DNA from: a virus
DNA: 64,000 bases
Direction: 5' to 3' (one strand)
Virus record (IMG/VR): IMGVR_UViG_3300018424_000008
Span: 35,414 to 99,413 of that record
The notes under the pieces: model-generated
What the model was told of the DNA's origin: nothing
Databases searched by the model: none
The model's input: the letters and a program-made list of their open reading frames with translations, nothing else
Shown: positions 1-64,000 of the stretch, piece by piece
How the letters are laid out: every line of letters starts with the position of its first letter
Position numbering within the stretch: the first letter of the stretch is position 1
Made by a program: the position numbers and the translations under genes

Positions 1-233
1 GGTTCTATAATAAATTCTAGCTTGATAACACCAGTATAGTTAATATGAGTGTCACCACGGTACTTCATCTTAAAAGTTTCAGTTTTTTTATCATACTCAT
101 TATAATATGAGAATTGCAAACCGGTTGTGACTAAAATATCTTTAAAATATTCCCTAATCCTGTTAATCATGTCCTGATGATTGACACTAGTTATATTCTC
201 TGTTATAACATTTCTGATAAATTCTCTAATCAT
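1..233 (-). CDS. Leader-bearing protein, C-terminus cut by window edge
   Basis: No recognised family. The frame opens with ATG at 233, after a GGAG ribosome-binding site, and stays open for 77 codons to the window edge. The first 12 residues are a type B leader (M-I-R-E-F-I-R-N-V-I-T-E), with the putative protease cut after I10-T11-E12. The remainder is polar and aromatic with no visible motif. It follows the 285-residue gene by 31 bases and is probably co-transcribed with it. Confidence 0.8.
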   Translation of the reverse strand, partial: MIREFIRNVITENITSVNHQDMINRIREYFKDILVTTGLQFSYYNEYDKKTETFKMKYRGDTHINYTGVIKLEFIIE

Positions 234-264
234 ACAATAACTCCGATAAAATATAATTATCTAG

Positions 265-1122
265 TTATTTATAAAATCCCCAGTGCATCGTTAAATCATA
301 TATATTCATGTCAAATTTAAGTAACACAATGTGTTCCTCATTACCATGTATATCAGTATTAGATCTCCCAATTATTTTATATTGTTCGAAACCTAAATTA
401 GCTAACAAATCCCTGTGCTTTCTGTAAAAATCTTTATCATTAGGAGCTGAAACACCGAAAATAAGTGAATACTTGTGACCACGATTAGGAACAAATACGT
501 CTAACTCTGACAATTCAGATATATTGTATAATATGGTTGCTGTTTCATCTACTATTTGATATCCCCAATCTTTAACTCCAAATCTTTCACTACAGTTTAA
601 AAGTATAGATAAAAATCCTCTTTTTTCTTCGCCGCCACGAAAAAAACCATCTTTGTCAATCAAACTAATTCTAACAGCAGAAATTACCTCATAATTTGAA
701 TCATCATCCTCTTTCCCAACAATATACAAATTATTATGCAACCAAACATATCTATCACGATTACCGGGTATCTTTAACCCATATGACAATGCATTACATA
801 TATCTTCATTATCAATATTTCTAACAAACATCTGATGCTTTGCATGTGTCTCATATTCTATATTGTTTACTGCCCGGCCACCACGCTTAGGGCCTTTCAT
901 TACATTAAGTATCATATTTGTGTCATTACTAGCAACCTTTACCAATACATTGTTCAAGTAATAACCAAGCTTTCCATTTTCCTTCCTGTCCGCAACACGA
1001 TACAATTTAAACTTCTTACCCCAGCTTAAAACATCCAACACATTCTGCTGTACAGCTTCACTCTCTAAACTAGGACCATTATAATTATCTAAATTGTATC
1101 CAGCATCCGTTAACTTACACAT
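265..1122 (-). CDS. Hypothetical protein, 285 aa
   Basis: I do not recognise this protein. It has no leader, unlike its neighbours. The start is supported by a strong AAGGAGG ribosome-binding site and by a promoter-like pair upstream (1153-1181). The sequence is a soluble alpha/beta mix. Its last third (about residues 225-255) reads F-Y-R-K-H, then L-L-A-N-L-G-F-E-Q-Y, which resembles the C-terminal part of GNAT acetyltransferases, but no acetyl-CoA loop is visible, so I do not assign it. Confidence 0.85.
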   Translation of the reverse strand: MCKLTDAGYNLDNYNGPSLESEAVQQNVLDVLSWGKKFKLYRVADRKENGKLGYYLNNVLVKVASNDTNMILNVMKGPKRGGRAVNNIEYETHAKHQMFVRNIDNEDICNALSYGLKIPGNRDRYVWLHNNLYIVGKEDDDSNYEVISAVRISLIDKDGFFRGGEEKRGFLSILLNCSERFGVKDWGYQIVDETATILYNISELSELDVFVPNRGHKYSLIFGVSAPNDKDFYRKHRDLLANLGFEQYKIIGRSNTDIHGNEEHIVLLKFDMNIYDLTMHWGFYK

Positions 1123-1152
1123 AAAAAACCTCCTTAAATATAGTGTATTAAT

Positions 1153-1181
1153 ACTATACCCAAAGAGGTCACATTTTATAA
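1153..1181 (-). promoter_or_regulatory. Sigma70-like promoter for the 285-aa gene
   Basis: On the minus strand, TTATAA (1176-1181) is separated by exactly 17 bases from TATAGT (1153-1158), about 30 bases upstream of the ATG at 1122. The -10 box overlaps the palindrome GTATTAATAC, which could be an operator. The -35 box is the TTATAA variant also found at 37264-37292. Confidence 0.5.
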
Positions 1182-1192
1182 AAATATTCTAA

Positions 1193-2137
1193 TTAGCTTT
1201 TTCCATATTTTTCAACGCGGTTAAAAATGTCAAAATTCAACCGAAAGTCATGAGCATATCGATCGCCACCCTTGCCGTCTTCGCCTAGCAGAGGTCTAAT
1301 CTTATTTTTCTTTTGATCACCATGCTCGTAGTAATTCAAAAAATTCAATATGCCTTCTACACATTCTTTTATTGCTTCATCGCTAAAGTTTAAAATTGGT
1401 CCATCATCCCTTTTGTTTTCAGGCACGAAATATATAGGGTTTGAACCTCTATCTTCTGTTTCAGGACGGCTAGTGCCGAAGAATAACTTTTGTACTTCTC
1501 CGGTCTTGTCGGATAAATATTTTTTTCCATATTTTTTACCAACAGCATCAACACCGGCCGGTATACCAACATGTTGACGTGCTTTGGAGGGTTTATCGAA
1601 GCCTAAAGCTATATCACGCGGAGAAAATGTAGCACTAATTTCTTGATCCTTATGTGCAGCATTTTTTTCCTTTTCTTTGTGGATAACATAATCATGTTTA
1701 GGTATTGACCCACCAAGCTTGTCTTCCAATAAAACTAATTTTCGTTTGGTCAATTTAATTACTGGTACTTTGCCGCTAACTTCCAGGAGTGCTGAAATAC
1801 TAACATTTGCATATTTTTTCTGTGTTTCAGTACTATATTCACCGACTGAAGTTTTGGCTAATATTGGTAAATCTCTTATGTCAATGTTTAATTCGAGCCT
1901 TGGGTGTGCTGCATTTCGATCTGCTTGTAAATCATAATACCTCAGATCAACCTTCACTGGCGTTTGCATAGTAAGAAAATTATAAATGTTAGATGCACCT
2001 CGCCCTAATGAACCCATAAACTCACCAGTGTGTATTTTCACCCGGTCCATAAATGTCTCTTGCAACAAGTCTCTTACACGCTTCCTAGCATATTCCTCAG
2101 CAATAATCTTTTTCAAAGTTGTCTTTTTAATTTTCAT
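1193..2137 (-). CDS. Type A leader protein, paralogue 1 of a tandem pair
   Basis: Function unknown. Residues 1-27 are a type A leader, with the putative cut at L25-Q26-E27. The body is a diverged paralogue of the next upstream gene (2159-2842). Both share a Y-N-[WF]-L segment after the leader, a beta-strand-rich middle, and a C-terminal helix ending in R-[RP]-L-L-G-[DE]-D. This copy is about 90 residues longer, mainly through a lysine-rich insertion around residues 150-220. No catalytic motif is visible. Probable capsid cargo by leader inference. Confidence 0.9.
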   Translation of the reverse strand: MKIKKTTLKKIIAEEYARKRVRDLLQETFMDRVKIHTGEFMGSLGRGASNIYNFLTMQTPVKVDLRYYDLQADRNAAHPRLELNIDIRDLPILAKTSVGEYSTETQKKYANVSISALLEVSGKVPVIKLTKRKLVLLEDKLGGSIPKHDYVIHKEKEKNAAHKDQEISATFSPRDIALGFDKPSKARQHVGIPAGVDAVGKKYGKKYLSDKTGEVQKLFFGTSRPETEDRGSNPIYFVPENKRDDGPILNFSDEAIKECVEGILNFLNYYEHGDQKKNKIRPLLGEDGKGGDRYAHDFRLNFDIFNRVEKYGKS

Positions 2138-2158
2138 AATACTACCCCATATTTTAAT

Positions 2159-2842
2159 TTATGATAAATCGCCAGTTATATTCCAAGACCAAGTAGGGGT
2201 GTCATCACCTAGTAGTCTTCGGTTCTTACCACCATAAAAATAATATAATTTTTTTAATATTTGATCAGTTATTGATTTTACTGATTCTTTGGTTACAGGC
2301 CTGTCCCCATAAACACGTTTGTTCCTGCCATCTTCATTTGGCACCATTTCACTGTAGAAAAAAGCTGGGCTTTGAAATTGGATGTCCTCACTTTTTTTGA
2401 GACCTTTTGTACCAAACGGACCTCCAAATCCATATTCACCCGTTCTTCTTGCAAAGTTCACCTGTGCATCAGGTCCCTTGAGACCCATTACAATAGGAAC
2501 ATCTCCGACATGTGTTACACGTGTGTCTCCATTTTTTAGCTGTTTTAAATTTAACTCTGCTCTGTACAAGAAGTGAGGAAAACTTGAGCTGTGACGTGCA
2601 GAAATTCCGGAATTTTTTATTGTAAACTCAATTTTAAGATTATAATCTTTTCCACGTGTATTTTCTTTAACTTCTACTTTTATTGCATCACGCATTCTTA
2701 ACCAGTTATAAGCACCTTTCGCCATATTCAACACCGGTGATTGATCAAAATCAAACATTCCCTCTTGCAACATGTCTCTTACACGCTTTCTCGCATATTC
2801 CTCAGCAATAATCTTTTTTAAAGCTGTCTTTTTAATTTTCAT
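2159..2842 (-). CDS. Type A leader protein, paralogue 2 of a tandem pair
   Basis: Function unknown. The type A leader covers residues 1-27, with the cut predicted at L25-Q26-E27 before G28. Apart from two positions, its first 25 residues match those of the following gene (1193-2137), and the bodies align along their length, so the two arose by tandem duplication and then diverged. The body is predicted to be largely beta sheet with a C-terminal helix. The gap to the next gene is 21 bases. Confidence 0.9.
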   Translation of the reverse strand: MKIKKTALKKIIAEEYARKRVRDMLQEGMFDFDQSPVLNMAKGAYNWLRMRDAIKVEVKENTRGKDYNLKIEFTIKNSGISARHSSSFPHFLYRAELNLKQLKNGDTRVTHVGDVPIVMGLKGPDAQVNFARRTGEYGFGGPFGTKGLKKSEDIQFQSPAFFYSEMVPNEDGRNKRVYGDRPVTKESVKSITDQILKKLYYFYGGKNRRLLGDDTPTWSWNITGDLS

Positions 2843-2855
2843 GATATTACCCCCC

Positions 2856-3752
2856 CTATTGATATTTTTTATTTTTATTTTTGCTTAAGTCATAATAATC
2901 TTCAGCTTTTTTCTGCACTGCTTCCCTATCCGGATTGCCCTTTTCCCCATACATGAAATGACCAAAAGTTTCCAAATCTGACATGTCTGGAGCAGTACCA
3001 GTTCTTAAATCTATTTTACTACCAGGATTTAATTTGGATATATCTTTATTCACCAACTGTTGATGAAAATCTCGTCTTACATTCTCCGCATCACCAAAAG
3101 TTTGCGGCATGTTAAATATATTCTCATCAGCTTCACGCCAACCCTTAGAATAATTACGACGACTTTCAAAATCCCAACTGTCACCTTCAAAATCAAACAT
3201 GTACTTGAAATAACCATTATCGCCAGATACCTTCCGGAAATTATGTACAGGTCCCTTCAATGCTTTAGTCCCTAACCATGATGGTATATATTTATCCCAT
3301 ATCTGCATTGGGCTTTGTCTGTCTACCCTGCTTCCCCACCATCTGCCATCTAGATTTAAACCCAAAGTTTCATAATCATCACCAGACAACCTAGTTTTTC
3401 TAGGGTCACCATAATACCACAACAACAAATCTTCCAAACTATCAGGCACTTCTGACGTCAGAAAACTTTGCGTAGAAGACAAGTCAGACAATAACTCAAC
3501 AGCCTTATCATAATCTCGTTTAGGCATTCTAGGATAGTATCTTGTAAGATTTTTGAGGTGCTCCAACGCCTGATCATACCTTAATTCCTTGTCAGATATC
3601 ATACGCTTTATTTCCGCCACAATATCTTCAACAGGTACCTTCTCAGCAGCCATGCCCTGAAGTTTGTAGTATTCCTTCGTAGATTCATTAAGTCTAGACT
3701 TTCGACTCAGCTCCTCACGAATAATACGCTTTAACGCACCCTTTTTTATCAT
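2856..3752 (-). CDS. Type A leader protein, 298 aa
   Basis: Unrecognised. The leader is a shorter type A variant, with I-I-R-E-E-L and the predicted cut at L21-N22-E23 before S24. Residues 30-110 look helical. The middle is rich in aromatic and glycine residues (W-W-G-S-R at about 138) and the C-terminus is charged. No paralogue was seen in the window. It lies 39 bases downstream of the next leader gene in the same operon. Confidence 0.9.
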   Translation of the reverse strand: MIKKGALKRIIREELSRKSRLNESTKEYYKLQGMAAEKVPVEDIVAEIKRMISDKELRYDQALEHLKNLTRYYPRMPKRDYDKAVELLSDLSSTQSFLTSEVPDSLEDLLLWYYGDPRKTRLSGDDYETLGLNLDGRWWGSRVDRQSPMQIWDKYIPSWLGTKALKGPVHNFRKVSGDNGYFKYMFDFEGDSWDFESRRNYSKGWREADENIFNMPQTFGDAENVRRDFHQQLVNKDISKLNPGSKIDLRTGTAPDMSDLETFGHFMYGEKGNPDREAVQKKAEDYYDLSKNKNKKYQ

Positions 3753-3791
3753 TTAATTACCTTTTATTTAATTTTAGTATTAAATGTAATA

Positions 3792-4409
3792 TTATTTAAG
3801 CATGAGCCTAATTTTTCTTCTTATATTTTCTTCTAAATTATCTTCACTTGGATCATAAAGATTATCTTCTTTTTCGTCATAAAAGGTGTTAGGCAAGCTA
3901 GCTCTATGTTTTGCATAAGCTTCTGTATCACCGCCAGGGCCACTAACACTCAATTGACCACTTCTGTGTAATTTCATTAAATCAGATGAGCTTACATCAA
4001 TACCAAGTTCCCTAGACAAATGACCAGCCCAGACATTACAGAAATTTTCCACAACATCACCGCCTCTTCTTCTTACCGAACCCATATCCAATGATATTCT
4101 AGAACGATTGCCATATTTTTCTCGTTTCTCTCTGCTTGTTTTACCTCTTAAACTTGTTTCATGTTTCATATTTTCCGCTGCTATGTTATGCGCCTGATGT
4201 CCAATAGATCTTTCTTGAGATCCCATATGCGAGCCATCTTTAAATACGGCAAAAAATGTTGATGATAGCTCTCCATCAGGGCCTTTAGCTATATCTACAT
4301 TTAACTGTTGTAGTTTTTTACCCGCACTCTCATTGAGCATACGTCTGAATTTTAGTCTTGTGTATTCTTCACGTATAATTTGTCTTAGTTGTTTTTTTGA
4401 TATTTTCAT
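3792..4409 (-). CDS. Type A leader protein, 205 aa
   Basis: Unrecognised. It has a canonical type A leader with the cut predicted at L25-N26-E27 before S28. The body is basic and polar, with a G-G-D repeat feel (R-R-R-G-G-D near 115, G-P-G-G-D near 158). The last 15 residues (N-L-E-E-N-I-R-R-K-I-R-L-M-L-K) again look like a basic amphipathic helix, so both ends carry leader-like segments. It follows the 79-residue gene by 11 bases. Confidence 0.9.
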   Translation of the reverse strand: MKISKKQLRQIIREEYTRLKFRRMLNESAGKKLQQLNVDIAKGPDGELSSTFFAVFKDGSHMGSQERSIGHQAHNIAAENMKHETSLRGKTSREKREKYGNRSRISLDMGSVRRRGGDVVENFCNVWAGHLSRELGIDVSSSDLMKLHRSGQLSVSGPGGDTEAYAKHRASLPNTFYDEKEDNLYDPSEDNLEENIRRKIRLMLK

Positions 4410-4420
4410 GGTTGTCCCCC

Positions 4421-4660
4421 TTAATATGAGCTAATAGCTTCTTCAATTGTTTCTATATTTGCATGTGGAAATTTTGATTGTATATATTCTATTAAACTTT
4501 CTTTGGTCATGACATCTAATAAATGATCTATTTCATCCATAGCTAATCTAATTGAATCTACTAAATCTTCATTAATCTCTTCATTAAGTATCCTGCGATT
4601 TTGCAAACGCACATACTCTTTTCTGATAATTTGCTTTAATTGCTTTTTTGATATCTTCAT
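4421..4660 (-). CDS. Small type A leader protein, 79 aa
   Basis: Unrecognised. The leader fills the first 27 residues (cut at L25-N26-E27), leaving only about 52 residues of mature protein. The mature part is acidic and helical, with repeated I/L spacing, so after trimming it would be a small acidic helical peptide. The upstream region (4661-4759) has a TGGTATAGAT extended -10-like sequence but no good -35. Confidence 0.88.
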   Translation of the reverse strand: MKISKKQLKQIIRKEYVRLQNRRILNEEINEDLVDSIRLAMDEIDHLLDVMTKESLIEYIQSKFPHANIETIEEAISSY

Positions 4661-4759
4661 TTGCTTCCTTAAAATCTATACCAATAAATATAAACAACAA
4701 AATAAAAAACACGAAAAACTTTTGGCGCGCGATACACCCATAGATCACCACGTACAACA

Positions 4760-4782
4760 ATGTCTAGGCTCCCCCTAGACAT
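4760..4782 (-). terminator. Hairpin directly after the 131-aa gene
   Basis: A 9-base-pair perfect stem (ATGTCTAGG / CCTAGACAT, 4760-4768 with 4774-4782) and a 5-base loop begin one base after the stop codon at 4784. The following minus-strand bases are only partly T-rich (TTGTTGTA). It may be a weak terminator or a 3-prime-end stabiliser between two operon segments. Confidence 0.5.
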
Positions 4783-4783
4783 C

Positions 4784-5179
4784 TTATGCAACAGATCTCC
4801 GCGGCAAATTATCAATCACAACCTGCTTCAATTCCTGCCTAAACTGCGGATCATTTTTATTTTCCAACAACCAAGCTGTTACCTTTGCAGCTGCACCAGG
4901 CAAACCAAAAAACCCAGGCATCGTTGGTGGTATTACAGTTTTCACACCAGAATTATACAATGTCTGATACTGTTGCCAGTTTATAACACGGCACCTTTTA
5001 TAAACATACTCACGAGCCTCAGTAGCATATTTTCCTTTTACTAAACCAAATACCGCGCCTTTTAAATTACCAGTCTGCGCCTTGTCAGCCAAACCATTAA
5101 GGTAATCTTCTAACCCCGGGTCAATAGACTCACGAAGAATCATTTCATATATTAATTTTCTTATGTACCTTCTTAACAT
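4784..5179 (-). CDS. Type B leader protein, 131 aa
   Basis: Unrecognised. It begins with a type B leader carrying two adjacent candidate cuts, I10-Y11-E12 and L15-R16-E17 before S18. The body has a hydrophobic glycine/proline stretch near residues 85-110 (V-I-P-P-T-M-P-G-F-F-G-L-P-G) that could contact a membrane or pack in a core, but it is too short to call a transmembrane segment. It is one of the few type B genes inside the type A operon. Confidence 0.88.
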   Translation of the reverse strand: MLRRYIRKLIYEMILRESIDPGLEDYLNGLADKAQTGNLKGAVFGLVKGKYATEAREYVYKRCRVINWQQYQTLYNSGVKTVIPPTMPGFFGLPGAAAKVTAWLLENKNDPQFRQELKQVVIDNLPRRSVA

Positions 5180-5185
5180 GTAATA

Positions 5186-5707
5186 TTACTCCGGGAGAAA
5201 TAATTCTAATAATTTAATTACTTGGTCTTCTCGACCATATCTAGCTATTAAATCGGGCCAAGTTTCAGATTCATCTGTACTCCCGGGAGGCCGGCCCATT
5301 TGAGTTAAATAATTGATATCGACATGTTCTTCTAGAATATTGTTCCTAATCCAGTCGCAGTAACCAGCACATCTTCTCAACATTTCTATTAATGCATCAA
5401 TTTGTTTGTGTCTGATATTATCATCAATGTCCCACCAATTATATGCCTCTATTTCTAGAAATTTAGCATTTCTAATTACAACCCAGTTTTGTGGTCTTTC
5501 GTAACTATATTCATCACCATATAATTCATGCAAATATGAATCATGATCGATTACATGACTTTTATCCGGATTAGCCATTCGATATTCTTCTATATCATGC
5601 AAATTGCCTTGATCATCGATGAAACCAAATGATATATAATTACAGGCTGTGTTAGAAGTTTCTAACAGTATGTTTCTAATATATTTTCTTAGTGCGAAGC
5701 CTAGCAT
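5186..5707 (-). CDS. Type B leader protein, 173 aa
   Basis: Unrecognised. The type B leader L-R-K-Y-I-R-N-I-L-L-E starts at residue 6, with the cut predicted at L14-L15-E16. The ATG at 5707 lies inside the 3-prime end of the upstream gene (32-base overlap), so translation is probably coupled. The body is acidic and rich in W and Y, without a known motif. Confidence 0.85.
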   Translation of the reverse strand: MLGFALRKYIRNILLETSNTACNYISFGFIDDQGNLHDIEEYRMANPDKSHVIDHDSYLHELYGDEYSYERPQNWVVIRNAKFLEIEAYNWWDIDDNIRHKQIDALIEMLRRCAGYCDWIRNNILEEHVDINYLTQMGRPPGSTDESETWPDLIARYGREDQVIKLLELFLPE

Positions 5708-6677
5708 TGTTTAATCTCATTTTTCTTCTATATTCTTCTCGTATTATTTTCTTAAGAGCAGACTTAGGTATTTTGTAAGATTCAAGCTTGTGAATACCTT
5801 TCTTCCCCTGTGATAAAGCAGGCGAAATAGTATCAGTAACAAACTTAGCCGTACCAAATAATTCTATGGCTTGTTTAACCCATGCAATCGGACCAGCAAA
5901 CTGTTCAATCGCTTTACCTGCTAATTTTTCCACAAGCTCCTGAATTTTGTTCTTGAACTCTTCGACAAAACCAAATTTTTCTTTAATAACATCAAACACT
6001 TTTTCCTTGACAGCATCTAAAACATCTTCCTTTGCATCTTCTATTTTACCAGTAAGATAGTCTAATACTTCCCCTTTAAAATGTTTAACTGGTTCTTTTA
6101 ATATTTCAATAGCATTACCTAGCTTGTCACTGATTTCAAAATTATCATCTAAATATTTTACACCTAGTATATACGCTAAGTTTGACAACAAGCCTTTCCA
6201 ACCAGAGATTTTTGCTACACTAACTCTGAAACTATCTATAGTCTTAGCAATCTTATACAAGCCTTTTGCAAATGTTGGCATGTTGTATTTTTTTAAATAA
6301 TCGCCTATTTTATTAATTTTGTTAGCAATATTTTTACCTGCAGCCCTCCCGGAGTATTGCACGAAAACATTAATCTGCTTAAGCATTTTTCCATTTTGCA
6401 CAGCTGCTGTAAGAGCAGCAACAATACCCTTGACGTCTGAACCAAATTCGTTTATTGCTTCGATTGGCTCCATGGCCTTTTTTTTAATTTTATTAAAACC
6501 CTTACCTAGAAATTTTTTAGCAGGATCCCACCAACTTTCAAAAAGCAAATGTTCTCTAAGAATTGCCTCTTGTAGCTGGATATTATAACGACCCTCAACT
6601 AGTAATCCGCGTTCGAAACCTAGTACCTCTACGATATAATTTTCACTTAACTCATGCGGTGTTATTAAACTTGACAT
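5676..6677 (-). CDS. Helical protein with stacked N-terminal cut sites and a C-terminal type A leader
   Basis: No family is recognised. Residues 1-48 contain six [LI]-x-E tripeptides in a row (ending at E12, E17, E28, E37, E42 and E47), like a propeptide cut several times. The body (about 50-300) is almost wholly amphipathic helix rich in K, A, I and G, with moderately hydrophobic stretches near 170 and 260; a membrane-active protein is possible but unproven. The last 30 residues carry the type A motif A-L-K-K-I-I-R-E-E-Y-R-R, normally found only at N-termini. Its 3-prime end overlaps the next gene by 32 bases. Confidence 0.88.
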   Translation of the reverse strand: MSSLITPHELSENYIVEVLGFERGLLVEGRYNIQLQEAILREHLLFESWWDPAKKFLGKGFNKIKKKAMEPIEAINEFGSDVKGIVAALTAAVQNGKMLKQINVFVQYSGRAAGKNIANKINKIGDYLKKYNMPTFAKGLYKIAKTIDSFRVSVAKISGWKGLLSNLAYILGVKYLDDNFEISDKLGNAIEILKEPVKHFKGEVLDYLTGKIEDAKEDVLDAVKEKVFDVIKEKFGFVEEFKNKIQELVEKLAGKAIEQFAGPIAWVKQAIELFGTAKFVTDTISPALSQGKKGIHKLESYKIPKSALKKIIREEYRRKMRLNNARLRTKKIY

Positions 6678-6688
6678 TGATTTACTCC

Positions 6689-7009
6689 TTATTGTATATT
6701 CATTTGACTTTCAAAATGTAGTTGAACAGCTGCTAATACTCCCGCTTCAGCATCTTCACAGCCCATCTCAATACAGCACTCTCTTACACATTTATGCATA
6801 GTGATACTAAAACGTCGACCCTGCATTAATTCAAGTTCGACTTTCGTACGATGTAGATTTAGTTTTTCTATACATTTCTTGATGCATTCTTCAACAATAT
6901 CAGCTGACGACTCGTTCAGAGTGCTGAATGCGTACGCGTTCCACAATCTTCTGTGTCTTGCATACTCTTCCTTAATAATACGTTTTAGTGTCTTTCTAGA
7001 TATTTTCAT
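6689..7009 (-). CDS. Small type A leader protein with four cysteines, 106 aa
   Basis: Unrecognised. The type A leader is followed by a longer spacer, with the predicted cut at L31-N32-E33 before S34. The mature part (about 73 residues) is helical and has C-x3-C and C-x3-C-C patterns (near residues 42-46 and 74-79), which could bind a metal or form disulfides in an extracellular capsid. It lies 11 bases upstream of the helical protein gene. Confidence 0.88.
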   Translation of the reverse strand: MKISRKTLKRIIKEEYARHRRLWNAYAFSTLNESSADIVEECIKKCIEKLNLHRTKVELELMQGRRFSITMHKCVRECCIEMGCEDAEAGVLAAVQLHFESQMNIQ

Positions 7010-7025
7010 ATTTATCTCCTAACTA

Positions 7026-7661
7026 TTATATATCTTCCATATATGCCCACTCGAACATGCTATATTCGTCTGCGTCTTTTAACCAAGCATCACAAAACTG
7101 TTTATAAGTTTCATAATCCAACCCAAAGACACCTTTATCATTATTAATTTCAGCCTGATTTACCATCCATTGAAAAGATCGAGTATCATCACCACACCCC
7201 TCAATTGTAGGTAAATTATAACCCATCATAAAACTGTCCTCCCAGAGTTGAATTAATTTGCTTCGCTTTTGCATAAAATATGACGCAACTGTGTCTTCAA
7301 ATCTTGAAAGTATACTTTTAACATCTTTAAAAGATGGACAGTCGCCTTTTTCAGGGTGAGTTATACGTGTGCGTTTATCATATTCGCCCATAGGGTCCTT
7401 ATGTATTTCGTCATCATCCGAAAATTCATGATATGGTCCATATTGTGGTTTATAACCTGCACCTTTAGCTAGATGATCTGCATATTTTCTATCACTGGTT
7501 TTTAAGTCCCTTAATTTCCCAACATGGTCTGGCTTAAGTTGATCAGCTGGGTCTTCGTCTGGCACAGCCATAGTACCTGCAGGTCCGGATATAAAAGACT
7601 CGTTTATTCTTCTATATTCTTCTCGTATTATTTGTCTTAACCTTTTCTTAGATATTCTCAT
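7026..7661 (-). CDS. Type A leader protein, 211 aa
   Basis: Unrecognised. It has a compact type A leader with the cut predicted at I19-N20-E21 before S22. The mature protein is acidic, rich in D, Y and H, with several K-x-D-H and D-D-D-E stretches but no known catalytic pattern. Only one base separates it from the following-strand neighbour at 7663, so it is tightly coupled in the operon. Confidence 0.88.
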   Translation of the reverse strand: MRISKKRLRQIIREEYRRINESFISGPAGTMAVPDEDPADQLKPDHVGKLRDLKTSDRKYADHLAKGAGYKPQYGPYHEFSDDDEIHKDPMGEYDKRTRITHPEKGDCPSFKDVKSILSRFEDTVASYFMQKRSKLIQLWEDSFMMGYNLPTIEGCGDDTRSFQWMVNQAEINNDKGVFGLDYETYKQFCDAWLKDADEYSMFEWAYMEDI

Positions 7662-7662
7662 G

Positions 7663-8466
7663 CTATTTCCTTGAAGGCAATGTGCCGTAATGATAATACT
7701 TCATAGTATCTTTATATTGCTTTCGTAAACTTTTAATAGCTTCTCGAATCATTTTTAATGCTTGTCGACCATCCGAAAAAGAAGCAAGATCCTGACGATC
7801 TTTTTCATACTTAGCATCACTCAAATACTTTTCCAAATTGTTAGCTGCCCTAATGATATCCTTTTCTAAAACAAAATTATTAATGTATTTATGAAGCCTG
7901 GTTCTGTCCGCCAAGTCTTGACCAAAAAACCCGATGTCGGATCCTTTAAAACCAAACTCATTCCCAGTATCACTTTCCATTCTTTCATTAATTGTTTTTA
8001 TCCATATATCTTCAGCTACACGGGACAAATTATAAACTTGATTATTTGTATAACCACGCAAATTCAACATAAAAGGAGGTATACGATCGTCAAAGTTTCT
8101 ATCAACTGTACCCGGACCATCAGGGTTAGGTACCTCTTCATCATGTATTCTTGATATCATTTCCATTTCTTCTGTATAGCCTTTACTTTTATCATAAAAC
8201 CCGTACGGCTCATTAATTAATGGTGCAACTAATGCATCCGTTTGCTTGCCATCATCAGCCCGCAAAGTGGCTAACTTATCACCATACTTTTCTTTCTGTT
8301 CATCAGACAAATACTCTTCCGGAGGCTTACGACGATTTGGAGCATTTTTTGTAAACCAATGTTGATACGTGTGCGGCAATGACCGTTGAACCAAATTAGG
8401 CTGAGTTATAACGTTTTCAATCGCTTCTCTAATAAAATATCGAAGTTGCCTTTTTGTAAGCCTCAT
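7663..8466 (-). CDS. Type A leader protein, SLPHTYQ family copy 1
   Basis: Function unknown. The leader variant is M-R-L-T-K-R-Q-L-R-Y-F-I-R-E-A, with the cut predicted at I12-R13-E14 before A15. It is a clear paralogue of the gene at 9053-9859. Shared blocks are S-L-P-H-T-Y-Q (about 29-35), Q-K-E-K-Y-G-D-K near 60, D-A-L-V-A-P-L-I-N-E-P near 80, S-K-G-Y-T-E-E near 95, and a C-terminal helix with R-K-Q-Y-K-D-T-M-K. The unrelated 148-residue gene lies between the two copies. Confidence 0.9.
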   Translation of the reverse strand: MRLTKRQLRYFIREAIENVITQPNLVQRSLPHTYQHWFTKNAPNRRKPPEEYLSDEQKEKYGDKLATLRADDGKQTDALVAPLINEPYGFYDKSKGYTEEMEMISRIHDEEVPNPDGPGTVDRNFDDRIPPFMLNLRGYTNNQVYNLSRVAEDIWIKTINERMESDTGNEFGFKGSDIGFFGQDLADRTRLHKYINNFVLEKDIIRAANNLEKYLSDAKYEKDRQDLASFSDGRQALKMIREAIKSLRKQYKDTMKYYHYGTLPSRK

Positions 8467-8486
8467 AGAAGCCTCCTTTGTTATGA

Positions 8487-8933
8487 TTAGGTGTTTTCTT
8501 CATCAGTACCGGGCATGACACCATACTTTTCGTATTCCCAACCATCTTCTTGCCAATCGACAACATCCGGTGATACAGATCTCAATTGATTTTTTCTCCT
8601 TCTGTCTGAAGGCAATTCTCCACCTTCAGGTACATCATGATATTCTTTCCAGATGGTCAGAGCACGAAACAAAATATTGTAACACTCTTGGTCCTTTCCT
8701 TCTCGAGCAGACTTAAGTCCGTTAGCAGGATTCTCACCTAAAAGAAACGCAAAAGCTAGTTGTTCCTCTGTCGCTTCAGGAAACAATTCTTTTAATTGCA
8801 AACACATCTCATGAACAGGGTGGTGGTTTTTCATGCCTAGGTGATACCCAACAGTGCCGGCAATGCCTTCTTTTATAACTTCCTGATATTCTTCTCGAAT
8901 AATTCTTTTGAGTTGTCTTTTTGTAATTTTCAT
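8487..8933 (-). CDS. Type A leader protein, 148 aa
   Basis: Unrecognised. The type A leader has two candidate cuts, I12-R13-E14 and I20-K21-E22 before G23. A good ribosome-binding site (AAGGGG, six bases before ATG) sets the start. The body is helical in its first half and charged in its second, ending D-E-E-N-T. The sequence just upstream is unusual: a truncated leader start and a pseudogene tail (see 8930-8959 and 8961-9047). Confidence 0.88.
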   Translation of the reverse strand: MKITKRQLKRIIREEYQEVIKEGIAGTVGYHLGMKNHHPVHEMCLQLKELFPEATEEQLAFAFLLGENPANGLKSAREGKDQECYNILFRALTIWKEYHDVPEGGELPSDRRRKNQLRSVSPDVVDWQEDGWEYEKYGVMPGTDEENT

Positions 8934-8959
8934 TTTATACCCCTTTTTGATAATTTCAT
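8930..8959 (-). pseudogene. Aborted type A leader start, 9 codons
   Basis: An ATG at 8959 reads M-K-L-S-K-R-G-I-K and then stops on TGA, which overlaps the ATG of the 148-residue gene. The first six residues copy a type A leader, and the ribosome-binding site and start context (GGG-TTATAAA-ATG) repeat those of the real gene 26 bases later. It looks like the scar of a recombination or duplication inside leader DNA. Confidence 0.5.
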
Positions 8960-8960
8960 T

Positions 8961-9047
8961 TTATAACCCTTTAGCATCCATCTGACCATCTTTGTATGCT
9001 TCCATCGCTTGTTCATAGTCATTCGGATAATCGTATTTTTGTGTCCT
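8961..9047 (-). pseudogene. Remnant tail of a third SLPHTYQ-family copy
   Basis: An open stretch of 28 codons with no start, bounded upstream by TAG, ends in TAA at 8961. It contains Y-E-Q-A-M-E-A-Y-K-D-G-Q, which aligns with Y-K-T-A-M-K-W-Y-Y-T-G-Q near the C-terminus of the adjacent gene (9053-9859) and with Y-K-D-T-M-K-Y-Y in the copy at 7663-8466. The simplest reading is the 3-prime scrap of a lost tandem copy. The match is short and judged by eye. Confidence 0.5.
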
Positions 9048-9052
9048 CTATT

Positions 9053-9859
9053 TCAGTTCTCTAACAATGGCATATACCAACCATCAGCAATTTGACCAGT
9101 GTAGTACCATTTCATTGCTGTCTTATATTGTTTTTCTAAACTTGAAACGAGGGTTTCCATGTCTGCCAATAATGTTTCGCCTCTGTAAGAATAATTAGAA
9201 ACTATTTCTTCGCGATCATCCGCATATTTAGCATCTGTCAAGTATTCCTCTATCTTGGCTTTCGCTGTAAGAATATCTTTGAGGGCAAGCTCGCTATAAT
9301 AATCAAAAAGTCTAGATATGGCGTTTGTGCCAGTGTCTCTACCCCAAGGATTAGCTACACCGCTGGTCGAGTATATCTTGTATGCAGCTTTGTACACTAT
9401 ATTATAGTCATGATTTTCAGTTGCTAGCAATTTCTCAACTGTTGGAGGAACAGACTGTCGCCTTCTATGTAATAAATTCGCTGGATCCTCTGGGTCTGGG
9501 ATATAATCTTCTGAGTGCATGCGATATAAAATATCTTGCTCTTCAGTGAAACCCTTACTTGAATCGTACCAACCAAACGGTTCGTTAACAACAGGACCAA
9601 CTAATGCATCAGCTTGATGCGGATCAGTATTACGCAAATTTGCTACCTTATCACTATATTTCTTTTTTTGCTCCGGAGAAAAATATGTCTCTGGAAACTT
9701 CCGCGACCACTTGCCCTGTTGCATCAGAGACTTCCAGTGCACGGGTTGGTATGTATGCGGCAAAGAAGCCACAACACGATTAGGCTCCATCATTTGAGAT
9801 GATATAGCCTCTCGTATGACCAATCGCAGCTGCTTTAATTGTTTTTGTCTTCTATTCAT
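9053..9859 (-). CDS. Type A-like leader protein, SLPHTYQ family copy 2
   Basis: Paralogue of 7663-8466 over its full length (S-L-P-H-T-Y-Q, D-A-L-V-G-P-V-V-N-E-P, S-K-G-F-T-E-E, and a final Y-K-T-A-M-K helix). I chose the ATG at 9859, giving 268 residues, because it starts a leader (M-N-R-R-Q-K-Q-L-K-Q-L-R-L-V-I-R-E-A, cut at I15-R16-E17) and overlaps the upstream stop by eight bases. A further ATG at 9889 would only add residues lying inside the previous gene. Function unknown. Confidence 0.88.
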   Translation of the reverse strand: MNRRQKQLKQLRLVIREAISSQMMEPNRVVASLPHTYQPVHWKSLMQQGKWSRKFPETYFSPEQKKKYSDKVANLRNTDPHQADALVGPVVNEPFGWYDSSKGFTEEQDILYRMHSEDYIPDPEDPANLLHRRRQSVPPTVEKLLATENHDYNIVYKAAYKIYSTSGVANPWGRDTGTNAISRLFDYYSELALKDILTAKAKIEEYLTDAKYADDREEIVSNYSYRGETLLADMETLVSSLEKQYKTAMKWYYTGQIADGWYMPLLEN

Positions 9860-10196
9860 ATATAGTCCCTCGAGGCGGTGTTGGTCCATAAACAGTTATA
9901 TCTCTCATCTTTGGATCCGGATGACGCCTAGGCATTAAAATACCAGCTGATATACAATCCTGAATTAATGAAACACAAGTTTCCATATCAGCCTCCTCAC
10001 CAAAAAGCTGTTTGTAAACCTGCCCGGCACAATGACAACAAACATAACCATTCTTACTTGCCATAGCTTCCAACTGTTCTACACAATCCAACCAAACATC
10101 ATCGAAAGCACTCTCATTAATACTATGTACCCGCGCTGCGCGGCGCGCATACTCTTCTCGGATAATTTTTTTCAACTGTCTTTTTGTAATTTTCAT
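9852..10196 (-). CDS. Small type A leader protein with cysteines, 114 aa
   Basis: Unrecognised. It has a type A leader with the cut predicted at I26-N27-E28 before S29. The mature part holds C-C-x-x-C (about residues 53-57), plus single cysteines on either side, which suggests a metal site or disulfide. The C-terminus is proline-rich (G-P-T-P-P-R-G-T). Its size and cysteine content recall the 106-residue gene at 6689-7009, but I cannot align them convincingly. Confidence 0.87.
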   Translation of the reverse strand: MKITKRQLKKIIREEYARRAARVHSINESAFDDVWLDCVEQLEAMASKNGYVCCHCAGQVYKQLFGEEADMETCVSLIQDCISAGILMPRRHPDPKMRDITVYGPTPPRGTIYE

Positions 10197-10212
10197 ACAT
10201 TCCCCCGCTTAT

Positions 10213-10527
10213 CTATCTATTACCGCCGGGTTGCTTTTCCAACCACCGATGTAACCGTTTTTCTGATATACCCCGGGATTCACATGTCCAATTAACCATA
10301 TCCTGGATAGACTTGTCAAACCCGGTCTCCAGTTCCATTAACATGAAATTAATAGCTATATTCGCAATATCCTCTCTGCTTAATAACTTGCCAACATCAG
10401 AAGCCATTTTAGCATCACTCTTGCTTATAGCCTTTCTCCGTCTCTCATATTTTTCTTCGCCTATAGATTCCGCGCCAGCTATATGCTCTCTTATTATTCG
10501 TCTCAACCGCTTTTTAGATATTTTCAT
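10213..10527 (-). CDS. Small type A leader protein, 104 aa
   Basis: Unrecognised. I placed the start at ATG 10527, where the leader M-K-I-S-K-K-R-L-R-R-I-I-R-E-H begins; an in-frame ATG six codons earlier adds only a non-leader stub. The cut is predicted at I12-R13-E14. The body is helical, with K-S-D-A-K-M and a mid-protein hydrophobic helix (I-A-I-N-F-M-L-M-E-L). The C-terminus is G-N-R. Confidence 0.85.
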   Translation of the reverse strand: MKISKKRLRRIIREHIAGAESIGEEKYERRRKAISKSDAKMASDVGKLLSREDIANIAINFMLMELETGFDKSIQDMVNWTCESRGISEKRLHRWLEKQPGGNR

Positions 10528-10553
10528 AATATAACCTTTGTACATGCATGTAG

Positions 10554-10973
10554 TTATCTACGTGGACCTTCTAACAAAGCTTTGTACATACGGGCCATCC
10601 GTAACAAACTTTCCGCCTGTTTTACTTCACCTACTTCACCATCTAGTCCACCCAGCTGTGATAGATATTCTTTCATTCCACTTAAATTTTCAATAGCTTT
10701 GGAAACACTTCCACTTAACATGTCCTTTTCGTACGGTGAGAGATTCTTAGGTGGTCTCCCATCTTGCAAAACCTGAAGATAACCGGAATATACGTGATAC
10801 ATTCGCGGAGCACCGCCATGAGCTGCATGCAGTTTAGCCAAGCTATCAAATCGCTTTCTTGCTTCTTCGTATGGCGTCATGTTACGCATATCTTCATTTA
10901 GCATTTTACGTATACGCAAACGTGTATACTCCTCTTTTATAATTCGTCTCAATTGCCTTTTGGATATTCTCAT
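10554..10973 (-). CDS. Type A leader protein, 139 aa
   Basis: Unrecognised. Canonical type A leader, with the cut predicted at L25-N26-E27 before D28. The mature protein is basic and helical, with a central Y-S-G-Y-L-Q-V-L-Q-D-G segment and no cysteines. It sits two bases after the stop of the first gene of the type A operon (10976-11431). Confidence 0.88.
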   Translation of the reverse strand: MRISKRQLRRIIKEEYTRLRIRKMLNEDMRNMTPYEEARKRFDSLAKLHAAHGGAPRMYHVYSGYLQVLQDGRPPKNLSPYEKDMLSGSVSKAIENLSGMKEYLSQLGGLDGEVGEVKQAESLLRMARMYKALLEGPRR

Positions 10974-10975
10974 AA

Positions 10976-11431
10976 TTAAATCCCCCCAAATATCATATCT
11001 TCTAATTCATCATACATGTCCAATATGCTTTTATATTCGCCTATCTCTTTACCGATCTGAGCTTCTTTGTCTTTATCAGACCAAGCGCGGTACTCCTCTC
11101 TTTCTAGGTTATTAAGTCTCTTCTTAATTTCCTTCTCAACTTCGCCACGTAATTTACTTTTATCAAGCCCATATTTTCTTGAATTTGCGATTTCTCGTGC
11201 CCACTCAGCAACTTCTTCTAGACTTTTGTAATCTCCGTACATATCATACCCGGGTTCATTTTCATGGTGTAAGAAATAATCCATCCATTGGATCAACGAA
11301 TCAGCAATATCACTCACGTACATATCACTTTGCATGTAACCGCCAGTGGCTTCGTTAAGCATTTTACGCACTTTTAACCGCGTATATTCTTCTCGTATAA
11401 TTTGTCTCAATTGTCTTTTAGATATTCTCAT
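10976..11431 (-). CDS. Type A leader protein, first gene of the operon, 151 aa
   Basis: Unrecognised. The leader ends at L25-N26-E27 before A28. The body is acidic to mixed-charge helix (K-S-K-L-R-G-E-V-E-K-E-I-K-K), probably a coiled coil from about 75 to 140. It is the first gene after the 11432-11653 leader region, so it should be the promoter-proximal gene of the type A operon. The ribosome-binding site is GGGAGAAAATT before the ATG. Confidence 0.88.
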   Translation of the reverse strand: MRISKRQLRQIIREEYTRLKVRKMLNEATGGYMQSDMYVSDIADSLIQWMDYFLHHENEPGYDMYGDYKSLEEVAEWAREIANSRKYGLDKSKLRGEVEKEIKKRLNNLEREEYRAWSDKDKEAQIGKEIGEYKSILDMYDELEDMIFGGI

Positions 11432-11653
11432 AATTTTCTCCCGGGAATTTTTGAAAGGTATGATATATCTTAATTATACGTTCGCTCAGGAAAAACAGTA
11501 CCCATAGTCAAAAAATCTCCCCCCGGAAAATTTGAACACTACCTTAACCCACCTCCACCCAGAAAGCGCCACACAGCGACACCACGGGGGCCATTAGGGC
11601 CAGGCCTTTTTAGCATATTTATGGGCCTTTTAGGGCTGGCCCATTTCGGGCAT
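11432..11653. other. Gene-free leader region of the type A operon
   Basis: No coding frame is convincing here. On the minus strand a -10-like TATAAT lies at 11473-11478, about 40 bases before the first leader gene, but the TTGCAA-type -35 at 17 bases is absent (GTACTG instead). The stretch 11580-11650 is unusually GC-rich and carries several GGGCC/GGCCC blocks that can pair with each other in more than one way. Confidence 0.5.
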
Positions 11654-11678
11654 AAAAAAGGGCCCTTCTGGCGGGCCC
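11654..11678 (-). terminator. Intrinsic terminator of the RadA-like operon
   Basis: On the minus strand, GGGCCC, a 7-base loop, GGGCCC and then TTTTTT form a 6-base-pair all-GC stem with a U-tract. It lies 45 bases after the stop of the 52-residue gene at 11723 and separates the ATPase unit from the type A leader operon. Confidence 0.85.
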
Positions 11679-11722
11679 TATAGACATATATGGGAGCCTA
11701 GGCTGGGCTGGCCCGTCCTGGC

Positions 11723-11881
11723 TTATGAATCTAATCGATTAACTTCCGTAATCCAGTGAGACTTTGGATGAGACCTTTGAAACATGAGGCATGCTAGTTG
11801 TGCATCCTTTGCTTGTAGGACTGTCTTACCAATACGGTTGTAATCCTCATCGATGATATATGTTATTTCGTACGTACGCAT
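11723..11881 (-). CDS. Small hypothetical protein, 52 aa
   Basis: A short frame with a clear ribosome-binding site (GGAG, eight bases before the ATG at 11881). It starts M-R-T-Y-E-I-T-Y-I-I-D-E-D-Y, continues through a cysteine-containing helix, and ends H-P-K-S-H-W-I-T-E-V-N-R-L. The pattern suggests a small alpha/beta fold. It lies 17 bases after the RadA-like gene, so it is the last gene of that operon. Function unknown. Confidence 0.7.
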   Translation of the reverse strand: MRTYEITYIIDEDYNRIGKTVLQAKDAQLACLMFQRSHPKSHWITEVNRLDS

Positions 11882-11898
11882 AGTGTTAACTCCGTGAT

Positions 11899-12639
11899 TT
11901 ATTTTTTAAATGTACCGACTAGTTTAAAACCTTCTTCCGCCATATCGAGGAATACTAAGTGGCCGCATCCGCCAAATCTATTTTTCTCAGCGGTAAGTAC
12001 ACGACAGCCTAGCAAATCAGGGTCACGTTGTTCTATGCTGAGATGAAGATGACAGTCTACCATATGCTTGAGTTTATTGCTACCCGCCATTTTACCAGAC
12101 TTATTGACTTGGTTAATGATGATAGCTATAGCATTGGTTTCCTTACAGAAGTTGGTTATCATCTCCAATGCGCCAGTTGCTGAATGATAGCGTCCAAACT
12201 TAGGGTGCATATAGTGCATACATTGTAGGGAGTCAACGATAAAGAACAGCTGTTTCTTAGGATTGGCTGATTGGATTTCGCGGAGACCATCGATTAAATC
12301 GTCTAAGCAATCTGTATTACCGGTAAGGAAACCGTGCTTAAGACCTAATCGTTCTGTGGTGAGACTGATTTGATGCAAGCTTTCTTCCGCGGTATTGAAT
12401 ACTGCGATATGACCTTGGCCGGTAAGTCCGTTACAAAGGGATAATGCCATAGTAGTTTTACCAGCTCCGGGTTCTCCTGTGAAGATGGTAACTGTTGAAG
12501 GAGTAAAGCCGCGTCCACCCATGACACCGTCGACATAATGCAAACCGGTTTGATGGCGTTGGCGTAAAGCGGGAGGTACTGTAATGTTAAGAATATCGGT
12601 ACCGAATGGGATATCGTGACTGTTAATATTGAGTTTCAT
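11899..12639 (-). CDS. RadA/RecA-like ATPase core, 246 aa
   Basis: A RecA-fold ATPase of the RadA/Sms type. It has Walker A G-E-P-G-A-G-K-T-T (residues 55-63), Walker B F-F-I-V-D-S-L near 135, and the RadA-specific K-N-R-F-G motif near 216. The bacterial N-terminal zinc finger and C-terminal Lon-like domain are both missing, so this is the bare motor, as in several phage homologues. RadA helps branch migration in recombination; a DnaB/DnaC-like role is an alternative. It is transcribed from the promoter at 12687-12715. Confidence 0.85.
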   Translation of the reverse strand: MKLNINSHDIPFGTDILNITVPPALRQRHQTGLHYVDGVMGGRGFTPSTVTIFTGEPGAGKTTMALSLCNGLTGQGHIAVFNTAEESLHQISLTTERLGLKHGFLTGNTDCLDDLIDGLREIQSANPKKQLFFIVDSLQCMHYMHPKFGRYHSATGALEMITNFCKETNAIAIIINQVNKSGKMAGSNKLKHMVDCHLHLSIEQRDPDLLGCRVLTAEKNRFGGCGHLVFLDMAEEGFKLVGTFKK

Positions 12640-12686
12640 ATGTGCTCCAATAGGTAGGTTAATAAGTATGTTTAATTGGTATATAT

Positions 12687-12715
12687 ATTATAATTCGTTA
12701 AGATTAAATTTACAA
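12687..12715 (-). promoter_or_regulatory. Promoter for the RadA-like gene
   Basis: Minus strand: TTGTAA (12710-12715), a 17-base spacer, then TATAAT (12687-12692) continuing as ATATATACC. It shares spacing and the extended -10 tail with the promoters at 13331, 41042 and 61735. The ATG of the ATPase lies 48 bases downstream. Confidence 0.75.
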
Positions 12716-12727
12716 AATTTACTGGGA

Positions 12728-13132
12728 TTATTTTGCGTTAAATTCTTCCCGCAATTCCTTGTATCTTGGGTGGTCCGGATTATTGATGGCGTATTCCCAT
12801 TCATTCTCTTCGGCTTCTTGAATATTACGCGCATTGTCTAGAATGACTTCTGCTTCTTCTAGAATGTATGAGTACTCGAATGCCAATGTCTCATACATAT
12901 TTACTTGCGCAATAAGACCTTCAACGAATTCGACATCTATATCCATAGGCTTGACATTATAGGTGCACTCGACTATTCTGGATATAAGACATTTTTCCGG
13001 ACCAGCGGCTAAAAGCTTTTCAATATTGGCGACGGTTTCCGGTGTAAACATATCTGCATTTTCTAGAAGTCTTTGCAAATCGGTAACACTGTGATCGGCT
13101 AGATAATCGTATGGTATAGTTTTTTTAGTCAT
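12728..13132 (-). CDS. Hypothetical acidic protein, 134 aa
   Basis: Unrecognised. The start is set at ATG 13132 by a strong AAGGAG seven bases upstream; a longer frame to 13171 lacks a ribosome-binding site. The protein has no leader. It is acidic and helical, with a long E/A/N-rich helix in its last half (L-E-E-A-E-V-I-L-D-N-A-R-N). It probably shares the 13331 promoter with the tiny membrane protein upstream. Confidence 0.85.
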   Translation of the reverse strand: MTKKTIPYDYLADHSVTDLQRLLENADMFTPETVANIEKLLAAGPEKCLISRIVECTYNVKPMDIDVEFVEGLIAQVNMYETLAFEYSYILEEAEVILDNARNIQEAEENEWEYAINNPDHPRYKELREEFNAK

Positions 13133-13205
13133 AAGTTTCTCCTTGTAAGTATTCGGGGCCGGAGGGACCAAACCTCCGTGGTGATGGTGATGAATTCGTG
13201 TGCAA

Positions 13206-13301
13206 TTATTCTGGCGGGCGGGTTAACGTGAGCATAAAAAGCATGAGGCCGAAAAGCGTGAACATCCCTAACCAAAGGCAAAGTAGTATAAAAAGCTGCA
13301 T
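13206..13301 (-). CDS. Tiny single-pass membrane protein, 31 aa
   Basis: This frame starts at ATG 13301, six bases after AGGAG and just downstream of a strong promoter. About 22 residues of L, F, I, M and G (from residue 3) form one transmembrane helix, with a short T-R-P-P-E tail. Small phage membrane peptides of this kind can act in lysis timing, membrane sensing or exclusion, but nothing here says which. The promoter and ribosome-binding site argue that it is truly expressed. Confidence 0.65.
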   Translation of the reverse strand: MQLFILLCLWLGMFTLFGLMLFMLTLTRPPE

Positions 13302-13618
13302 AGTGTTCTCCTGTGTTTGATTACATATATAATATAACCGGTTACTGGAGATTTTGCAAAAAACACTGTAAAAAAATAATTCTTTTTTCCGCGGAGAGGG
13401 TAGACTCCAGACGGCGTGAGGATGGATTGACGATAGATTAGTCAGGATGTGCGAGAGGGCCTTAAAGGTACGGTACCCGTATAAGCACTCGTATTCAGTG
13501 TCAGCATTACCTGGTGTACAGTATACTGTGGTTTATGGTATGAAATGGTGTCTATCCGGGTTGCTGGTATTTGGTAGTTTGGCCAGAGATGATGGTTTAT
13601 GGTGATGGGTGTTGGTAA
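13302..13618. other. Gene-free region between two leftward operons
   Basis: The right end of the RadA-side unit holds the promoter 13331-13359. The rest has no supported frame. It contains the palindrome ACAGTATACTGT (13518-13529), a GGTACGGTACC block near 13470, and two copies of TGGTTTATGGT. I see no U-tract hairpin to terminate the type B operon that ends at 13619. Confidence 0.5.
13331..13359 (-). promoter_or_regulatory. Promoter for the tiny membrane protein and 134-aa gene
   Basis: Minus strand: TTGCAA (13354-13359), exactly 17 bases, then TATATT (13331-13336) followed by ATATATGTAATC. The 31-residue gene begins 30 bases downstream. TTGCAA is itself palindromic. Confidence 0.78.
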
Positions 13619-15082
13619 TTAGAATGGGACGACGTCGTCGACGTTGTAATATTTTACCATCTCAATGTTTTTGGCTGTTTTTTGGTGGTTTTTCCATGCT
13701 AGAGGGGTGCCATTACCTGACATGGCTATGGCGGCTATGATATCTTTGTCTATCGTATGACTTTCATAGATTACTTTTTTGGACATGTGGTTTATTATTT
13801 GCATGGTGCGTCTGAATTTTTGGATATTTTGTGTAATGTTGTTGTTACTTTGGTCGAACACGTTGAATGGTTGCAAGTATTGGGTGAATGTTAATAGGTA
13901 GTCTATTTCTTTAAATGATTGTTTGAGCAGGCGATATCTTTCTTCTGCTTTGCTATTGTCTTGTGAGGTTTGGCTTAGTAGTGCATTGAAGTCAAATATT
14001 AATTTGTTTGCGATTCCTGTTCGTTTGTATTGGGTTTGTGGGCCGACGTGTTTATATTGGTTGAGTATAAAGTCATTAATGTTATTGGACATTTTGTTTA
14101 CTTCGATTATGGCGTTCATAATTGAGAGTTCCCGTTTATCAAATTGGAATTTGTTGATGATGCTGGGTGGCAGGATGATGTAGTTATCTAGTTTCCAGTT
14201 GTCTACTACTATTTCATTATATGGGTCGGCACCGTGGAGGAGTTTATCGTCTGGTCCTGTTATAAGTCCTTTAATGCCGCCTTTCCGCATTAGGGTTGAG
14301 AAGTCGGCAAACTTTTGGAAGTCGGCGTCTTTTTCTTTTGCGAGTTGTGTCCATTGTGTTAGTATGTCATGACTTCCGGCGAATTTGATATCTCCTTTTA
14401 TTTTAACGCATATTACTTGTTTTATTGGCGAGAGGTTGTTTGTTATTTGCATTATTCCGGGATTTACTTTTGTTTTGGATGTTTGGTTTTTAGTTCCGTC
14501 CCATCCATAGGTTGAGAAGTCGTCTGAGCTTGTTTTCCAGTATTGGCCGGTCATGATATCGATGAATGCTTTTATTAGTGCTTTAGGTTCTCTGGATTCT
14601 TTCCCTTCTTTAAATGCATTTATTCCGTGCCATGTTTCGAATGATTCCCAGAATTCAGGGTGTTTATTTGCCTCTTCTTTCCACGCGTTTTGTAATATTT
14701 GGTCGAATCTTTTAGCAAATTTGCTTCTCCCAGTGGTTTCTGCGCGTTCGAAGCCTGATCCGCTTTCTTTATCATATAACATTTGAAGGGCACTTAAGAC
14801 GGTTTCTGTTGTTCCGCCTTTTGATTCGCCTACTGCTATGACGCTACGCATATCTTGTTCTGACATGTTGTATTGGTCAAGTATTTTATTTAGTTTTCTT
14901 TTGACTATCTTTTTATATTTGTCCGCTTTTTTCTCGAGCTCAGGTTTGTTTTTGACTAATTTATCTATTTTTTCTGGTGTGAATTTTAGCGTTGAAAAAT
15001 AGTCGTTTATGTCATCAAATATTGATTTATAAACATTTTCTGATCTTTCTAATATTATTTTTTGTATGTATTGTCTTATCAT
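13619..15082 (-). CDS. Type B leader protein with DNW module, 487 aa
   Basis: Leader M-I-R-Q-Y-I-Q-K-I-I-L-E, with the cut at I10-L11-E12. The N-terminal third is lysine-rich helix. Residues about 222-300 carry a two-part signature shared with the genes at 24388 and 56871: first C-V-K-I-K-G-D-I-K-F-A-G, later N-E-I-V-V-D-N-W-K-L. The first part would be a central strand pair, and the second holds an invariant E and the D-N-W. The layout recalls ADP-ribosyltransferase folds but is unproven. The sense strand is poor in G compared with its neighbours. Confidence 0.88.
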   Translation of the reverse strand: MIRQYIQKIILERSENVYKSIFDDINDYFSTLKFTPEKIDKLVKNKPELEKKADKYKKIVKRKLNKILDQYNMSEQDMRSVIAVGESKGGTTETVLSALQMLYDKESGSGFERAETTGRSKFAKRFDQILQNAWKEEANKHPEFWESFETWHGINAFKEGKESREPKALIKAFIDIMTGQYWKTSSDDFSTYGWDGTKNQTSKTKVNPGIMQITNNLSPIKQVICVKIKGDIKFAGSHDILTQWTQLAKEKDADFQKFADFSTLMRKGGIKGLITGPDDKLLHGADPYNEIVVDNWKLDNYIILPPSIINKFQFDKRELSIMNAIIEVNKMSNNINDFILNQYKHVGPQTQYKRTGIANKLIFDFNALLSQTSQDNSKAEERYRLLKQSFKEIDYLLTFTQYLQPFNVFDQSNNNITQNIQKFRRTMQIINHMSKKVIYESHTIDKDIIAAIAMSGNGTPLAWKNHQKTAKNIEMVKYYNVDDVVPF

Positions 15083-15615
15083 GGTACATGTTCTCCGTAT
15101 TGAGTTTTTAGTTGGTGAAGTTTATTGTTGATGGTATCTTGTGCTTCGGGTATGAGTTGTTCAGATTCTGCTTGCCATTCATCCCAGTAGAGCATTCCGT
15201 AATGGCGTACGGTGCTTTCGGGCATATCGGAAGGTGCTGGCATACCGCGGCGTTGTTTTTGTATTTTCATTGCCATTTCTGCTGGTGATTTTTGTTGCCA
15301 TGATTGGTAGTAATTTTTGGCGTGCCATTGGAGGAAGTCTGAGTGATCGAGGATATCTTGTGTAAGGTTTTCTTTTAGTGTTTCTTGTTCGATTAATTTT
15401 AGATGTGTATATATTTGCAATATTAGGTTTTCGGTATCATATTTGAAGGATGTGAGTGTTTTTATTGCGAACAAGAATTTTTCTTGGTGTAATTTATTTT
15501 TAAGCAATTTTTCGCCTAGGCTTTGTTTGATCATATTAACGAGTGTTGTTTCTCTTTTAGATTCAATGTCTTCTATAGATTCTGATATGATGTTTTGTAT
15601 ATATTTTCTAATCAT
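15079..15615 (-). CDS. Type B leader protein, tandem paralogue 1, 178 aa
   Basis: Leader M-I-R-K-Y-I-Q-N-I-I-S-E, with the cut before S13. It is clearly paralogous to the next upstream gene: both have E-Q-E-T-L-K-[ED]-N-L-T near residue 80, then H-S-[DE]-F, P-A-[PS] and a Y-G-M motif. The fold appears all-helical. Its stop overlaps the start of the 487-residue gene by four bases, and its own start shares one base (TAATG) with the upstream stop. Function unknown. Confidence 0.9.
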   Translation of the reverse strand: MIRKYIQNIISESIEDIESKRETTLVNMIKQSLGEKLLKNKLHQEKFLFAIKTLTSFKYDTENLILQIYTHLKLIEQETLKENLTQDILDHSDFLQWHAKNYYQSWQQKSPAEMAMKIQKQRRGMPAPSDMPESTVRHYGMLYWDEWQAESEQLIPEAQDTINNKLHQLKTQYGEHVP

Positions 15616-16139
15616 TATTCAAATAACCCATATTTTTTGGCGAATTTATCTGCTTCGTGTTGAATTCTATTCTGTGCTGCAGCTGTACGTTTTCTGACGT
15701 GTTCATCGAATACATGCTGAGGTATCATGCCATATCCGCGTGCAGTGTGAGAATCCATGTCGTTGGACGCAGGTTGACCATATATTGCGCCGACTTCGTT
15801 TGCTGCTTCGAAGCCTGCATCTCTGTTTAGTATCTTGTTATATTCTTTTGTGAGAATTCTTTTAAAGAATTCTGAGTGTTTTACTATTTCTTTTGTTAAG
15901 TTATCTTTTAGTGTTTCTTGTTCGCTGTATTTTAAATTATTGTAATAGAGGCTTGTTGATGCGCTGGCTTTTATGTTTTTTATTTTGGCGAGTTTAAGTG
16001 CATATAAAAATCTGGTTACACTAGTGTCTGTGCTGAGCAATTTTTGTATGCTTTTTCTTATCATTTCATCGATGAGAAACTTTTCTCTTTGTTTGATGTT
16101 TGATTCCTGTATAACTTTTCTTATATATTTTTTAATCAT
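15615..16139 (-). CDS. Type B leader protein, tandem paralogue 2, 174 aa
   Basis: Leader M-I-K-K-Y-I-R-K-V-I-Q-E, cut before S13. It is the partner of the gene at 15079-15615, with the same core blocks (E-Q-E-T-L-K-D-N-L-T, H-S-E-F-F, R-G-Y-G-M) and a helical C-terminus. No catalytic residues can be picked out from the conserved positions. Tandem duplication inside the leader operon is the likely origin. Confidence 0.9.
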   Translation of the reverse strand: MIKKYIRKVIQESNIKQREKFLIDEMIRKSIQKLLSTDTSVTRFLYALKLAKIKNIKASASTSLYYNNLKYSEQETLKDNLTKEIVKHSEFFKRILTKEYNKILNRDAGFEAANEVGAIYGQPASNDMDSHTARGYGMIPQHVFDEHVRKRTAAAQNRIQHEADKFAKKYGLFE

Positions 16140-16191
16140 TGTTTCTTCCTGGCGTTTTTATATTTTTTAAAAACCATTTTGCAACTCTTTA

Positions 16192-17037
16192 TTATTTAAA
16201 TTTTTCGATATTTTTCACAAACTGTTTGATTTCTCCGGGCCCGCGTCTACTTTGTCTCATCCCCACTAGTATTTGTTTTCGCACTTGTTTCCACTGTAGG
16301 TCATCAAAAAACACAGGTTTATATATCATTATACCAACACAAAGAACGCTATCTTTGCCGATCAATAATGACTCTTTTTCCGAACCCCAAGGGTTAAACA
16401 ATGTATTGCCACTGTCGATGCCCATTTTGCCTCTTTCCCAAAGTTCTTGTGCTATTCTAGAAACTAAATCAACATTAAAAAACACTTTTGGATCGTTTTC
16501 CCTTTTGTGCCAAAAAATAACTGGCACCTCATTAGCCTCCCCAGTGATCTGGACATTGTATTGTTTTGAAAACTTTAGTACTGAAGACAAGTGTGCTGAC
16601 CAGCTATCGACTTCTCCTTGCGGTTGATAGTCAAAATTACCTGTAAATATTAACCAATTATCTGCTTGGTTGTCTGTGAAAATATTTCGACATGATGGCC
16701 GAAAATACTTTGTGTTTTTACTTAGGAATTCTCCTACTGCTTTAGGGCTTAATGTTAATCCACGATAATAATGATCATAGTTTGTTAACAAATTTAACAA
16801 TTTCGTACTAGTAAAAGTTTGCGGACCTTTGAAATATTTTTTTACCCAAGCATGCAGTGATTCTTCCTTGTGAAGCACTACATATTCATGAAGGCTAACA
16901 ATAAATTCCTGTTCAGCTTCAGTATTTTTTTCATATGGCATATTATCAAAAAGCTCATGGAATTCTTCAGCATTAAAATAATCACCAAAAACTGAGTTGC
17001 TTTCATTAATAATTTTTTCTATATATTGTCGTAACAT
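16192..17037 (-). CDS. Type B leader protein, 281 aa
   Basis: The start is taken at ATG 17037, where M-L-R-Q-Y-I-E-K-I-I-N-E begins (cut at I10-N11-E12 before S13) after an AAAGAG site; the frame extends to 17109, but that part overlaps the previous gene and is not leader-like. The body is alpha/beta with a V-P-V-I-F-W-H-K-R segment near 180. No family is recognised. Confidence 0.88.
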   Translation of the reverse strand: MLRQYIEKIINESNSVFGDYFNAEEFHELFDNMPYEKNTEAEQEFIVSLHEYVVLHKEESLHAWVKKYFKGPQTFTSTKLLNLLTNYDHYYRGLTLSPKAVGEFLSKNTKYFRPSCRNIFTDNQADNWLIFTGNFDYQPQGEVDSWSAHLSSVLKFSKQYNVQITGEANEVPVIFWHKRENDPKVFFNVDLVSRIAQELWERGKMGIDSGNTLFNPWGSEKESLLIGKDSVLCVGIMIYKPVFFDDLQWKQVRKQILVGMRQSRRGPGEIKQFVKNIEKFK

Positions 17038-17048
17038 TTTTATACTCT

Positions 17049-17789
17049 TTACTTTATGTGCTCTATTTGCGTAGCCATTTTTTTGGTTGCTTCTAAGAAC
17101 TGCTGACACATCATAAATATATTATCTAAAGTTAACTCATATTCTTCAAAAGGGTCAGATTGACCAATAGCTTTCATCATTGCAGATTCAATATCATACT
17201 CTTCTTTAGGTATGTTTTTCCACCATGATCTTAAATTATTATTTTTATCATAATAATCTTTATAAAAAGTAACTATTTGCTGATGAATAATAGGTCTCAT
17301 ACGCCAATTGTCAGGATTACTGTACCCAACGCCGTGTGTTCCGCCAAGAGCTTTATTTTTAAAATTAATTAAATCAAAATTAAAATTAGCTTTCCAACCA
17401 CGACAATGCATGACGACGGAAATGTTGGTAAAAAAATCAGAATCAAAGTCTACATAAAATCTTATTTCGCCTTTTTTAAAACGCCTGGGGTTTTGAAACG
17501 TAGAGGTGTTGTTTTCATAATGTACAAGCCCTAAATTTTTTAGACGATCGATTAAAATTTTCTCAATCTTTTCATTATCTAAAAAGAAAACTTTTTCATA
17601 ATTCTGGTCTAACGTGTCACCTAATGCTAGTGCTTGTTCTATGTTGTCATCTGCCAAATTTGCAAGTTTTTGAAAGTTTTGTGATGATACGCCTGGTGCA
17701 ATTTTTTTATAACGTGATGATTGTTTTGCCATGCTTCTAGTGACGCCTGGACCTTCGCTAATAATTTTTCTAATATATTTTCTTAACAT
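17049..17789 (-). CDS. Type B leader protein, 246 aa
   Basis: Leader M-L-R-K-Y-I-R-K-I-I-S-E, cut before G13. The mature N-terminus is basic (R-S-M-A-K-Q-S-S-R-Y-K-K), so it could bind DNA in the capsid. A strand-rich middle has F-Y-V-D-F-D-S-D-F near 120, and the C-terminus is helical. No family is recognised. One base separates it from the gene at 17791. Confidence 0.88.
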   Translation of the reverse strand: MLRKYIRKIISEGPGVTRSMAKQSSRYKKIAPGVSSQNFQKLANLADDNIEQALALGDTLDQNYEKVFFLDNEKIEKILIDRLKNLGLVHYENNTSTFQNPRRFKKGEIRFYVDFDSDFFTNISVVMHCRGWKANFNFDLINFKNKALGGTHGVGYSNPDNWRMRPIIHQQIVTFYKDYYDKNNNLRSWWKNIPKEEYDIESAMMKAIGQSDPFEEYELTLDNIFMMCQQFLEATKKMATQIEHIK

Positions 17790-17790
17790 T

Positions 17791-18495
17791 TTACTTCTCC
17801 TTTCTAAAATCTGGCCAACCTAATTTTTCTCTAAATTCTTCTCTGTATTTTTCTGGATCCTGTCGATAAGTGCCTACCTTTATTCTTTTTAATCTAAATA
17901 AGTCTTTTATTATTGGTTGATGCGCTTTACCAATATCATTGATTTTAAAGTATTTGTATTTTGACCAGCCATACTTTTTATCATGATAAATGTCTAAGTT
18001 AATATTTCTGTGGTGATCTCTGGGATTCATTTTACATGGAAGTGGTGCTGGTGTCACATCATATCTAGTTGTAACATATTTTTTCCAAACGTTTTCTGCT
18101 TCTGCGGAAACTGTATGTCTGTCGCACATAAGCCCAGTGTCACCAGCTATTTCAATTGCAATGTCATATAATAATGGACCAGCGCTTTCCGTTTTTGCGT
18201 ACGCATTAACGACTTCGTATGTCTTACACGTATGATTATACTCTACGTCTATATGATCAGTCATGCGAACAAGCCCTGACCCATCTCCACGCGCAGCTTC
18301 TAAACTTACTCTAAATGCTTCACCGGCCGGTTTTAAAGGCATGGTCTTATTTTGCATGCCATCGACCACAATAAAAAATTTTTCTGCATACTTTGGATCT
18401 GTGTAATATTCTCCTGGTTCATCTAAATTACTGATATCATGTGGGCTCATCATACCTTCCATAATTTTTCTAATGTATTTTTTTAAATTCTTCAT
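17791..18495 (-). CDS. Type B leader protein with GPLLYD module, 234 aa
   Basis: Leader M-K-N-L-K-K-Y-I-R-K-I-M-E, cut before G14. The GPLLYD module occupies about residues 75-150: T-C-K-T-Y-E-V-V strand, A-G-P-L-L-Y-D-I-A-I-E helix (about 105), C-D-R-H-T-V-S, then V-W-K-K-Y and R-Y-D-V. The rest is basic. The module resembles the core strand and acetyl-CoA loop of GNAT enzymes, but I have no search to back this. It overlaps the SNase-like gene by four bases (ATGA). Confidence 0.88.
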   Translation of the reverse strand: MKNLKKYIRKIMEGMMSPHDISNLDEPGEYYTDPKYAEKFFIVVDGMQNKTMPLKPAGEAFRVSLEAARGDGSGLVRMTDHIDVEYNHTCKTYEVVNAYAKTESAGPLLYDIAIEIAGDTGLMCDRHTVSAEAENVWKKYVTTRYDVTPAPLPCKMNPRDHHRNINLDIYHDKKYGWSKYKYFKINDIGKAHQPIIKDLFRLKRIKVGTYRQDPEKYREEFREKLGWPDFRKEK

Positions 18496-18812
18496 ACTTT
18501 TGCCTTTGGTTTGTTAACTATATAACCCGCTGTAACTAACCAGTTTTCAATTCTGCCACTTTCTAATATTATTGTTGCTAGCCAAGCATTTTCACCACGA
18601 GTACGTTTGTTTGTTTCAATAATTATGGCGCTAGCAAGCAACTTACTTTCTAATTTTTTAATAGAAATTTCATCTGGTAAATCTTCTTCATCAGCAGCTG
18701 AAATAAATTTAAACATCTTTGCGCGATATGTAATACTAAAGCCTAAATCAATATCAACTTCTATAGAGCCATCTGCATAGCATTTTATCAATTTAGCTTT
18801 GTACTTATTCAT
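18492..18812 (-). CDS. Possible SNase-like (thermonuclease-fold) protein, 106 aa
   Basis: No leader. The order of elements fits a staphylococcal-nuclease (OB) fold: K-A-K-L-I-K-C-Y-A-D-G-S-I-E-V-D-I-D-L-G at residues 5-24, a lysine/leucine helix, then A-W-L-A-T-I-I-L-E-S-G and W-L-V-T-A-G-Y near the end. The usual catalytic Arg/Glu pair is not clear, so it may be only an OB-fold binder. It sits between two GPLLYD-module genes with ATGA overlap. Confidence 0.45.
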   Translation of the reverse strand: MNKYKAKLIKCYADGSIEVDIDLGFSITYRAKMFKFISAADEEDLPDEISIKKLESKLLASAIIIETNKRTRGENAWLATIILESGRIENWLVTAGYIVNKPKAKV

Positions 18813-18815
18813 TTT

Positions 18816-19661
18816 TTACCCATTTATTAAAGCATCTATTTTATTTTTTTGACTTTTTGCAAAAGGACTCATGAGTTTTAATCGCTTATTACTTGCAAAC
18901 CACGTTAGAAGACCCGGGTTTTTTTTGTAATAAACTTTTGAAAATACATTGTTTGGGTCCTGAACATATTTTAAATATTTCGATGAAGGAGCTAAAGGCT
19001 TTGCAGTGTTTTTTAAAACGTCATCCTGGTGATCAACAAAATATCCATATAATTCCATTGGGTCATCTGCCGGGCCATACAATTCTTGTACTTCAGGGTA
19101 TGCATTTTCTACACCAATATCTATGGTTTTGCCATGTTGCTCCATACTCCATTTGTCTGCACTCATAATATCTGCGCAATCATCTTCTGGGTCGTCTGTC
19201 AATGGACTGCCCGGCAAATCTAATTGCACAGTTTCTATGTCAGATCTCAATTTAAGATATTTTTCCCAAACTTCTTGCGCTGCTACAGAAACTTCATATC
19301 TATCATTAACCAATCCGTGACCGCCGATTAAATACACCCATTCCATTAATGCATCGTAGCACACTGGTCCAAAACCCAGGACATGTGCCTTTGCCCACTT
19401 AACCATATATGCATCATTACATGGGCCGAAAGCTGTTTTATATTTACCTTTTCTCATATGACTAGTTCTTGTGTACAAAAAGTCTATTGTTACTAACAAC
19501 AAATCACCATTAAATAGTTTAATGTATCCATCACCCGCGTCAGCCATTTTTATGTGTAAATGTGGATCTTTTATTAGGCTTAACAAACTCCATATCTTTT
19601 CATCCGGCAAATCATTTGCTTCAACTAATATTGATCTAATATATTTTCGTAAATTTTTCAT
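18816..19661 (-). CDS. Type B leader protein with GPLLYD module, 281 aa
   Basis: Leader M-K-N-L-R-K-Y-I-R-S-I-L-V-E, cut before A15. Module elements: G-P-C-N-D-A-Y-M-V near 80, G-F-G-P-V-C-Y-D-A-L at about 97, N-D-R-Y-E-V-S, V-W-E-K-Y, R-S-D-I and E-D-D-C near 165. A 110-residue C-terminal extension carries Y-L-K-Y-V-Q-D-P-N-N and a basic end. Stop and start overlap the next gene by four bases. Function unknown. Confidence 0.88.
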   Translation of the reverse strand: MKNLRKYIRSILVEANDLPDEKIWSLLSLIKDPHLHIKMADAGDGYIKLFNGDLLLVTIDFLYTRTSHMRKGKYKTAFGPCNDAYMVKWAKAHVLGFGPVCYDALMEWVYLIGGHGLVNDRYEVSVAAQEVWEKYLKLRSDIETVQLDLPGSPLTDDPEDDCADIMSADKWSMEQHGKTIDIGVENAYPEVQELYGPADDPMELYGYFVDHQDDVLKNTAKPLAPSSKYLKYVQDPNNVFSKVYYKKNPGLLTWFASNKRLKLMSPFAKSQKNKIDALING

Positions 19662-20947
19662 GGTATTCTCAAATTTTTAAACTTGTTCATCTTTTGTCTT
19701 AAATATTCTTTTTTAATTGCACGTGACAATTGTTTAACTAACATGTTTTTAAACTTATCTTTATCTGGAAACTCTGATGCTATTTTATTATAATTTTTAA
19801 CGGTCCAGTTGTAATCATATTTTTGAAACATAGAAAACATATCATCAAAGAAACGTTTGATACCAGTAGGAGCTTTGTTAATGTTGACTAAATCATTTGC
19901 TATTGCAGTAAATGCTTGATCAAAATCTTCATTTTCTAATTTGCTTTGTATTGTATCAAAATTATCCTGTACGTATTCAACAGCTGTGTGGTATATGTGA
20001 GCTTGTACTTCATGTGACTCTAAAAAATAGTCTGTAGTAGGATAAACTTTTTTAATCTGTATTTTTTTTTGTTTTGACAAAAGATCTTTAAATTTTACGC
20101 CACCGAAAATAAAATCTTTGTTATCAATATCAAAAAGATGACTATAAGTAAGCGTTATATCGTTCTTTTTAATTGTTTCTTTGTAGTCTGCTAGATTTTG
20201 TTTATAAAAAGCGCCTTTTCTGTCAGCTGAAAGTAGGCTGGCAGCACTATCACTAATTTCAATTTTCTTAATTTTGTTTAAACGTTGTACAACTATTCTT
20301 CCAAGTAACAACCAATATGAACCAACAAACTGTAAAAAATGTATAAATTCATGTATAATAGTAGCATTTGCTCTCTTGGACATGGCAGTTTTAAGTTTCA
20401 TATCTATTATTGGCATCTCAATACCATCGCCTGTCGGCAAATTATTAGCAATATCTGCCTTAAATCTTCCTTCCGCACCTAGCATTGCAAAACCAGCTAG
20501 TATTCGAAAGCCAATAAACATATCTATATCTCGCCGATTTTCAGCACAAAATTCACTGGTTTTTTTGATTAATTTTTCCCTTTTTTCATAAAGCACGTTA
20601 CGTTCATTTTTTATTTTTTCTACAGTGCTACCTTTAAACCGGTTTTTTTGATTAACATTTTCGAAATAATCCTGTTCAAACATTTCAAATATTAAATCAT
20701 TTATTGCATCATCTAAATTTTTATTATCTATTTTTAAACTTGCATGTATGTAATTGCCGATTTCAAGTAGAGGTGTGCGATATGGAAATTCTGCTGTTGA
20801 ATAATGCACAGTATTTCTGCCTTCTGTTGATTCGCCTGAAACTAGTTTATCTTTATGTGCAATAATAGTGTTTAATGCTTTATCGTGACCTAATAAATTA
20901 ATGCTTTCATTAATTGTTTGTCTTATATATTGTCGTAAATGATTCAT
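19658..20947 (-). CDS. Type B leader protein with HEXXH motif, candidate metalloprotease, 429 aa
   Basis: Leader M-N-H-L-R-Q-Y-I-R-Q-T-I-N-E, cut at I12-N13-E14 before S15. Residues about 195-210 read T-I-I-H-E-F-I-H-F-L-Q, a zinc-protease-type HEXXH inside a hydrophobic helix, followed by F-V-G-S-Y-W. A third ligand could be a downstream E (S-H-E-V-Q-A-H near 330), as in gluzincin-like folds. If cargo, it could cut a host or virion protein on entry. Motif alone is not proof. Confidence 0.6.
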   Translation of the reverse strand: MNHLRQYIRQTINESINLLGHDKALNTIIAHKDKLVSGESTEGRNTVHYSTAEFPYRTPLLEIGNYIHASLKIDNKNLDDAINDLIFEMFEQDYFENVNQKNRFKGSTVEKIKNERNVLYEKREKLIKKTSEFCAENRRDIDMFIGFRILAGFAMLGAEGRFKADIANNLPTGDGIEMPIIDMKLKTAMSKRANATIIHEFIHFLQFVGSYWLLLGRIVVQRLNKIKKIEISDSAASLLSADRKGAFYKQNLADYKETIKKNDITLTYSHLFDIDNKDFIFGGVKFKDLLSKQKKIQIKKVYPTTDYFLESHEVQAHIYHTAVEYVQDNFDTIQSKLENEDFDQAFTAIANDLVNINKAPTGIKRFFDDMFSMFQKYDYNWTVKNYNKIASEFPDKDKFKNMLVKQLSRAIKKEYLRQKMNKFKNLRIP

Positions 20948-21633
20948 ACTTCAATCCCCATAGCTCTCACCCGATCTCCATGTACTGCTTCTCCGTTCAT
21001 GATAAATTTGAACGTAAGCAATCCCATATCGTATAAAGCATTTATCGTGTTAGTATGCATAGGTTTCTTTATAAATTTGTTTGTTGAAAAGTGATTTGCA
21101 TAAGTTAACTCATCTATTTCGTTCGAGGATTTGGATCCATCATACTGCCTCTGGGAACAATCGTCAGAAGGATCGTTCGGTGTTATCCACGGTTCATCTC
21201 TGTAATCAAGCAATATTGCTTCAACGTCATCCCGAGCTCCTAGATAATGATACCAGACTTTTCTTGCCTTTAAAGATGTTATATGCCGATCAGACATGAT
21301 CCCATCTTCACCAGCAAACTCCATCGCAAGATCATATAAGAGTGGACCTAAGCCAGAGACAGATTCAACAATGCCAGCATCCTCAACAGACCAAGCGCTA
21401 TCACAGTTGCCTTCCCCATAGTAGTTATCATTTTGCCAAACCAAATATAACTGCCCAACGTTCCCAAACCTGGGATTTGGATCTCCTGTTGCTGGTCTTT
21501 TCTGAGCCTGAAGCCAGATCTGAGATGGACCAACTTTGAATACTATATGGATGTTTTTGTCTTTCATTAGTGATGGTGTATACATCCCTTCTGTTAACAA
21601 TATGTTCCTTATATACTTTCTTAATTGTTTCAT
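20944..21633 (-). CDS. Type B leader protein with GPLLYD module, 229 aa
   Basis: Leader M-K-Q-L-R-K-Y-I-R-N-I-L-L-T-E, cut at L13-T14-E15 before G16. This is the clearest copy of the module: G-N-C-D-S-A-W-S-V near 75, G-L-G-P-L-L-Y-D-L-A-M-E at about 95, S-D-R-H-I-T-S, V-W-Y-H-Y, R-D-D-V and S-D-D-C. The N-terminal 60 residues form a small beta region with V-G-P-S-Q-I-W. It overlaps both neighbours by four bases. Confidence 0.9.
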   Translation of the reverse strand: MKQLRKYIRNILLTEGMYTPSLMKDKNIHIVFKVGPSQIWLQAQKRPATGDPNPRFGNVGQLYLVWQNDNYYGEGNCDSAWSVEDAGIVESVSGLGPLLYDLAMEFAGEDGIMSDRHITSLKARKVWYHYLGARDDVEAILLDYRDEPWITPNDPSDDCSQRQYDGSKSSNEIDELTYANHFSTNKFIKKPMHTNTINALYDMGLLTFKFIMNGEAVHGDRVRAMGIEV

Positions 21634-22325
21634 TTTACTTTCTCTGCTATGTCAAAAAAATTAGAGCCATCTCTTTTTAATAATTTTGATTTTCTTCTGT
21701 CAAGTCTATAAACAGCCATAGGTTTCAATGGACCTTCGTGAGCAATGTCAGCACCCATATCAATCAAACTTAATTTTTCTTCATCACTCATTACATCTAC
21801 TAAATATCTTCCCCCCGTCGCAAAAGCATCATATTCACCGCCAACTAAGGCATCATACAAACTATAGTAACCCAAACCTTGTCCTTCATCATCGTATGGC
21901 TCTTCTTCTAAATAATATTTTGCCATTTGGTCAAGCCAGGGCACCTCTTTATTGTATATCATTTCTCCTATGCTATCTTCATCTGGATGTATATTAGATA
22001 AATCTTTGCCAGCAATTGCAAATACGTATCCGTATCTACCATACTTTTCCTCTAACTTTGATGTGCCATGACCCGCCATATCTCCGCCAAGTGCATACAT
22101 TTGTACGGTCGCAATACTTGGTGTTATATAAACCATACCATCTACTGGTCGAAGCGGACCTGACCTATTTGATAGATCGGGTGGTTTTATCTCGCCAGCT
22201 GACATTATAGACTTTGCATATTTTTCAATCGGTGTACCATGATAATAAACAGTGTCAGAGTGATCAGTGCTAGGTGCTGCCATCTCTCTTAGCAAGTTTT
22301 GTATGTATAATCGCAAATGTTTCAT
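21630..22325 (-). CDS. Leader-bearing ADP-ribosyltransferase-like protein, 231 aa
   Basis: Leader M-K-H-L-R-L-Y-I-Q-N-L-L-R-E, cut before M15. The mature part begins Y-Y-H-G-T-P (H29), runs through S-A-G-E-I-K-P-P, then V-Y-I-T-P-S-I-A (Y66) with Q-M-Y-A, and ends with I-A-H-E-G-P-L-K-P-M. This matches the H-Y-E arrangement of ART/KptA-type NAD-binding folds. T4 Alt, also a leader-bearing ADP-ribosyltransferase, is injected from the capsid. The target is unknown, and a KptA-like 2-prime-phosphotransferase is the main alternative. Confidence 0.65.
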   Translation of the reverse strand: MKHLRLYIQNLLREMAAPSTDHSDTVYYHGTPIEKYAKSIMSAGEIKPPDLSNRSGPLRPVDGMVYITPSIATVQMYALGGDMAGHGTSKLEEKYGRYGYVFAIAGKDLSNIHPDEDSIGEMIYNKEVPWLDQMAKYYLEEEPYDDEGQGLGYYSLYDALVGGEYDAFATGGRYLVDVMSDEEKLSLIDMGADIAHEGPLKPMAVYRLDRRKSKLLKRDGSNFFDIAEKVK

Positions 22326-22333
22326 TTTGCCCT

Positions 22334-22804
22334 CTATTTTGGTGGTAGTGTATCACCGTGAGCCATGGCAACAAGATTTCTAACACGATTTTCTTGGTCC
22401 ATCGATTTTACTAATTCACCTATGTTTTTAACTTGTTCATTTATCTGACCGACTTGATTTTTTATAAAATCTATGTCATCACCGTCAGCATCTTGCTTAA
22501 CTAAAAAGTTTGAAGTTTTCTGATCTATTTTTTGCACTATTGATCCAACAGCTTCTACTCTTTGTTTAATTTGCAACCTCATTTGTTTCTTTTCACTGTC
22601 ATACTTTGCTATGACATCATCATATCTTTCACGCAGTAATTCTTGATCACCTTTGTGAATGTTTTGCATTTCTTCTAGTTGAACCTGAAACCTATCTACT
22701 AGTGCATCCATTCTGGCTTGCATATTTGTATAAAGCCATATTAAGAATGCTGCAAATATTCCTAATGAGCCGTGGTCTAATAACATTTCTAATATTTCTG
22801 TCAT
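22334..22804 (-). CDS. Single-TM coiled-coil protein, BhlA-type holin-like candidate
   Basis: No leader. Residues 1-30 have the BhlA/UviB holin-like layout: L-L-D-H-G-S-L-G-I-F-A-A-F-L-I-W-L-Y, then a charged coiled coil rich in E, Q, K and R to about residue 120. The total (156) is longer than usual for that group, so a spanin-like or membrane-anchored role is also possible. It overlaps the next gene (ATGA) inside the leader operon, away from any lysin. Confidence 0.5.
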   Translation of the reverse strand: MTEILEMLLDHGSLGIFAAFLIWLYTNMQARMDALVDRFQVQLEEMQNIHKGDQELLRERYDDVIAKYDSEKKQMRLQIKQRVEAVGSIVQKIDQKTSNFLVKQDADGDDIDFIKNQVGQINEQVKNIGELVKSMDQENRVRNLVAMAHGDTLPPK

Positions 22805-23358
22805 TCTTCTTGTCCTCCATGTGTATGTTTAAATGGTCGAATATTTCCTACAGCATCATCTGTATTTCTTATGCCTGTGGCTGATCGAGTTTGTTCGTCT
22901 ATCTCATCTTTAAAAGATGGCACCAGTCCATACATGTCTATTACTTCTTTACATTGTTCAGCAATGTGCCTCAGTTCATCAGTATCTCTAACACTAAATG
23001 CAAAGTTACCAATGTATGTTTTCTTATTAGCAATAAACCAAAGGGCAATCATAACTCTATCTGGTGTGTGTAGATTTGAGTATTTTCTAAAAATATCTAC
23101 ATCCCAGCTCCAAAAAGTGTGACGTGCCAAGTCATGAAATTTATCCTCTAATGTTTCTTCTTCTGCCATTTCATCTACATCTTCAACAGTACTATACCAT
23201 TCTTCGCCTATCATGCCCTCACGTAAACACTCATCAAAGTCTTGTCGAAATTTATCATTTAAACCATAGTAACAATCACTGAAAGTATTCCAGCTTAACC
23301 ATTGCATGTTGATAGATTCTCTTAAAATATTCCTAATATATTTTTTTAAATTTTTCAT
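22801..23358 (-). CDS. Type B leader protein sharing a C-terminal module, 185 aa
   Basis: Leader M-K-N-L-K-K-Y-I-R-N-I-L-R-E, cut before S15. The second half (D-R-V-M-I-A-L-W-F, Y-I-G-N-F-A-F-S-V, then E-Q-C-K-E-V and D-E-I-D-E-Q) is shared with the C-terminus of the 335-residue gene at 23371-24378. The first half is acidic and aromatic. Function unknown. The two genes are separated by 12 bases and probably exchanged or duplicated this half. Confidence 0.88.
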   Translation of the reverse strand: MKNLKKYIRNILRESINMQWLSWNTFSDCYYGLNDKFRQDFDECLREGMIGEEWYSTVEDVDEMAEEETLEDKFHDLARHTFWSWDVDIFRKYSNLHTPDRVMIALWFIANKKTYIGNFAFSVRDTDELRHIAEQCKEVIDMYGLVPSFKDEIDEQTRSATGIRNTDDAVGNIRPFKHTHGGQEE

Positions 23359-23370
23359 AATCAGTACTCT

Positions 23371-24378
23371 TTATCTATACTTGTCTATTTGAGAGCTAGA
23401 CCAACCTGGTCCAATTTGTTCATCTACATCTCTGTTCCACTGCATGTCGCTAATTTTATCTTCGAGGTCTTCAGGCATCATTACACCAAATTTTTTGCAA
23501 GCTTCTTCCACCTGTTTCGCTACATCGTCCAAATCAACACTTGAATAAGTAAGCATGCCTAGGTCTAAACCATCTTCCTTTACCACAGCGAGTGCCATAA
23601 TTGCTCTGTCGATGTCGCTGAAATAGCCGCTTCGCCAAAAATTTGAACTTCCGGGGTCTTCGTACTCTTGATCAATAAATTCTTCCACCGACATTTCACT
23701 CCACATTGGATCATTTCCGGGTACATAACCTCTATCATCAATATCGTGAGTGTCAACAAGCAACTCGTAGATTTCCGGATACATTTCGAAAGCCTGACCT
23801 ATGGAAGCTGGTTTTGGTTTGATTTCATTAGATGGGTCATGGAATAATAGTTTATGAGATTTGATTGCAGCTTTGTTCCATACACAACCCTGATCAATAT
23901 CATATCCACTTAGCCAGCGCGGTCCATGTGGTAGAGGGCAAAATTCAATACCCGCAAACTCGTCAGCAACTGCATGCCAGTCAGGTGAGGCAAAACTCTC
24001 ACCTTTAACGTATATACTAGTAAATTTTTCAAATGCTTCATCACTATCTATTTTACAAACTGCATTAGCATCAGGTTTGTCAATGGTTGTATAATTTACT
24101 TCTAATCTGTACAGAAAAGCTCTTCCTTTTTTAAACTGACCCATCATATTATCAGGATTTTTAACATATCGAAGCCACTCATCACCGCAAGCATAAAATA
24201 AGCCATGAGGTTTTGGCGTAAACTCGCCTGTCGGCTGTTCTATGTTATTTAACTTTTCAACATCTAACTCTGATTGTAAAACAGTTAACAACTCACCTTC
24301 ATCAGCCGGCTGAGTTTTATAATCAAATACAGACAATTCTGTTAATAGGTTTCTTACATATTTTCTTAATGTTTTCAT
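23371..24378 (-). CDS. Type B leader protein, possible NAD-enzyme-like body, 335 aa
   Basis: Leader M-K-T-L-R-K-Y-V-R-N-L-L-T-E, cut at L12-T13-E14. The middle (about residues 55-180) has G-L-F-Y-A-C-G, R-A-F-L-Y-R-L-E-V, and W-L-S-G-Y-D-I-D-Q-G-C-V-W-N; this recalls phage and bacterial ART-like proteins, but I cannot name the family. The last 100 residues copy the module in 22801-23358. It is acidic overall. Confidence 0.85.
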   Translation of the reverse strand: MKTLRKYVRNLLTELSVFDYKTQPADEGELLTVLQSELDVEKLNNIEQPTGEFTPKPHGLFYACGDEWLRYVKNPDNMMGQFKKGRAFLYRLEVNYTTIDKPDANAVCKIDSDEAFEKFTSIYVKGESFASPDWHAVADEFAGIEFCPLPHGPRWLSGYDIDQGCVWNKAAIKSHKLLFHDPSNEIKPKPASIGQAFEMYPEIYELLVDTHDIDDRGYVPGNDPMWSEMSVEEFIDQEYEDPGSSNFWRSGYFSDIDRAIMALAVVKEDGLDLGMLTYSSVDLDDVAKQVEEACKKFGVMMPEDLEDKISDMQWNRDVDEQIGPGWSSSQIDKYR

Positions 24379-24387
24379 TTTGTTTTT

Positions 24388-25560
24388 CTAGTATATTTTA
24401 TTAGCTTTATTCATTTCATGGTTTTTCTTAACATTAGGCGAGAATATGTCTAAAAAACTATCTCCATCAACATCTTCTAAAAACCTATTGTACATATCTT
24501 TTGTACTGTCATCTAAATCTTCTTCTTCAAATCGCAATTCATCTTCTATCATAATTTCTTTTTCTACTGCACATGCATCATAAAAATCTATATCTAAGTA
24601 GCCATCTTCATCAATTATTGGTATATCATCATAACATGTATCATGGAAAAAATTATCAGATGCTTCAGAATTAAAAAATGCTTGTTTCATTTCACTAGGT
24701 ATACAAATCGCTACAATTTCCCAGTTGTCAATGATAGCTTCTGGCCAGTTTAAATCCATGCCGCGGTTTCCATCATCATCTAGTATGTCATCAAAAGGAT
24801 TTAAGTCCTCTTTTCCTTTTATTATTATATCATATATATTGCTAATTTCGCCTTCTTTATCTTGCAACATGACGTCATCGCTACCGTATTTAATATTGTC
24901 AGCTGCATCATCATCACCCTGTTCAAGTGCTTCAATGTATTCTCTTGATTTAGAGGCGCGGGTTTCAAGAGATGCAACGTCAGGTCTAGAAGGTACGCCA
25001 CTAGTTTTGTATTGGTTATACATATATGCTAATTCAGTCGGTTTTAACATTGTAACCAACTTATTATAATTTTCTCTGTCACGATGTGTAATGTACTTTT
25101 TTAGACCTGGATCACGCTTGGCTTTTACTATTTTGTCATACGACTTTAACAACTTTAAAAATCTACCCGGCCGACCCGAATCTAAATCAACTTTTGAGGC
25201 AAATGTTACATATCCATCAATCACAATGCCTATAACATGCTCATCCATCAGCTTAAAAGGTTCGAAAGTTTCTTCAGTTTTGTGGATATATGTATTAATC
25301 TCATTTCTTTGTCGACCACGTACATTAAAATATAAATCGACCGCTTGTTGAAAAGGTGCCCAATGAATATAGGTTAAACCATCTTTTAATCGACTTTGCC
25401 CTTTTGCTCCACCAGTTGTTTTCTGAAAAAACTGTTTTAGCTGTTTTGCTTGGGTACCTTTGTATCTACTAGATCGGTGGTGAAGTAAGTCACCCATCTG
25501 TGCTAGCTTCTCACCTTTTTCAGTGATAACATTTCTTATATATTTCCTTAAGTCAATCAT
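24388..25560 (-). CDS. Type B leader protein with DNW module, 390 aa
   Basis: Leader M-I-D-L-R-K-Y-I-R-N-V-I-T-E, cut before K15. It shares the DNW signature with the genes at 13619 and 56871: G-I-V-I-D-G-Y-V-T-F-A-S (about 108-119) and P-E-A-I-I-D-N-W-E-I (about 270-280). Before it, L-T-Y-I-H-W-A-P (near 64) supplies a histidine. The C-terminal 100 residues are strongly acidic (E-E-E-D-L-D-D). The H-then-E layout is compatible with an ART fold; this is inference only. Confidence 0.88.
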   Translation of the reverse strand: MIDLRKYIRNVITEKGEKLAQMGDLLHHRSSRYKGTQAKQLKQFFQKTTGGAKGQSRLKDGLTYIHWAPFQQAVDLYFNVRGRQRNEINTYIHKTEETFEPFKLMDEHVIGIVIDGYVTFASKVDLDSGRPGRFLKLLKSYDKIVKAKRDPGLKKYITHRDRENYNKLVTMLKPTELAYMYNQYKTSGVPSRPDVASLETRASKSREYIEALEQGDDDAADNIKYGSDDVMLQDKEGEISNIYDIIIKGKEDLNPFDDILDDDGNRGMDLNWPEAIIDNWEIVAICIPSEMKQAFFNSEASDNFFHDTCYDDIPIIDEDGYLDIDFYDACAVEKEIMIEDELRFEEEDLDDSTKDMYNRFLEDVDGDSFLDIFSPNVKKNHEMNKANKIY

Positions 25561-26595
25561 TCACTTCACCTTCTGATATGGTTTCCACCAAGTGTTGTCT
25601 TTATAAATACATCCAAAATATGATTCTATTAATTCTAATAAACACTGATCGTTTGGTGCATCATCATGGCCGAACTCCATAAAAAATGCATTAAAGTATT
25701 GTAAAGCTTCATATATAATGGCATTATTGTTTTGCACCGATACTTTTTGTTTTATTTTTACACCTATGTCATACAAATCACCATCAGATAAAATACCATC
25801 AAGTGCAGGGTTATATACAATAGGAGCATCTCTATTTTCTAAATCTACAGCAGAAAGTTTATGGTTTGTATTATAGTTGTGTAATGATGGCAAATCATCT
25901 AAGTTAGTACTAGTTATTTTTTCTTTTTCAGAGTCCATTAATATAAAATCATATTTGTCGAAAAGATTTTTATTTCTTATGTATTTATAAAAATTCATAG
26001 CAGCATCAGTAATTGAAGGTATTACCTTTTTGTTCCCACGTTTGCCGACTTCTTTTTGCCCTCTATCCGGAACCATGATTTTTGGATGCAAATGTGATAA
26101 CATCATATCTTTCATTAGTGGCCCAAATTTAGAGCCTATGTGCGCTGCAGTGTATTCAATGTAATAAGAATTTTTTGAGGAACTAGTCGGTTTTGCTTTA
26201 ATCATTCCATCAATTGAAGCAAAGAACATCCAAAGATCACCACGATATTCATCTGCGCCATATAAATCAATTGCTTGCGGTTCTTCAAACTCAAATGGTT
26301 CATACATGTAATATTTTTTTACCAATGGTGCAACTTTTCTTAAAGCACCGTCATTATTATTTGCATCGTTTATTGCTTCAATAAATTTTTTGCCAAGTTT
26401 CGTCAGCTGACTAGTCGGTGCAATATTCTGTTTTGCACAGTTGATGTATTCATCGATCAAGCTTTTGTTAAATAAAGCAATCATTATACATTCAGTTCCA
26501 GTACTGTCAGCTCCTTCGTAAACATATGTATAGTGGTTACTTACACCAGGATTAACGTAATTCTCAAATAACAATTTTTCTAAACTATAAGTCAT
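25561..26595 (-). CDS. Leader-variant protein with degenerate GPLLYD module, 344 aa
   Basis: The leader is short and variant: M-T-Y-S-L-E-K-L-L-F-E, cut before N12. A degenerate GPLLYD module lies at about residues 145-215 (K-F-G-P-L-M-K-D-M-M-L, V-P-D-R-G, then an insertion of basic residues before A-A-M-N-F-Y). The remaining parts are helical and unassigned. Its start shares one base with the upstream stop (TAATG). Confidence 0.86.
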   Translation of the reverse strand: MTYSLEKLLFENYVNPGVSNHYTYVYEGADSTGTECIMIALFNKSLIDEYINCAKQNIAPTSQLTKLGKKFIEAINDANNNDGALRKVAPLVKKYYMYEPFEFEEPQAIDLYGADEYRGDLWMFFASIDGMIKAKPTSSSKNSYYIEYTAAHIGSKFGPLMKDMMLSHLHPKIMVPDRGQKEVGKRGNKKVIPSITDAAMNFYKYIRNKNLFDKYDFILMDSEKEKITSTNLDDLPSLHNYNTNHKLSAVDLENRDAPIVYNPALDGILSDGDLYDIGVKIKQKVSVQNNNAIIYEALQYFNAFFMEFGHDDAPNDQCLLELIESYFGCIYKDNTWWKPYQKVK

Positions 26596-27710
26596 TATCT
26601 TTCTACCATACGTTTTCTAAAAAAGTTTAATAATATACTGTCATAATTATCATGGTCTTCACAGAATTCCCAAAAATCTACTTCTAAACCGTGCCAATTG
26701 TTAAGATGATGTACAAGGTCACCTAATTCACCTTTAACATCTGTGTGTCTGCGTTGCAATATACTATGTTCCCAAGAAAATGCACTAGTGTTATAGCTTA
26801 AATCTAGTGCCACACTGTCAGGATCGTTCTCTGTAAAATCATCTTTAATACTATCCCATGGCACTTCATTATGTAAGTCATGTTCTATTTCCCAATGGTC
26901 TTCCATCCATTGTTCTTCTATTTCTTCTACTGTTTCGCTATCATTTCCAAAATGATTTTTCATCCAATTTATAATTATAAATGGCGAATTCGCTCTATCA
27001 GCCCAGCCTTGTTTTTTGCAAATATCAACAATATCTTTATCAAAATTATTTTCAAGCCACATCATAAAAGCAGTGTTATATGCTTGTCGCAGCGGGGGGT
27101 CGTCACTCCAATAGGATTCTGTATCGTCAAAATCAGTCATAGTAATTTTTGCATCACCACCATCAAGGTATTTCTTTTCTATATCCGGTCTTTTAAATGC
27201 ATAAGTGTTATAAACTTTTCTAGCCGACGACGACACTTCTTCTCTATCAGAAGTTATGCCATCTCCAAAATAAGACATTGTTAAATCATATAGTGTCGGA
27301 CCATAACCTTCTATGGCTGCAGCTCTTGTAATTTGCATTGCACCATTAGTATTTTCACCCTCCTGGTTTTCCGCTCTAATTGCTGCTTTAGTGCAATCGT
27401 AAAGCACAGAATAAAACTCATCAGAAATTTCATTATAAATAGCAGTACTAGCATCTCTGTTATCTATAGCCGCGGCCGCAACAGCATTTCCTGCATCTGT
27501 GTGAACCTCATATGATTTTTCTATAACTTTTTTCATTTCTTCTAAAAATTTTACCCTATCATAAAGTATGCATGTGTAACCGCCCATGAAAACACCGCCA
27601 CCCGCACTTGCATGATATAGTGCCATGTTGTCTAACACCTCATTACTCTTAGGTGATTTGTAACTAGATTCTATTATTATATTTTGTATTAGCTTTCTTA
27701 GAGTTTTCAA
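26595..27710 (-). CDS. Type B leader protein with GPLLYD module, triplet member 1, 371 aa
   Basis: Leader M-K-T-L-R-K-L-I-Q-N-I-I-I-E, cut before S15. With the next two genes it forms a tandem triplet: N-x-A-L-Y near 30, I-L-Y-D-[RK] near 50, the module (N-T-N-G-A-M-Q-I, then G-Y-G-P-T-L-Y-D at about 133, T-S-D-R, A-R-K-V-Y, R-P-D-I-E-K-K-Y-L-D), and an acidic helical tail of about 150 residues. The tail repeats L-S-Y-N-T. Function unknown. Confidence 0.9.
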   Translation of the reverse strand: MKTLRKLIQNIIIESSYKSPKSNEVLDNMALYHASAGGGVFMGGYTCILYDRVKFLEEMKKVIEKSYEVHTDAGNAVAAAAIDNRDASTAIYNEISDEFYSVLYDCTKAAIRAENQEGENTNGAMQITRAAAIEGYGPTLYDLTMSYFGDGITSDREEVSSSARKVYNTYAFKRPDIEKKYLDGGDAKITMTDFDDTESYWSDDPPLRQAYNTAFMMWLENNFDKDIVDICKKQGWADRANSPFIIINWMKNHFGNDSETVEEIEEQWMEDHWEIEHDLHNEVPWDSIKDDFTENDPDSVALDLSYNTSAFSWEHSILQRRHTDVKGELGDLVHHLNNWHGLEVDFWEFCEDHDNYDSILLNFFRKRMVER

Positions 27711-28774
27711 TTTTCTGCTCCTGCGTAGTGCTCGTCGAAAAAGCCAATTAATATACTCTGGTATGTATTAGACTTTATTTTTTCAAACATGCCAGCAAAT
27801 GATTCTTCAAGTTCATAGCCATTGTATAATATATCCTCAACCATTTCATTTAAAATAAATAAAAAGTCCTCGTGTGCTTTTGTTAAACTTTTAAAAGCTT
27901 CTTTTGCATAATCAGTGTTAAAGCTTAAATCTAACTCTTCATTAGGTTCAAAAACCTGAGTTGGTGAAAATTTAAATAAGTTTCTTTCTATATTTTCTTT
28001 ATCAGACTCCCACTGCGAAACAATATCATCTATAACAAAATCCTGTGAATAATACTTTTTTATTAACCTTACAGCAGTGTAAGGGTGTTTACTAAAATAT
28101 ACGCTATCCACAGCATCATATAGACCCGGGTCATAACTTTTTAACCATAATTCAAAAGCATCCTTGTACGCATTTTCTATCATTTTATTATTTCCAGCAT
28201 GATCTGGACAGTCATCATTACTTATATCCGTGACACTATCTGGGTCTAAGTATTTTTTCTCAATATCTGGCCGTTTCTCTGCATAGAAACGATATACCTT
28301 TCTCGCAGAACGGCTGACAGAACCCCTATCTGGAATTATTCCATTTTCCTCTATCGACATAACTAAGTCATACAGCGTAGGTCCATAACCTTCAATAGCT
28401 GCAGCTCTGCTTACTTCCGAAGCGAGATTGCAGCTGTCGAAGGGTTCTTTTGTTTGTATTACAGCGACAACACAGTGAGGAAGTATTGCAGTAAACACAT
28501 TTCTCAGAGAAGATTCAAATTCTGATGACATGTAAAAAGTATATTCGTCACCCGGGGTGATGGGTTCTTCGTTAGCAGCGTAAGCAGAAATTTCAGTTCT
28601 AAGATGATGTCTCATCATGCTTTTCATTTTAGATTTATCATATAAAATATAGTTTTTATATAAATAATCTGCAGTACCGTGATAAAGTGCAAAATTTGTT
28701 TGTACTTTATCACTGCGTGGATCTTTCATTGCTTCTGCAATAATTTGTGAAACTAATAATCTTAAACTACTCAT
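27707..28774 (-). CDS. Type B leader protein with GPLLYD module, triplet member 2, 355 aa
   Basis: The start is set at ATG 28774, which overlaps the upstream stop (ATGA) and opens the leader M-S-S-L-R-L-L-V-S-Q-I-I-A-E (cut before A15); the 17 extra codons to 28825 lie inside the previous gene. Features: F-A-L-Y-H-G-T-A near 30 (an H-G-T as in ART folds), Y-I-L-Y-D-K, module at about 126 (G-Y-G-P-T-L-Y-D), R-P-D-I-E-K-K-Y-L-D, N-D-D-C, and a tail with L-S-F-N-T-D-Y. Confidence 0.9.
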   Translation of the reverse strand: MSSLRLLVSQIIAEAMKDPRSDKVQTNFALYHGTADYLYKNYILYDKSKMKSMMRHHLRTEISAYAANEEPITPGDEYTFYMSSEFESSLRNVFTAILPHCVVAVIQTKEPFDSCNLASEVSRAAAIEGYGPTLYDLVMSIEENGIIPDRGSVSRSARKVYRFYAEKRPDIEKKYLDPDSVTDISNDDCPDHAGNNKMIENAYKDAFELWLKSYDPGLYDAVDSVYFSKHPYTAVRLIKKYYSQDFVIDDIVSQWESDKENIERNLFKFSPTQVFEPNEELDLSFNTDYAKEAFKSLTKAHEDFLFILNEMVEDILYNGYELEESFAGMFEKIKSNTYQSILIGFFDEHYAGAEN

Positions 28775-29907
28775 TTGCCACCTTCGTAGTGAGCATGGAA
28801 AAAATCCAATAATATATTTTCCCAAAAACTTGGTTTTAAATCGGTTATCATACCATCGATTGGCACTTCACGGCCATATATTTCTTGCAACATATAGTAC
28901 AACCCCATTTCCATTTCATCTAAAAATTTATCGTGTGCTGCCGTTAATTTATTGAAAGCGCTCACAGCATAATCAGTATTATAACTTAAGTTAAGCTCTT
29001 CTTTGGGTTCTAAAATGGCGGGTGGTTTTAGTTTATAGAGATTTTTTTCTATTTCCTCTTTTTCTTCATACCAACTAGTTTGCAGCTCACTTAACTCGCC
29101 TTCATCATACATTTCTCCAAACTCAACAGAATCAATTATGTATCTTATAACATCATCTGGACCTCCGAAGTGATCTACCACATCGTAAAAACCGCCTTTG
29201 TTGTCAAGCGCTTGATAAATTTCACGATTGTAACTAATTAACCAGTCACCGAAAGCTTCGTAAACAGCTTTTCTTAGTAAGCTGTTTTTATACATTTCTT
29301 TTGGTGTCATGTATGTGTAACAATCATCAGATGTTATATCAGTTAACATGCCGCCATCAAGGTATTTTTTTTCAATCTCTGGACGTTTTTCTGCGTAAAA
29401 TCTATAGACTTCCCTAGCAGAGGAGCTAACCTGTGCTCTGTCCGAAGTTATACCATTCGGTTCAATAGACATTACGATATCATACAACGTTGGACCATGA
29501 CCTTGTTTTGCCGCGGCTCTTACAACTTGCACTGCGCCATTGCAATCAATATCATTTTTTTTAGTTTTTATAATTGCGTATGTGTGTTCATATATTATTT
29601 CCCAAAAAAAGGATCTTACATCATCCCAGTTCCATCTTTCTCCAGAGTCATTAAATCCTAATACAAGCTTGCCGGTCACTGTTTTTCTTATTAGCGGTGC
29701 GAACATATCTATTATTGTTTCTTTATCACTTAATCTTTCTGCTACTTCTGTTTTGTTATAAAGGATATAAATTTTAACGCCGGCACTCGAGGGAGAATCG
29801 TAATCATTTGCGGCATATAACGCGTAGTTCTGCAATATTTCGCCACTATTCGGGTTAATCATGCCTTCAGATACAATTTTCCTTATAAAACTTCTTAAAT
29901 TTTTCAT
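28771..29907 (-). CDS. Type B leader protein with GPLLYD module, triplet member 3, 378 aa
   Basis: Leader M-K-N-L-R-S-F-I-R-K-I-V-S-E, cut before G15. It aligns with the two following genes throughout: Y-A-L-Y-A-A-N near 30, I-Y-I-L-Y-N-K, D-C-N-G-A-V-Q-V, G-H-G-P-T-L-Y-D at about 133, S-D-R-A-Q-V-S, R-P-E-I-E-K-K-Y-L-D, S-D-D-C, and L-S-Y-N-T-D-Y in the tail. Copies 2 and 3 appear closest to each other. Function unknown. Confidence 0.9.
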   Translation of the reverse strand: MKNLRSFIRKIVSEGMINPNSGEILQNYALYAANDYDSPSSAGVKIYILYNKTEVAERLSDKETIIDMFAPLIRKTVTGKLVLGFNDSGERWNWDDVRSFFWEIIYEHTYAIIKTKKNDIDCNGAVQVVRAAAKQGHGPTLYDIVMSIEPNGITSDRAQVSSSAREVYRFYAEKRPEIEKKYLDGGMLTDITSDDCYTYMTPKEMYKNSLLRKAVYEAFGDWLISYNREIYQALDNKGGFYDVVDHFGGPDDVIRYIIDSVEFGEMYDEGELSELQTSWYEEKEEIEKNLYKLKPPAILEPKEELNLSYNTDYAVSAFNKLTAAHDKFLDEMEMGLYYMLQEIYGREVPIDGMITDLKPSFWENILLDFFHAHYEGGK

Positions 29908-29914
29908 ATAATAC

Positions 29915-30583
29915 CTACAATTTTGGTGATATGTATAGCATTTTGCGCTTTTTTAACATTTCTATTGTCTTCGTGTTATTTTTCACATACATTTTTGACA
30001 ACTCTGATTTTTTATATTTTGATTTTCCACCTGCAACTTCCATATCACAATCATCGGGGTGCAACTGTATTTTTTTTACGTCATCTCTCTTGCTATTATA
30101 TACTTTCCAAACATTTGCGGCTTCGGGTTTAACGCTTCTTCTATCAGGTATTAAACCATTTTTGCTTCTATAATTGTATAAATACTCAAGAGCAACTTCA
30201 TACAACAATGGTCCAAAGCCGGCTGGGGCTTCTATTATATCGACCTTGTATGCTCCATTGCAATTACCATAATTTCTGATATCAGCACTAGTCATTTTCA
30301 TGATTGTAAGCGCACCTACTAAATCTTCTAGATCTAACTTGTTCTTTTTGTAGTATGCCTTCGCACGATCTGATAAATGGCTTTCATCAAAGAAAAAATC
30401 TGCGGGTTCTTTTTTATTTTTAGGTTTTTCACAGTAAACAATATCTATTTTTCCCTTTCTTTCACCAGGTACAATCTTTATCCCAGCATCAAAGCCATCG
30501 ATGGTTGAAATTATGTCATCTATCTTACTGTTTCCGCTCGACTCTAAAATTAAATGTCTTATATATTTTCTCAACTTTTTCAT
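29915..30583 (-). CDS. Type B leader protein with GPLLYD module, promoter-proximal, 222 aa
   Basis: Leader M-K-K-L-R-K-Y-I-R-H-L-I-L-E, cut before S15. The module is G-N-C-N-G-A-Y-K-V near 100, G-F-G-P-L-L-Y-E-V-A-L at about 119, P-D-R-R-S-V, V-W-K-V-Y, R-D-D-V and P-D-D-C-D. The N-terminal half is a basic alpha/beta region. It is the first gene after the terminator at 30609, so the type B operon appears to begin here. Confidence 0.88.
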   Translation of the reverse strand: MKKLRKYIRHLILESSGNSKIDDIISTIDGFDAGIKIVPGERKGKIDIVYCEKPKNKKEPADFFFDESHLSDRAKAYYKKNKLDLEDLVGALTIMKMTSADIRNYGNCNGAYKVDIIEAPAGFGPLLYEVALEYLYNYRSKNGLIPDRRSVKPEAANVWKVYNSKRDDVKKIQLHPDDCDMEVAGGKSKYKKSELSKMYVKNNTKTIEMLKKRKMLYISPKL

Positions 30584-30608
30584 GTAACTTACCTCTTCAT
30601 ATAAATAT

Positions 30609-30635
30609 ACAAAAAAAGCCCTATAAATAGAGCTT
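30609..30635 (-). terminator. Intrinsic terminator after the secreted 180-aa gene
   Basis: Minus strand: an 8-base-pair stem (AAGCTCTA / TAGGGCTT with one G-T pair), loop TTTA, then seven T. It lies 21 bases after the stop of the gene at 30657 and upstream of the type B operon. Confidence 0.8.
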
Positions 30636-30656
30636 GTTTTAAAACTATTGCACTAT

Positions 30657-31199
30657 TTACATTGATAGCCAAAGAAATGCTACAACTTGGCCAATGTCAT
30701 GTGACAGTATGACTGGTGGAAGCTCTTCCCTGGTTGGTGGTTTTATTATTTGTGTTGTGTCACTTGAGAATCCACGAGAACCATTAGACTTTGTTTCTAT
30801 CGTAGTAACATTTGGTATTACTATTACCTTTTTTTTATTTTCATACGTAGCAGACGACACGGGTACATGTAAATTATCAAACAGCGTCAATGTAATAGTA
30901 GCTACATCAACAGTGTAAGATATGTGTGTTCTTAAATACCAATGTTCATTTACTACTGAACAGTGTGCACCCTTATTAACATAGTCACAGTTTTTAAACT
31001 TCATTCGAATACTGTAAGGATTGTGCAACTCCACTTCGTCATCTTTGTTTTTCCACATTGGGAGTTTTCTTACTAACTCACTATATATCTGATCATATTC
31101 AATGCCACTTCCTACACCTTCGACTACTGGTTTATCGACATATATAATGTTGTGTGCTAAACAATTTAAAACAAATAATAAATAAAAAAACATAAACAC
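30657..31199 (-). CDS. Secreted or periplasmic protein, 180 aa
   Basis: Residues 1-15 (M-F-M-F-F-Y-L-L-F-V-L-N-C-L-A) form a signal peptide, with a Sec cut likely after L-A-H or A-H-N; there is no clear lipobox. The mature part is beta-rich, with two cysteines (C-D-Y, H-C-S near 70-80) that could form a disulfide in the periplasm. There is no leader. It ends the short unit stopped by the 30609 terminator. Function unknown; envelope or superinfection roles are possible. Confidence 0.78.
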   Translation of the reverse strand: MFMFFYLLFVLNCLAHNIIYVDKPVVEGVGSGIEYDQIYSELVRKLPMWKNKDDEVELHNPYSIRMKFKNCDYVNKGAHCSVVNEHWYLRTHISYTVDVATITLTLFDNLHVPVSSATYENKKKVIVIPNVTTIETKSNGSRGFSSDTTQIIKPPTREELPPVILSHDIGQVVAFLWLSM

Positions 31200-31208
31200 C
31201 CCTTTCTC

Positions 31209-31817
31209 TTAATTACTATACTTCCTGATCAGTGTTTTTACAGCTTGATTAAAAGCAATATTCCACAAGTTTATATTTTTATCTCTGCCATCTAAAACTG
31301 ACATTGGATACCAGCCACCACTATCAGGCGTTGTTTCCCAGTTAAATTCAAAGTCGACCGGTTTTGCCTGCGCTATCATTGCATCTTTCTGCTTTTTCGT
31401 GCATGTAGCAATATAAAAATGAAAATTCCAAGTACTGTCAACTGTGGCTGTTATTTTATTTTCTTTTATCGTAAACATTATTGGCATACCAGTTTCTTCT
31501 TCCCACTCTTCAAGTGCTAACAACTCATAATCTTTTTGTGTTTGCGGCACCATATCTTGCGTAATATTTCTCGTATCATAATGTTTAACACCTCGCGCAT
31601 TATTAGCAGCTATTCCGCCAGAAGGATATGAGTATTGCAATCTTCCACCAGTTACTAAGTCGCTTCTTTGTTGAAGGTACATGGTTTGATCTTCTGGGCA
31701 TATAACTAGAATACCAACTGCAGAGACACCCCACATAGTTGCCTCTAACAATAAAGCATTCTTTCTACTAATCTCTTCTTTAATTATTTTTTTTAATATT
31801 GTTTTTTTAATTAACAT
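31209..31817 (-). CDS. Type A leader protein with Nudix-like domain, 202 aa
   Basis: Leader M-L-I-K-K-T-I-L-K-K-I-I-K-E-E, with a second cut at L23-L24-E25 before A26. The body fits a Nudix hydrolase: V-S-A-V-G-I-L-V-I strand, Y-P-S-G-G near 69, and L-E-E-W-E-E-E-T-G-M at about 107, which matches the second half of the Nudix box (R-E-x-x-E-E-x-G) except that R is replaced. There is a long insertion between the G-G and the box. It may hydrolyse a nucleoside diphosphate derivative on infection. Confidence 0.7.
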   Translation of the reverse strand: MLIKKTILKKIIKEEISRKNALLLEATMWGVSAVGILVICPEDQTMYLQQRSDLVTGGRLQYSYPSGGIAANNARGVKHYDTRNITQDMVPQTQKDYELLALEEWEEETGMPIMFTIKENKITATVDSTWNFHFYIATCTKKQKDAMIAQAKPVDFEFNWETTPDSGGWYPMSVLDGRDKNINLWNIAFNQAVKTLIRKYSN

Positions 31818-31830
31818 GTAACTCTCCCTA

Positions 31831-34800
31831 TTATTTTTTAGGCAATATAAAATGAAGACTAATATCTTTCTTTAATTTTTCTGTAAAAACCCAGAGACGA
31901 TCATTTATATCTCTAAAAAAATCTATCTCGTTCTCAAAAAAGCTAGCATCTATTGCATCAACAAAATATTTTCGTATATCACCCGCAAGATATGCTTCAT
32001 CTGCTCCGAAAAGATCTTTAATAATTTCCCGGTCAGCCTCACCCTTGTACATTGGTTTGTCTAATATGTCACATAATCTAAATAAAATCCTCGCGAGGTC
32101 CTGCGCTTTGTCAAAATCTTTTGCACCCGAAAAGGCATCCGGCTCAATATTGATATGTACGTAAACTATATCTATATCATCTAAATGATAATCGTTCCAA
32201 GAAATACTTCCATCAAAATCATAATCAGTTGCCTTTGAATGTTCAAAATCTCCCCCAAATCTATCTTGCATCTTAGACATTAACCCTGTTGAATTCTCGG
32301 GATGCATAGTTACACCAATAAATATTTTATCCGGGTCTATAGGATTATCAAAAACTGCATTTAGATCTTCAAAATAATCTATTTCTTCACCCCTCCAGCT
32401 TTCTCTAACTCCGTCATGATTCTCAATTGTACCCATTATATATTCGAAGAATTTTTCAGCTCGTTTTCCATGACTGATCTCTGGTCTTTGCATATCTTCT
32501 TTGAGTTCTACGATATGTTCTATTTCATCAAACATATTACTAATATATTGAACTAATTCATAACCCTCTTTTGCAGCTGCTGTTACTACCTTATCGCCAG
32601 CTCGTTCTATTTCTTGTGCTGGGACATCAATCTTTTCCATTATGTTTTGTAATCTTTTTTGAAGCTCGTGCTTACCCTGCTCAAATAATTCCATATCATC
32701 ATCAACGGCTGCTTTTTTCATTTTTCGTAAATATTCTTCGTTAGCTGTTATTTCTTTCTCTAAGGCTAACTCAACACCTTTACTGTATGTTGTTGCCTGA
32801 CCGGTTTTTGCAAATTCAGTTTCAAAAGTTTGATACTTTAATATATCATTATAAGCTTTTAAAACAGTTTTTAGTATTTCAATTGGCATTCCATCAAAGT
32901 CTGAAGCCTTTCCGCTTTTAAAATTACTTAATTGCTTTTGGTATTCATCTGCAATCAATCTTTTTTCACCAAAGTATTTATCATGTATGTGAGGATATAA
33001 ATTTTCATACATGTCTGATATTAAATCTAAAGTTTCTTGGGAGTGTTTAGTAAAATCCGACAGGCTTTTAAAAGTCTTTGTTCTTTGTTTTACACGATTT
33101 TCAAGATCGAATCTAAAATTGTCCATTTTTACTCGTTGCAAGGACGATTGTGTTTGTTTTAAGTCACTGCTTGCTTGGCTATGTTTTGTCTCGAATTCAC
33201 CAGAGAATATTTGGTTATCTTTTAATACATCAACAATACTTTTATTTACCAGGTAATTCGTGAGCTGGGGGCGGCGGCCGCTGGCTTCGCCGCCAGCATT
33301 TAATGCTGCAGCATTAGCACCTTTAATAATATTATCAATAAAAACACCGGTCTCTTCAGAGAAAAGCTTTTTATCACTGCTTTGTTTCATCTGATGTAAC
33401 ATGCTTAACAACTTAGCAATATTAAAAAATAATTCTTTTCTTGCTTCGGCATTTACAAGGAATTCTTGGTTATTTCTCCCGAAAGCTCTTTTAGACCCAG
33501 CTGACGATCTATGGAACTGTTCTTTTCGTTTTCTTGCCCTAGACTGCTTTTCTTTTGCTTCGAGATCTAGAAATATTTCTCTTAGTTCGTCGCAAGCACC
33601 TTTATTACCAATACTACAAGCGCCCAAAAGAGAAGCTATTTTTTGTTTCAGTTCTTCTGCTTCCATTTGATTCATTCCAGAAGATTTGATCAATCGTTGA
33701 ATCTCTTCATCAGTTACTTTTTTAGGATTGTCAGCTAGCGAATGCACTTCTTCTATTTCATTTAAATCATCAATTAATTCCTTGTAAATGTTTAACAAGT
33801 CAATGACAGAAGATGCGACTGAACCACTGCCCAATAGTTTAAGTTTCTCTTGTGCTTTAACATAATCCGCATAATCTTTCAAAAGTGTATCTTCAGCCGC
33901 TTCTAGTTTTTTTATAAATTCTGCTATTGGAATTAATTCTCTTTTTGCTATAGTTTCTTCCTGTCTATAATCTCTGTGTGGATTAAACCGCGGCAAATTA
34001 TCTAGTGCTTTCCACAAATCCTTGTTAATGCTGTATTTTTTTTGCATCTCTTTCATGCTAGTTCTGGTTGTATGAATTACCGGTATTTTTACGTAGCTAG
34101 AAAATGGTTTATAATTTCCTTTGCGTACAATGACATGATCGGCATATGCCTTTGGTGAAAAATTGTGCGTTGTCCACTCTAGGGTTGGTTTATTAGAAGA
34201 TTTTCTTATTTTACCACCTTCAAGTTTGACACTGGGTTTTCTTTGGTACCCTATCTTGTCAATAAATGTAAATGACCTATCTGAACTGATACCTTCTTTT
34301 GGGAATGCCGGGGTTGGTTCTTTGACTACACCAGCTGGGTCAACTAGTGACTTAAAAAAATGATGCACATCTTCATGTTTTATTTTTATGCCGCCAGCAA
34401 CTGGCATTCCAGTTACATCGCCATCAAGTACAACTACTTGCTTTTGATTTTTAGTAACATCTTCGTACCTTCCGCCTAAGTCCCACCAATCATTGTATTT
34501 TTTAGAATTATAATATGCATCAAACCAAGATTTGTTAAGTTTGTTTGACATTTCTGTAAATTCTTTAACCGCTTCTATCAAAGCTTCTTCTCTTTTTTCT
34601 ATGTCACCTGTTCTGTTATTGTTTTCATCAACCATTGCCTCAGGTTTGACACCTGTAATATCTTCAACAACATCTAAAGTTTCTTCGAATATTTCTTCTA
34701 GCTCTTTTATTGTGTATGAGTACCTAGGTTTTGCGGCTGCATCTCTGGAAAGTTGCATAATCTCTTTCTCTGTAGCCGGCATGCGTTCTATTTTATCACC

Positions 34801-36042
34801 AGTATAATCTTTTTGTTTTGATATTCTTTCTAAACTTTTTTCAAGTTTTTTCACTATTTCCTTGTTGTCATGTGACTTAAGTGTTCTTGCAAATGCATCA
34901 ATGTCCATTGGAGATAGCGTTTGAGGCGTAATACGCTCAGCATGTGCTTTTTTTATTTCCCAATCATAAAATGCATTTGGGTTTTTGTAGTAATCTGATG
35001 CCATTATATCTTCATGTTCTTTTTCATCGATAATCAGATTTGGAGACCAAATTAAATCAAAAGAATAAAGAACAAAATTAAATTTCTTACTGTCACCTAA
35101 AATACGTAGCATTTTGTCGCGGTTTGTATTTGGGTCAAATATTTTTTTCATATTTAAAACTTGATTATATAACTCATGAAAAAATGATTTAATGTTGTGA
35201 TAGCCTATTGATGAAGCGTTACCTATGTATTTAAATGAATAATAAAGATTAGGGTAGGGTAAAAGCACTGTCGTGTTATATTGCATATTTTGGGTTGTAG
35301 CATTGATGGCGCCAAAATAGAGCTCGTCATACATAAAATCTATTATTTCTTTTTCAAAAACTTCTAGATATGGTCGCATCATTGTTCTCATATATTGCTG
35401 TGATCTTTCCATCCAACTTTCTATTTCTTTTTCAGTTACTGATTTTACATCTACGTTTTTAAAATCTTTTATTATATCCTGGTTAAAAGTTTTAACATAT
35501 TTGTTGTACACATTTTTCTTGATATTACTTTTAATTTCTTCTTCGTTTTTAGTAAAATAGTGTGCTAATGATATACTGATATCATCAATATCTCCCGGTA
35601 TTCCATCATTGTCTATATCTATCTGATTAAAAAATGTATAATATTTTGATATTAACCCTAAAAATTCGTTGCCAGTTATTGCTGGTAAACGAGGTAACCA
35701 TTTCTGTGCATTGGCCGGATCTGTATCAGCATAAAGTTTTTCTAAATCAGCTTTACTAAAATGTTGTCTTTTAAAATATTTGTACCTACCCTTAGAATTA
35801 GTAATGTGTTGTTGCTGTTGCAAAATCTTATTAATAATAGTATCTTTCCCTCTAGACACACCTTTTTTTGGGAATGATATTTGAAAATCACCGCTACCAA
35901 TGTAGTCACGCAATCTTGTATCAATTTGTTTTGTTCTATTTTCAAAATCGTTTTGGGTTTCTGCATTGCCAAAAGTTACTTTTTCCGGTCTCTGCTCTAA
36001 AAGAATTCTTATATATTTTCTTATGCCAATTTCATCAATCAT
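31831..36042 (-). CDS. Giant type B leader protein, 1403 aa
   Basis: Leader I-R-K-Y-I-R-I-L-L-E at residues 7-16 (cut at L14-L15-E16). The rest is mostly long charged helix and coiled coil, with no recognised domain. Around residue 140 is D-I-D-N-D-G-I-P-G-D-I-D-D, a calcium-loop-like DxDxDG sequence. The C-terminal third has more compact sequence with W-R-G-E-E, H-P-E-N-S-T-G and D-Y-D-F-D-G-S. If packaged, 1403 residues make it a major internal cargo. It overlaps the upstream gene by eight bases. Confidence 0.88.
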   Translation of the reverse strand: MIDEIGIRKYIRILLEQRPEKVTFGNAETQNDFENRTKQIDTRLRDYIGSGDFQISFPKKGVSRGKDTIINKILQQQQHITNSKGRYKYFKRQHFSKADLEKLYADTDPANAQKWLPRLPAITGNEFLGLISKYYTFFNQIDIDNDGIPGDIDDISISLAHYFTKNEEEIKSNIKKNVYNKYVKTFNQDIIKDFKNVDVKSVTEKEIESWMERSQQYMRTMMRPYLEVFEKEIIDFMYDELYFGAINATTQNMQYNTTVLLPYPNLYYSFKYIGNASSIGYHNIKSFFHELYNQVLNMKKIFDPNTNRDKMLRILGDSKKFNFVLYSFDLIWSPNLIIDEKEHEDIMASDYYKNPNAFYDWEIKKAHAERITPQTLSPMDIDAFARTLKSHDNKEIVKKLEKSLERISKQKDYTGDKIERMPATEKEIMQLSRDAAAKPRYSYTIKELEEIFEETLDVVEDITGVKPEAMVDENNNRTGDIEKREEALIEAVKEFTEMSNKLNKSWFDAYYNSKKYNDWWDLGGRYEDVTKNQKQVVVLDGDVTGMPVAGGIKIKHEDVHHFFKSLVDPAGVVKEPTPAFPKEGISSDRSFTFIDKIGYQRKPSVKLEGGKIRKSSNKPTLEWTTHNFSPKAYADHVIVRKGNYKPFSSYVKIPVIHTTRTSMKEMQKKYSINKDLWKALDNLPRFNPHRDYRQEETIAKRELIPIAEFIKKLEAAEDTLLKDYADYVKAQEKLKLLGSGSVASSVIDLLNIYKELIDDLNEIEEVHSLADNPKKVTDEEIQRLIKSSGMNQMEAEELKQKIASLLGACSIGNKGACDELREIFLDLEAKEKQSRARKRKEQFHRSSAGSKRAFGRNNQEFLVNAEARKELFFNIAKLLSMLHQMKQSSDKKLFSEETGVFIDNIIKGANAAALNAGGEASGRRPQLTNYLVNKSIVDVLKDNQIFSGEFETKHSQASSDLKQTQSSLQRVKMDNFRFDLENRVKQRTKTFKSLSDFTKHSQETLDLISDMYENLYPHIHDKYFGEKRLIADEYQKQLSNFKSGKASDFDGMPIEILKTVLKAYNDILKYQTFETEFAKTGQATTYSKGVELALEKEITANEEYLRKMKKAAVDDDMELFEQGKHELQKRLQNIMEKIDVPAQEIERAGDKVVTAAAKEGYELVQYISNMFDEIEHIVELKEDMQRPEISHGKRAEKFFEYIMGTIENHDGVRESWRGEEIDYFEDLNAVFDNPIDPDKIFIGVTMHPENSTGLMSKMQDRFGGDFEHSKATDYDFDGSISWNDYHLDDIDIVYVHINIEPDAFSGAKDFDKAQDLARILFRLCDILDKPMYKGEADREIIKDLFGADEAYLAGDIRKYFVDAIDASFFENEIDFFRDINDRLWVFTEKLKKDISLHFILPKK

Positions 36043-36841
36043 TTACTGTACTCGCATCTAATATTTTTACTGGTGTTACAATATATTCATTCCATAAACT
36101 AGTTTTGTTAGGCTCGTCGCATTCATCCAAGTCATAACATATATTTGTTTCTTCACCCGGATAATCTAATCTTAACATGTTACATGCGCGCATACCATTA
36201 TCTACCACAACAGATTTAATATCTGATTTAAAGGCAGCTTTTACATTACCAATTAATTTTAATTTAATATTTGCTTTCTCATCAAAATAACTATCCATCA
36301 TATATGTAAAAGCAGAAATGTCTATAGGTTCTTGCTTTTCTATAGAATATTGTATTCTATTCATACCCTCTTGGTTAGTAAAATGACTTACTATTTTCAG
36401 ATTCTTGTTACTGCCATAAATTTGGTATGTAAATTCCCTATTCATTAAGACGTATGGTTCAATATCTCCACGACTGTAAAAATATGCAAATCTTAAAGAA
36501 TCAATATCTTTAAAATATGGTGCATATTGACGTTTAATAGACCACACTCTGTGATTAATAAAATCTTCAATGAATATTAACACGTTTTCTGTGTTGAAAC
36601 TGTCATAGTTAGCTACTTCATCATATAGTAAATAGCCAAAGTTTTGTTGTATTATATCGTATATAGGACCGGGTATAGTTTTATTTCTTACGCTAATACC
36701 TGATCGCTGATATAACAATAGCATTCTAGCTATGTGTTCCCATTCTTTTAATGTCTTGAAAGCTTTTATAGGCTTTATATAACCTCTAACTTGAAAGCTT
36801 TCTGACAATATATTTCTAATATAGGATCTTACTAAACGCAT
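36035..36841 (-). CDS. Type B leader protein, 268 aa
   Basis: Leader M-R-L-V-R-S-Y-I-R-N-I-L-S-E, cut before S15. The body is alpha/beta, with Y-E/F and D-rich segments, and ends in D-D-E-C-D-type acidic residues followed by V-T-P-V-K-I-L. No family is recognised. It is upstream of, and overlaps, the giant protein gene, so the two are likely co-expressed. Confidence 0.87.
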   Translation of the reverse strand: MRLVRSYIRNILSESFQVRGYIKPIKAFKTLKEWEHIARMLLLYQRSGISVRNKTIPGPIYDIIQQNFGYLLYDEVANYDSFNTENVLIFIEDFINHRVWSIKRQYAPYFKDIDSLRFAYFYSRGDIEPYVLMNREFTYQIYGSNKNLKIVSHFTNQEGMNRIQYSIEKQEPIDISAFTYMMDSYFDEKANIKLKLIGNVKAAFKSDIKSVVVDNGMRACNMLRLDYPGEETNICYDLDECDEPNKTSLWNEYIVTPVKILDASTVND

Positions 36842-36867
36842 TACATACTCCGCTAAGAGTAATTATG

Positions 36868-37245
36868 TTAATAAGTTTGAAATTCCTTATATTTTCGCAA
36901 AGCAATAGTAATAGGATGATCATCCGGATAAGGGACAGTTTTAAACTTAATGTCATTGATATGAATATAGTAAGCAGCACCACCAGCACCACCGCCCCAA
37001 ATGCTTGCCATCATACGAGCCCAGTCATCAGGGTCATGTACATCATGCAAATCCACAATATGTGGCAAAACATCTTTTGTATATACCCTAACTTGTAAAT
37101 GATCATGATTTCTTAGATCACCTTTCCAGCCAGGCACTAATATCAAATCAGTGTCACATTCGTGTCCTTCTGCAATAAATGATATTGGTCCAGATACAAC
37201 ATATCTAGCTGTGTATGTAAGACTATTTAATTCTTCTGCAAACAT
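36868..37245 (-). CDS. Hypothetical protein, 125 aa, no leader
   Basis: Unrecognised. It is a small beta-rich protein with V-P-G-W-K-G-D-L near 40, repeated H/D pairs (D-L-H-D-V-H-D-P-D-D) and a glycine run W-G-G-G-A-G-G-A-A near 90. The promoter at 37264-37292 and an AGGAGG-type ribosome-binding site suggest that it starts the unit leading to the giant protein. The H/D-rich stretch could bind metal; this is speculation. Confidence 0.82.
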   Translation of the reverse strand: MFAEELNSLTYTARYVVSGPISFIAEGHECDTDLILVPGWKGDLRNHDHLQVRVYTKDVLPHIVDLHDVHDPDDWARMMASIWGGGAGGAAYYIHINDIKFKTVPYPDDHPITIALRKYKEFQTY

Positions 37246-37263
37246 AATACCTCCTATAAAGAT

Positions 37264-37292
37264 ATTATACCTGCAGGATCAATTTTTTATAA
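37264..37292 (-). promoter_or_regulatory. Promoter for the 125-aa gene
   Basis: Minus strand: TTATAA (37287-37292), 17 bases, then TATAAT (37264-37269), directly after the stop codon of the 915-residue gene. It has the same -35 variant and spacing as 1153-1181. Confidence 0.6.
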
Positions 37293-40040
37293 TCACCTAT
37301 CATGTTTTTTTGAATAGACTTTGTTGAAAAAACTAACTAACAAATTTTTTAAAATGTTTTCGTGACTATAGAGCCCAACTTCTTTAAACGTTTCATGCAT
37401 AGGCGTATCATCTATCAACATGTCTGAATAAGGCAATGGATTTTTGATTGAAAATATCATATCTAAAGGATCATTAGGTTCTTTTCCAGGTTTCCATATT
37501 AACATACCTTCTGCTGGTCCACTTGGTGCGAGATAATATTCATCTTCACAGTCTTCTTTCCGAGCGCCTATGCCATAATTTTTTGCATGATATATATCAT
37601 GAAAATTTGTATAAGGTATATTATCAGACCTTGTGGGAGTATAATTGTTGTACTCATTATCTAAATAATATATATCAAAATCCTCTGGTCTATTCTCTAA
37701 TATAAATGTATATACATTTTTAGCGTGTTTAGAAACTGAAACTCTGTCACAAATCGTGCCGGCATAATCTAAGTCATGTACAAAGCTAAAAGCAATATCA
37801 TATAGCAAAGGTCCTAACTTGCTTCCTTTCATTGAAGCTGTGTTTGTTATTCTGCATAAAGAACCATTACCATCTGTTCCAAGTCTTAGCACGAGGACAG
37901 CTTCAAGTGATCTACATATATTAAAAACTTTTTTCATTGTTGCTTCATCATTTTTTGTTTTATCACTTAAAGCTGCAATTGCATCGAATGCCCAACCAGT
38001 TTTGCCTTCGTTATAGCTTGGCGGGTTTTCATTAAATGCTTGTTCATTGAAAAGTCCAAAAAATATTCTTGGTGATATGCCGCCATAGTCCCTAATTATG
38101 AGAAGCTTATGTGACTGTGCGGCCTCGGCATAAGTGACAGCTGCTTCCAATAACAAACGCTCTCTTCTTCGTTTGCTTTCTTGAAAATTAATTTTGGTGG
38201 CGCCAATTTCTGCGCGCACATTTTCGTCTTTGTTCTTTAACTTTTTCAAGGCGTCGACGCGAAACTTTAAAAACCTAAAACTGCCGGACCTTGTTCCTAA
38301 TGTTTTATACACCCAGTTTATAAGTCTCTTTCCTTTTTCAGGACTATTATATATATCTTTGAAAAATTGCGACCAATCAATTAATTCATGCTCTATTAAT
38401 TTATTATAATTATTATTGATTAAAATCTCTTCGTAACCTATTCTTTTATAACCGGAACCATGTAAATTTTTGCTCGGCTCCCAATCCTTATCTTTTACCG
38501 GTAATTGTTCCTCAACATTTTTAAAATCTTCACTATTATCCTCAACATTAGGCGTGTACCACATAAAAATAAATCGCTGAAGTTCAGCTGTCGTCCAACC
38601 TTCGAAGCGACCCATTTTAACAATGGCTTGATTTATAGCTTTTGTTCTGCCAAAATTATGAGAGCTGTTTATAAAGTCTTTCAGTGTTTCTAATTTTTTC
38701 AAAAGCCAGGGGAAATACTCTGGATGATATGACTTTGTAAGAGGATCTATAGGTTTTTTACTTTCCCCTAATTCAAAACCCGTTTTTTCAAGTCTACGAT
38801 GAAGTACTTCTTTAACCATTAGAATACATGTATTAATAGAAAACAAAGCCTTAGTTACACTTTTAAATTTTGCAATATCGTCTGCGTCTATGGTATAATC
38901 TAGATTTTTTTGTAAAGTTTCGATTTTATATTTTTTTACATCTTCTGGCGTGTGAGAGTACACTGTTCTAATAGCTCTTTTCATTAAGTTTACTTGGTCT
39001 TTAAATATTTCTGGATCAGCTTTTTTACTTTCAAGTTGTTGTTTCGCTGCTTCATATCTCCCGTTTATAAAAGTTTGATGCTTAAAAAGAAAATGTCTCA
39101 TCATGCCACCATCATTAGCATATATTAAATCTTCAAGATCTCTGTTTATATCAGTGGCATTTGGCTCTACGTGTCCATCGACATGTTTAAAAGAAAGATT
39201 TTCAAAACGATCTGCAAATCCTAGATATGCATATGCTTCAACATGTCTGGGTTTAAATGATTCGGGTTTTACATGTTCACGATATAATTTTCTAAATATT
39301 CTCATACCTTTACTGATAATTGATTCTTCAGAAGGGTCTGGCTCCGGAAGATCTTCATCTGTTTGTGCATCTTCATAATCTCTTGCAAGTATAATTTTTT
39401 CGCCAGCAGTGGAAACACCTTTCAGAAAAAAAGCTAAGATCATCAGTGCAGTTCCAAAAGCACCACCGGTGCCGGCTGCAAATTCCGCGGACCAACTTAA
39501 TAAACCTAGTAAATAAACCAAAAAAGAAAACTGTTTTTCATTCCCTTCAATGGTTTTTATAATTTTCATCATCGCTCTTAAATCATCAACTAAATCTTTA
39601 GTACTTATTTTTTTGTTAACTAACATGTATTTTTTTAATTCAGAAGGGGTAAACCCAAATTCCCGCAACTCATTCCAAGCTGCAGTACTATGTAATAAAT
39701 CATTCCCTGATGCACCAGAAAAAACTTTTAAATCTTCCGGCAAAGAATATTCATTTGTTTTTACTTCAGACCATTTGTAATAATACTCGCCATCTTTTTC
39801 ATGTTTTGGCAACATTGGCCTATCATCTTTCAATGGATTGCCAGCATCCGGATTATATGTTACACCTCTTGCTGCAAGACCTTCTTTGTCACCTGCAAAA
39901 AATAAATCATCTATGTCATCTTCCACACCTGACGCATACTGTTCATCTCTGTTAGCAAAATACTTTCTGTCCTCCTCGGGTGTTTCATTTAAAAGAAATT
40001 CTTTGTATACACTTGGATATTTTTTCTTAAAACCTTTCAT
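37293..40040 (-). CDS. Giant two-part leader protein with membrane segment and GPLLYD module, 915 aa
   Basis: I prefer ATG 40040 over 40052: GAGG lies six bases before it, and the first ATG overlaps the terminator tract. The leader variant ends Y-K-E-F-L-L-N-E (cut before T20). Residues about 165-215 hold two hydrophobic helices (F-L-V-Y-L-L-G-L-L-S-W; A-L-M-I-L-A-F-F-L). A second leader-like site, R-E-R-L-L-L-E before A-A, is near residue 630, and beyond it lies a full GPLLYD module (L-G-P-L-L-Y-D near 740, C-D-R-V-S-V-S). It may be cut into two mature proteins. Confidence 0.88.
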   Translation of the reverse strand: MKGFKKKYPSVYKEFLLNETPEEDRKYFANRDEQYASGVEDDIDDLFFAGDKEGLAARGVTYNPDAGNPLKDDRPMLPKHEKDGEYYYKWSEVKTNEYSLPEDLKVFSGASGNDLLHSTAAWNELREFGFTPSELKKYMLVNKKISTKDLVDDLRAMMKIIKTIEGNEKQFSFLVYLLGLLSWSAEFAAGTGGAFGTALMILAFFLKGVSTAGEKIILARDYEDAQTDEDLPEPDPSEESIISKGMRIFRKLYREHVKPESFKPRHVEAYAYLGFADRFENLSFKHVDGHVEPNATDINRDLEDLIYANDGGMMRHFLFKHQTFINGRYEAAKQQLESKKADPEIFKDQVNLMKRAIRTVYSHTPEDVKKYKIETLQKNLDYTIDADDIAKFKSVTKALFSINTCILMVKEVLHRRLEKTGFELGESKKPIDPLTKSYHPEYFPWLLKKLETLKDFINSSHNFGRTKAINQAIVKMGRFEGWTTAELQRFIFMWYTPNVEDNSEDFKNVEEQLPVKDKDWEPSKNLHGSGYKRIGYEEILINNNYNKLIEHELIDWSQFFKDIYNSPEKGKRLINWVYKTLGTRSGSFRFLKFRVDALKKLKNKDENVRAEIGATKINFQESKRRRERLLLEAAVTYAEAAQSHKLLIIRDYGGISPRIFFGLFNEQAFNENPPSYNEGKTGWAFDAIAALSDKTKNDEATMKKVFNICRSLEAVLVLRLGTDGNGSLCRITNTASMKGSKLGPLLYDIAFSFVHDLDYAGTICDRVSVSKHAKNVYTFILENRPEDFDIYYLDNEYNNYTPTRSDNIPYTNFHDIYHAKNYGIGARKEDCEDEYYLAPSGPAEGMLIWKPGKEPNDPLDMIFSIKNPLPYSDMLIDDTPMHETFKEVGLYSHENILKNLLVSFFNKVYSKKHDR

Positions 40041-40052
40041 AATTTTCCTCAT

Positions 40053-40080
40053 AAAAAAACCGCATATATAAATATGCGGT
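40053..40080 (-). terminator. Intrinsic terminator after the 296-aa gene
   Basis: Minus strand: ACCGCATAT / ATATGCGGT, a 9-base-pair perfect stem with a 4-base loop, followed by TTTTTTT. It ends 12 bases before the start used for the 915-residue gene, so that gene is reached only by read-through or by a promoter I could not find. Confidence 0.9.
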
Positions 40081-40108
40081 CATTAAACAAATACTATAAC
40101 TAAAAAGT

Positions 40109-40999
40109 TTAGTTCATAAACCCTTTTTTCTTAGCCATCCACTCAGGCAACTCAATATATCCAGGCTTAATAGAAATTTGTGAGTTAGGTAACCAATGTA
40201 ACCTACCATCCCAAACAATCTGTGTTGCCTTTTCACGAGTATCCTTAATAACAGCACCAGTTAACTGATACATTGCTGGCGGTTTATTACTAGTAAACTT
40301 TGGCTTAGGATTTTTAAGCGGCAAACTAGGTAATTGATAGTTAGCATCTGTCAAAGCACCTAACTGTCGCCAATGTTTTCCAACAATCATTTCAGCAAAT
40401 TCAACAGCGTTAGCAACTTCATAAGCACTAATGTATTTGCGAAACTCATAATCAGACTTTTCATGCGCAATACTTTTTGGTGCCCATCTACTTTCATTAG
40501 TTTTTGGGTCAACACCAGTTACCCATGTCCATAGATTTTTACCTGTACGTGCATAAGCAGCAGAGAAGCCAACACCATTGTGCTCATCGGTAGTCCCAGC
40601 TGCTAATTCATCAGCTGTTTGATTATCACCAATGATTTTAATCGCAGCATCTACATAACGATGATCAAGAGCAAATAAGGCTATGATATCATCCTTAGTG
40701 TGAGATACCTTAGATGGTGGAACAATAGTAACTTCATCACTTTCATCAGTGGTAGAAGTTAAACCGCCAAGAATAAAGTCAGAAAAGATAGCACAACTAC
40801 TATTTTCATCGAAATTAGGGTTGTTACGCTTTTCATGTGATATAAGTGATACAACACGTGCATCCTCTGAATCAAGTATTTCAAAACCTTCAGTTAAAGC
40901 TTCCGTAATAGAATTAATATCTTCTTCAGAAGGATTAAAATAAACACGAATTTCTGGATTGTTAATGTTTTTAGAATTTATAATAGCAAAAGTAGTCAT
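40109..40999 (-). CDS. Monocistronic, probably highly expressed protein, 296 aa
   Basis: Unrecognised. No leader. It has its own strong promoter (41042-41070), a full CCGGAGG ribosome-binding site and its own terminator, which suggests high-level expression. The sequence has H-W-R-Q-L-G near 195 and ends K-K-K-G-F-M-N. The first 60 residues are acidic (S-E-E-D-I-N). A single-stranded-DNA binder, host-takeover or structural protein are all possible; nothing visible decides between them. Confidence 0.87.
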   Translation of the reverse strand: MTTFAIINSKNINNPEIRVYFNPSEEDINSITEALTEGFEILDSEDARVVSLISHEKRNNPNFDENSSCAIFSDFILGGLTSTTDESDEVTIVPPSKVSHTKDDIIALFALDHRYVDAAIKIIGDNQTADELAAGTTDEHNGVGFSAAYARTGKNLWTWVTGVDPKTNESRWAPKSIAHEKSDYEFRKYISAYEVANAVEFAEMIVGKHWRQLGALTDANYQLPSLPLKNPKPKFTSNKPPAMYQLTGAVIKDTREKATQIVWDGRLHWLPNSQISIKPGYIELPEWMAKKKGFMN

Positions 41000-41041
41000 G
41001 TGACCTCCGGTAAGTTAGTAATAAGTTGTTTTGGTATATAT

Positions 41042-41070
41042 AATATAACCTAAATCTAAAGTATTTGCAA
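41042..41070 (-). promoter_or_regulatory. Strong promoter for the 296-aa gene
   Basis: Minus strand: TTGCAA (41065-41070), 17 bases, then TATATT (41042-41047) with the ATATATACC tail. The -35 lies within the last codons of the upstream 65-residue gene. The start codon is 43 bases downstream of the -10 box. Confidence 0.8.
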
Positions 41071-41253
41071 ATATTGCTGAAAATAATCTAAAATAAAATA
41101 AATTAAAATCATATCAAATATTGCTGCTAGAATAATAAGTTTAACCGGATACTGTGTGTAATCATGGTGCAAAATATAATAGACTGCAGTATATGCGCCT
41201 AATAAAAGAAACACAGCTAAGACAGCACTGATTATAAGAGTTGGTAAAAGCAT
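41056..41253 (-). CDS. Two-TM membrane protein, 65 aa
   Basis: Residues 4-26 and 38-58 are both hydrophobic helices (L-I-I-S-A-V-L-A-V-F-L-L-L and I-I-L-A-A-I-F-D-M-I-L-I-Y-F), joined by a short H-H-D-Y-T-Q-Y-P loop. The start has TTAAGGAG upstream in a 5-prime region (ACCAACCCACTTAAGGAGA) that is almost copied before the zinc-ribbon gene at 41858. Holin, antiholin or exclusion functions are possible. No family is recognised. Confidence 0.8.
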   Translation of the reverse strand: MLLPTLIISAVLAVFLLLGAYTAVYYILHHDYTQYPVKLIILAAIFDMILIYFILDYFQQYLQIL

Positions 41254-41296
41254 AGAAAAATCTCCTTAAGTGGGTTGGTAGTCTGGTAAAAAACAA

Positions 41297-41518
41297 TTAA
41301 GAAACTGCTTTACTGATTTTAGTTCTTAGCGTTTCTCTATCATCATCATTACCTCGCACTTTAATAGACACTTGATTTGACAGATCAATATAGAATATTG
41401 TCTCAGTGCTTTTAGTAATTTTTGTGATGTGATAAACATTAACGTCGTGAGATACACCATTGTAATCTGTGATAGAAACCATTGGTAAAACGTTTGTAGT
41501 GGTAAATTGTTCGCTCAT
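41297..41518 (-). CDS. Small hypothetical protein, 73 aa
   Basis: Unrecognised. The start is set at ATG 41518 (M-S-E-Q-F-T-T-T) because GGGAG stands six bases before it; the frame extends to 41563 within the previous gene. It is a beta-rich small domain (M-V-S-I-T-D-Y-N-G, F-Y-I-D-L-S, V-S-I-K-V-R-G-N) that could be an SH3- or OB-like fold. Confidence 0.8.
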   Translation of the reverse strand: MSEQFTTTNVLPMVSITDYNGVSHDVNVYHITKITKSTETIFYIDLSNQVSIKVRGNDDDRETLRTKISKAVS

Positions 41519-41519
41519 A

Positions 41520-41858
41520 TTATTCTCCCTTTCCTTTGTGATTGGTATTTTGTATGTTAGCACCTACGTGCTTATGTTTAATTTGATTACATTTATTTGA
41601 TTTACGACCGCCGAAACCGGTGCTAGCATTAAAACTACGCACATAGCTATCAGCATCCTCCTTTGAATCAAACGATACAATACTAATAGCAGCCATCTTT
41701 CCGCTGCCAGATACAACACCACGATACCTAACATGTGTTTCAGTACCTAACTCTTCAACGCAATCCGGACATTCATCGATATATCCACCAACACGTTTCT
41801 TAGTTTCTGAGTGTGCATCAAAATCATCTTCACAATGACGACATTCTTTTATTAACAT
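41520..41858 (-). CDS. Zinc-ribbon-like protein, 112 aa
   Basis: Residues 6-33 contain C-R-H-C and later C-P-D-C, a four-cysteine zinc-ribbon pattern with a 20-residue spacer. The rest has V-S-G-S-G-K-M-A, a D-S-K-E-D-A-D-S-Y-V helix and a basic H/K/N-rich end (K-H-K-H-V-G). It may bind nucleic acid. Only the motif supports this. Its 5-prime region is nearly the same as that of the 65-residue gene. Confidence 0.75.
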   Translation of the reverse strand: MLIKECRHCEDDFDAHSETKKRVGGYIDECPDCVEELGTETHVRYRGVVSGSGKMAAISIVSFDSKEDADSYVRSFNASTGFGGRKSNKCNQIKHKHVGANIQNTNHKGKGE

Positions 41859-41928
41859 ATATTCTCCTTAAGTGGGTTAGTAAGTAAAGACTATTTATTA
41901 TACAGCCATAAATTTAAATTTATAAAAA

Positions 41929-42321
41929 CTAGTTTATTTCAACAGTGTCTTCAAAAGGCAATTCCATTTGATTAGGGTCATATGAACTAGTACCTTGTTT
42001 ATATTCTTCCGGTTTAATAATATGCTTTAAATACTCTGTTCGCAGCTCAGTACTGTCTAAATTAATGTGACGATTGGCTTCAAAGTAACCTTTTAAAGAA
42101 ATTGCTACTTTTATTTCCGCACCATTAACAAATCTAATAATGGTTGGATAAAAAGTAAAACCACTTGCTGTTGTAGGTTTACTGCCAACGTGAACAAATT
42201 GTACGTTATCTGGATTTAAAACAACTAAATTTTTATCGGAAAATAACTCTATAGTTGAGTTGTAATGAAAATAGTTAGCCATTTGTAAAGGGCGGAATTT
42301 TGGTAAATATATTAGTGACAT
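41929..42321 (-). CDS. Hypothetical protein, 130 aa
   Basis: Unrecognised and leaderless. It is beta-rich up to about residue 90, with D-N-V-Q-F-V-H-V-G and I-I-R-F-V-N-G-A-E-I-K-V, and its end is acidic (P-F-E-D-T-V-E-I-N). It lies in a run of small genes driven by the promoter at 42799. Confidence 0.82.
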   Translation of the reverse strand: MSLIYLPKFRPLQMANYFHYNSTIELFSDKNLVVLNPDNVQFVHVGSKPTTASGFTFYPTIIRFVNGAEIKVAISLKGYFEANRHINLDSTELRTEYLKHIIKPEEYKQGTSSYDPNQMELPFEDTVEIN

Positions 42322-42352
42322 ATTGTCTCCTATGTTTGATGTTAGAAATGAT

Positions 42353-42763
42353 TTATAATTTTTGTGCTTTTTTTATTGTATCACACATTCGCGAAGTGAT
42401 ACTGTAAATTGTGCCGCAACGATTAACCCAACCTGCACGACGCCAATAGTGGTCTTCGAAATGACCTATCTTATGAAGGTCACTGGTTGTAGGCTTGTGT
42501 TCTTTTTTTACAGCTACTCTAATTCTATCTTGCCATTTTTTACGTATTGAACCACTGACTTTATCAATGCTGGTCCATACGTATATGGTTTTATAGGGAT
42601 TGTATTTATCAACACGTGAACAAACAAATTCCCATGACTCACTTGTTTTTTCAGCGTCAACAGTAAAACCCCACTTTTGAAGCGTGTTTAAAATATTATT
42701 AGCTAGTTTGTGCCTGTGCGATGGAAGCTCAGGGTTGTAATCGAAAATGTTGGTTTTAGGCAT
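42353..42763 (-). CDS. Hypothetical basic protein, 136 aa
   Basis: Unrecognised. It is basic and rich in K, W, R and H (K-K-W-Q-D-R-I-R-V-A-V-K-K), with W-G-F-T-V-D near 30 and R-R-A-G-W-V-N-R-C-G-T-I-Y near 112. It may bind nucleic acid. It is the first gene after a well-formed promoter with a perfect inverted repeat over the -10. Confidence 0.82.
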   Translation of the reverse strand: MPKTNIFDYNPELPSHRHKLANNILNTLQKWGFTVDAEKTSESWEFVCSRVDKYNPYKTIYVWTSIDKVSGSIRKKWQDRIRVAVKKEHKPTTSDLHKIGHFEDHYWRRAGWVNRCGTIYSITSRMCDTIKKAQKL

Positions 42764-42787
42764 TGCGACCTCGAGGTTAGCAGTTAA

Positions 42788-42806
42788 GTTATACTAATAG
42801 TATAAC
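42788..42806. promoter_or_regulatory. Perfect 19-base inverted repeat over the -10 box, candidate operator
   Basis: GTTATACTA-A-TAGTATAAC is a perfect 9-base inverted repeat with a single central base. It covers the -10 box of the promoter at 42799-42827, which is where a repressor dimer would block RNA polymerase. The downstream gene is the basic 136-residue protein. Confidence 0.6.
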
Positions 42807-42827
42807 AACTATACGAGGCTTTTGCAG
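42799..42827 (-). promoter_or_regulatory. Promoter for the small-gene unit
   Basis: Minus strand: CTGCAA (42822-42827), exactly 17 bases, then TATACT (42799-42804). It is preceded by CTGTAAAAT, as at 61735-61763, where the upstream sequence CTGTAAAATTTGCAAAAG is almost the same. Confidence 0.75.
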
Positions 42828-42847
42828 ATTTTACAGAGATTTTTTAA

Positions 42848-45082
42848 TTATTTTCTCGTGGCCCACTTAACCCAACGGTTAATTGATTCACCTAAGCTTT
42901 CCTCTGTATTAGTATCTAACAAGCCAGTCACATCAGCGTCTAATTGTTCCATATATATTTTTTTAAGATCAAAACCAGCACCACCAGAAGTTATCGAAGC
43001 AATTTTCTTTTCTAATTGACCATTTACGCTCTTCATTACTAACTCTTTTAGTTTACCTGGTGTTAAAATACGAAAATGGGTTTCGCCAACTATCATTAAA
43101 GTCGTACCAGATAAAACTATTTCAGGGTTTAATGCTTTTACATAGTTACGCCTAAGAAGATCTAAATACTGATCAGTGTTTTGTATACCGCGGGGAAAAC
43201 TAATATCATAATAATTGTATGCACCTACTAAATCTGTTATGACAGATGGAGCTACTTCTAAACTTTGAGATCTCTGAAGTATTTCTGCACATTGATCAAG
43301 ACACCAGTCAATCGTGTATTTAAAATATTCGGCAACAGCTTTTTCCCACTGATCCATTGATATTTGTTTTGAATTTATTATTCGAAGCATTATATCTAAA
43401 TCTTCACTAACAATTTCATGTTCTTTGACCATCCAATCAGATTTTAACAGTGAAGCTTCCATTAATTCTTCTTTTCCAATATTTTCTGAAACACTTTCGC
43501 CATCTAAGAAAATTTGTACGCGAGAATTCGCCATAGCCATTAAATTTTTATAGGATTTAGTTTTTACAGATTCAAGCTGCTTAATTAAATAATTAATATG
43601 AGGCACGATGAAATTACTAAATTCTATCGCTGGTTTTACACTTTTTACACCAACACGAAAATCCGGTTCTTTTACTTCGTATTTGATATCTGGGTTAGCA
43701 TAATGAATTAAATCAACACCGGCTTCCGCAGCTGAACCGCCGACAACAACTAAGTGAGGAAAAATGGCCGACATTAAGTATTCTCCTCGGCCTGTTTGTC
43801 CCGGGTTATAATCCCATGCTTTCTTGATGTTTATAGCCTCTAACTCTAATTCTTCCCCATCTAACATCATTTTAGGTACACTTGTGCCATAAATCTTATT
43901 TATTGCTTCTTCGTAAGCATACGCTTTTGTGTCTGGTTTAAGTAATTCTTCTATGTCCGATTTCTGTAAAGGAGTAAACGCGTTTGGACCTTCAAAAAAG
44001 GCGTGAGCTATATTGTACTCTTCCTGACTAATGTGTGAATTCTTCTCAGATCTTTTTTCTGTTGCTGTTCTAATATTTTCAGCGCTAATCCATATAGGCT
44101 CTTCTGTAATGTATTCTCTTCCCCCAGAGACAAGAGGTAATCCGGTGGTTTTATCGTATCCGGTTATCACTTGTTTATATATTTTACCATAAAAAAACAC
44201 GACTGGTTTGCTTTTGGAAGACGAATGACCATGAACACCCCTTCTTATCACATTTCTTTTAGGGGATTTGTTATTGAAACTGGTTGATGGTTCAAAACCA
44301 ATAATATTTCGCAAACTAGTCACCGGAAAATTTACTTTTTGTTTGTTTTTATAATTTTCGCGAGCTTGGATTAATTTATCTATATCATAATAGCCTCGGG
44401 TTTTCATTGCTCTTTCATTTTGAAATGAAAAATGATAATCATTCGTAGTACCCTTTTTTAACAATCTTCCATTAGCATGAATATCAAAGGAGTTCTTTGT
44501 TATACTAGTCACTTCTCTTACATACCAGTCGTAAATATGACTATGATAAGCTTGTTTGTTATATTTAGCTTCATTTTGTTCCAGATATTGATCTTGTGTA
44601 GGAATTTCATCACCATAAAAATCATACATATCACGGTCATCTTCTAGTTCTTCTGGATCAGGAAATTCATATTGATGTTCTTTAATTAATTGATTTTCAA
44701 TATTTGTCTTCCATTCATTATATTTTTGATTATCAAAAAGTGATTTTTGCAAACGTAAAGTATCAATAAATCCTTGAAAAGCGGTTGGTGTCATTTCCTC
44801 ATAAACGTTGCGATAATTCCCTGATTCTGCTTTAAAGCTAAAATATTTAGATAGATCATCTGAGTCAAAATAATATATGTATCGCTCGTCTTTCCCTTGG
44901 TCGTTTTTTCTTTTATTAGGGGTTACATAAAAAATAATATTATCGTAGTTTCCATCTTTAGTAATGATTTTAGGATGTACATCATCAAAAACAAGGGGAA
45001 AATCAAACTTTCTTTGCCTACCGGATGTTCGACTATTAAATTCATTTAAAAAATATCGCTTAAGGCTATATTTATTTTTCAT
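42848..45082 (-). CDS. Large leader-bearing protein, 744 aa
   Basis: The leader variant is M-K-N-K-Y-S-L-K-R-Y-F-L-N-E before F15. The body is large and unrecognised. It has G-V-H-G-H-S-S-S near 285, S-G-G-R-E-Y-I near 320, and a P-H-L-V-V-V-G-G-S-A-A-E-A-G segment near 430 that could be a nucleotide- or sugar-binding turn. The second half is helical and acidic. A G-E-T-H-F-R-I-L-T-P sequence is near 670. The ribosome-binding site is GGAG eight bases before the ATG, and the start overlaps the previous gene by 11 bases. Probable cargo. Confidence 0.85.
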   Translation of the reverse strand: MKNKYSLKRYFLNEFNSRTSGRQRKFDFPLVFDDVHPKIITKDGNYDNIIFYVTPNKRKNDQGKDERYIYYFDSDDLSKYFSFKAESGNYRNVYEEMTPTAFQGFIDTLRLQKSLFDNQKYNEWKTNIENQLIKEHQYEFPDPEELEDDRDMYDFYGDEIPTQDQYLEQNEAKYNKQAYHSHIYDWYVREVTSITKNSFDIHANGRLLKKGTTNDYHFSFQNERAMKTRGYYDIDKLIQARENYKNKQKVNFPVTSLRNIIGFEPSTSFNNKSPKRNVIRRGVHGHSSSKSKPVVFFYGKIYKQVITGYDKTTGLPLVSGGREYITEEPIWISAENIRTATEKRSEKNSHISQEEYNIAHAFFEGPNAFTPLQKSDIEELLKPDTKAYAYEEAINKIYGTSVPKMMLDGEELELEAINIKKAWDYNPGQTGRGEYLMSAIFPHLVVVGGSAAEAGVDLIHYANPDIKYEVKEPDFRVGVKSVKPAIEFSNFIVPHINYLIKQLESVKTKSYKNLMAMANSRVQIFLDGESVSENIGKEELMEASLLKSDWMVKEHEIVSEDLDIMLRIINSKQISMDQWEKAVAEYFKYTIDWCLDQCAEILQRSQSLEVAPSVITDLVGAYNYYDISFPRGIQNTDQYLDLLRRNYVKALNPEIVLSGTTLMIVGETHFRILTPGKLKELVMKSVNGQLEKKIASITSGGAGFDLKKIYMEQLDADVTGLLDTNTEESLGESINRWVKWATRK

Positions 45083-45512
45083 TATTCATTCTCCACACTT
45101 TGTAAAGTATGTAATCGTGAGCTGAAGCTAATCTATCTTCTGCAGTAGTGACCTTATCCTGCACCCATTCAGGTAAATCATCAGCGTCAACTAATTTATC
45201 GTGTAAACGTTGTGCCATCTGTGCCATTCTGAAAAGCTTTGCCTTAGTCATACGACCTTCATGTGAATCTGATTTAGTATGACCATAATCCATCATTCTA
45301 CCACCATCACCATGATGTTCATCGGGATAGTTGTCATCTTTGCCGACACCCATAACTAAAGAAATAACATCAGTGCCATCCATTTCCGCCATCTCTTCCA
45401 TGTCTTCACATGCACACTCAACGAGATTTCTTTTTTTAGGAGTTGCTTTAGCTAAATATTTTACGGTTTCTATTACAATAGCTAAATCGCTAGCCTTCAT
45501 TTTATAACGCAT
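45072..45512 (-). CDS. Phage protein with LPEWVQDK signature, 146 aa
   Basis: The start at ATG 45512 has GGAG six bases upstream. The C-terminus reads D-L-P-E-W-V-Q-D-K-V-T-T-A-E-D-R-L-A-S-A-H-D-Y, a helix-turn pattern that recurs in many marine phage proteins of unknown role; I know the pattern but not a function. The middle has H-H-G-D-G-G-R-M-M-D-Y-G-H and M-A-Q-M-A-Q-R. It lies just upstream of the 744-residue leader gene. Confidence 0.75.
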   Translation of the reverse strand: MRYKMKASDLAIVIETVKYLAKATPKKRNLVECACEDMEEMAEMDGTDVISLVMGVGKDDNYPDEHHGDGGRMMDYGHTKSDSHEGRMTKAKLFRMAQMAQRLHDKLVDADDLPEWVQDKVTTAEDRLASAHDYILYKVWRMNNEK

Positions 45513-45538
45513 ACTAATCTCCATTTTTTACTTATTAA

Positions 45539-45754
45539 TTATATTATTTTTTTTAATTTATCATAAGTAACTGGAATTATTTTATCATCATAATGTACTA
45601 TGCAAAAATTTGTTTGTGAATCTTTGCTTATTATTATTCCAATGTGCCAAATAGTTTGAGCATTTTTATATTTCATTGCCAATCCTAAATGAGATTGGAC
45701 AAACATTACTAGATCACCTATTTCAAAAAAATCATTACTTGAAACGGCTTCCAC
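45539..45754 (-). CDS. Small SH3-like barrel protein, 71 aa
   Basis: Residues 11-25 carry E-I-G-D-L-V-M-F-V, followed by G-I-I-I-S-K-D near 40, I-V-H-Y-D and L-K-K-I-I at the end. This is the strand order seen in the small G-D-L-V proteins of this window and fits an SH3-like or KOW-like barrel. It overlaps the next gene by 20 bases. Function unknown. Confidence 0.75.
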   Translation of the reverse strand: MEAVSSNDFFEIGDLVMFVQSHLGLAMKYKNAQTIWHIGIIISKDSQTNFCIVHYDDKIIPVTYDKLKKII

Positions 45755-45953
45755 ACATTTTCTCCGGCAGTTTCTTTAGATGTTTATATGGGACTTCTAT
45801 TATTTCATTATTGAATAAAACCTTTGCATATCGATTTCCTGTAACAAAATAATAGTCACCTAAATATATACCAACGTTGTAACCTTTATTTTGACCTTTC
45901 ATAAATCTATCTATTATAATTAGTTCGCCACATGAATATTCAGAAGATCCCAT
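45735..45953 (-). CDS. Small SH3-like barrel protein, 72 aa
   Basis: A five-strand pattern similar to its neighbours: E-L-I-I-I-D, Y-N-V-G-I-Y-L-G-D-Y-Y-F, V-L-F-N-N-E-I-I-E-V-P, L-K-K-L-P. It starts at ATG 45953, about 30 bases downstream of a TATACT-containing sequence (near 45970). Function unknown. Confidence 0.72.
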   Translation of the reverse strand: MGSSEYSCGELIIIDRFMKGQNKGYNVGIYLGDYYFVTGNRYAKVLFNNEIIEVPYKHLKKLPEKMCGSRFK

Positions 45954-45971
45954 ATAAATAAGTATACGCCT

Positions 45972-46166
45972 TTAATCAATTCTCATTAATTCTCCAAAAG
46001 GGTGTATACTCTCAGTTCCATCTGACCATCTTACTTTGTACTTTGCTACTTTAGAGCTTGTACCTTCAGTTAGCCATGTATTAGTTGGAACATACACTAC
46101 GTCTATTACTTCACCTTCTTTTGTTATATCATAAAATAAAGACACTCTGTTTCCTGGTTTAATCAT
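45972..46166 (-). CDS. Small SH3-like barrel protein, 64 aa
   Basis: It starts K-P-G-N-R-V-S-L, then [10 protein letters not shown] and [15 protein letters not shown], the most standard G-x-V...V-R-W-x-D-G pattern of the group. It could bind nucleic acid or protein. It overlaps carB by eight bases, so it is translationally linked to the carbamoyl phosphate synthase pair. Confidence 0.75.
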
Positions 46167-49100
46167 TATTATCCCCTATTTGTTGTAAACTTCTAACAAT
46201 TATTTTTTCTTTATCAGCTTTTGAGGCTATAGCTTTTATTAACTTTGTCATTGCAAATAAACTTGTTATACAAGGTATATCCTGCCTTAAACACGCTAAC
46301 CTCAATTTTGCTTCTTCATTAATATGTTCTTCACCACTGGTTGTGTTTAATACTAAATCGATTTTTTTATTTGCTATCAAACTTATTGAGCTATTCTGTC
46401 CTGCAAGGAATTTCTCAGACAAGTTAACTTCTAATCCCATCGATGTCAATATTTCATACGTGCCTTTAGTAGCATATATTTCACAACCAAAATCATTTAT
46501 CAAATGTTTTAAATAATCACGTGACTTTATAAAATAACTTTTATCTTTGTCAGCAATAGAGATCAGTATATTAGATCTTTTCTTAACATTAATGCCACTT
46601 GCTAACAAAGCTTTTAGATAAGCCTCATGCCACGTACTTCCAACACCCATTACTTCACCAGTACTTTTCATTTCTGGTCCTAACAATGTATCATCAACAG
46701 AGAATTTTCTCCATGGGAAGACTGGTGATTTAACATAAAACAAATTCTTTCTATTTCTTTTAAACTTCTTCATTGTCTCATTTAGGTTTTCACCCATACA
46801 CATGTAGGTTGCTATCTTTGCCCATGGTACACCAGTTGCCTTACTAGCAAAAGGTACAGTCCGGCTTGCTCGAGGATTGACTTCTATAATATAAACCTCA
46901 TCTTCTTTAATAGCAAACTGAATATTCATTAGTCCTACTACATTCAAGACATCACATAGCTTATCACATATTGTTTCTATTTTACTACGCTGTTTTTTCG
47001 TTAATGATAGTGATGGTATAATACAAGAAGAATCACCAGAATGTATACCAGCTTCTTCTATGTGTTCCATTACAGCAGCTATTTCATAGTTACCAAACTT
47101 ATCGCAAACAACATCAACATCATATTCTATTGCATTTGATAAAAACTTATCTACCAAAAGCGGCTTCCCATTACTAGCATCATAAGCCTTTGTAACTGCA
47201 CTATTAAATTCTACATCATTATAACAAACGTGCATACACTTACCACCTAAAACATAAGAAGGTCTAACCAATACTGGGTAACCTAATTCATCTTTTGCTT
47301 TATGCGCATCTGATATACTAGCAGCAATAAAACCTGGTGGTTGTTTGAAGCCTAAATCTTTAATCATGTTATTAAACAATTCTCTATCTTCACATATGTC
47401 AATAGATTCAGGATCAGTACCACAAATATTACCTATTTGATTAGCCAACTTAAGAGGTGTCTGACCACCAAACTGAACAATGGAACCTATTAGATTTGTG
47501 TCTAATGTCTTTACAATATTATCAACATATGTTTTTGTAATAGGTTCGAAGAACAATATATCACTAGTGTCATAATCAGTTGAAACAGTTTCCGGATTGC
47601 AGTTAACCATTGCACTAGTGTAACCTAACTCTTTCAAAGCCATGCTCGCATGTACACAACAGTAATCAAATTCAAGACCTTGCCCTATTCTATTTGGACC
47701 ATTGCCTAATATCGTTACAATGTTTGATTTATCTATTGGTAATTCACACTCATAGCCAGTAGTGCTATACAAATATGGCGTTTCTGATTTAAATTCAGCT
47801 GCGCAAGTGTCAACCATTTTAAAGACAGTGTTATCTAGCTTGGTCTCAGCAAACATGTTTTCTAAAAACCATGTGTCTATCTTTGTTAAATTATGTATAT
47901 CAGATATAGGAGTATTACGTGACATCAACTCAAGTATTTTAAATATTCTATCAGGTTGTGGCACTTTAATATCTTCTAACAAATCTTCAGTTGCTACTAA
48001 GTTGTAACTAGGCAACTTAAGCTCTAATGATAAAAGTGCTTTTTGCATTGCTTCACTAAAACTGGTGCCAATGGACATTACTTCCCCGACAGCCTTCATT
48101 TGTGTAGTTAAGGTACTGGTTGCACCTTTGAATTTTTCTGTATTCCATCTGGGTATTTTTACAACAGTGTAGTCTAAAGCTGGTTCAAAACAAGCTGGTG
48201 TCTTTTTAGTTATATCATTGTTTATTTCACCTAATGTTAAACCAACTGCTAACTGCGCTGCTATTTTTGCTATAGGGAAGCCAGTAGCCTTTGAAGCCAA
48301 AGCAGAACTTCTCGACACACGAGGATTCATTTCTATAACAAACATATAACCAGTTTCAGGATCGACAGCAAACTGAATATTTGAACCACCAGTTTCTACA
48401 CCGACTGCACGAATAACATCAAAAGACATTGTACGCATTTTTTGATACTCTACATCAGTTAACGTTTGTGCTGGAGCAACAGTAATACTGTCACCAGTAT
48501 GTACACCCATAGGATCAAAGTTTTCTATAGAACAAACTACAATAGCATTATCATCTTTGTCTCTGATTAATTCCATTTCAAATTCTTTCCAACCTAATGC
48601 ACTTTTTTCAATAAGCACTTGACTGATAGGACTTAAATCTAAACCTAATGAAACTATTGAATAAAATTCTTGTTCTGTCATGGCAACACCACCGCCTTCT
48701 CCGCCTAATGTGTATGAAGGTCTGATAATTAATGGTAAACCAATATCATTCAATATTTGTTTCGCATCATCTAAGTTATGAGCTATACCAGAAGGAGCAA
48801 CTGGTATACCTTTTTCAATCATCTTATTTTTAAACATTTCTCTATCTTCAGCAATTTCTATTGCATCAGGCTTTGCCCCAATTAATTCAACGTTGTGCTC
48901 ATCTAAAACACCTAACTTATATAACTCCATTGCTAGATTTAAACCAGTTTGACCACCGACTGTTGGTAATATTGCACATGGTTTTTCTTTCTCAATAATC
49001 TTTTTAGCGTATTCTGCTGTCAAAGGTTCAATGTATGTAGCATCAGCAAATTCTGGGTCAGTCATAATAGTTGCCGGATTTGAGTTATGTAATACAACCT

Positions 49101-49227
49101 CGTACCCTAAATTCTTAAGTACCTTACAAGCTTGTGTACCTGAATAATCAAACTCACATGCTTGTCCAATTACTATAGGTCCTGAACCTATAACCATAAT
49201 TTTTTTGATATCATTTCTTTTAGGCAT
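46159..49227 (-). CDS. carB: Carbamoyl phosphate synthase large subunit
   Basis: CarB makes carbamoyl phosphate from bicarbonate, ammonia (from CarA) and two ATP, for pyrimidine and arginine synthesis. It is complete: 1022 residues from [17 protein letters not shown], against about 1070 in bacteria. Both ATP-grasp halves have their signatures ([14 protein letters not shown] near 300; [14 protein letters not shown] near 840), and a C-terminal regulatory domain follows. The start is set at ATG 49227 by AAGGAG and the usual CarB N-terminus, overlapping carA by eight bases. Confidence 0.97.
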
Positions 49228-50317
49228 TAAAACTCCTTGCAAATTCAATAAATTGTTCTATTAGTTTGTTACTTTCTTCTGGGCCAGGTTTGGCTTCAGG
49301 ATGATATTGTACACTAGAAACCTTGTTTTTATAACACTCAATTCCAGCCACCGTTTGATCATTTAAATTTATATGTGTTATTGTCGCTATTTCACCAATA
49401 CTTCTATCAACACAATAACCGTGATTTTGACTAGTTATAGCTATTTTTTTAGTTTTTAAATCTATAACTGGATGATTTGCACCGCGGTGGCCAAACGGCA
49501 TTTTGTAAACTTTCCCGCCTATAGCAAGTGATATCAGCTGATGACCCATGCATATACCTAACATTGGCTTTGTTCCCATTATAGATTTAATCTTGTCGAT
49601 AGCCTCTGTCATAACAGTGGGATCGCCTGGTCCATTACTAAAAAATAAAGCATCACAGTCATTTGTCCAATTAAATAAACTGTCATTTACATTAACGACT
49701 GTGACATCACAACCATACTTAGTTAATAATCTCGAGATATTACTTTTGTAACCGCAATCTATTAAGTTAACTTTAAAACCATTGCCAGTTTTTGTTTTAT
49801 TTACAGTAAATGATCTAGAAGCATCAGAAGCTTTAGATTCATCTTCATAACTAAATTGATCTAACAATTTCTTAACAGAGTTTCTATCCTCACTAGATAT
49901 ACATGCAACAACATTCGTATTATTTCTAATTAATTTAGTGATATATCTAGTGTCAATACCACTAACCAGTGAAAACTTATTTTCCTTAGAGTATTCAACT
50001 ATATTTTTCTCTGATCTCCAGTTGCTAGGTTTTTTAATTAAGTCAATATTCCTAGCCAATAAACCTCGAGGCCAAACCCTTTCAGATTCTACATCTGCAG
50101 TGTTTACTCCCGTGTTTCCAATATGATTAGCAGTCATCAATACTATTTGACCTTTATATGATGGATCAGTTAAAATTTCCTGATACCCAGTCATACTAGT
50201 ATTAAAAACCAATTCTCCTATTGTAGTGCCAGAATACCCATTGCTTTTAACAGGGTAATCAACATACATGTTTTTTTGATTTCCATCTTTGTATTTAATA
50301 TATAATCTAGTTTCCAC
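49220..50317 (-). CDS. carA: Carbamoyl phosphate synthase small subunit
   Basis: CarA is the glutaminase subunit and feeds ammonia to CarB. It starts with GTG at 50317 after AAGGAG. The N-terminal domain is [19 protein letters not shown]; the C-terminal class I amidotransferase has G-I-C-M-G-H-Q (active Cys near 252) and Y-H-P-E-A-K-P-G-P (His339, Glu341). At 365 residues it is of normal length, about 380 in bacteria. It follows the leader gene at 50327 by nine bases, so both are probably one transcript. Confidence 0.97.
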
Positions 50318-50326
50318 GTTTTCTCC

Positions 50327-50716
50327 TTATACAATACCAAAATCTACTTCATTTTTTTCTTTTTTATTTGCCAAACCACCTACTAAATCATAAGAATTTA
50401 TATCATCATTGTTTTCCAAGAATGACATAACAACCATTAATATTTTTCCAGACATTAGTGGACTTAATATACCATCGTAAGCAGGGGTTTTAAATACTAA
50501 TATACTATTATCAATACAAGCTAATTCAAGATAAGTTACACCTTTTGAATTCTCAAAATATATAGTGGAACTGCCTTTACCATAAAACGTTTTTAGATCT
50601 GCAGTATTATGATTATCAAAATACGTACATAAATCAGCAGCTAAATTTTGTGACTTAGTATCAACTATCAAACCTTCCGTCAGCACTCTAATTAAATAAT
50701 CTCTTAAATCGCTCAT
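50327..50716 (-). CDS. Type B-like leader protein ahead of carAB, 129 aa
   Basis: It starts M-S-D-L-R-D-Y-L-I-R-V-L-T-E, cut before G15, so it fits the type B leader at all key positions. A GGAG ribosome-binding site lies five bases before the ATG. The body is beta-rich with hydrophobic strands (I-Y-F-E-N, V-T-Y-L-E-L-A, L-M-V-V-M-S-F). No family is recognised. It shares a transcript with carA, which mixes putative cargo and metabolic genes. Confidence 0.83.
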   Translation of the reverse strand: MSDLRDYLIRVLTEGLIVDTKSQNLAADLCTYFDNHNTADLKTFYGKGSSTIYFENSKGVTYLELACIDNSILVFKTPAYDGILSPLMSGKILMVVMSFLENNDDINSYDLVGGLANKKEKNEVDFGIV

Positions 50717-50775
50717 ATTATCTCCAATAAATAAGTAAGTAGATTATTATATTGAATTATTTGCAATTGTATAGA

Positions 50776-50976
50776 TTATGTTAACGACAATATGTGCATT
50801 AATTTTTTAGAAAGTTTTATTTCGAAATAGTTGTTATACGCATCATTGTTATCAAACAATGGTCTGTCAGCAAGCATGTGATAATGATCATTGTTTTCAC
50901 AGACACAATACAACTTCATGCCTTTTTTTAAAATGCCATAATCTTCTATTACAATATATGTATTACCTTTTACCAC
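50776..50976 (-). CDS. Small hypothetical protein, 66 aa
   Basis: Unrecognised. I chose the GTG at 50976 because GGAAG stands six bases before it; the frame can extend to an ATG at 51000, giving 74 residues, with a longer overlap into the previous gene. The sequence is G-N-T-Y-I-V-I-E-D-Y-G-I-L-K-K-G-M-K-L-Y-C-V, then E-N-N-D-H-Y and a helical end. It resembles the small barrel proteins only weakly. Confidence 0.68.
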   Translation of the reverse strand: MVKGNTYIVIEDYGILKKGMKLYCVCENNDHYHMLADRPLFDNNDAYNNYFEIKLSKKLMHILSLT

Positions 50977-51394
50977 GTACGTCTTCCAACACAACAACAT
51001 CTTTTATAGGAACCGTAATAGTTTCTTTATCATTCAATATCTTACACATTAAACTTTCACCGGGCTTGTCCTCTATTTCAATTAATATCCCGTTACCAAT
51101 AAAAAGTAAATCGTCTTCTTTATATGATTTATATTTTCTCTTTGTGTATAAAACTAAATCATTAATTTTTGGCTCTTTTTTTGTACAATGTGTTTTTAGT
51201 TTACTAAACTCTATTTTCTGACAAGCAGATTTCGACACAACAAAATCAGATTTATACAATCCACTAAAGTTTTTTACAACTAAATCATATTTTCCAACAG
51301 CAACTACAGTAGCCAGATTAAAAGTAAAGTTAGAATAACAATCATCTTTTTTCGTAGATCCTAATATTACTACAATATCATTTTTACTAAACAT
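50963..51394 (-). CDS. Two-domain SH3-like protein, 143 aa
   Basis: It begins S-K-N-D-I-V-V-I-L-G-S and repeats the pattern near residue 75 (I-N-D-L-V-L-Y-T-K-R), so it seems to contain two copies of the small barrel. It is rich in K. Its start lies between the terminator at 51415 and the ATG at 51394, with TATTAAT just before the start as the only promoter-like sequence. Function unknown. Confidence 0.75.
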   Translation of the reverse strand: MFSKNDIVVILGSTKKDDCYSNFTFNLATVVAVGKYDLVVKNFSGLYKSDFVVSKSACQKIEFSKLKTHCTKKEPKINDLVLYTKRKYKSYKEDDLLFIGNGILIEIEDKPGESLMCKILNDKETITVPIKDVVVLEDVRGKR

Positions 51395-51414
51395 ATTAAT
51401 AACTATGCCGCAAA

Positions 51415-51443
51415 TTAAAAAAAGAGAGGGACATGCCCTCTCT
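51415..51443 (-). terminator. Intrinsic terminator
   Basis: Minus strand: AGAGAGGG / CCCTCTCT stem (8 base pairs, 5-base loop) followed by TTTTTTT. It lies 95 bases after the stop at 51538 and closes the adenosine deaminase and ClpS unit. Confidence 0.9.
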
Positions 51444-51537
51444 TAACAACTAACAATAAAGAAGTATCACAACTAATATGATATACTATACAGCCTTTTC
51501 TTTTGTTGTATAAAACACCAAAACAGCCTTTCCTTTT

Positions 51538-51978
51538 TTAATATTTTAACGGTAAGCCTTCATGTTTTTTACATCTAACTTTATGCCAACCTTTAGTTTC
51601 TAGAACACCAGGTTGACCACATATTTCACAAGTCTTAGCTGATAATGATTCTGCAAATGAAACCAATCCTTCTATAAAGTCATCATTGCCATCATAGTAA
51701 AATCTTAGTGTCCCATATTTCTCTTTTACCTGGCATGCTTCAACTATTGTGTTAACATGATCTTCAGGCAACCACTGCTTTCTATATGCATGTTTACCTT
51801 CACCATTGATGTAATCCACACGATCCTGAATTTCAGCACTTAAGGTATCTAATATATTATACCAACCGTCACCACACGCAAAGCCAAAACACATCAGTGA
51901 TCTTGTGTAAGGCTCATCTTTTTGTCTGTAAAGCTTTGGATACTTTTTAAATAAATCATCTTGTAATTCTTTTTTCAT
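51538..51978 (-). CDS. Phage-typical zinc-binding protein, 146 aa
   Basis: It matches a recurrent phage protein type by pattern: K-K-Y-P-K-L-Y near 13, F-G-F-A-C-G-D-G-W-Y near 32, V-K-E-K-Y-G-T-L-R-F-Y-Y near 90, and a zinc site at the end, C-E-I-C-G-Q-P-G...C-K-K-H. No function is known to me. It is the last gene before the terminator and lies eight bases from the adenosine deaminase gene. Confidence 0.8.
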   Translation of the reverse strand: MKKELQDDLFKKYPKLYRQKDEPYTRSLMCFGFACGDGWYNILDTLSAEIQDRVDYINGEGKHAYRKQWLPEDHVNTIVEACQVKEKYGTLRFYYDGNDDFIEGLVSFAESLSAKTCEICGQPGVLETKGWHKVRCKKHEGLPLKY

Positions 51979-51986
51979 ATATACTC

Positions 51987-52868
51987 CTAAAAAAATCTAG
52001 CTGCCCTAGCTGACTTCATGCAATGTTTAATATGTTTGTCAGTTAAACCACACTTAGTTCTAAGTTTCTGAATTTCCTGACTAGTAGTTATTTTTGACAT
52101 CAAAGTATTATCAGCACATATAGCAACTGGCATATCAAGCTCAATCCATTTCTTAATTGGATGGTCTTCTTCACTTAAGAATATTCCAGTATGCACATTA
52201 CTGGTTACACATGCCTCAATAGTTATTTTTTTGTCTCTAAGAAACTCTATCAACCATGGTATTTCTAACACACTTGTAGCATGTCCTATACGCTGCACTT
52301 CTAAATAAGTAACTGCTTGATATATTTCAACAGAATTTCTGCCTTCAGCTACATGTGCTGTCCTACCGAAACCCAGGTTTTTAGCTTCTTTGTAAGCATC
52401 TTTATAATCAAACAGTCCATATTTATGATTAGGTTGAGGTGCACCTGCTAGATCAATACCTACAACTGATTGGAATTCTTTTCCTTTGTCAATCAAGTTT
52501 TCTAAAATAGATGGGTGTTCCCCATATAGTCCACACAATATTAGATTGTAGCCATATTTTAAACCATCATGTGCTGCTTTAATTACACTAGTAATATCTT
52601 TAGAGTGTAACTGAGGTGCAAACCTTATCTCTGCATATTCAACACCGTCATTTTTTAAATCGTCACAAAGCTCGGATGTAATTCTAGTGATATTATTCAT
52701 ATCTTTCATGACAGCCACAGTTTTATGGAACATACCTAAAGCATCAATCAAACTCATGCCTTTTTTAAAACCAAAATCTGATGTGACATCAATATTGTAA
52801 TATTTAGCTAATTCTAAAAATGTTTCGCGTCTAATAGAACCATCTAAATGCACGTGTAACTCATACAT
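51987..52868 (-). CDS. add: Adenosine deaminase family protein, 293 aa
   Basis: It deaminates adenosine or a related purine nucleoside to inosine. The family motifs are all present: H5-V-H7-L-D-G-S for zinc, H-V-A-E-G near 190 with the catalytic Glu, R-I-G-H-A-T-S near 213, and A-D-N-T near 265. At 293 residues it is shorter than bacterial Add (about 330). The final C-V-T-S-N-V-H-T-G fits this family. Its start shares one base with the clpS stop. It may help purine recycling during infection. Confidence 0.9.
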   Translation of the reverse strand: MYELHVHLDGSIRRETFLELAKYYNIDVTSDFGFKKGMSLIDALGMFHKTVAVMKDMNNITRITSELCDDLKNDGVEYAEIRFAPQLHSKDITSVIKAAHDGLKYGYNLILCGLYGEHPSILENLIDKGKEFQSVVGIDLAGAPQPNHKYGLFDYKDAYKEAKNLGFGRTAHVAEGRNSVEIYQAVTYLEVQRIGHATSVLEIPWLIEFLRDKKITIEACVTSNVHTGIFLSEEDHPIKKWIELDMPVAICADNTLMSKITTSQEIQKLRTKCGLTDKHIKHCMKSARAARFF

Positions 52869-53203
52869 TATACCTCCTCTGCTTGTACTAAAAGTGGATG
52901 CTGACTTTCTTTGGCTAAACTCATTGACTTTTTAACTTTCATAGCTGCTATTTCTTTGTTATATGTACCGGCTATTCCTTTACCGTTCTCATGTACGTCC
53001 ATCATGATTTTCCATGCAGTCGCCTCATTATGTCCGAACACCATCATCAGTACTAACCATACAAATTCCATTGGGGTATAGTCATCATTATAAAAAACTA
53101 CATTGTATTTTTTTGGCGGTGTTAATTTAGACTTCTCCTCATTCCTGTCTTTTAAATCAACCCCTCCTCCGCCTGTACTTTTACTTTTCTTTTTTTGTGT
53201 CAT
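52868..53203 (-). CDS. clpS: ClpS adaptor
   Basis: ClpS delivers N-degron proteins to the ClpA-P protease. The core is V-V-F-Y-N-D-D-Y-T-P-M-E-F-V (residues 35-48; N39 and D40 correspond to the ligand-binding pair) and V-H-E-N-G-K-G-I-A-G-T-Y (about 70-81), with the C-terminal A-A-M-K-V. The N-terminal 30 residues are lysine- and glycine-rich and not conserved. It could redirect host proteolysis, including of newly trimmed cargo with altered N-termini (inference). Confidence 0.92.
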   Translation of the reverse strand: MTQKKKSKSTGGGGVDLKDRNEEKSKLTPPKKYNVVFYNDDYTPMEFVWLVLMMVFGHNEATAWKIMMDVHENGKGIAGTYNKEIAAMKVKKSMSLAKESQHPLLVQAEEV

Positions 53204-53429
53204 TGTTACCTCCTTTTTGTAAAATTACTAAATCTTTTTTGTGACATGTCATTATACTGCCATCTTCAAAAAGTACGTCAAAATCTACAACTCTCCACGG
53301 ATCCATTTTTAAAACTATGCCAACAGACCCAGTTTTTACCGGTTTCCAACCTTGTTCACCAGTCCACCTAACTAAATCACCAACATTAACAACGTGATTC
53401 CAATCTTTCATCCTTTGTTCCCAACTCAT
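53181..53429 (-). CDS. Small GDLV barrel protein, 82 aa
   Basis: N-V-G-D-L-V-R-W-T-G near residue 15, T-G-S-V-G-I-V-L-K-M, V-L-F-E-D-G-S and K-D-L-V-I-L: a small SH3-like barrel pattern. The ATG at 53429 has GGAGG six bases upstream. It overlaps both neighbours. The C-terminus is lysine-rich. Function unknown. Confidence 0.78.
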   Translation of the reverse strand: MSWEQRMKDWNHVVNVGDLVRWTGEQGWKPVKTGSVGIVLKMDPWRVVDFDVLFEDGSIMTCHKKDLVILQKGGNNDTKKEK

Positions 53430-53616
53430 TTACAACCTCCAAAAATGATTTACTTATAGAATATGAATTTCCTGAATATGCCCAATAAACTATCACACAT
53501 GTAGGATCATATTTATTGACACTAACAATTAAGCCATACTTGCCAGACGTTTTTATTAACATCCTATTTATACAACCTTCAGATACTTTTCTTTTAACAA
53601 GATCGCCTACCTTCAT
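53386..53616 (-). CDS. Small GDLV barrel protein, 76 aa
   Basis: It starts M-K-V-G-D-L-V-K-R-K, followed by G-L-I-V-S-V, V-I-V-Y-W-A and a final helix with E-V-V-N-E-L-G. Its overlap of 44 bases with the next gene is long, so the two ends may be read by coupling. Function unknown. Confidence 0.75.
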   Translation of the reverse strand: MKVGDLVKRKVSEGCINRMLIKTSGKYGLIVSVNKYDPTCVIVYWAYSGNSYSISKSFLEVVNELGTKDERLESRC

Positions 53617-53827
53617 TTTGCGTCTCCATAAGTTTTAAATGATAATTCATAAAACACTTTTCTTTTCCTTCAACCAAAACGATAACTCTTGTCTGACTTC
53701 CATCATGCTCGTATAACTTTTCTATTAATAACCCAACTGCTGGTCTCCAAGTAGGACAGCCAGAAAATTTACACGTGTTTGCGTGGTCTGGATAATGTTG
53801 TATGTATACTAGGTCACCTGCCTTCAC
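53594..53827 (-). CDS. Small GDLV barrel protein, 77 aa
   Basis: It starts M-K-A-G-D-L-V-Y-I-Q-H. C-K-F-S-G-C-P-T-W-R-P near 20 adds two cysteines, then V-G-L-L-I-E, V-I-V-L-V-E-G-K and C-F-M-N-Y. The insertion makes it the most elaborate of the small group. Overlaps on both sides. Confidence 0.75.
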   Translation of the reverse strand: MKAGDLVYIQHYPDHANTCKFSGCPTWRPAVGLLIEKLYEHDGSQTRVIVLVEGKEKCFMNYHLKLMETQNEGRRSC

Positions 53828-53972
53828 TGACTAACTCCATTAAAATTTCAGGTTTTTCAACTATATTTCCGGACTGTAGAAGGACATGCCACCGGGTGTT
53901 GCAATATGCAGGACTTATTATAATTCCATAACTTTGCTCATCCCACATTTGTACTAAATCACCTACTTTCAT
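53814..53972 (-). CDS. Small GDLV barrel protein, 52 aa
   Basis: A short gene starting M-K-V-G-D-L-V-Q-M-W-D-E at ATG 53972, with GGTG four bases before it. It continues Y-G-I-I-I-S, W-H-V-L-L-Q-S-G-N-I-V and ends E-L-V-S-E-G-R, with TGA at 53814. Its strand order and the G-D-L-V start match the neighbouring genes, and it overlaps the following gene by 14 bases, as the others do. Confidence 0.75.
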   Translation of the reverse strand: MKVGDLVQMWDEQSYGIIISPAYCNTRWHVLLQSGNIVEKPEILMELVSEGR

Positions 53973-53980
53973 TATTCACC

Positions 53981-54583
53981 TTACTTAATCCATCTGAGTG
54001 TTGTGTCACCTTCAAATCCTTTTTCCCAAATTAACCATGCATAACACAGCGGCTGACCACCACTATATTTAACCTGATCATTATTTTTAAAGATACGGAT
54101 ACGGGAAGAAAACACGTAAACAAATTTTGGTGGAAATTTCTTGAAAAACTCGTGGCGACCTTTGCTTTCTAGGAATTGAATACGCATTAAAAATGCCGCC
54201 TTATACCCTTCACCAATACTCTCTAATGCCTTTTCAATAAATTTTTTACCAATATTATATGGTGGATTAGTAACTATGTTTCCTTTCCACTCGTCAGGCT
54301 TGTCATATTCTAGAAAGTCCAATACTTTGTGACCGGTACCATAATCATGAATATCTGTTTCATGTACTGTATATCCTAATTCTCTCATCGCGTTTGATAA
54401 ATTTCCATCTCCGCATGCAGGCTCCCAAATATTGTTGCCTTTCCAAAAAGAGTTTCCCTCATCTTTTTTTACTGCTGAAAATAAATCAAACAGTGCTTGA
54501 GGATCTGTTGCGTAATAATCTCTAACTTGTCTTTCTTCAGCGCCATGTGCAGTTGATCCGATTATTCTCATTGATTTGCTCAT
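53981..54583 (-). CDS. Adenine-specific DNA methyltransferase-like protein, 200 aa
   Basis: A class I methyltransferase fold: E-P-A-C-G-D-G (residues 54-60) is the SAM-binding motif and N-P-P-Y (106-109) the adenine- or glutamine-type catalytic motif. It lacks an obvious target-recognition domain, which is normal for small phage enzymes. The target base is probably adenine in DNA, but protein methylation cannot be excluded. It is separated by nine bases from the 52-residue barrel gene. Confidence 0.78.
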   Translation of the reverse strand: MSKSMRIIGSTAHGAEERQVRDYYATDPQALFDLFSAVKKDEGNSFWKGNNIWEPACGDGNLSNAMRELGYTVHETDIHDYGTGHKVLDFLEYDKPDEWKGNIVTNPPYNIGKKFIEKALESIGEGYKAAFLMRIQFLESKGRHEFFKKFPPKFVYVFSSRIRIFKNNDQVKYSGGQPLCYAWLIWEKGFEGDTTLRWIK

Positions 54584-54590
54584 TTTAAAC

Positions 54591-54932
54591 CTATTTTAAA
54601 AAAAATTGTACTGATATCAAAGATAAACAAAGAAAAAATGAAAGCACATTTTTAACTGTTATAATTTCTTCACCTAAAAAATGCCAAGTCAAAGGTATAA
54701 ACACTAAATAACCTAATCCGAAAGTTAAAAAACGTATAGACCACAGAGTGACACCTTGTTCATACATCATCTTAGTTGCAACAGCAAACATAACTGAGAC
54801 AATTGGGCCAAATAATAAAGCAACATATATATAATTTTGTGCCATCCATCCGCCAATAATGCCAGAATTTGACTGGAACCATGCCAAGGTTTGAGCAATT
54901 GCAAAAATAGCACCCGCTAAAAAAGTTTTCAT
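54591..54932 (-). CDS. Four-TM protein, SMR-like candidate, 113 aa
   Basis: I used ATG 54932, with GGAAGG upstream and a four-base ATGA overlap with the MT-A70 gene; the frame extends to 55016 inside that gene. Four hydrophobic helices (near residues 2-18, 30-50, 62-82, 92-112) and a length of 113 match small multidrug-resistance transporters, with F-L-G-E-E between helices. The typical membrane Glu of SMR helix 1 is not visible, so function is open. Confidence 0.6.
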   Translation of the reverse strand: MKTFLAGAIFAIAQTLAWFQSNSGIIGGWMAQNYIYVALLFGPIVSVMFAVATKMMYEQGVTLWSIRFLTFGLGYLVFIPLTWHFLGEEIITVKNVLSFFLCLSLISVQFFLK

Positions 54933-55507
54933 TTTATAACCTTCCTTAAGGGCATAGGAACTCCTGCAAGAAAATCTTGGATAGTACCATTCAATTCTAG
55001 ACCGAGGCAGTCCCACCCCGGACGATATCTTCTTGCAAATAACTCAAGCTTCTCACAGTCAACCCAATGTTCATCGATACGATCTTGAATAGCCTCAGGT
55101 TTTTTTGAGTGTTTTGTCCTAGCTTCTGATAAAAACTGCATAGTATTTGTCTTTGCTCTCTTAGGACACTTTCCTTTCTTCCCGACCAACACATACTCCA
55201 CTTGGGAACAGGAATACCACCCGGGATTTGGGATTCGTTTATCCCATACAAATGCCATAGTCGAATACTTAAAGCCCCAAGCTTTCATTAATTGAAACGC
55301 TTCAGGCATTTTAGGCCCTGTCGCCCAAAGATACAAAACACAATTTTTCGCCATTACATTTCCGATTGGAAGAGAACACATTTCTTCCATCGACATTGTC
55401 GCATATTCATCTTCAATACCAGCAATATGTGTTCCATTGTTTTGTGCCATTCTTCTAGAATTATACGGCCACGGCGGATCCGCAAGTATTATGTCATATT
55501 TTTTCAT
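54929..55507 (-). CDS. MT-A70-type adenine methyltransferase, 192 aa
   Basis: An N6-adenine methyltransferase of the MT-A70 family. It has D-P-P-W at residues 10-13 (catalytic motif), Y-L-W-A-T-G near 61, W-V-D-C-E-K-L-E-L-F-A-R near 150 and R-P-G-W-D-C-L-G near 163. It may mark phage DNA against host restriction. It is the second adenine methyltransferase within 2 kb, which points to two target sequences. Confidence 0.92.
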   Translation of the reverse strand: MKKYDIILADPPWPYNSRRMAQNNGTHIAGIEDEYATMSMEEMCSLPIGNVMAKNCVLYLWATGPKMPEAFQLMKAWGFKYSTMAFVWDKRIPNPGWYSCSQVEYVLVGKKGKCPKRAKTNTMQFLSEARTKHSKKPEAIQDRIDEHWVDCEKLELFARRYRPGWDCLGLELNGTIQDFLAGVPMPLRKVIK

Positions 55508-55564
55508 TTACTTCCTCCAATTATTGCAAATATAGTACGGTGCTAACACCAGCTAAAAAAGTTT

Positions 55565-55768
55565 TTATTTTATTACCTTGTAATACGATGTGGGTCCTTT
55601 TGAAGTATGATTTAAAGCGCCCCAGTATACCTTAACCCATGGAAGATGGTTTGGCATATTAGATTCAACAAATCCAATTACTAGTCCAAAACCCCATTCA
55701 TCCTGCATGGCAGGGCCTAGACCGGATGGGCTACCTAAATTTAATTTAACTAAATCACCAACATTCAT
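55565..55768 (-). CDS. Small GDLV barrel protein, 67 aa
   Basis: M-N-V-G-D-L-V-K-L-N-L-G, then W-G-F-G-L-V-I-G-F near 25, W-V-K-V-Y-W-G and a Y-Y-K-V-I-K end, the same layout as the others in this group. Its ATG overlaps the stop of the upstream gene (ATGA). Function unknown. Confidence 0.77.
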   Translation of the reverse strand: MNVGDLVKLNLGSPSGLGPAMQDEWGFGLVIGFVESNMPNHLPWVKVYWGALNHTSKGPTSYYKVIK

Positions 55769-55953
55769 TTTTTCTCCATTTCAGTGAGTATTTTTTTAAG
55801 TTTGGAACTTGCTGCATCCGTATATATGTCCGGGTAGAATGCATGAATAAAGACATATATTGCAGCTAATAAAATATTATAACAATAGTACATTGCTTGT
55901 ATAAAATGTTTTTTATAATTTGTTTGCTTTTCTTTTAAATGATTAAATTTCAT
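55765..55953 (-). CDS. Small membrane protein, 62 aa
   Basis: The start at ATG 55953 overlaps the lipoprotein stop (ATGA); the frame reaches 55983 but without a ribosome-binding site. One hydrophobic helix, I-Q-A-M-Y-Y-C-Y-N-I-L-L-A-A-I-Y-V-F, covers about residues 18-38. The N-terminus is basic (positive-inside) and the C-terminus is a charged helix. It may work with the upstream lipoprotein. Confidence 0.72.
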   Translation of the reverse strand: MKFNHLKEKQTNYKKHFIQAMYYCYNILLAAIYVFIHAFYPDIYTDAASSKLKKILTEMEKK

Positions 55954-56846
55954 TCTACGTGCCCTGTACCAATTACAGTCCATGTTTGATGTGATTCAAT
56001 AATACCACCTAATTCAGGTGCTTCAGCTTTCTGCACACTGTGTCTACTTAAATACACAGCCGCTAATGACCAATATGGGTATGACTGAAAATAAGAATTA
56101 GGTATCGACATAGAGCCAGTGTCATATTCCATACATGAGACCACACCTAAAAGTTGAGAACCATCTGGGGAATATACAGCTACCATTATTTCAAACATTT
56201 CACCAGATACAGATGGGTACCAACTAAATTGTGTTGGATAATTTTTTGATATAAGAGCTTCGAATGCATAAGATGGATCTACCCATAACAACGTATAAGG
56301 TTCTATACTATCAAACCCTTCTAGAGTTTTAAAAGCATTTGGCGCTGATCCATGCTGTGTTGTGATAGAAAGCATCGTTCTTCTTGGTACTTGAAACTCA
56401 TATATGTTTTCTTCCAGCCATTCGCCGGGTCCAGCCGGATCTAAAACTATATCATTAAAAGTAGCGCTTTGTGTAGCGGCTAATGGCGTAGATGATACAT
56501 AACTTTCAATTAATTGACCACTACATGTGCCTACTGGTGTTAGCCATTCTGTATAATCACCACTGGTTGGTTGATGTAATTTGAGATTAGCTGATATATC
56601 AAACTCACTAGAAACACCAACGCATGCAGGACAAGCTATTTGAGCAAAATGTAATTCTGCAAATCCTACAGTTTTACTTAAATCACCCGAACTAGGTTCT
56701 GATGTGGGTGATGCCGTATTTCCAGGTTCAGATGGTTCAACCCATGGATCTAGTGTATCTGTAACTACAGCACTATCATAGGGCGTATCATCATATCTTT
56801 TTATTATACTTACATCTTGTGTACAACTTAACAAACAAACAAACAT
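55950..56846 (-). CDS. Lipoprotein, 298 aa
   Basis: Signal peptide M-F-V-C-L-L-S-C fits a lipobox (L-L-S-C8), so the mature protein should be lipid-anchored in the envelope. A P/S/T-rich linker (S-E-P-G-N-T, S-P-T-S-E-P-S-S) follows up to about residue 55. The rest is beta-rich, with C-P-A-C near 75 and C-S-G near 110. The style resembles lipoproteins of deltaproteobacteria-like groups, a weak hint about the host. A role in superinfection exclusion is plausible. Confidence 0.75.
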   Translation of the reverse strand: MFVCLLSCTQDVSIIKRYDDTPYDSAVVTDTLDPWVEPSEPGNTASPTSEPSSGDLSKTVGFAELHFAQIACPACVGVSSEFDISANLKLHQPTSGDYTEWLTPVGTCSGQLIESYVSSTPLAATQSATFNDIVLDPAGPGEWLEENIYEFQVPRRTMLSITTQHGSAPNAFKTLEGFDSIEPYTLLWVDPSYAFEALISKNYPTQFSWYPSVSGEMFEIMVAVYSPDGSQLLGVVSCMEYDTGSMSIPNSYFQSYPYWSLAAVYLSRHSVQKAEAPELGGIIESHQTWTVIGTGHVE

Positions 56847-56870
56847 TTAACTTCTCCATTTTATTTTTAC

Positions 56871-57815
56871 TTATACCTTTATCTCTTTAAAGTCTTTATC
56901 ATAAACCGGGTATCTATCCGAAAATTTTATTATTAATTGTTTGTACACATCTGGCAAAGAATTCCAACTATATTCAGTCATGACAAAACCTTTAATAGAC
57001 CAGTTATCTATAATAGCTTCATGCATTGACTCTCGACCGTAATGAGAAAAATTCTCTTGATTTGTTATCAATAATTCAGGTTTCCCTGTAAATTTTACGT
57101 CTTTTACCCCTTCTCCTCTTTTTTTCCCTGCGAAATTATCAGTTTGCCCGTCGCCACCGAAAGCATAGACCAAATCACCTTCTACAATAATTCCAACATC
57201 ACCCCACGTACGATCAACTACACCGGATTTTGGGTACCCAATAACAGATACTTCATCTTCTGGTTCAACAACATTTCCTTCTATAAAAGCACGAAGATAT
57301 TCTGGTTTTTGAAACCCATGTACCCAGACCCACTGGTTAAAAAAAGACATGTCAGCATGCTTTTTCCATTCTTTTTTTATTAACGTTCCTGTTGCATCGA
57401 TGTTTTTTGGATCCGATCCTGCTAATATTTTTTTGAGCCATGGCAACCAAGATGGTATCTTTGATTGACCTGGTAAAGGCTTCCGAAATCCAAGAGCTAC
57501 TTGGACTTCTCCTTTAGGGCCTTTTAAACGTGGTCTTCTAACTTCTTCGTATTCCTGCCTTGTAAATTTATGTTTAGTTCTTGCAAGATTAGATAGTCCA
57601 TCAGGTTTAAGAGTTATATAGCCTCCGGAGAAAACTTTAGCAAATTTATTGCCCGATGCGTTTTTCATATTACCAAATTTTATAGATTTTAAATATTCTA
57701 ACTGTTGTTCTTTTGACAAATTGTCATATTCTTCAACAGACAAGACTTTAAAGTCTTGTTGTTCTCTAAGAAGAAATTTTCTCCAGCTTTCCATTATTAA
57801 TTTCATATTACTCAT
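56871..57815 (-). CDS. Leader-bearing DNW-module protein, 314 aa
   Basis: The leader variant is M-K-L-I-M-E-S-W-R-K-F-L-L-R-E within the first 18 residues, with two sites (I7-M8-E9, L16-R17-E18). ATG 57815 has AGGAG six bases upstream. The DNW signature reads V-G-I-I-V-E-G-D-L-V-Y-A-F (about 205) and H-E-A-I-I-D-N-W-S-I-K-G (about 263). W-V-W-V-H-G-F near 165 may give the histidine of an ART-like fold. It overlaps no neighbour and follows the nucleotidylyltransferase by one base. Confidence 0.85.
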   Translation of the reverse strand: MSNMKLIMESWRKFLLREQQDFKVLSVEEYDNLSKEQQLEYLKSIKFGNMKNASGNKFAKVFSGGYITLKPDGLSNLARTKHKFTRQEYEEVRRPRLKGPKGEVQVALGFRKPLPGQSKIPSWLPWLKKILAGSDPKNIDATGTLIKKEWKKHADMSFFNQWVWVHGFQKPEYLRAFIEGNVVEPEDEVSVIGYPKSGVVDRTWGDVGIIVEGDLVYAFGGDGQTDNFAGKKRGEGVKDVKFTGKPELLITNQENFSHYGRESMHEAIIDNWSIKGFVMTEYSWNSLPDVYKQLIIKFSDRYPVYDKDFKEIKV

Positions 57816-57816
57816 C

Positions 57817-58455
57817 TTATGCTCCTTTTAATATTTGAATATATTTTTCTACATTACTTTTCCCAACATAAAAGCCAATGCATTTTTTAGCTATAGCACA
57901 CTTGTCTGATATTTCTATAAAAAATCTCAAGTCACTTGCACTATATTCCATAATGTCAATGCCTTTCTTTATTGAAGGTATATTTGCATAATATGGACAT
58001 TTTTTTACTAGCTTTGCAAATGCTTCCGGAAGTCTAACAGCTGGAGAAGCATATTTTACTGGGTCTTTTACAATAACACCACTAGCGGCTTTTCCTTGTA
58101 TTCTAGCATATCTTTTCGCATCGTTACCTTTCGATGATACACCAACATATACCTCGTCACCCGCAACAAATGGAGTAGTATCAGGCATCACAGAATCATA
58201 TACAACAGACACTGGCGATGGCAAATTAGAAACAACCACCGTAACGTATTTACTGTCTAACATTAGGTCCCAGCATGCTTTAGAATCTTGAGCTGTAATT
58301 GCTTTAGACCCAATATATCTTTGAGTTTTTTCAGATTTAGGGTCAGAAATAATAACCTTTACCTCATCCGCGTATTTTAAATAATGGTTAACCATTGCTA
58401 CATGGCCCAAATGTGGTGGCTTAAAAGCACCAGCAACTAATGCATAACTTGTCAT
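57817..58455 (-). CDS. Nucleotidylyltransferase, 212 aa
   Basis: An H-x-G-H-type transferase of the cytidylyltransferase/PPAT superfamily: G-A-F-K-P-P-H-L-G-H (residues 9-18) and Y-S-A-S-D-L-R-F-F near 178, in the place of the usual S-S-T-x-[IL]-R. It joins a nucleotide to a phosphorylated small molecule; the substrate is not predictable. The C-terminal 40 residues are an extra helical tail. A structured element (58495-58553) precedes its start. Confidence 0.8.
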   Translation of the reverse strand: MTSYALVAGAFKPPHLGHVAMVNHYLKYADEVKVIISDPKSEKTQRYIGSKAITAQDSKACWDLMLDSKYVTVVVSNLPSPVSVVYDSVMPDTTPFVAGDEVYVGVSSKGNDAKRYARIQGKAASGVIVKDPVKYASPAVRLPEAFAKLVKKCPYYANIPSIKKGIDIMEYSASDLRFFIEISDKCAIAKKCIGFYVGKSNVEKYIQILKGA

Positions 58456-58494
58456 AATTTTCTCCTTATTTTAATTATATCTTGTTTTAATAAA

Positions 58495-58553
58495 ATCAGA
58501 GGCACCAGCGTAAAAAATCACCCCCTCGACGCTAGCACAAAAGCCTCTGATCA
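58495..58553 (-). ncRNA. Structured RNA element between two genes, possible terminator or 5-prime UTR
   Basis: ATCAGAGGC (58495-58503) pairs perfectly with GCCTCTGAT (58543-58551), starting at the stop codon of the glycosylase gene. Inside are a second pair AGCGT/ACGCT (58507-58511, 58529-58533) and a loop containing CGAGGGGGTGA. T-rich sequence (TTTTATT) follows on the minus strand. It could be a long-stem terminator or an RNA switch for the nucleotidylyltransferase. Confidence 0.45.
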
Positions 58554-59012
58554 TTTCATATTATATTGTTCTTGATCATAATGTTTCACTAAATATTCTA
58601 GATATCTAATTAATGCGCCATCTTTGGGTACAACAGACCTCCAATTACCTAAATAAAATATCTGATCAGAATCATCTCCATATTTCCCTATGCCATACAA
58701 ATCTTTTGCTTTAGACCAATTAGAATTAAGAAACTGAGCTGAAAACTTTTTTAGAGTTTTACATCTTTTTTCAGCTAATCCTAAAGGCTTTAACAATTTG
58801 ATCAATGTATCTTCATCAGCTTCTATCATTGATAAAGGATCAGGAGCTAATTTAAATAAATCATCTATCATTGGTCTTACTTGTTTTATGTTAGTTAAAT
58901 TTAACAATATACAGCAGACTAACATTTTCCATCTATCAGGAAAATAACGTTCTTGAATTAATGGTGCTTCCCAATTATACAAATTAGGTGGATCCCACAA
59001 TTTTTCTTTCAT
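58551..59012 (-). CDS. MBD4-like (HhH-GPD type) DNA glycosylase, 153 aa
   Basis: The pattern R-W-K-M-L-V-C-C-I-L-L-N-L-T (about 27-40), then K-P-L-G-L near 75, L-Y-G-I-G-K-Y-G-D-D near 105, and V-V-P-K-D131-G-A-L matches the MBD4-type thymine/uracil glycosylases, where the Asp is catalytic. At 153 residues it is only the catalytic domain. It should remove damaged or deaminated bases from phage DNA. Its stop codon lies in the stem of the element above. Confidence 0.78.
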   Translation of the reverse strand: MKEKLWDPPNLYNWEAPLIQERYFPDRWKMLVCCILLNLTNIKQVRPMIDDLFKLAPDPLSMIEADEDTLIKLLKPLGLAEKRCKTLKKFSAQFLNSNWSKAKDLYGIGKYGDDSDQIFYLGNWRSVVPKDGALIRYLEYLVKHYDQEQYNMK

Positions 59013-59075
59013 AAGTACTCCGGTTAGTTAATTAGTAATTAAATTCTATACGCTAATTTAATTTGTATAAAAAAT

Positions 59076-59384
59076 TTATTTATTTTTTTCCCACCAAATA
59101 TTAGCTACATTCCAATCGATCGCTTCAGTAATCCATGTCGGTAAGCTTGCGGTGCAAGAAAAATCAAACCATTCACCTTTACAGCTCATCTTATAATCCT
59201 TTAGTTTATTGTGAATTATTTTTTCTCTGTGTGACATGTTAGCAATGCTACACAGAAGTTTGAGCTTATAAGGTGAACCGGTTTGTAATTGTTTTAGTCT
59301 TTTTTGTGGGTCTGTTGATATTCCTATTTTTACAGCACCAGTCACATCGGACTGGATAACGTAGAGATATTTATTATACGTCAA
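59076..59384 (-). CDS. T5orf172-type GIY-YIG domain protein, about 102 aa
   Basis: Y-L-Y-V-I (near 6), V-K-I-G-I-S-T-D-P-Q-K-R-L, Q-L-Q-T-G-S-P-Y-K-L, E-K-I-I-H-N-K-L and G-E-W-F-D-F match the T5orf172 branch of GIY-YIG nucleases. I chose TTG at 59384 because GAAGG lies just upstream and it overlaps the previous stop by four bases; a GTG at 59423 would give 115 residues. It could cut DNA, but many members of this branch have no tested activity. Confidence 0.78.
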   Translation of the reverse strand: MTYNKYLYVIQSDVTGAVKIGISTDPQKRLKQLQTGSPYKLKLLCSIANMSHREKIIHNKLKDYKMSCKGEWFDFSCTASLPTWITEAIDWNVANIWWEKNK

Positions 59385-59575
59385 GTAACCTTCTTTAGAT
59401 CTGATATGGGTACCTGATAACACTTGTCATGACACTGTACATCAACAGCAATGTATATACTTACATGTTTAGGGTCAAACGAAAATGATTTTTCATAAGG
59501 TTTTGAGACAATAATCCCAACCATTTCTTGTCTAGTTTCTTCTTCAATAAATTTAACCAAAGTCCCTATTTTCAT
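59381..59575 (-). CDS. Small GDLV-type barrel protein, 64 aa
   Basis: It starts M-K-I-G-T-L-V-K-F-I-E-E, a variant of the G-D-L-V start, followed by V-G-I-I-V-S, I-Y-I-A-V-D-V-Q-C-H and D-L-K-K-V. ATG 59575 is preferred because the G-T-L-V pattern starts there; the frame extends ten codons further upstream. It overlaps the next gene by 23 bases. Confidence 0.72.
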   Translation of the reverse strand: MKIGTLVKFIEEETRQEMVGIIVSKPYEKSFSFDPKHVSIYIAVDVQCHDKCYQVPISDLKKVT

Positions 59576-59810
59576 CTTCGATAATTTCAACATCATCAAC
59601 ATCAAGTGTTATTGGTGCAGAACCTCCTGATATAATCGTGTAATAATATAAATATTTATCTCCGTACATTAAGTATTTAAATTCAGTGATAATTCCATGA
59701 CTTACGCCTTCAATAAAACCATCTTTATTATAAATATAATATCTAGCTAGTTTACCGACATTAGTTGACTTATCAAAATTTTCTGTGTTGTTATTGTTTA
59801 TTGGTCTCAT
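59553..59810 (-). CDS. Small barrel-like protein, 85 aa
   Basis: N-V-G-K-L-A-R-Y-Y-I near residue 17, G-I-I-T-E-F near 40, and a run of Y-rich strands (K-Y-L-Y-Y-Y-T-I-I-S) with T-L-D-V-D-D-V-E-I-I at the end. A weak member of the same family. The first 15 residues are asparagine-rich. Function unknown. Confidence 0.72.
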   Translation of the reverse strand: MRPINNNNTENFDKSTNVGKLARYYIYNKDGFIEGVSHGIITEFKYLMYGDKYLYYYTIISGGSAPITLDVDDVEIIEDENRDFG

Positions 59811-60804
59811 TAATAACTTCCAAATGTTTTATTCTAAATATTTCTACTTTTTTATTACACAATACTTCTACTACCATTCCACTATTAAGATAATTGCTAT
59901 CACCAAATATTTTGCTCAGTGTAATTCCCACAGTAGTAGGATCTTCATCTTCATCATAATAGCAGCCTATATAACCTTCTTTTAACTTTACTAATGTGCC
60001 GATCGGAGTTTTTTGATTAATACTAATTAATTCTAATCTTCTTCTGTTCATAAGTTTTATAAAAGTGTCTATCTCTTCAGGCAACACGTGATTTCTTAGA
60101 CCAGTTATGTAGTTATGTATTATACTAGCAACATGGTAAAGTTTAAAATATTCTTTTGACATTAGCTTGTAATCTTTTAATTTTACATACGCTTCCATTT
60201 CAAACTCTAAATGATGTGTGTGTATGTAACTTAAGTAAGCATCATGACTAGCTACTAACTTCTTAAAAACATGTTCGTCCATTGAGTATTTTTTGCCTTG
60301 TCTCTGAAACTTTTTTACTCTTAGATTAAATATTTCTAGAAACTGTTGATTATCATTTACATAACTGTCAAAAAATTTATTCCGAATATAAAACTGGATA
60401 ATGCCCATTTCAGATCTTAACCGGTTTGTAAAACAATATTTAAGACTTTTAAACAATGAGTTTAAAATTTTAAAATGAGGATCTATATTATTTTTAAAAC
60501 CAAAAAAAATATCGTTATCATTTTTGTTCAGAACTATATGAAGCACATTTAGACAAGCTGCCATTTCCTTATATATACCATGTGCTCTATTACGCAAAGG
60601 CCTATGTTTTTTCTTTCCACTGTTTGAAAGACTGTTCTGTCTTCTCACACGTTTAGGAATAAGTTTGTAAGTATTTTTCAAACACATATCAACAAACTTT
60701 GCTGCATGTGGTAGATTTGATTTTACACATTTTTCTTTCAAAACTTTTATATCTTTTTCACATGTGTATTTAAGTGCTCCATAACTTTCATGCACACTAC
60801 GCAT
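59791..60804 (-). CDS. Helical protein with C-terminal GTLV barrel, 337 aa
   Basis: The start ATG 60804 is preferred because AAGGAG stands seven bases upstream. Residues 1-260 are basic and helical (K-K-K-H-R-P-L-R-N-R near 65) without a known family. Residues 268-335 are a copy of the small barrel: I-G-T-L-V-K-L-K-E-G, V-G-I-T-L-S, M-V-V-E-V-L and K-H-L-E-V-I. This shows that the barrel can be a fused module. It may bind nucleic acid. It overlaps the UV endonuclease gene by eight bases. Confidence 0.8.
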   Translation of the reverse strand: MRSVHESYGALKYTCEKDIKVLKEKCVKSNLPHAAKFVDMCLKNTYKLIPKRVRRQNSLSNSGKKKHRPLRNRAHGIYKEMAACLNVLHIVLNKNDNDIFFGFKNNIDPHFKILNSLFKSLKYCFTNRLRSEMGIIQFYIRNKFFDSYVNDNQQFLEIFNLRVKKFQRQGKKYSMDEHVFKKLVASHDAYLSYIHTHHLEFEMEAYVKLKDYKLMSKEYFKLYHVASIIHNYITGLRNHVLPEEIDTFIKLMNRRRLELISINQKTPIGTLVKLKEGYIGCYYDEDEDPTTVGITLSKIFGDSNYLNSGMVVEVLCNKKVEIFRIKHLEVINETNKQ

Positions 60805-61708
60805 TACCATGCTCCTTTAAATATTTGATGACTGCTTGCTCTTTAGCTTTTGCTTCAATGACACAATCGAAGTCATTACCATAATCGTTAATAAATGAAT
60901 ACACGTATTCTGAATGTGCACGGAAAGGAGCTTTTTTACCTTCTACTTGTGCACTTTCAGAATAGTGGGTTGTTGGTCTTACATTATCCCATGTACTAAG
61001 CCCTAATTCAAGCGCTTGTTGTTCTGTCAAACCATCAGGGTGACAGACGTGATGATGATAATCAAACACTATAGGTATACCAGATTTTTCATATATCATT
61101 TCATGTAATTCTTTTGTGCTGAACAAACTTACTCTGTCATCATTCTCAACAGTTAATCTTGGTTTAACAGCATCACTTAGCTTTGCAAAATTTTGTAAGA
61201 ACCTGTCAGCTGTTGCTTTTTTGTCACCATAAGCACCACCCACATGAATATTGATTTTACCATAATGGTTTCTTGGTACGCCCAATAAATCCATGATTTC
61301 ACCATGTGTTTCTAATTCTTTGATAGAGTTTTTTATAACCTTTTCATTCTTTGATGCTAAGACCACAAACTGACCAGGATGAAATGATAATCTTTGGTTT
61401 GTTTGTTTTGCAAAATCGCCACATTGCTTTAATAAAGCGAAGCAACGTTCTGCATTAGGTAAATCAGAAAGATTATATTCTGATGACCATGGTGCCATAT
61501 TTGAAGTCATACGATATACATTAAACCCATTATTAGCATTCCACTGCAGTATTTCATACATTGCGTTAATATTGCGTTCAAATATTTCACCCACGTGTGG
61601 CAAACCTTTTGATTGCCATGTCGCTTTACGACACGTTCCACCAGGTGTAAGTTTCTTTGTTTCAGATAAATGTAGGTTAATGCAAGCGTAACCGAAACGA
61701 ATAGACAT
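60797..61708 (-). CDS. uvsE: UV damage endonuclease (UVDE family)
   Basis: This enzyme nicks DNA 5-prime to UV photoproducts and starts an alternative excision repair. The sequence carries the family metal-binding blocks F-H-P-G-Q-F near 108, H-V-G-G-A-Y-G-D-K near 155, E-N-D-D near 190 and D-Y-H-H-H near 217. Length (303) is normal. It has AAGGAG before ATG 61708 and a strong promoter at 61735-61763. It fits a phage exposed to sunlight. Confidence 0.93.
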   Translation of the reverse strand: MSIRFGYACINLHLSETKKLTPGGTCRKATWQSKGLPHVGEIFERNINAMYEILQWNANNGFNVYRMTSNMAPWSSEYNLSDLPNAERCFALLKQCGDFAKQTNQRLSFHPGQFVVLASKNEKVIKNSIKELETHGEIMDLLGVPRNHYGKINIHVGGAYGDKKATADRFLQNFAKLSDAVKPRLTVENDDRVSLFSTKELHEMIYEKSGIPIVFDYHHHVCHPDGLTEQQALELGLSTWDNVRPTTHYSESAQVEGKKAPFRAHSEYVYSFINDYGNDFDCVIEAKAKEQAVIKYLKEHGNA

Positions 61709-61734
61709 ATTTTCTCCTTGAGTTTAGTATATAT

Positions 61735-61763
61735 AATATAATTATTATATAAAACTTTTGCAA
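61735..61763 (-). promoter_or_regulatory. Promoter for the UV endonuclease operon
   Basis: Minus strand: TTGCAA (61758-61763), 17 bases, TATATT (61735-61740) with the ATATATAC tail. The sequence CTGTAAAATTTGCAAAAG upstream is nearly the same as at 42822. On the plus strand the same AT-rich segment would serve the divergent gene at 61780, but a matching pair is not clear there. Confidence 0.78.
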
Positions 61764-61779
61764 ATTTTACAGGTAAAAA

Positions 61780-62652
61780 ATGAATAACAATTTGTTAACA
61801 AAATATATACAGAAATTAATTTTAGAATCTGAAAAAACTCAGGAGGAAAAAGACCAGGCTTTTCTTAATGTCTTAAAGATACAACGTCATTTAAAAGACC
61901 CATCTGTAGAGGTATATCATCAGTTCGAAAATTTATTAACAACATTAGAAGATGATCCTGATTATTTAGTAAATCTAAGACCAATTTTTACTGGTGCAGA
62001 TGGCAATGCGAACGCGATGAAGGGTATGTCGGAAGGTGCAAGAAGCAAAATCATAGGCGTATTAAATAATTACTGCGCTGAGTTAGGTGATACTATCTTA
62101 GAGAATGATGAAAAAATAGGTAGGTTTTCTATTACTCACAATCAATATTGGCCGGGAGATTCAAAAAACGCCCAGCCATATCTCGTATATAAAATTGACA
62201 TAAAAAACACTAATATATATACACTATCTGAAGTTGATAAAAGAGATCCGCACCGCCGAGTGTTAGCCGGCCTAGCATTTGGCATACCAACTATAAAAAC
62301 ATATTATTTACATCCCGTCACCGGTGAGAGGCAAGACCGTCGTGATAGAACATATGAAACAGGTTTGAATGAAGAATATAAAAACTACATCATTAATGAA
62401 TTGGCTAGAAACAATATTAATGCAACTGTTAATATAGTTGGTGATCATTACATGGATAGATATCACGGAAAGTACTTTAGAAAAAAAATTGTTTTAAACG
62501 GAATTGACCGAGAGCATCCTCACTATCGCCATGGGCACCAATATGAAGATAAACAAAATTTTAATCTAAATAATTTTTATAAAATTGTTAACATTATCAC
62601 TAGTGGCATTATTAAATCAATAGAAACAATAATCGGAAAGAGTAAAAAATGA
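61780..62652 (+). CDS. Leader-bearing protein, first plus-strand gene, 290 aa
   Basis: The leader variant is L-L-T-K-Y-I-Q-K-L-I-L-E at residues 5-16, cut before S17. The start has only a weak AGG-type ribosome-binding site eight bases before the ATG. The body has L-A-R-N-N-I-N-A-T-V-N-I-V near 205 and is otherwise unassigned. It shows that leader genes also sit on the other strand, in a second operon. Confidence 0.85.
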   Translation: MNNNLLTKYIQKLILESEKTQEEKDQAFLNVLKIQRHLKDPSVEVYHQFENLLTTLEDDPDYLVNLRPIFTGADGNANAMKGMSEGARSKIIGVLNNYCAELGDTILENDEKIGRFSITHNQYWPGDSKNAQPYLVYKIDIKNTNIYTLSEVDKRDPHRRVLAGLAFGIPTIKTYYLHPVTGERQDRRDRTYETGLNEEYKNYIINELARNNINATVNIVGDHYMDRYHGKYFRKKIVLNGIDREHPHYRHGHQYEDKQNFNLNNFYKIVNIITSGIIKSIETIIGKSKK

Positions 62653-63305
62653 ATTTACTATTAGAATACATCAATCGATGCAATAAAAATAAAAACCTTC
62701 TCAGTGAAAATATTTCATCAGGTTTTAAATACCACATTGAGAAAGGAATACCACTTTCAAAAAATATATTTAGACCAGATTCAAAACAGTTTTTTGATTT
62801 ATTTTTTGAAGCTCGTATATATCTTAAAGAAGGTCTGTATAATGCAGATGCTGATGAGCAATACTATCTATTAGAAACTGATATAGGCAAATTTGATTAT
62901 TATAACGGTGAGTTAGTACCACTTGATTGGCCAATAGAATATGATTATGTATTAGATGAAGCTCGCAAAAAAAGACGAAAGAAAAGAAAGTCTAAAAGTA
63001 AAACTAAGAAAAAATCTGGTTCTTATTATCAAGGCAGAAAAGTTACACTGAACAAACCAGCTCGTGGTGGATCTAAGAAGTTTTATGTTTATGTTCGCGA
63101 CCCTAAAACAAAGAATATTAAAAAAGTTTCTTTTGGCGCAAAAGGCATGAGTGTTGGATTGAAAGACCCTAAAAGAAGAAAAAGCTTTTCAGCAAGACAT
63201 CGATGCCCAGAGAAAAAAGATAAAACTACGGCCGGTTATTGGGCTTGTCGTATTGGCAGATACCCTAATCTAACTGGCGGAAAAAGTAAATTCACATGGT
63301 GGTAA
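62649..63305 (+). CDS. Basic protein with DUF5872-like C-terminus, 218 aa
   Basis: Leader-like start with cuts L4-L5-E6 and L18-S19-E20. About residues 105-135 are very basic (R-K-K-R-R-K-K-R-K-S). The C-terminus is K-K-V-S-F-G-A-K-G-M-S-V, P-K-R-R-K-S-F-S-A-R-H-R-C-P near 180, Y-W-A-C-R-I-G-R, then W-W. This resembles a C-terminal domain found on many marine phage structural or internal proteins (DUF5872-like, from memory). It probably binds DNA. It overlaps its upstream neighbour by four bases. Confidence 0.75.
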   Translation: MNLLLEYINRCNKNKNLLSENISSGFKYHIEKGIPLSKNIFRPDSKQFFDLFFEARIYLKEGLYNADADEQYYLLETDIGKFDYYNGELVPLDWPIEYDYVLDEARKKRRKKRKSKSKTKKKSGSYYQGRKVTLNKPARGGSKKFYVYVRDPKTKNIKKVSFGAKGMSVGLKDPKRRKSFSARHRCPEKKDKTTAGYWACRIGRYPNLTGGKSKFTWW

Positions 63306-63306
63306 C

Positions 63307-63588
63307 ATGAAACCTTACGAAGATATAAAAGTTGATCAACATACATTTAAAAGAGTTTTTAAAAAAGAAACTCCAGAAAAAGAATTAGTGTGGCACAGAG
63401 ATGCTAATGATAGGCATATCCGTGTTGTCTCCGGTAAATGGCAATTTCAATTTGATAATGAAGTCCCTTTTGAAATATATGAAGGGCTACACTTTTTTAT
63501 ACCAAAAAACGAATATCATAGAATAATTAAAGGTGATGGTGATCTCGTTTTAGAAATTACAGAAAGTAACCGTATGCAAGGAATGTAA
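63307..63588 (+). CDS. Small cupin-fold protein, 93 aa
   Basis: A single-domain cupin: E-L-V-W-H-R-D-A-N-D-R-H (about 26-37) and V-S-G-K-W-Q-F-Q-F, then F-F-I-P-K-N-E-Y-H-R near 68, the two short cupin motifs with histidines in the metal-site positions. Length is typical of the smallest members. Substrate unknown; small-molecule binding or an isomerase-type role is possible. It starts one base after the previous stop. Confidence 0.75.
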   Translation: MKPYEDIKVDQHTFKRVFKKETPEKELVWHRDANDRHIRVVSGKWQFQFDNEVPFEIYEGLHFFIPKNEYHRIIKGDGDLVLEITESNRMQGM

Positions 63589-63590
63589 GA

Positions 63591-64000
63591 ATGCCTTATA
63601 GAGTTAGAAAAGTTAAGTGCCGTAGGTCTGATGGCAAAAAAGGTAAATATGTTTTAGAATACAAGCCTAAAAAAAAGACCAAGAAGAAGAAAACAAAAGC
63701 TGGTTACGTCAGAGCTGGTTGCCACACTAGTAAAAAGAAAGCAAACGCACAAAGATCTGCCATTGAAGGAGGGCCGAGAGAAATGCATGTGAGAAGTTTA
63801 GACAAAATTTTAGCAGAAATAGATGAAACAGATGAAAACAGTTACACGTGGGCATTCAGTGAAGAAAAAAAGAAGGCCAAAAAAGCTGGTAAAAAATCAT
63901 TCACCTTCGATGGTAAAAAATATAGTACATCAACTGGCAAAGAATTAAATGAAACTGATGAAGCAAAGAAACACCCTCCACAATATAGCCCACAATCTAA
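63591..64000 (+). CDS. Very basic protein with internal cut site, cut by window edge
   Basis: The frame opens at ATG 63591 and runs to the window end without a stop (136 codons). Residues 1-60 are strongly basic (K-K-K-T-K-K-K-K-T-K) with A-G-C-H-T-S-K-K-K-A-N-A-Q-R-S-A-I, a pattern I have seen in marine phage proteins. R-S-L-D-K-I-L-A-E before I77 is a leader-like cut site inside the protein, followed by an acidic stretch and S-F-T-F-D-G-K-K-Y. It may be a DNA-binding internal protein trimmed at residue 76. Confidence 0.7.
   Translation, partial: MPYRVRKVKCRRSDGKKGKYVLEYKPKKKTKKKKTKAGYVRAGCHTSKKKANAQRSAIEGGPREMHVRSLDKILAEIDETDENSYTWAFSEEKKKAKKAGKKSFTFDGKKYSTSTGKELNETDEAKKHPPQYSPQS

Follow-up and report, generated by a model that had tools for sequence, protein, structure and literature searches.

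A large phage carries a clpS gene that overlaps an adenosine deaminase gene by one base; the pair recurs in related viral contigs and may act on host protein and purine turnover

Organization of the clpS-add locus

The window, meaning the whole stretch of DNA analysed here (64,000 bases), covers bases 35,414-99,413 of a 99,413-base virus record that is linear and probably a partial virus sequence. Its GC content is 34.6%, and a tRNA search confined to the window found no tRNA genes. Open reading frames (ORFs) of the record were derived mechanically and are not gene calls. The features around clpS and add are listed below in window coordinates, in the direction of transcription.

55950-56846, minus: gene for a 298-aa lipoprotein-like protein, with relatives upstream of clpS in other phages
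53181-53429, minus: 82-aa ORF overlapping the clpS start (from the ORF list)
52868-53203, minus: ClpS N-degron adaptor, 111 aa (PF02617, pocket and ClpA-contact residues, predicted model)
51987-52868, minus: adenosine deaminase family protein (Add), 293 aa (PF00962, zinc and catalytic residues, predicted model)
51538-51978, minus: 146-aa protein of no assigned function, the next cistron after Add and a widespread viral orphan
51422-51444, minus: intrinsic-terminator-like hairpin with a T run (consensus match only)

The original prediction of a ClpS adaptor and an adenosine deaminase with a one-base overlap was borne out, as both ORFs are exactly as predicted, both proteins match their Pfam families and base 52868 belongs to both genes, within the sequence TAATG. 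The 3' end of clpS reads GAG GAG GTA TAA, the final A of the stop codon being the first base of the Add ATG, and the ribosome site of Add, GAGGAGG, sits within clpS. Upstream, the clpS start overlaps the 82-aa ORF by 23 bases, and this ORF, which has a weak and partial relative beside clpS in L002, is the last in a chain of small overlapping ORFs (53814-53972, 53594-53827, 53386-53616 and 53181-53429). Downstream, eight bases separate add from the 146-aa orphan, whose relatives are encoded by 281 viral stretches (the best 80 of the 281 were kept) and which has no match in Pfam, NCBIfam or PHROG. The hairpin at 51422-51444 could be the closing terminator of the unit, in a background where 11 terminator-like sites were found in the 17 kb scanned compared with 7.0 expected from shuffles. 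From this layout, the small-ORF chain, clpS, add, the 146-aa orphan and the terminator-like hairpin likely form an operon in that order.

Further upstream, a first clpS scan found a relative of the lipoprotein-like gene at 7 of its 14 loci, its end lying no more than about 1.1 kb ahead of clpS, and a wider scan did so at 12 of 80 loci. Small proteins starting MKxGDLV or MNVGDLV, which resemble paralogues of one another, are encoded on the minus strand at 53386-53972 and 55565-55768, and similar ones lie near clpS in L239 and L246.

Sequence and predicted structure of the phage ClpS

The ClpS protein matches PF02617 with an E value of 1.6e-28 (98.7 bits; cut-off 23) and falls below the NCBIfam equivalog cut-off (best score 99.3 vs 112); on profile scores it is assigned to the Pfam family and not to an equivalog. 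Residues were compared with an E. coli ClpS sequence, in which we take N34, D35, D36, T38, M40, V43, M62, V65 and H66 to be the pocket positions and E79 and K84 to be the ClpA-contact residues. The window ClpS retains all of these pocket residues, together with Y37, P39 and L99, and both contact residues are present. The sole difference among the residues checked is Phe in place of L32, a position that is variable among viral ClpS proteins.

The window ClpS was aligned with 63 distinct viral proteins (64 rows), and all 64 retain V43, H66 and K84, which are positions outside every search pattern. E79 is retained in 53 rows, V65 in 43 (Ile in the other 21), and M62 in 31, with Thr in 31 and Cys in 2. 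The full conservation of NDD, T38 and M40 in this set was discarded as evidence, because the scans had searched for YNDDYTPM or NDDYTPM and the uniform stretch is in part an artefact of those strings; relatives found through Add do break the NDDYTPM pattern.

The predicted model has a mean pLDDT of 82.8 and gives target-normalised TM scores of 0.91-0.97 against several ClpS chains from E. coli and Caulobacter (query-normalised 0.70-0.79, with the disordered start outside the match), and the matched structures include some with bound N-degron peptides. Sequence identity in these structural alignments is 39-44%, with the fold and the checked pocket and contact residues other than L32 in common. 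The window protein differs in its N-terminal extension, which is longer and Lys/Gly-rich, and in having no clpA gene adjoining its own. This extension places 32 residues before the equivalent of Tyr28; residues 1-16 have pLDDT below 50, and tandem prolines at 29-30 mark the junction. An N-terminal extension with a tandem-proline junction is described as a conserved ClpS feature in PMC9663308. In a tree of 145 rows (64 viral, 80 from bacterial loci selected for being the closest matches, and E. coli), built on few columns and with the window on a long branch, the viral rows fall on one side of a branch (100/91) with the bacterial rows and E. coli on the other. These features suggest that the window ClpS is most likely a working adaptor for host ClpAP.

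The adenosine deaminase family protein

Add matches PF00962 with an E value of 5.9e-49 (167.4 bits; cut-off 27) and scores 175.9 against the TIGR01430 equivalog cut-off of 216.55. H5, H7, H172, E175, H196 and D253, which include what we take to be the zinc-ligand and catalytic His and Glu residues, are invariant in five aligned phage proteins. Asn254 replaces the second Asp of the DD motif, presumably the residue corresponding to D296 of mouse adenosine deaminase, a replacement that makes the predicted substrate of Add tentative. The Asp-to-Asn change was considered as a phage hallmark and rejected, as bacterial relatives also carry NTDNR. The predicted model (pLDDT 89.1) has V. cholerae adenosine deaminase as its best PDB match, with a query-normalised TM score of 0.89. 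Compared with the V. cholerae (6n91) and S. typhimurium (6n9m) enzymes, the fold and the HxH, HAGE-like, GH and Asp metal and catalytic motifs are the same, whereas the window protein is shorter (293 aa) and has Asp-Asn for Asp-Asp-Pro.

The closest cellular Add proteins found are full-length matches of 329-397 bits in 12 of 140 genomes from the phylum of Plesiocystis, where 113 of the 140 genomes have some match and the remaining matches score 204 bits or less. In the phylum of a Woeseiaceae bacterium, 168 of 398 genomes have a match, weaker, with a best of 197 bits. In the Add tree, the 12 Plesiocystis-phylum matches and 16 phage rows, the window included, form one group (100/100). A record labelled Acinetobacter MD-2021a was rejected as a source of phage Add, as its hit sits among nadA, argJ and tRNA genes; this is one of the four MD-2021a Add hits, and an Enterococcus Add record that was also examined carries no annotation.

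Two genes upstream of the unit, both on the minus strand, encode an MT-A70-type methyltransferase (54929-55507, 3e-24) and a DNA methyltransferase-like protein (53981-54583, phrog_799, 2.2e-59). Add may possibly be linked to these methyltransferases through N6-methyladenine.

Recurrence of the clpS-add pair in related viral contigs

A first scan for clpS gave 14 loci, with Add within 6 kb in none of them and anywhere on the whole contigs in none of the 14. The resulting view that the adjacency is not conserved was overturned by wider scans. A wider clpS scan, which found 132 relatives, of which the best 80 were kept and which included those 14 contigs, placed Add in 6 of the 80 loci, all among the first 10 listed; as flanks were 4 kb or less, this is a lower bound. 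One of the 80 (L238), for example, is the contig of L325, whose Add sits further off. A viral scan with the single Add sequence returned no relative. The scan with an Add alignment returned 18 viral contigs, 16 in the Add family of the window (38-52% identity) and 2 distant (26-28%), and 12 of the 16 also have clpS, never more than 5.3 kb from add and always on its strand.

Both gene orders occur among these contigs. With clpS before add, the genes overlap by 1 base in the window and by 4 bases in L240 and L327, and stand apart by 4,423 bases in L325 and 5,281 bases in L328. With add before clpS, a gap of only 2 bases is seen in L242/L244 (the same contigs as L320/L321) and L237 (L331), and wider gaps of 288 bases in L324 and L330, 585 in L319, 729 in L323 and 1,106 in L318. 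The Add tree joins the clpS-first contigs L240, L325, L327 and L328 with L326, which has no clpS, in a supported group (98/93), and places the window, also clpS-first, weakly with add-first contigs (80/85). As both orders are found across parts of the Add tree, the gene order has changed at least once with the two genes kept as neighbours, and this retained adjacency speaks more strongly than anything else here for a shared task. Its weight is limited by the relatedness of the contigs, which makes the adjacency counts non-independent. The pairing is not obligatory, because 4 of the 16 Add contigs have no clpS (L317, L326, L329 and L322, the last of which ends right after add), and clpS often occurs with no Add nearby. 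The idea in the original prediction that the adjacency is meaningful gained ground from the recurrence of the pair, in both orders, in related phages.

Gatekeeper variants among Add-linked ClpS proteins

Met40 of E. coli ClpS is a position that we take to be the specificity gatekeeper, equivalent, we assume, to M53 of Caulobacter ClpS, for which the PDB contains M53A mutants. A gatekeeper role of this Met is also mentioned for plant ClpS1 in PMC7966870. The window ClpS has Met at position 40, and its sequence thus carries no gatekeeper change predicting altered specificity, but some relatives have one. Position 40 is altered in 3 of the 12 Add-linked ClpS rows, the window being one of the 12, to Ala in L318 and L319 and to Phe in L323 (clpS at 8001, 7480 and 7618, respectively). 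In all three, M62 is also replaced by Thr or Ala, and N34, D35, D36, V43, H66, E79 and K84 are unchanged. Elsewhere, L324 and L330 have His at position 39, and K84 is Arg in L327. Because the ClpS proteins of L318 and L319 are 88% identical and those of L324 and L330 are one residue apart, the number of independent changes is small. A scan for further gatekeeper variants returned only 5 contigs, with no new variant.

A tentative and rather doubtful proposal is that a clade of uncultivated large phages has ClpS and Add as a dedicated unit, and that the adaptor has been retuned in some of its lineages, with Ala at the gatekeeper position in L318 and L319 and Phe in L323. If true, a retuned viral N-recognin would alter which N-termini host ClpAP destroys during infection. 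The recurrent pair and its natural gatekeeper variants would be ready-made proteins for studying a possible viral reprogramming of the bacterial N-degron pathway, and the pair also raises the question of what role adenosine deamination has in such reprogramming. Should neither hold, the locus would be another case of host housekeeping genes retained by a large phage.

Shared leaders and predicted new N-termini

The original prediction had also connected ClpS with trimmed N-termini of the phage's own proteins. Many ORFs of the record do share a leader of the type MKxLRKYIRNIL.E, with a conserved Glu at the leader end, and 36 of 119 record ORFs of 90 aa or more have at least three similar N-termini, compared with none after shuffling. 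Proteins of this leader family are encoded at 13619-36841 of the window, on the minus strand, and elsewhere in the record; 18 first-type leader proteins searched against PHROGs had no match. The leaders resemble what we take to be the capsid-targeting leaders of T4-like phages, and cleavage is predicted. The prohead protease search of the record (PF03420) was one in which the control genomes themselves gave no match.

Leaders were counted in this phage and in a second clpS phage, G002, giving 84 hits (34 and 50, respectively). The 37 first-type leaders scoring above 15 were used (21 from this phage, 16 from G002), with 27 hits of a second type and 20 in neither class; two more first-type leaders with Gly after the Glu (record positions 53204-53908 and 56357-57046) lie outside the pattern. 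In the 37, the residue after the Glu is Ser in 12, Gly in 5, Met in 4, Lys and Glu in 3 each, Thr, Ala and Asp in 2 each, and Leu, Arg, Tyr and Val in 1 each. Leu, Phe, Tyr or Trp would thus follow the predicted cut in 1 of 21 leaders here and 2 of 37 in both phages, against a background of 18.7% (binomial P 0.02), and Ser, Gly, Ala or Thr in 21 of 37 against 22.8% (P 9e-6), these P values being generous as the leaders are related. The corresponding frequencies at 212 control sites within these proteins are 20% and 17%. The four Lys or Arg ends could become degrons with an E. coli-like LFTR, and would still be a minority. In the 20 unclassed leaders, Leu follows the Glu once, and Phe, Tyr and Trp never do.

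The second leader type (IIREEY; MKISKRQLRQIIREEY), found 9 times here and 18 times in G002, contains several Glu residues, and the predicted new N-terminus depends on which is used. A cut after the first Glu would expose Glu in 6 of 9 cases here and 14 of 18 in G002. Use of the second Glu would leave Tyr at the new N-terminus of 7 of the 9 proteins here, and in G002 Tyr in 5, Phe in 1 and Lys in 8 of the 18. For the first [ILVM]xE further along the leader, the following residue here is Ser in 3 and Ala, His, Asp, Glu and Gly in 1 each, with no such site in 1, and in G002 includes Ser in 4 and Trp in 2.

Among clpS contigs, shared leaders are found in 47 of 359 ORFs of G002 (3 after shuffling), 6 of 266 in G005 (0), 10 of 251 in G008 (2), 10 of 264 in G010 (1) and 4 of 89 in G003 (0), and are absent from the 91 ORFs of G001 (0) and the 96 of G011 (1), though both of these contigs are short. 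To our knowledge, T4-type phages process such leaders with no known phage ClpS, which also counts against a connection. The leader family itself is thus real, and a second-type cut after the second Glu would favour the idea that ClpS steers the fate of phage proteins newly trimmed after Glu, but the main type, with 2 of 37 predicted N-degrons, points the other way. The proposed link has little support, and we regard this role for ClpS as very improbable.

Partner proteins and known phage ClpS

Profile searches of the 99 kb record for the ClpA N-domain (Clp_N) and CLP_protease gave no match; the same searches were positive in 9 and 12 of 14 control genomes, respectively. When the surroundings of clpS were searched with a bacterial ClpA, 79 of 80 bacterial loci gave a match and none of 80 viral loci did. 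As the record is linear and probably partial, the phage may still encode a ClpA outside it.

ClpS is already published as a phage gene. A role in bringing target proteins to host ClpAP has been proposed for jumbo-phage ClpS (Iyer et al. 2021, PMC7824862), and ClpS is listed in the Agrobacterium phage Atu_ph07 paper (PMC6102473). The Pseudomonas jumbo phages (PA5oct and kin) and Atu_ph07 thus carry a ClpS of the same family as that of the window. The annotated genes within 4 kb of PA5oct clpS include those for Hsp20, ribosomal protein S21 and FtsH, with no Add. In the phage collection, 19 records match ClpS, of which 11 are Pseudomonas phages at 43.8% identity and 2 are Acinetobacter 'phage' records, one of which was examined and reads as bacterial, with clpA adjoining clpS. 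In titles and abstract openings of mostly non-subscription literature, we found no experimental test of a phage ClpS and no description of a clpS-add pair. The pairing, and not phage ClpS itself, looks to be the new part.

Two records labelled Acinetobacter phage (CAKLQH020000046.1 and CAKLQF020000008.1) read as bacterial chromosome in the stretches examined, with nadA, argJ and tRNA genes in one and clpS-clpA in the other. Such records are a trap for phage-gene counts.

Interpretation of the clpS-add unit

The identities of both proteins, the overlap, the intact pocket and interface, and the recurrent pairing were computed here. From these we infer the activities of ClpS and Add, the use of host ClpA, the timing and a common purpose. 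The explanation we favour, with a probability of roughly 0.55, is that clpS and add form a translationally coupled two-gene unit of a large phage in which a working ClpS acts via host ClpA and Add acts as a deaminase, together bending host turnover. The overlapping stop and start codons would hold expression of the two genes in step. The phage ClpS would dock on the N-domain of host ClpA and deliver to host ClpAP those proteins whose first residue is Leu, Phe, Tyr or Trp, these being the N-degron residues given for ClpS in PMC9663308, and its occupancy of ClpA would turn ClpAP away from ssrA-tagged and similar substrates. Add would deaminate adenosine or deoxyadenosine, and the likeliest purpose of the unit would be to shift the host's turnover of proteins and purines in favour of the phage.

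Other explanations bear on different parts of this evidence. The adjacency itself could be an inherited order with no meaning, the pair hitchhiking in a variable block of small genes, in which case ClpS and Add could each still work. The relatedness of the contigs, their varying neighbours and the spacing of 0.3-5.3 kb between clpS and add in 7 of the 12 contigs that carry the two are consistent with this, but the tight arrangements in both orders, overlaps of 1-4 bases in the window, L240 and L327 and gaps of 2 bases in L242/L244 and L237, argue against it, and we consider it unlikely as an account of the pairing. An unlikely reading is that the pair is a counter-defence unit, in which ClpS would feed a host defence protein or antitoxin to ClpAP, or shield it, and Add would remove an adenine nucleoside that a defence system uses or makes. 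The patchy distribution, the adjacency retained through order changes and the altered gatekeepers in 3 of 12 rows, which resemble changing targets, would fit such a role; no defence or counter-defence gene was identified beside the pair, however.

It is also conceivable that ClpS acts as a brake, with excess protein occupying ClpA and blocking degradation of ssrA-tagged and other ClpAP substrates, whatever the N-degron pocket does. Inhibition of the degradation of ssrA-tagged substrates by ClpS is known (PMC9663308), and the contact residue K84 is kept in 64 of 64 viral rows. Pocket residues V43 and H66 are equally conserved, however, and would be needless for a mere brake, and K84 is Arg in L327; we hold this explanation to be distinctly improbable.

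Hints of a host and other genes of the window

A myxococcotal host is hinted at for the phage, since Myxococcota supply the closest cellular Add proteins found and a ClpS with a similar extension. The GC content disagrees, at 0.62-0.76 for the listed bacterial Add loci compared with 0.346 for the window.

Carbamoyl-phosphate synthase is encoded in the window too, with carA for its small subunit and carB for its large one (46159-50317, minus), both above the NCBIfam cut-offs. A viral scan with the single CarA sequence gave no relative, and 30 phage-collection records match CarA. Among the 20 of these that were listed, annotation is missing from 15; a Salmonella record and two Acinetobacter MD-2021a records account for 3 more, and the last 2 belong to Halogranum tailed virus 1 (34%), the sole clearly annotated virus. 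A UV endonuclease gene, UvdE (60797-61708, minus; 1e-57), is present as well, and further UvdE matches lie close to clpS or add in L238, L240, L259, L266, L287, L325 and L326.
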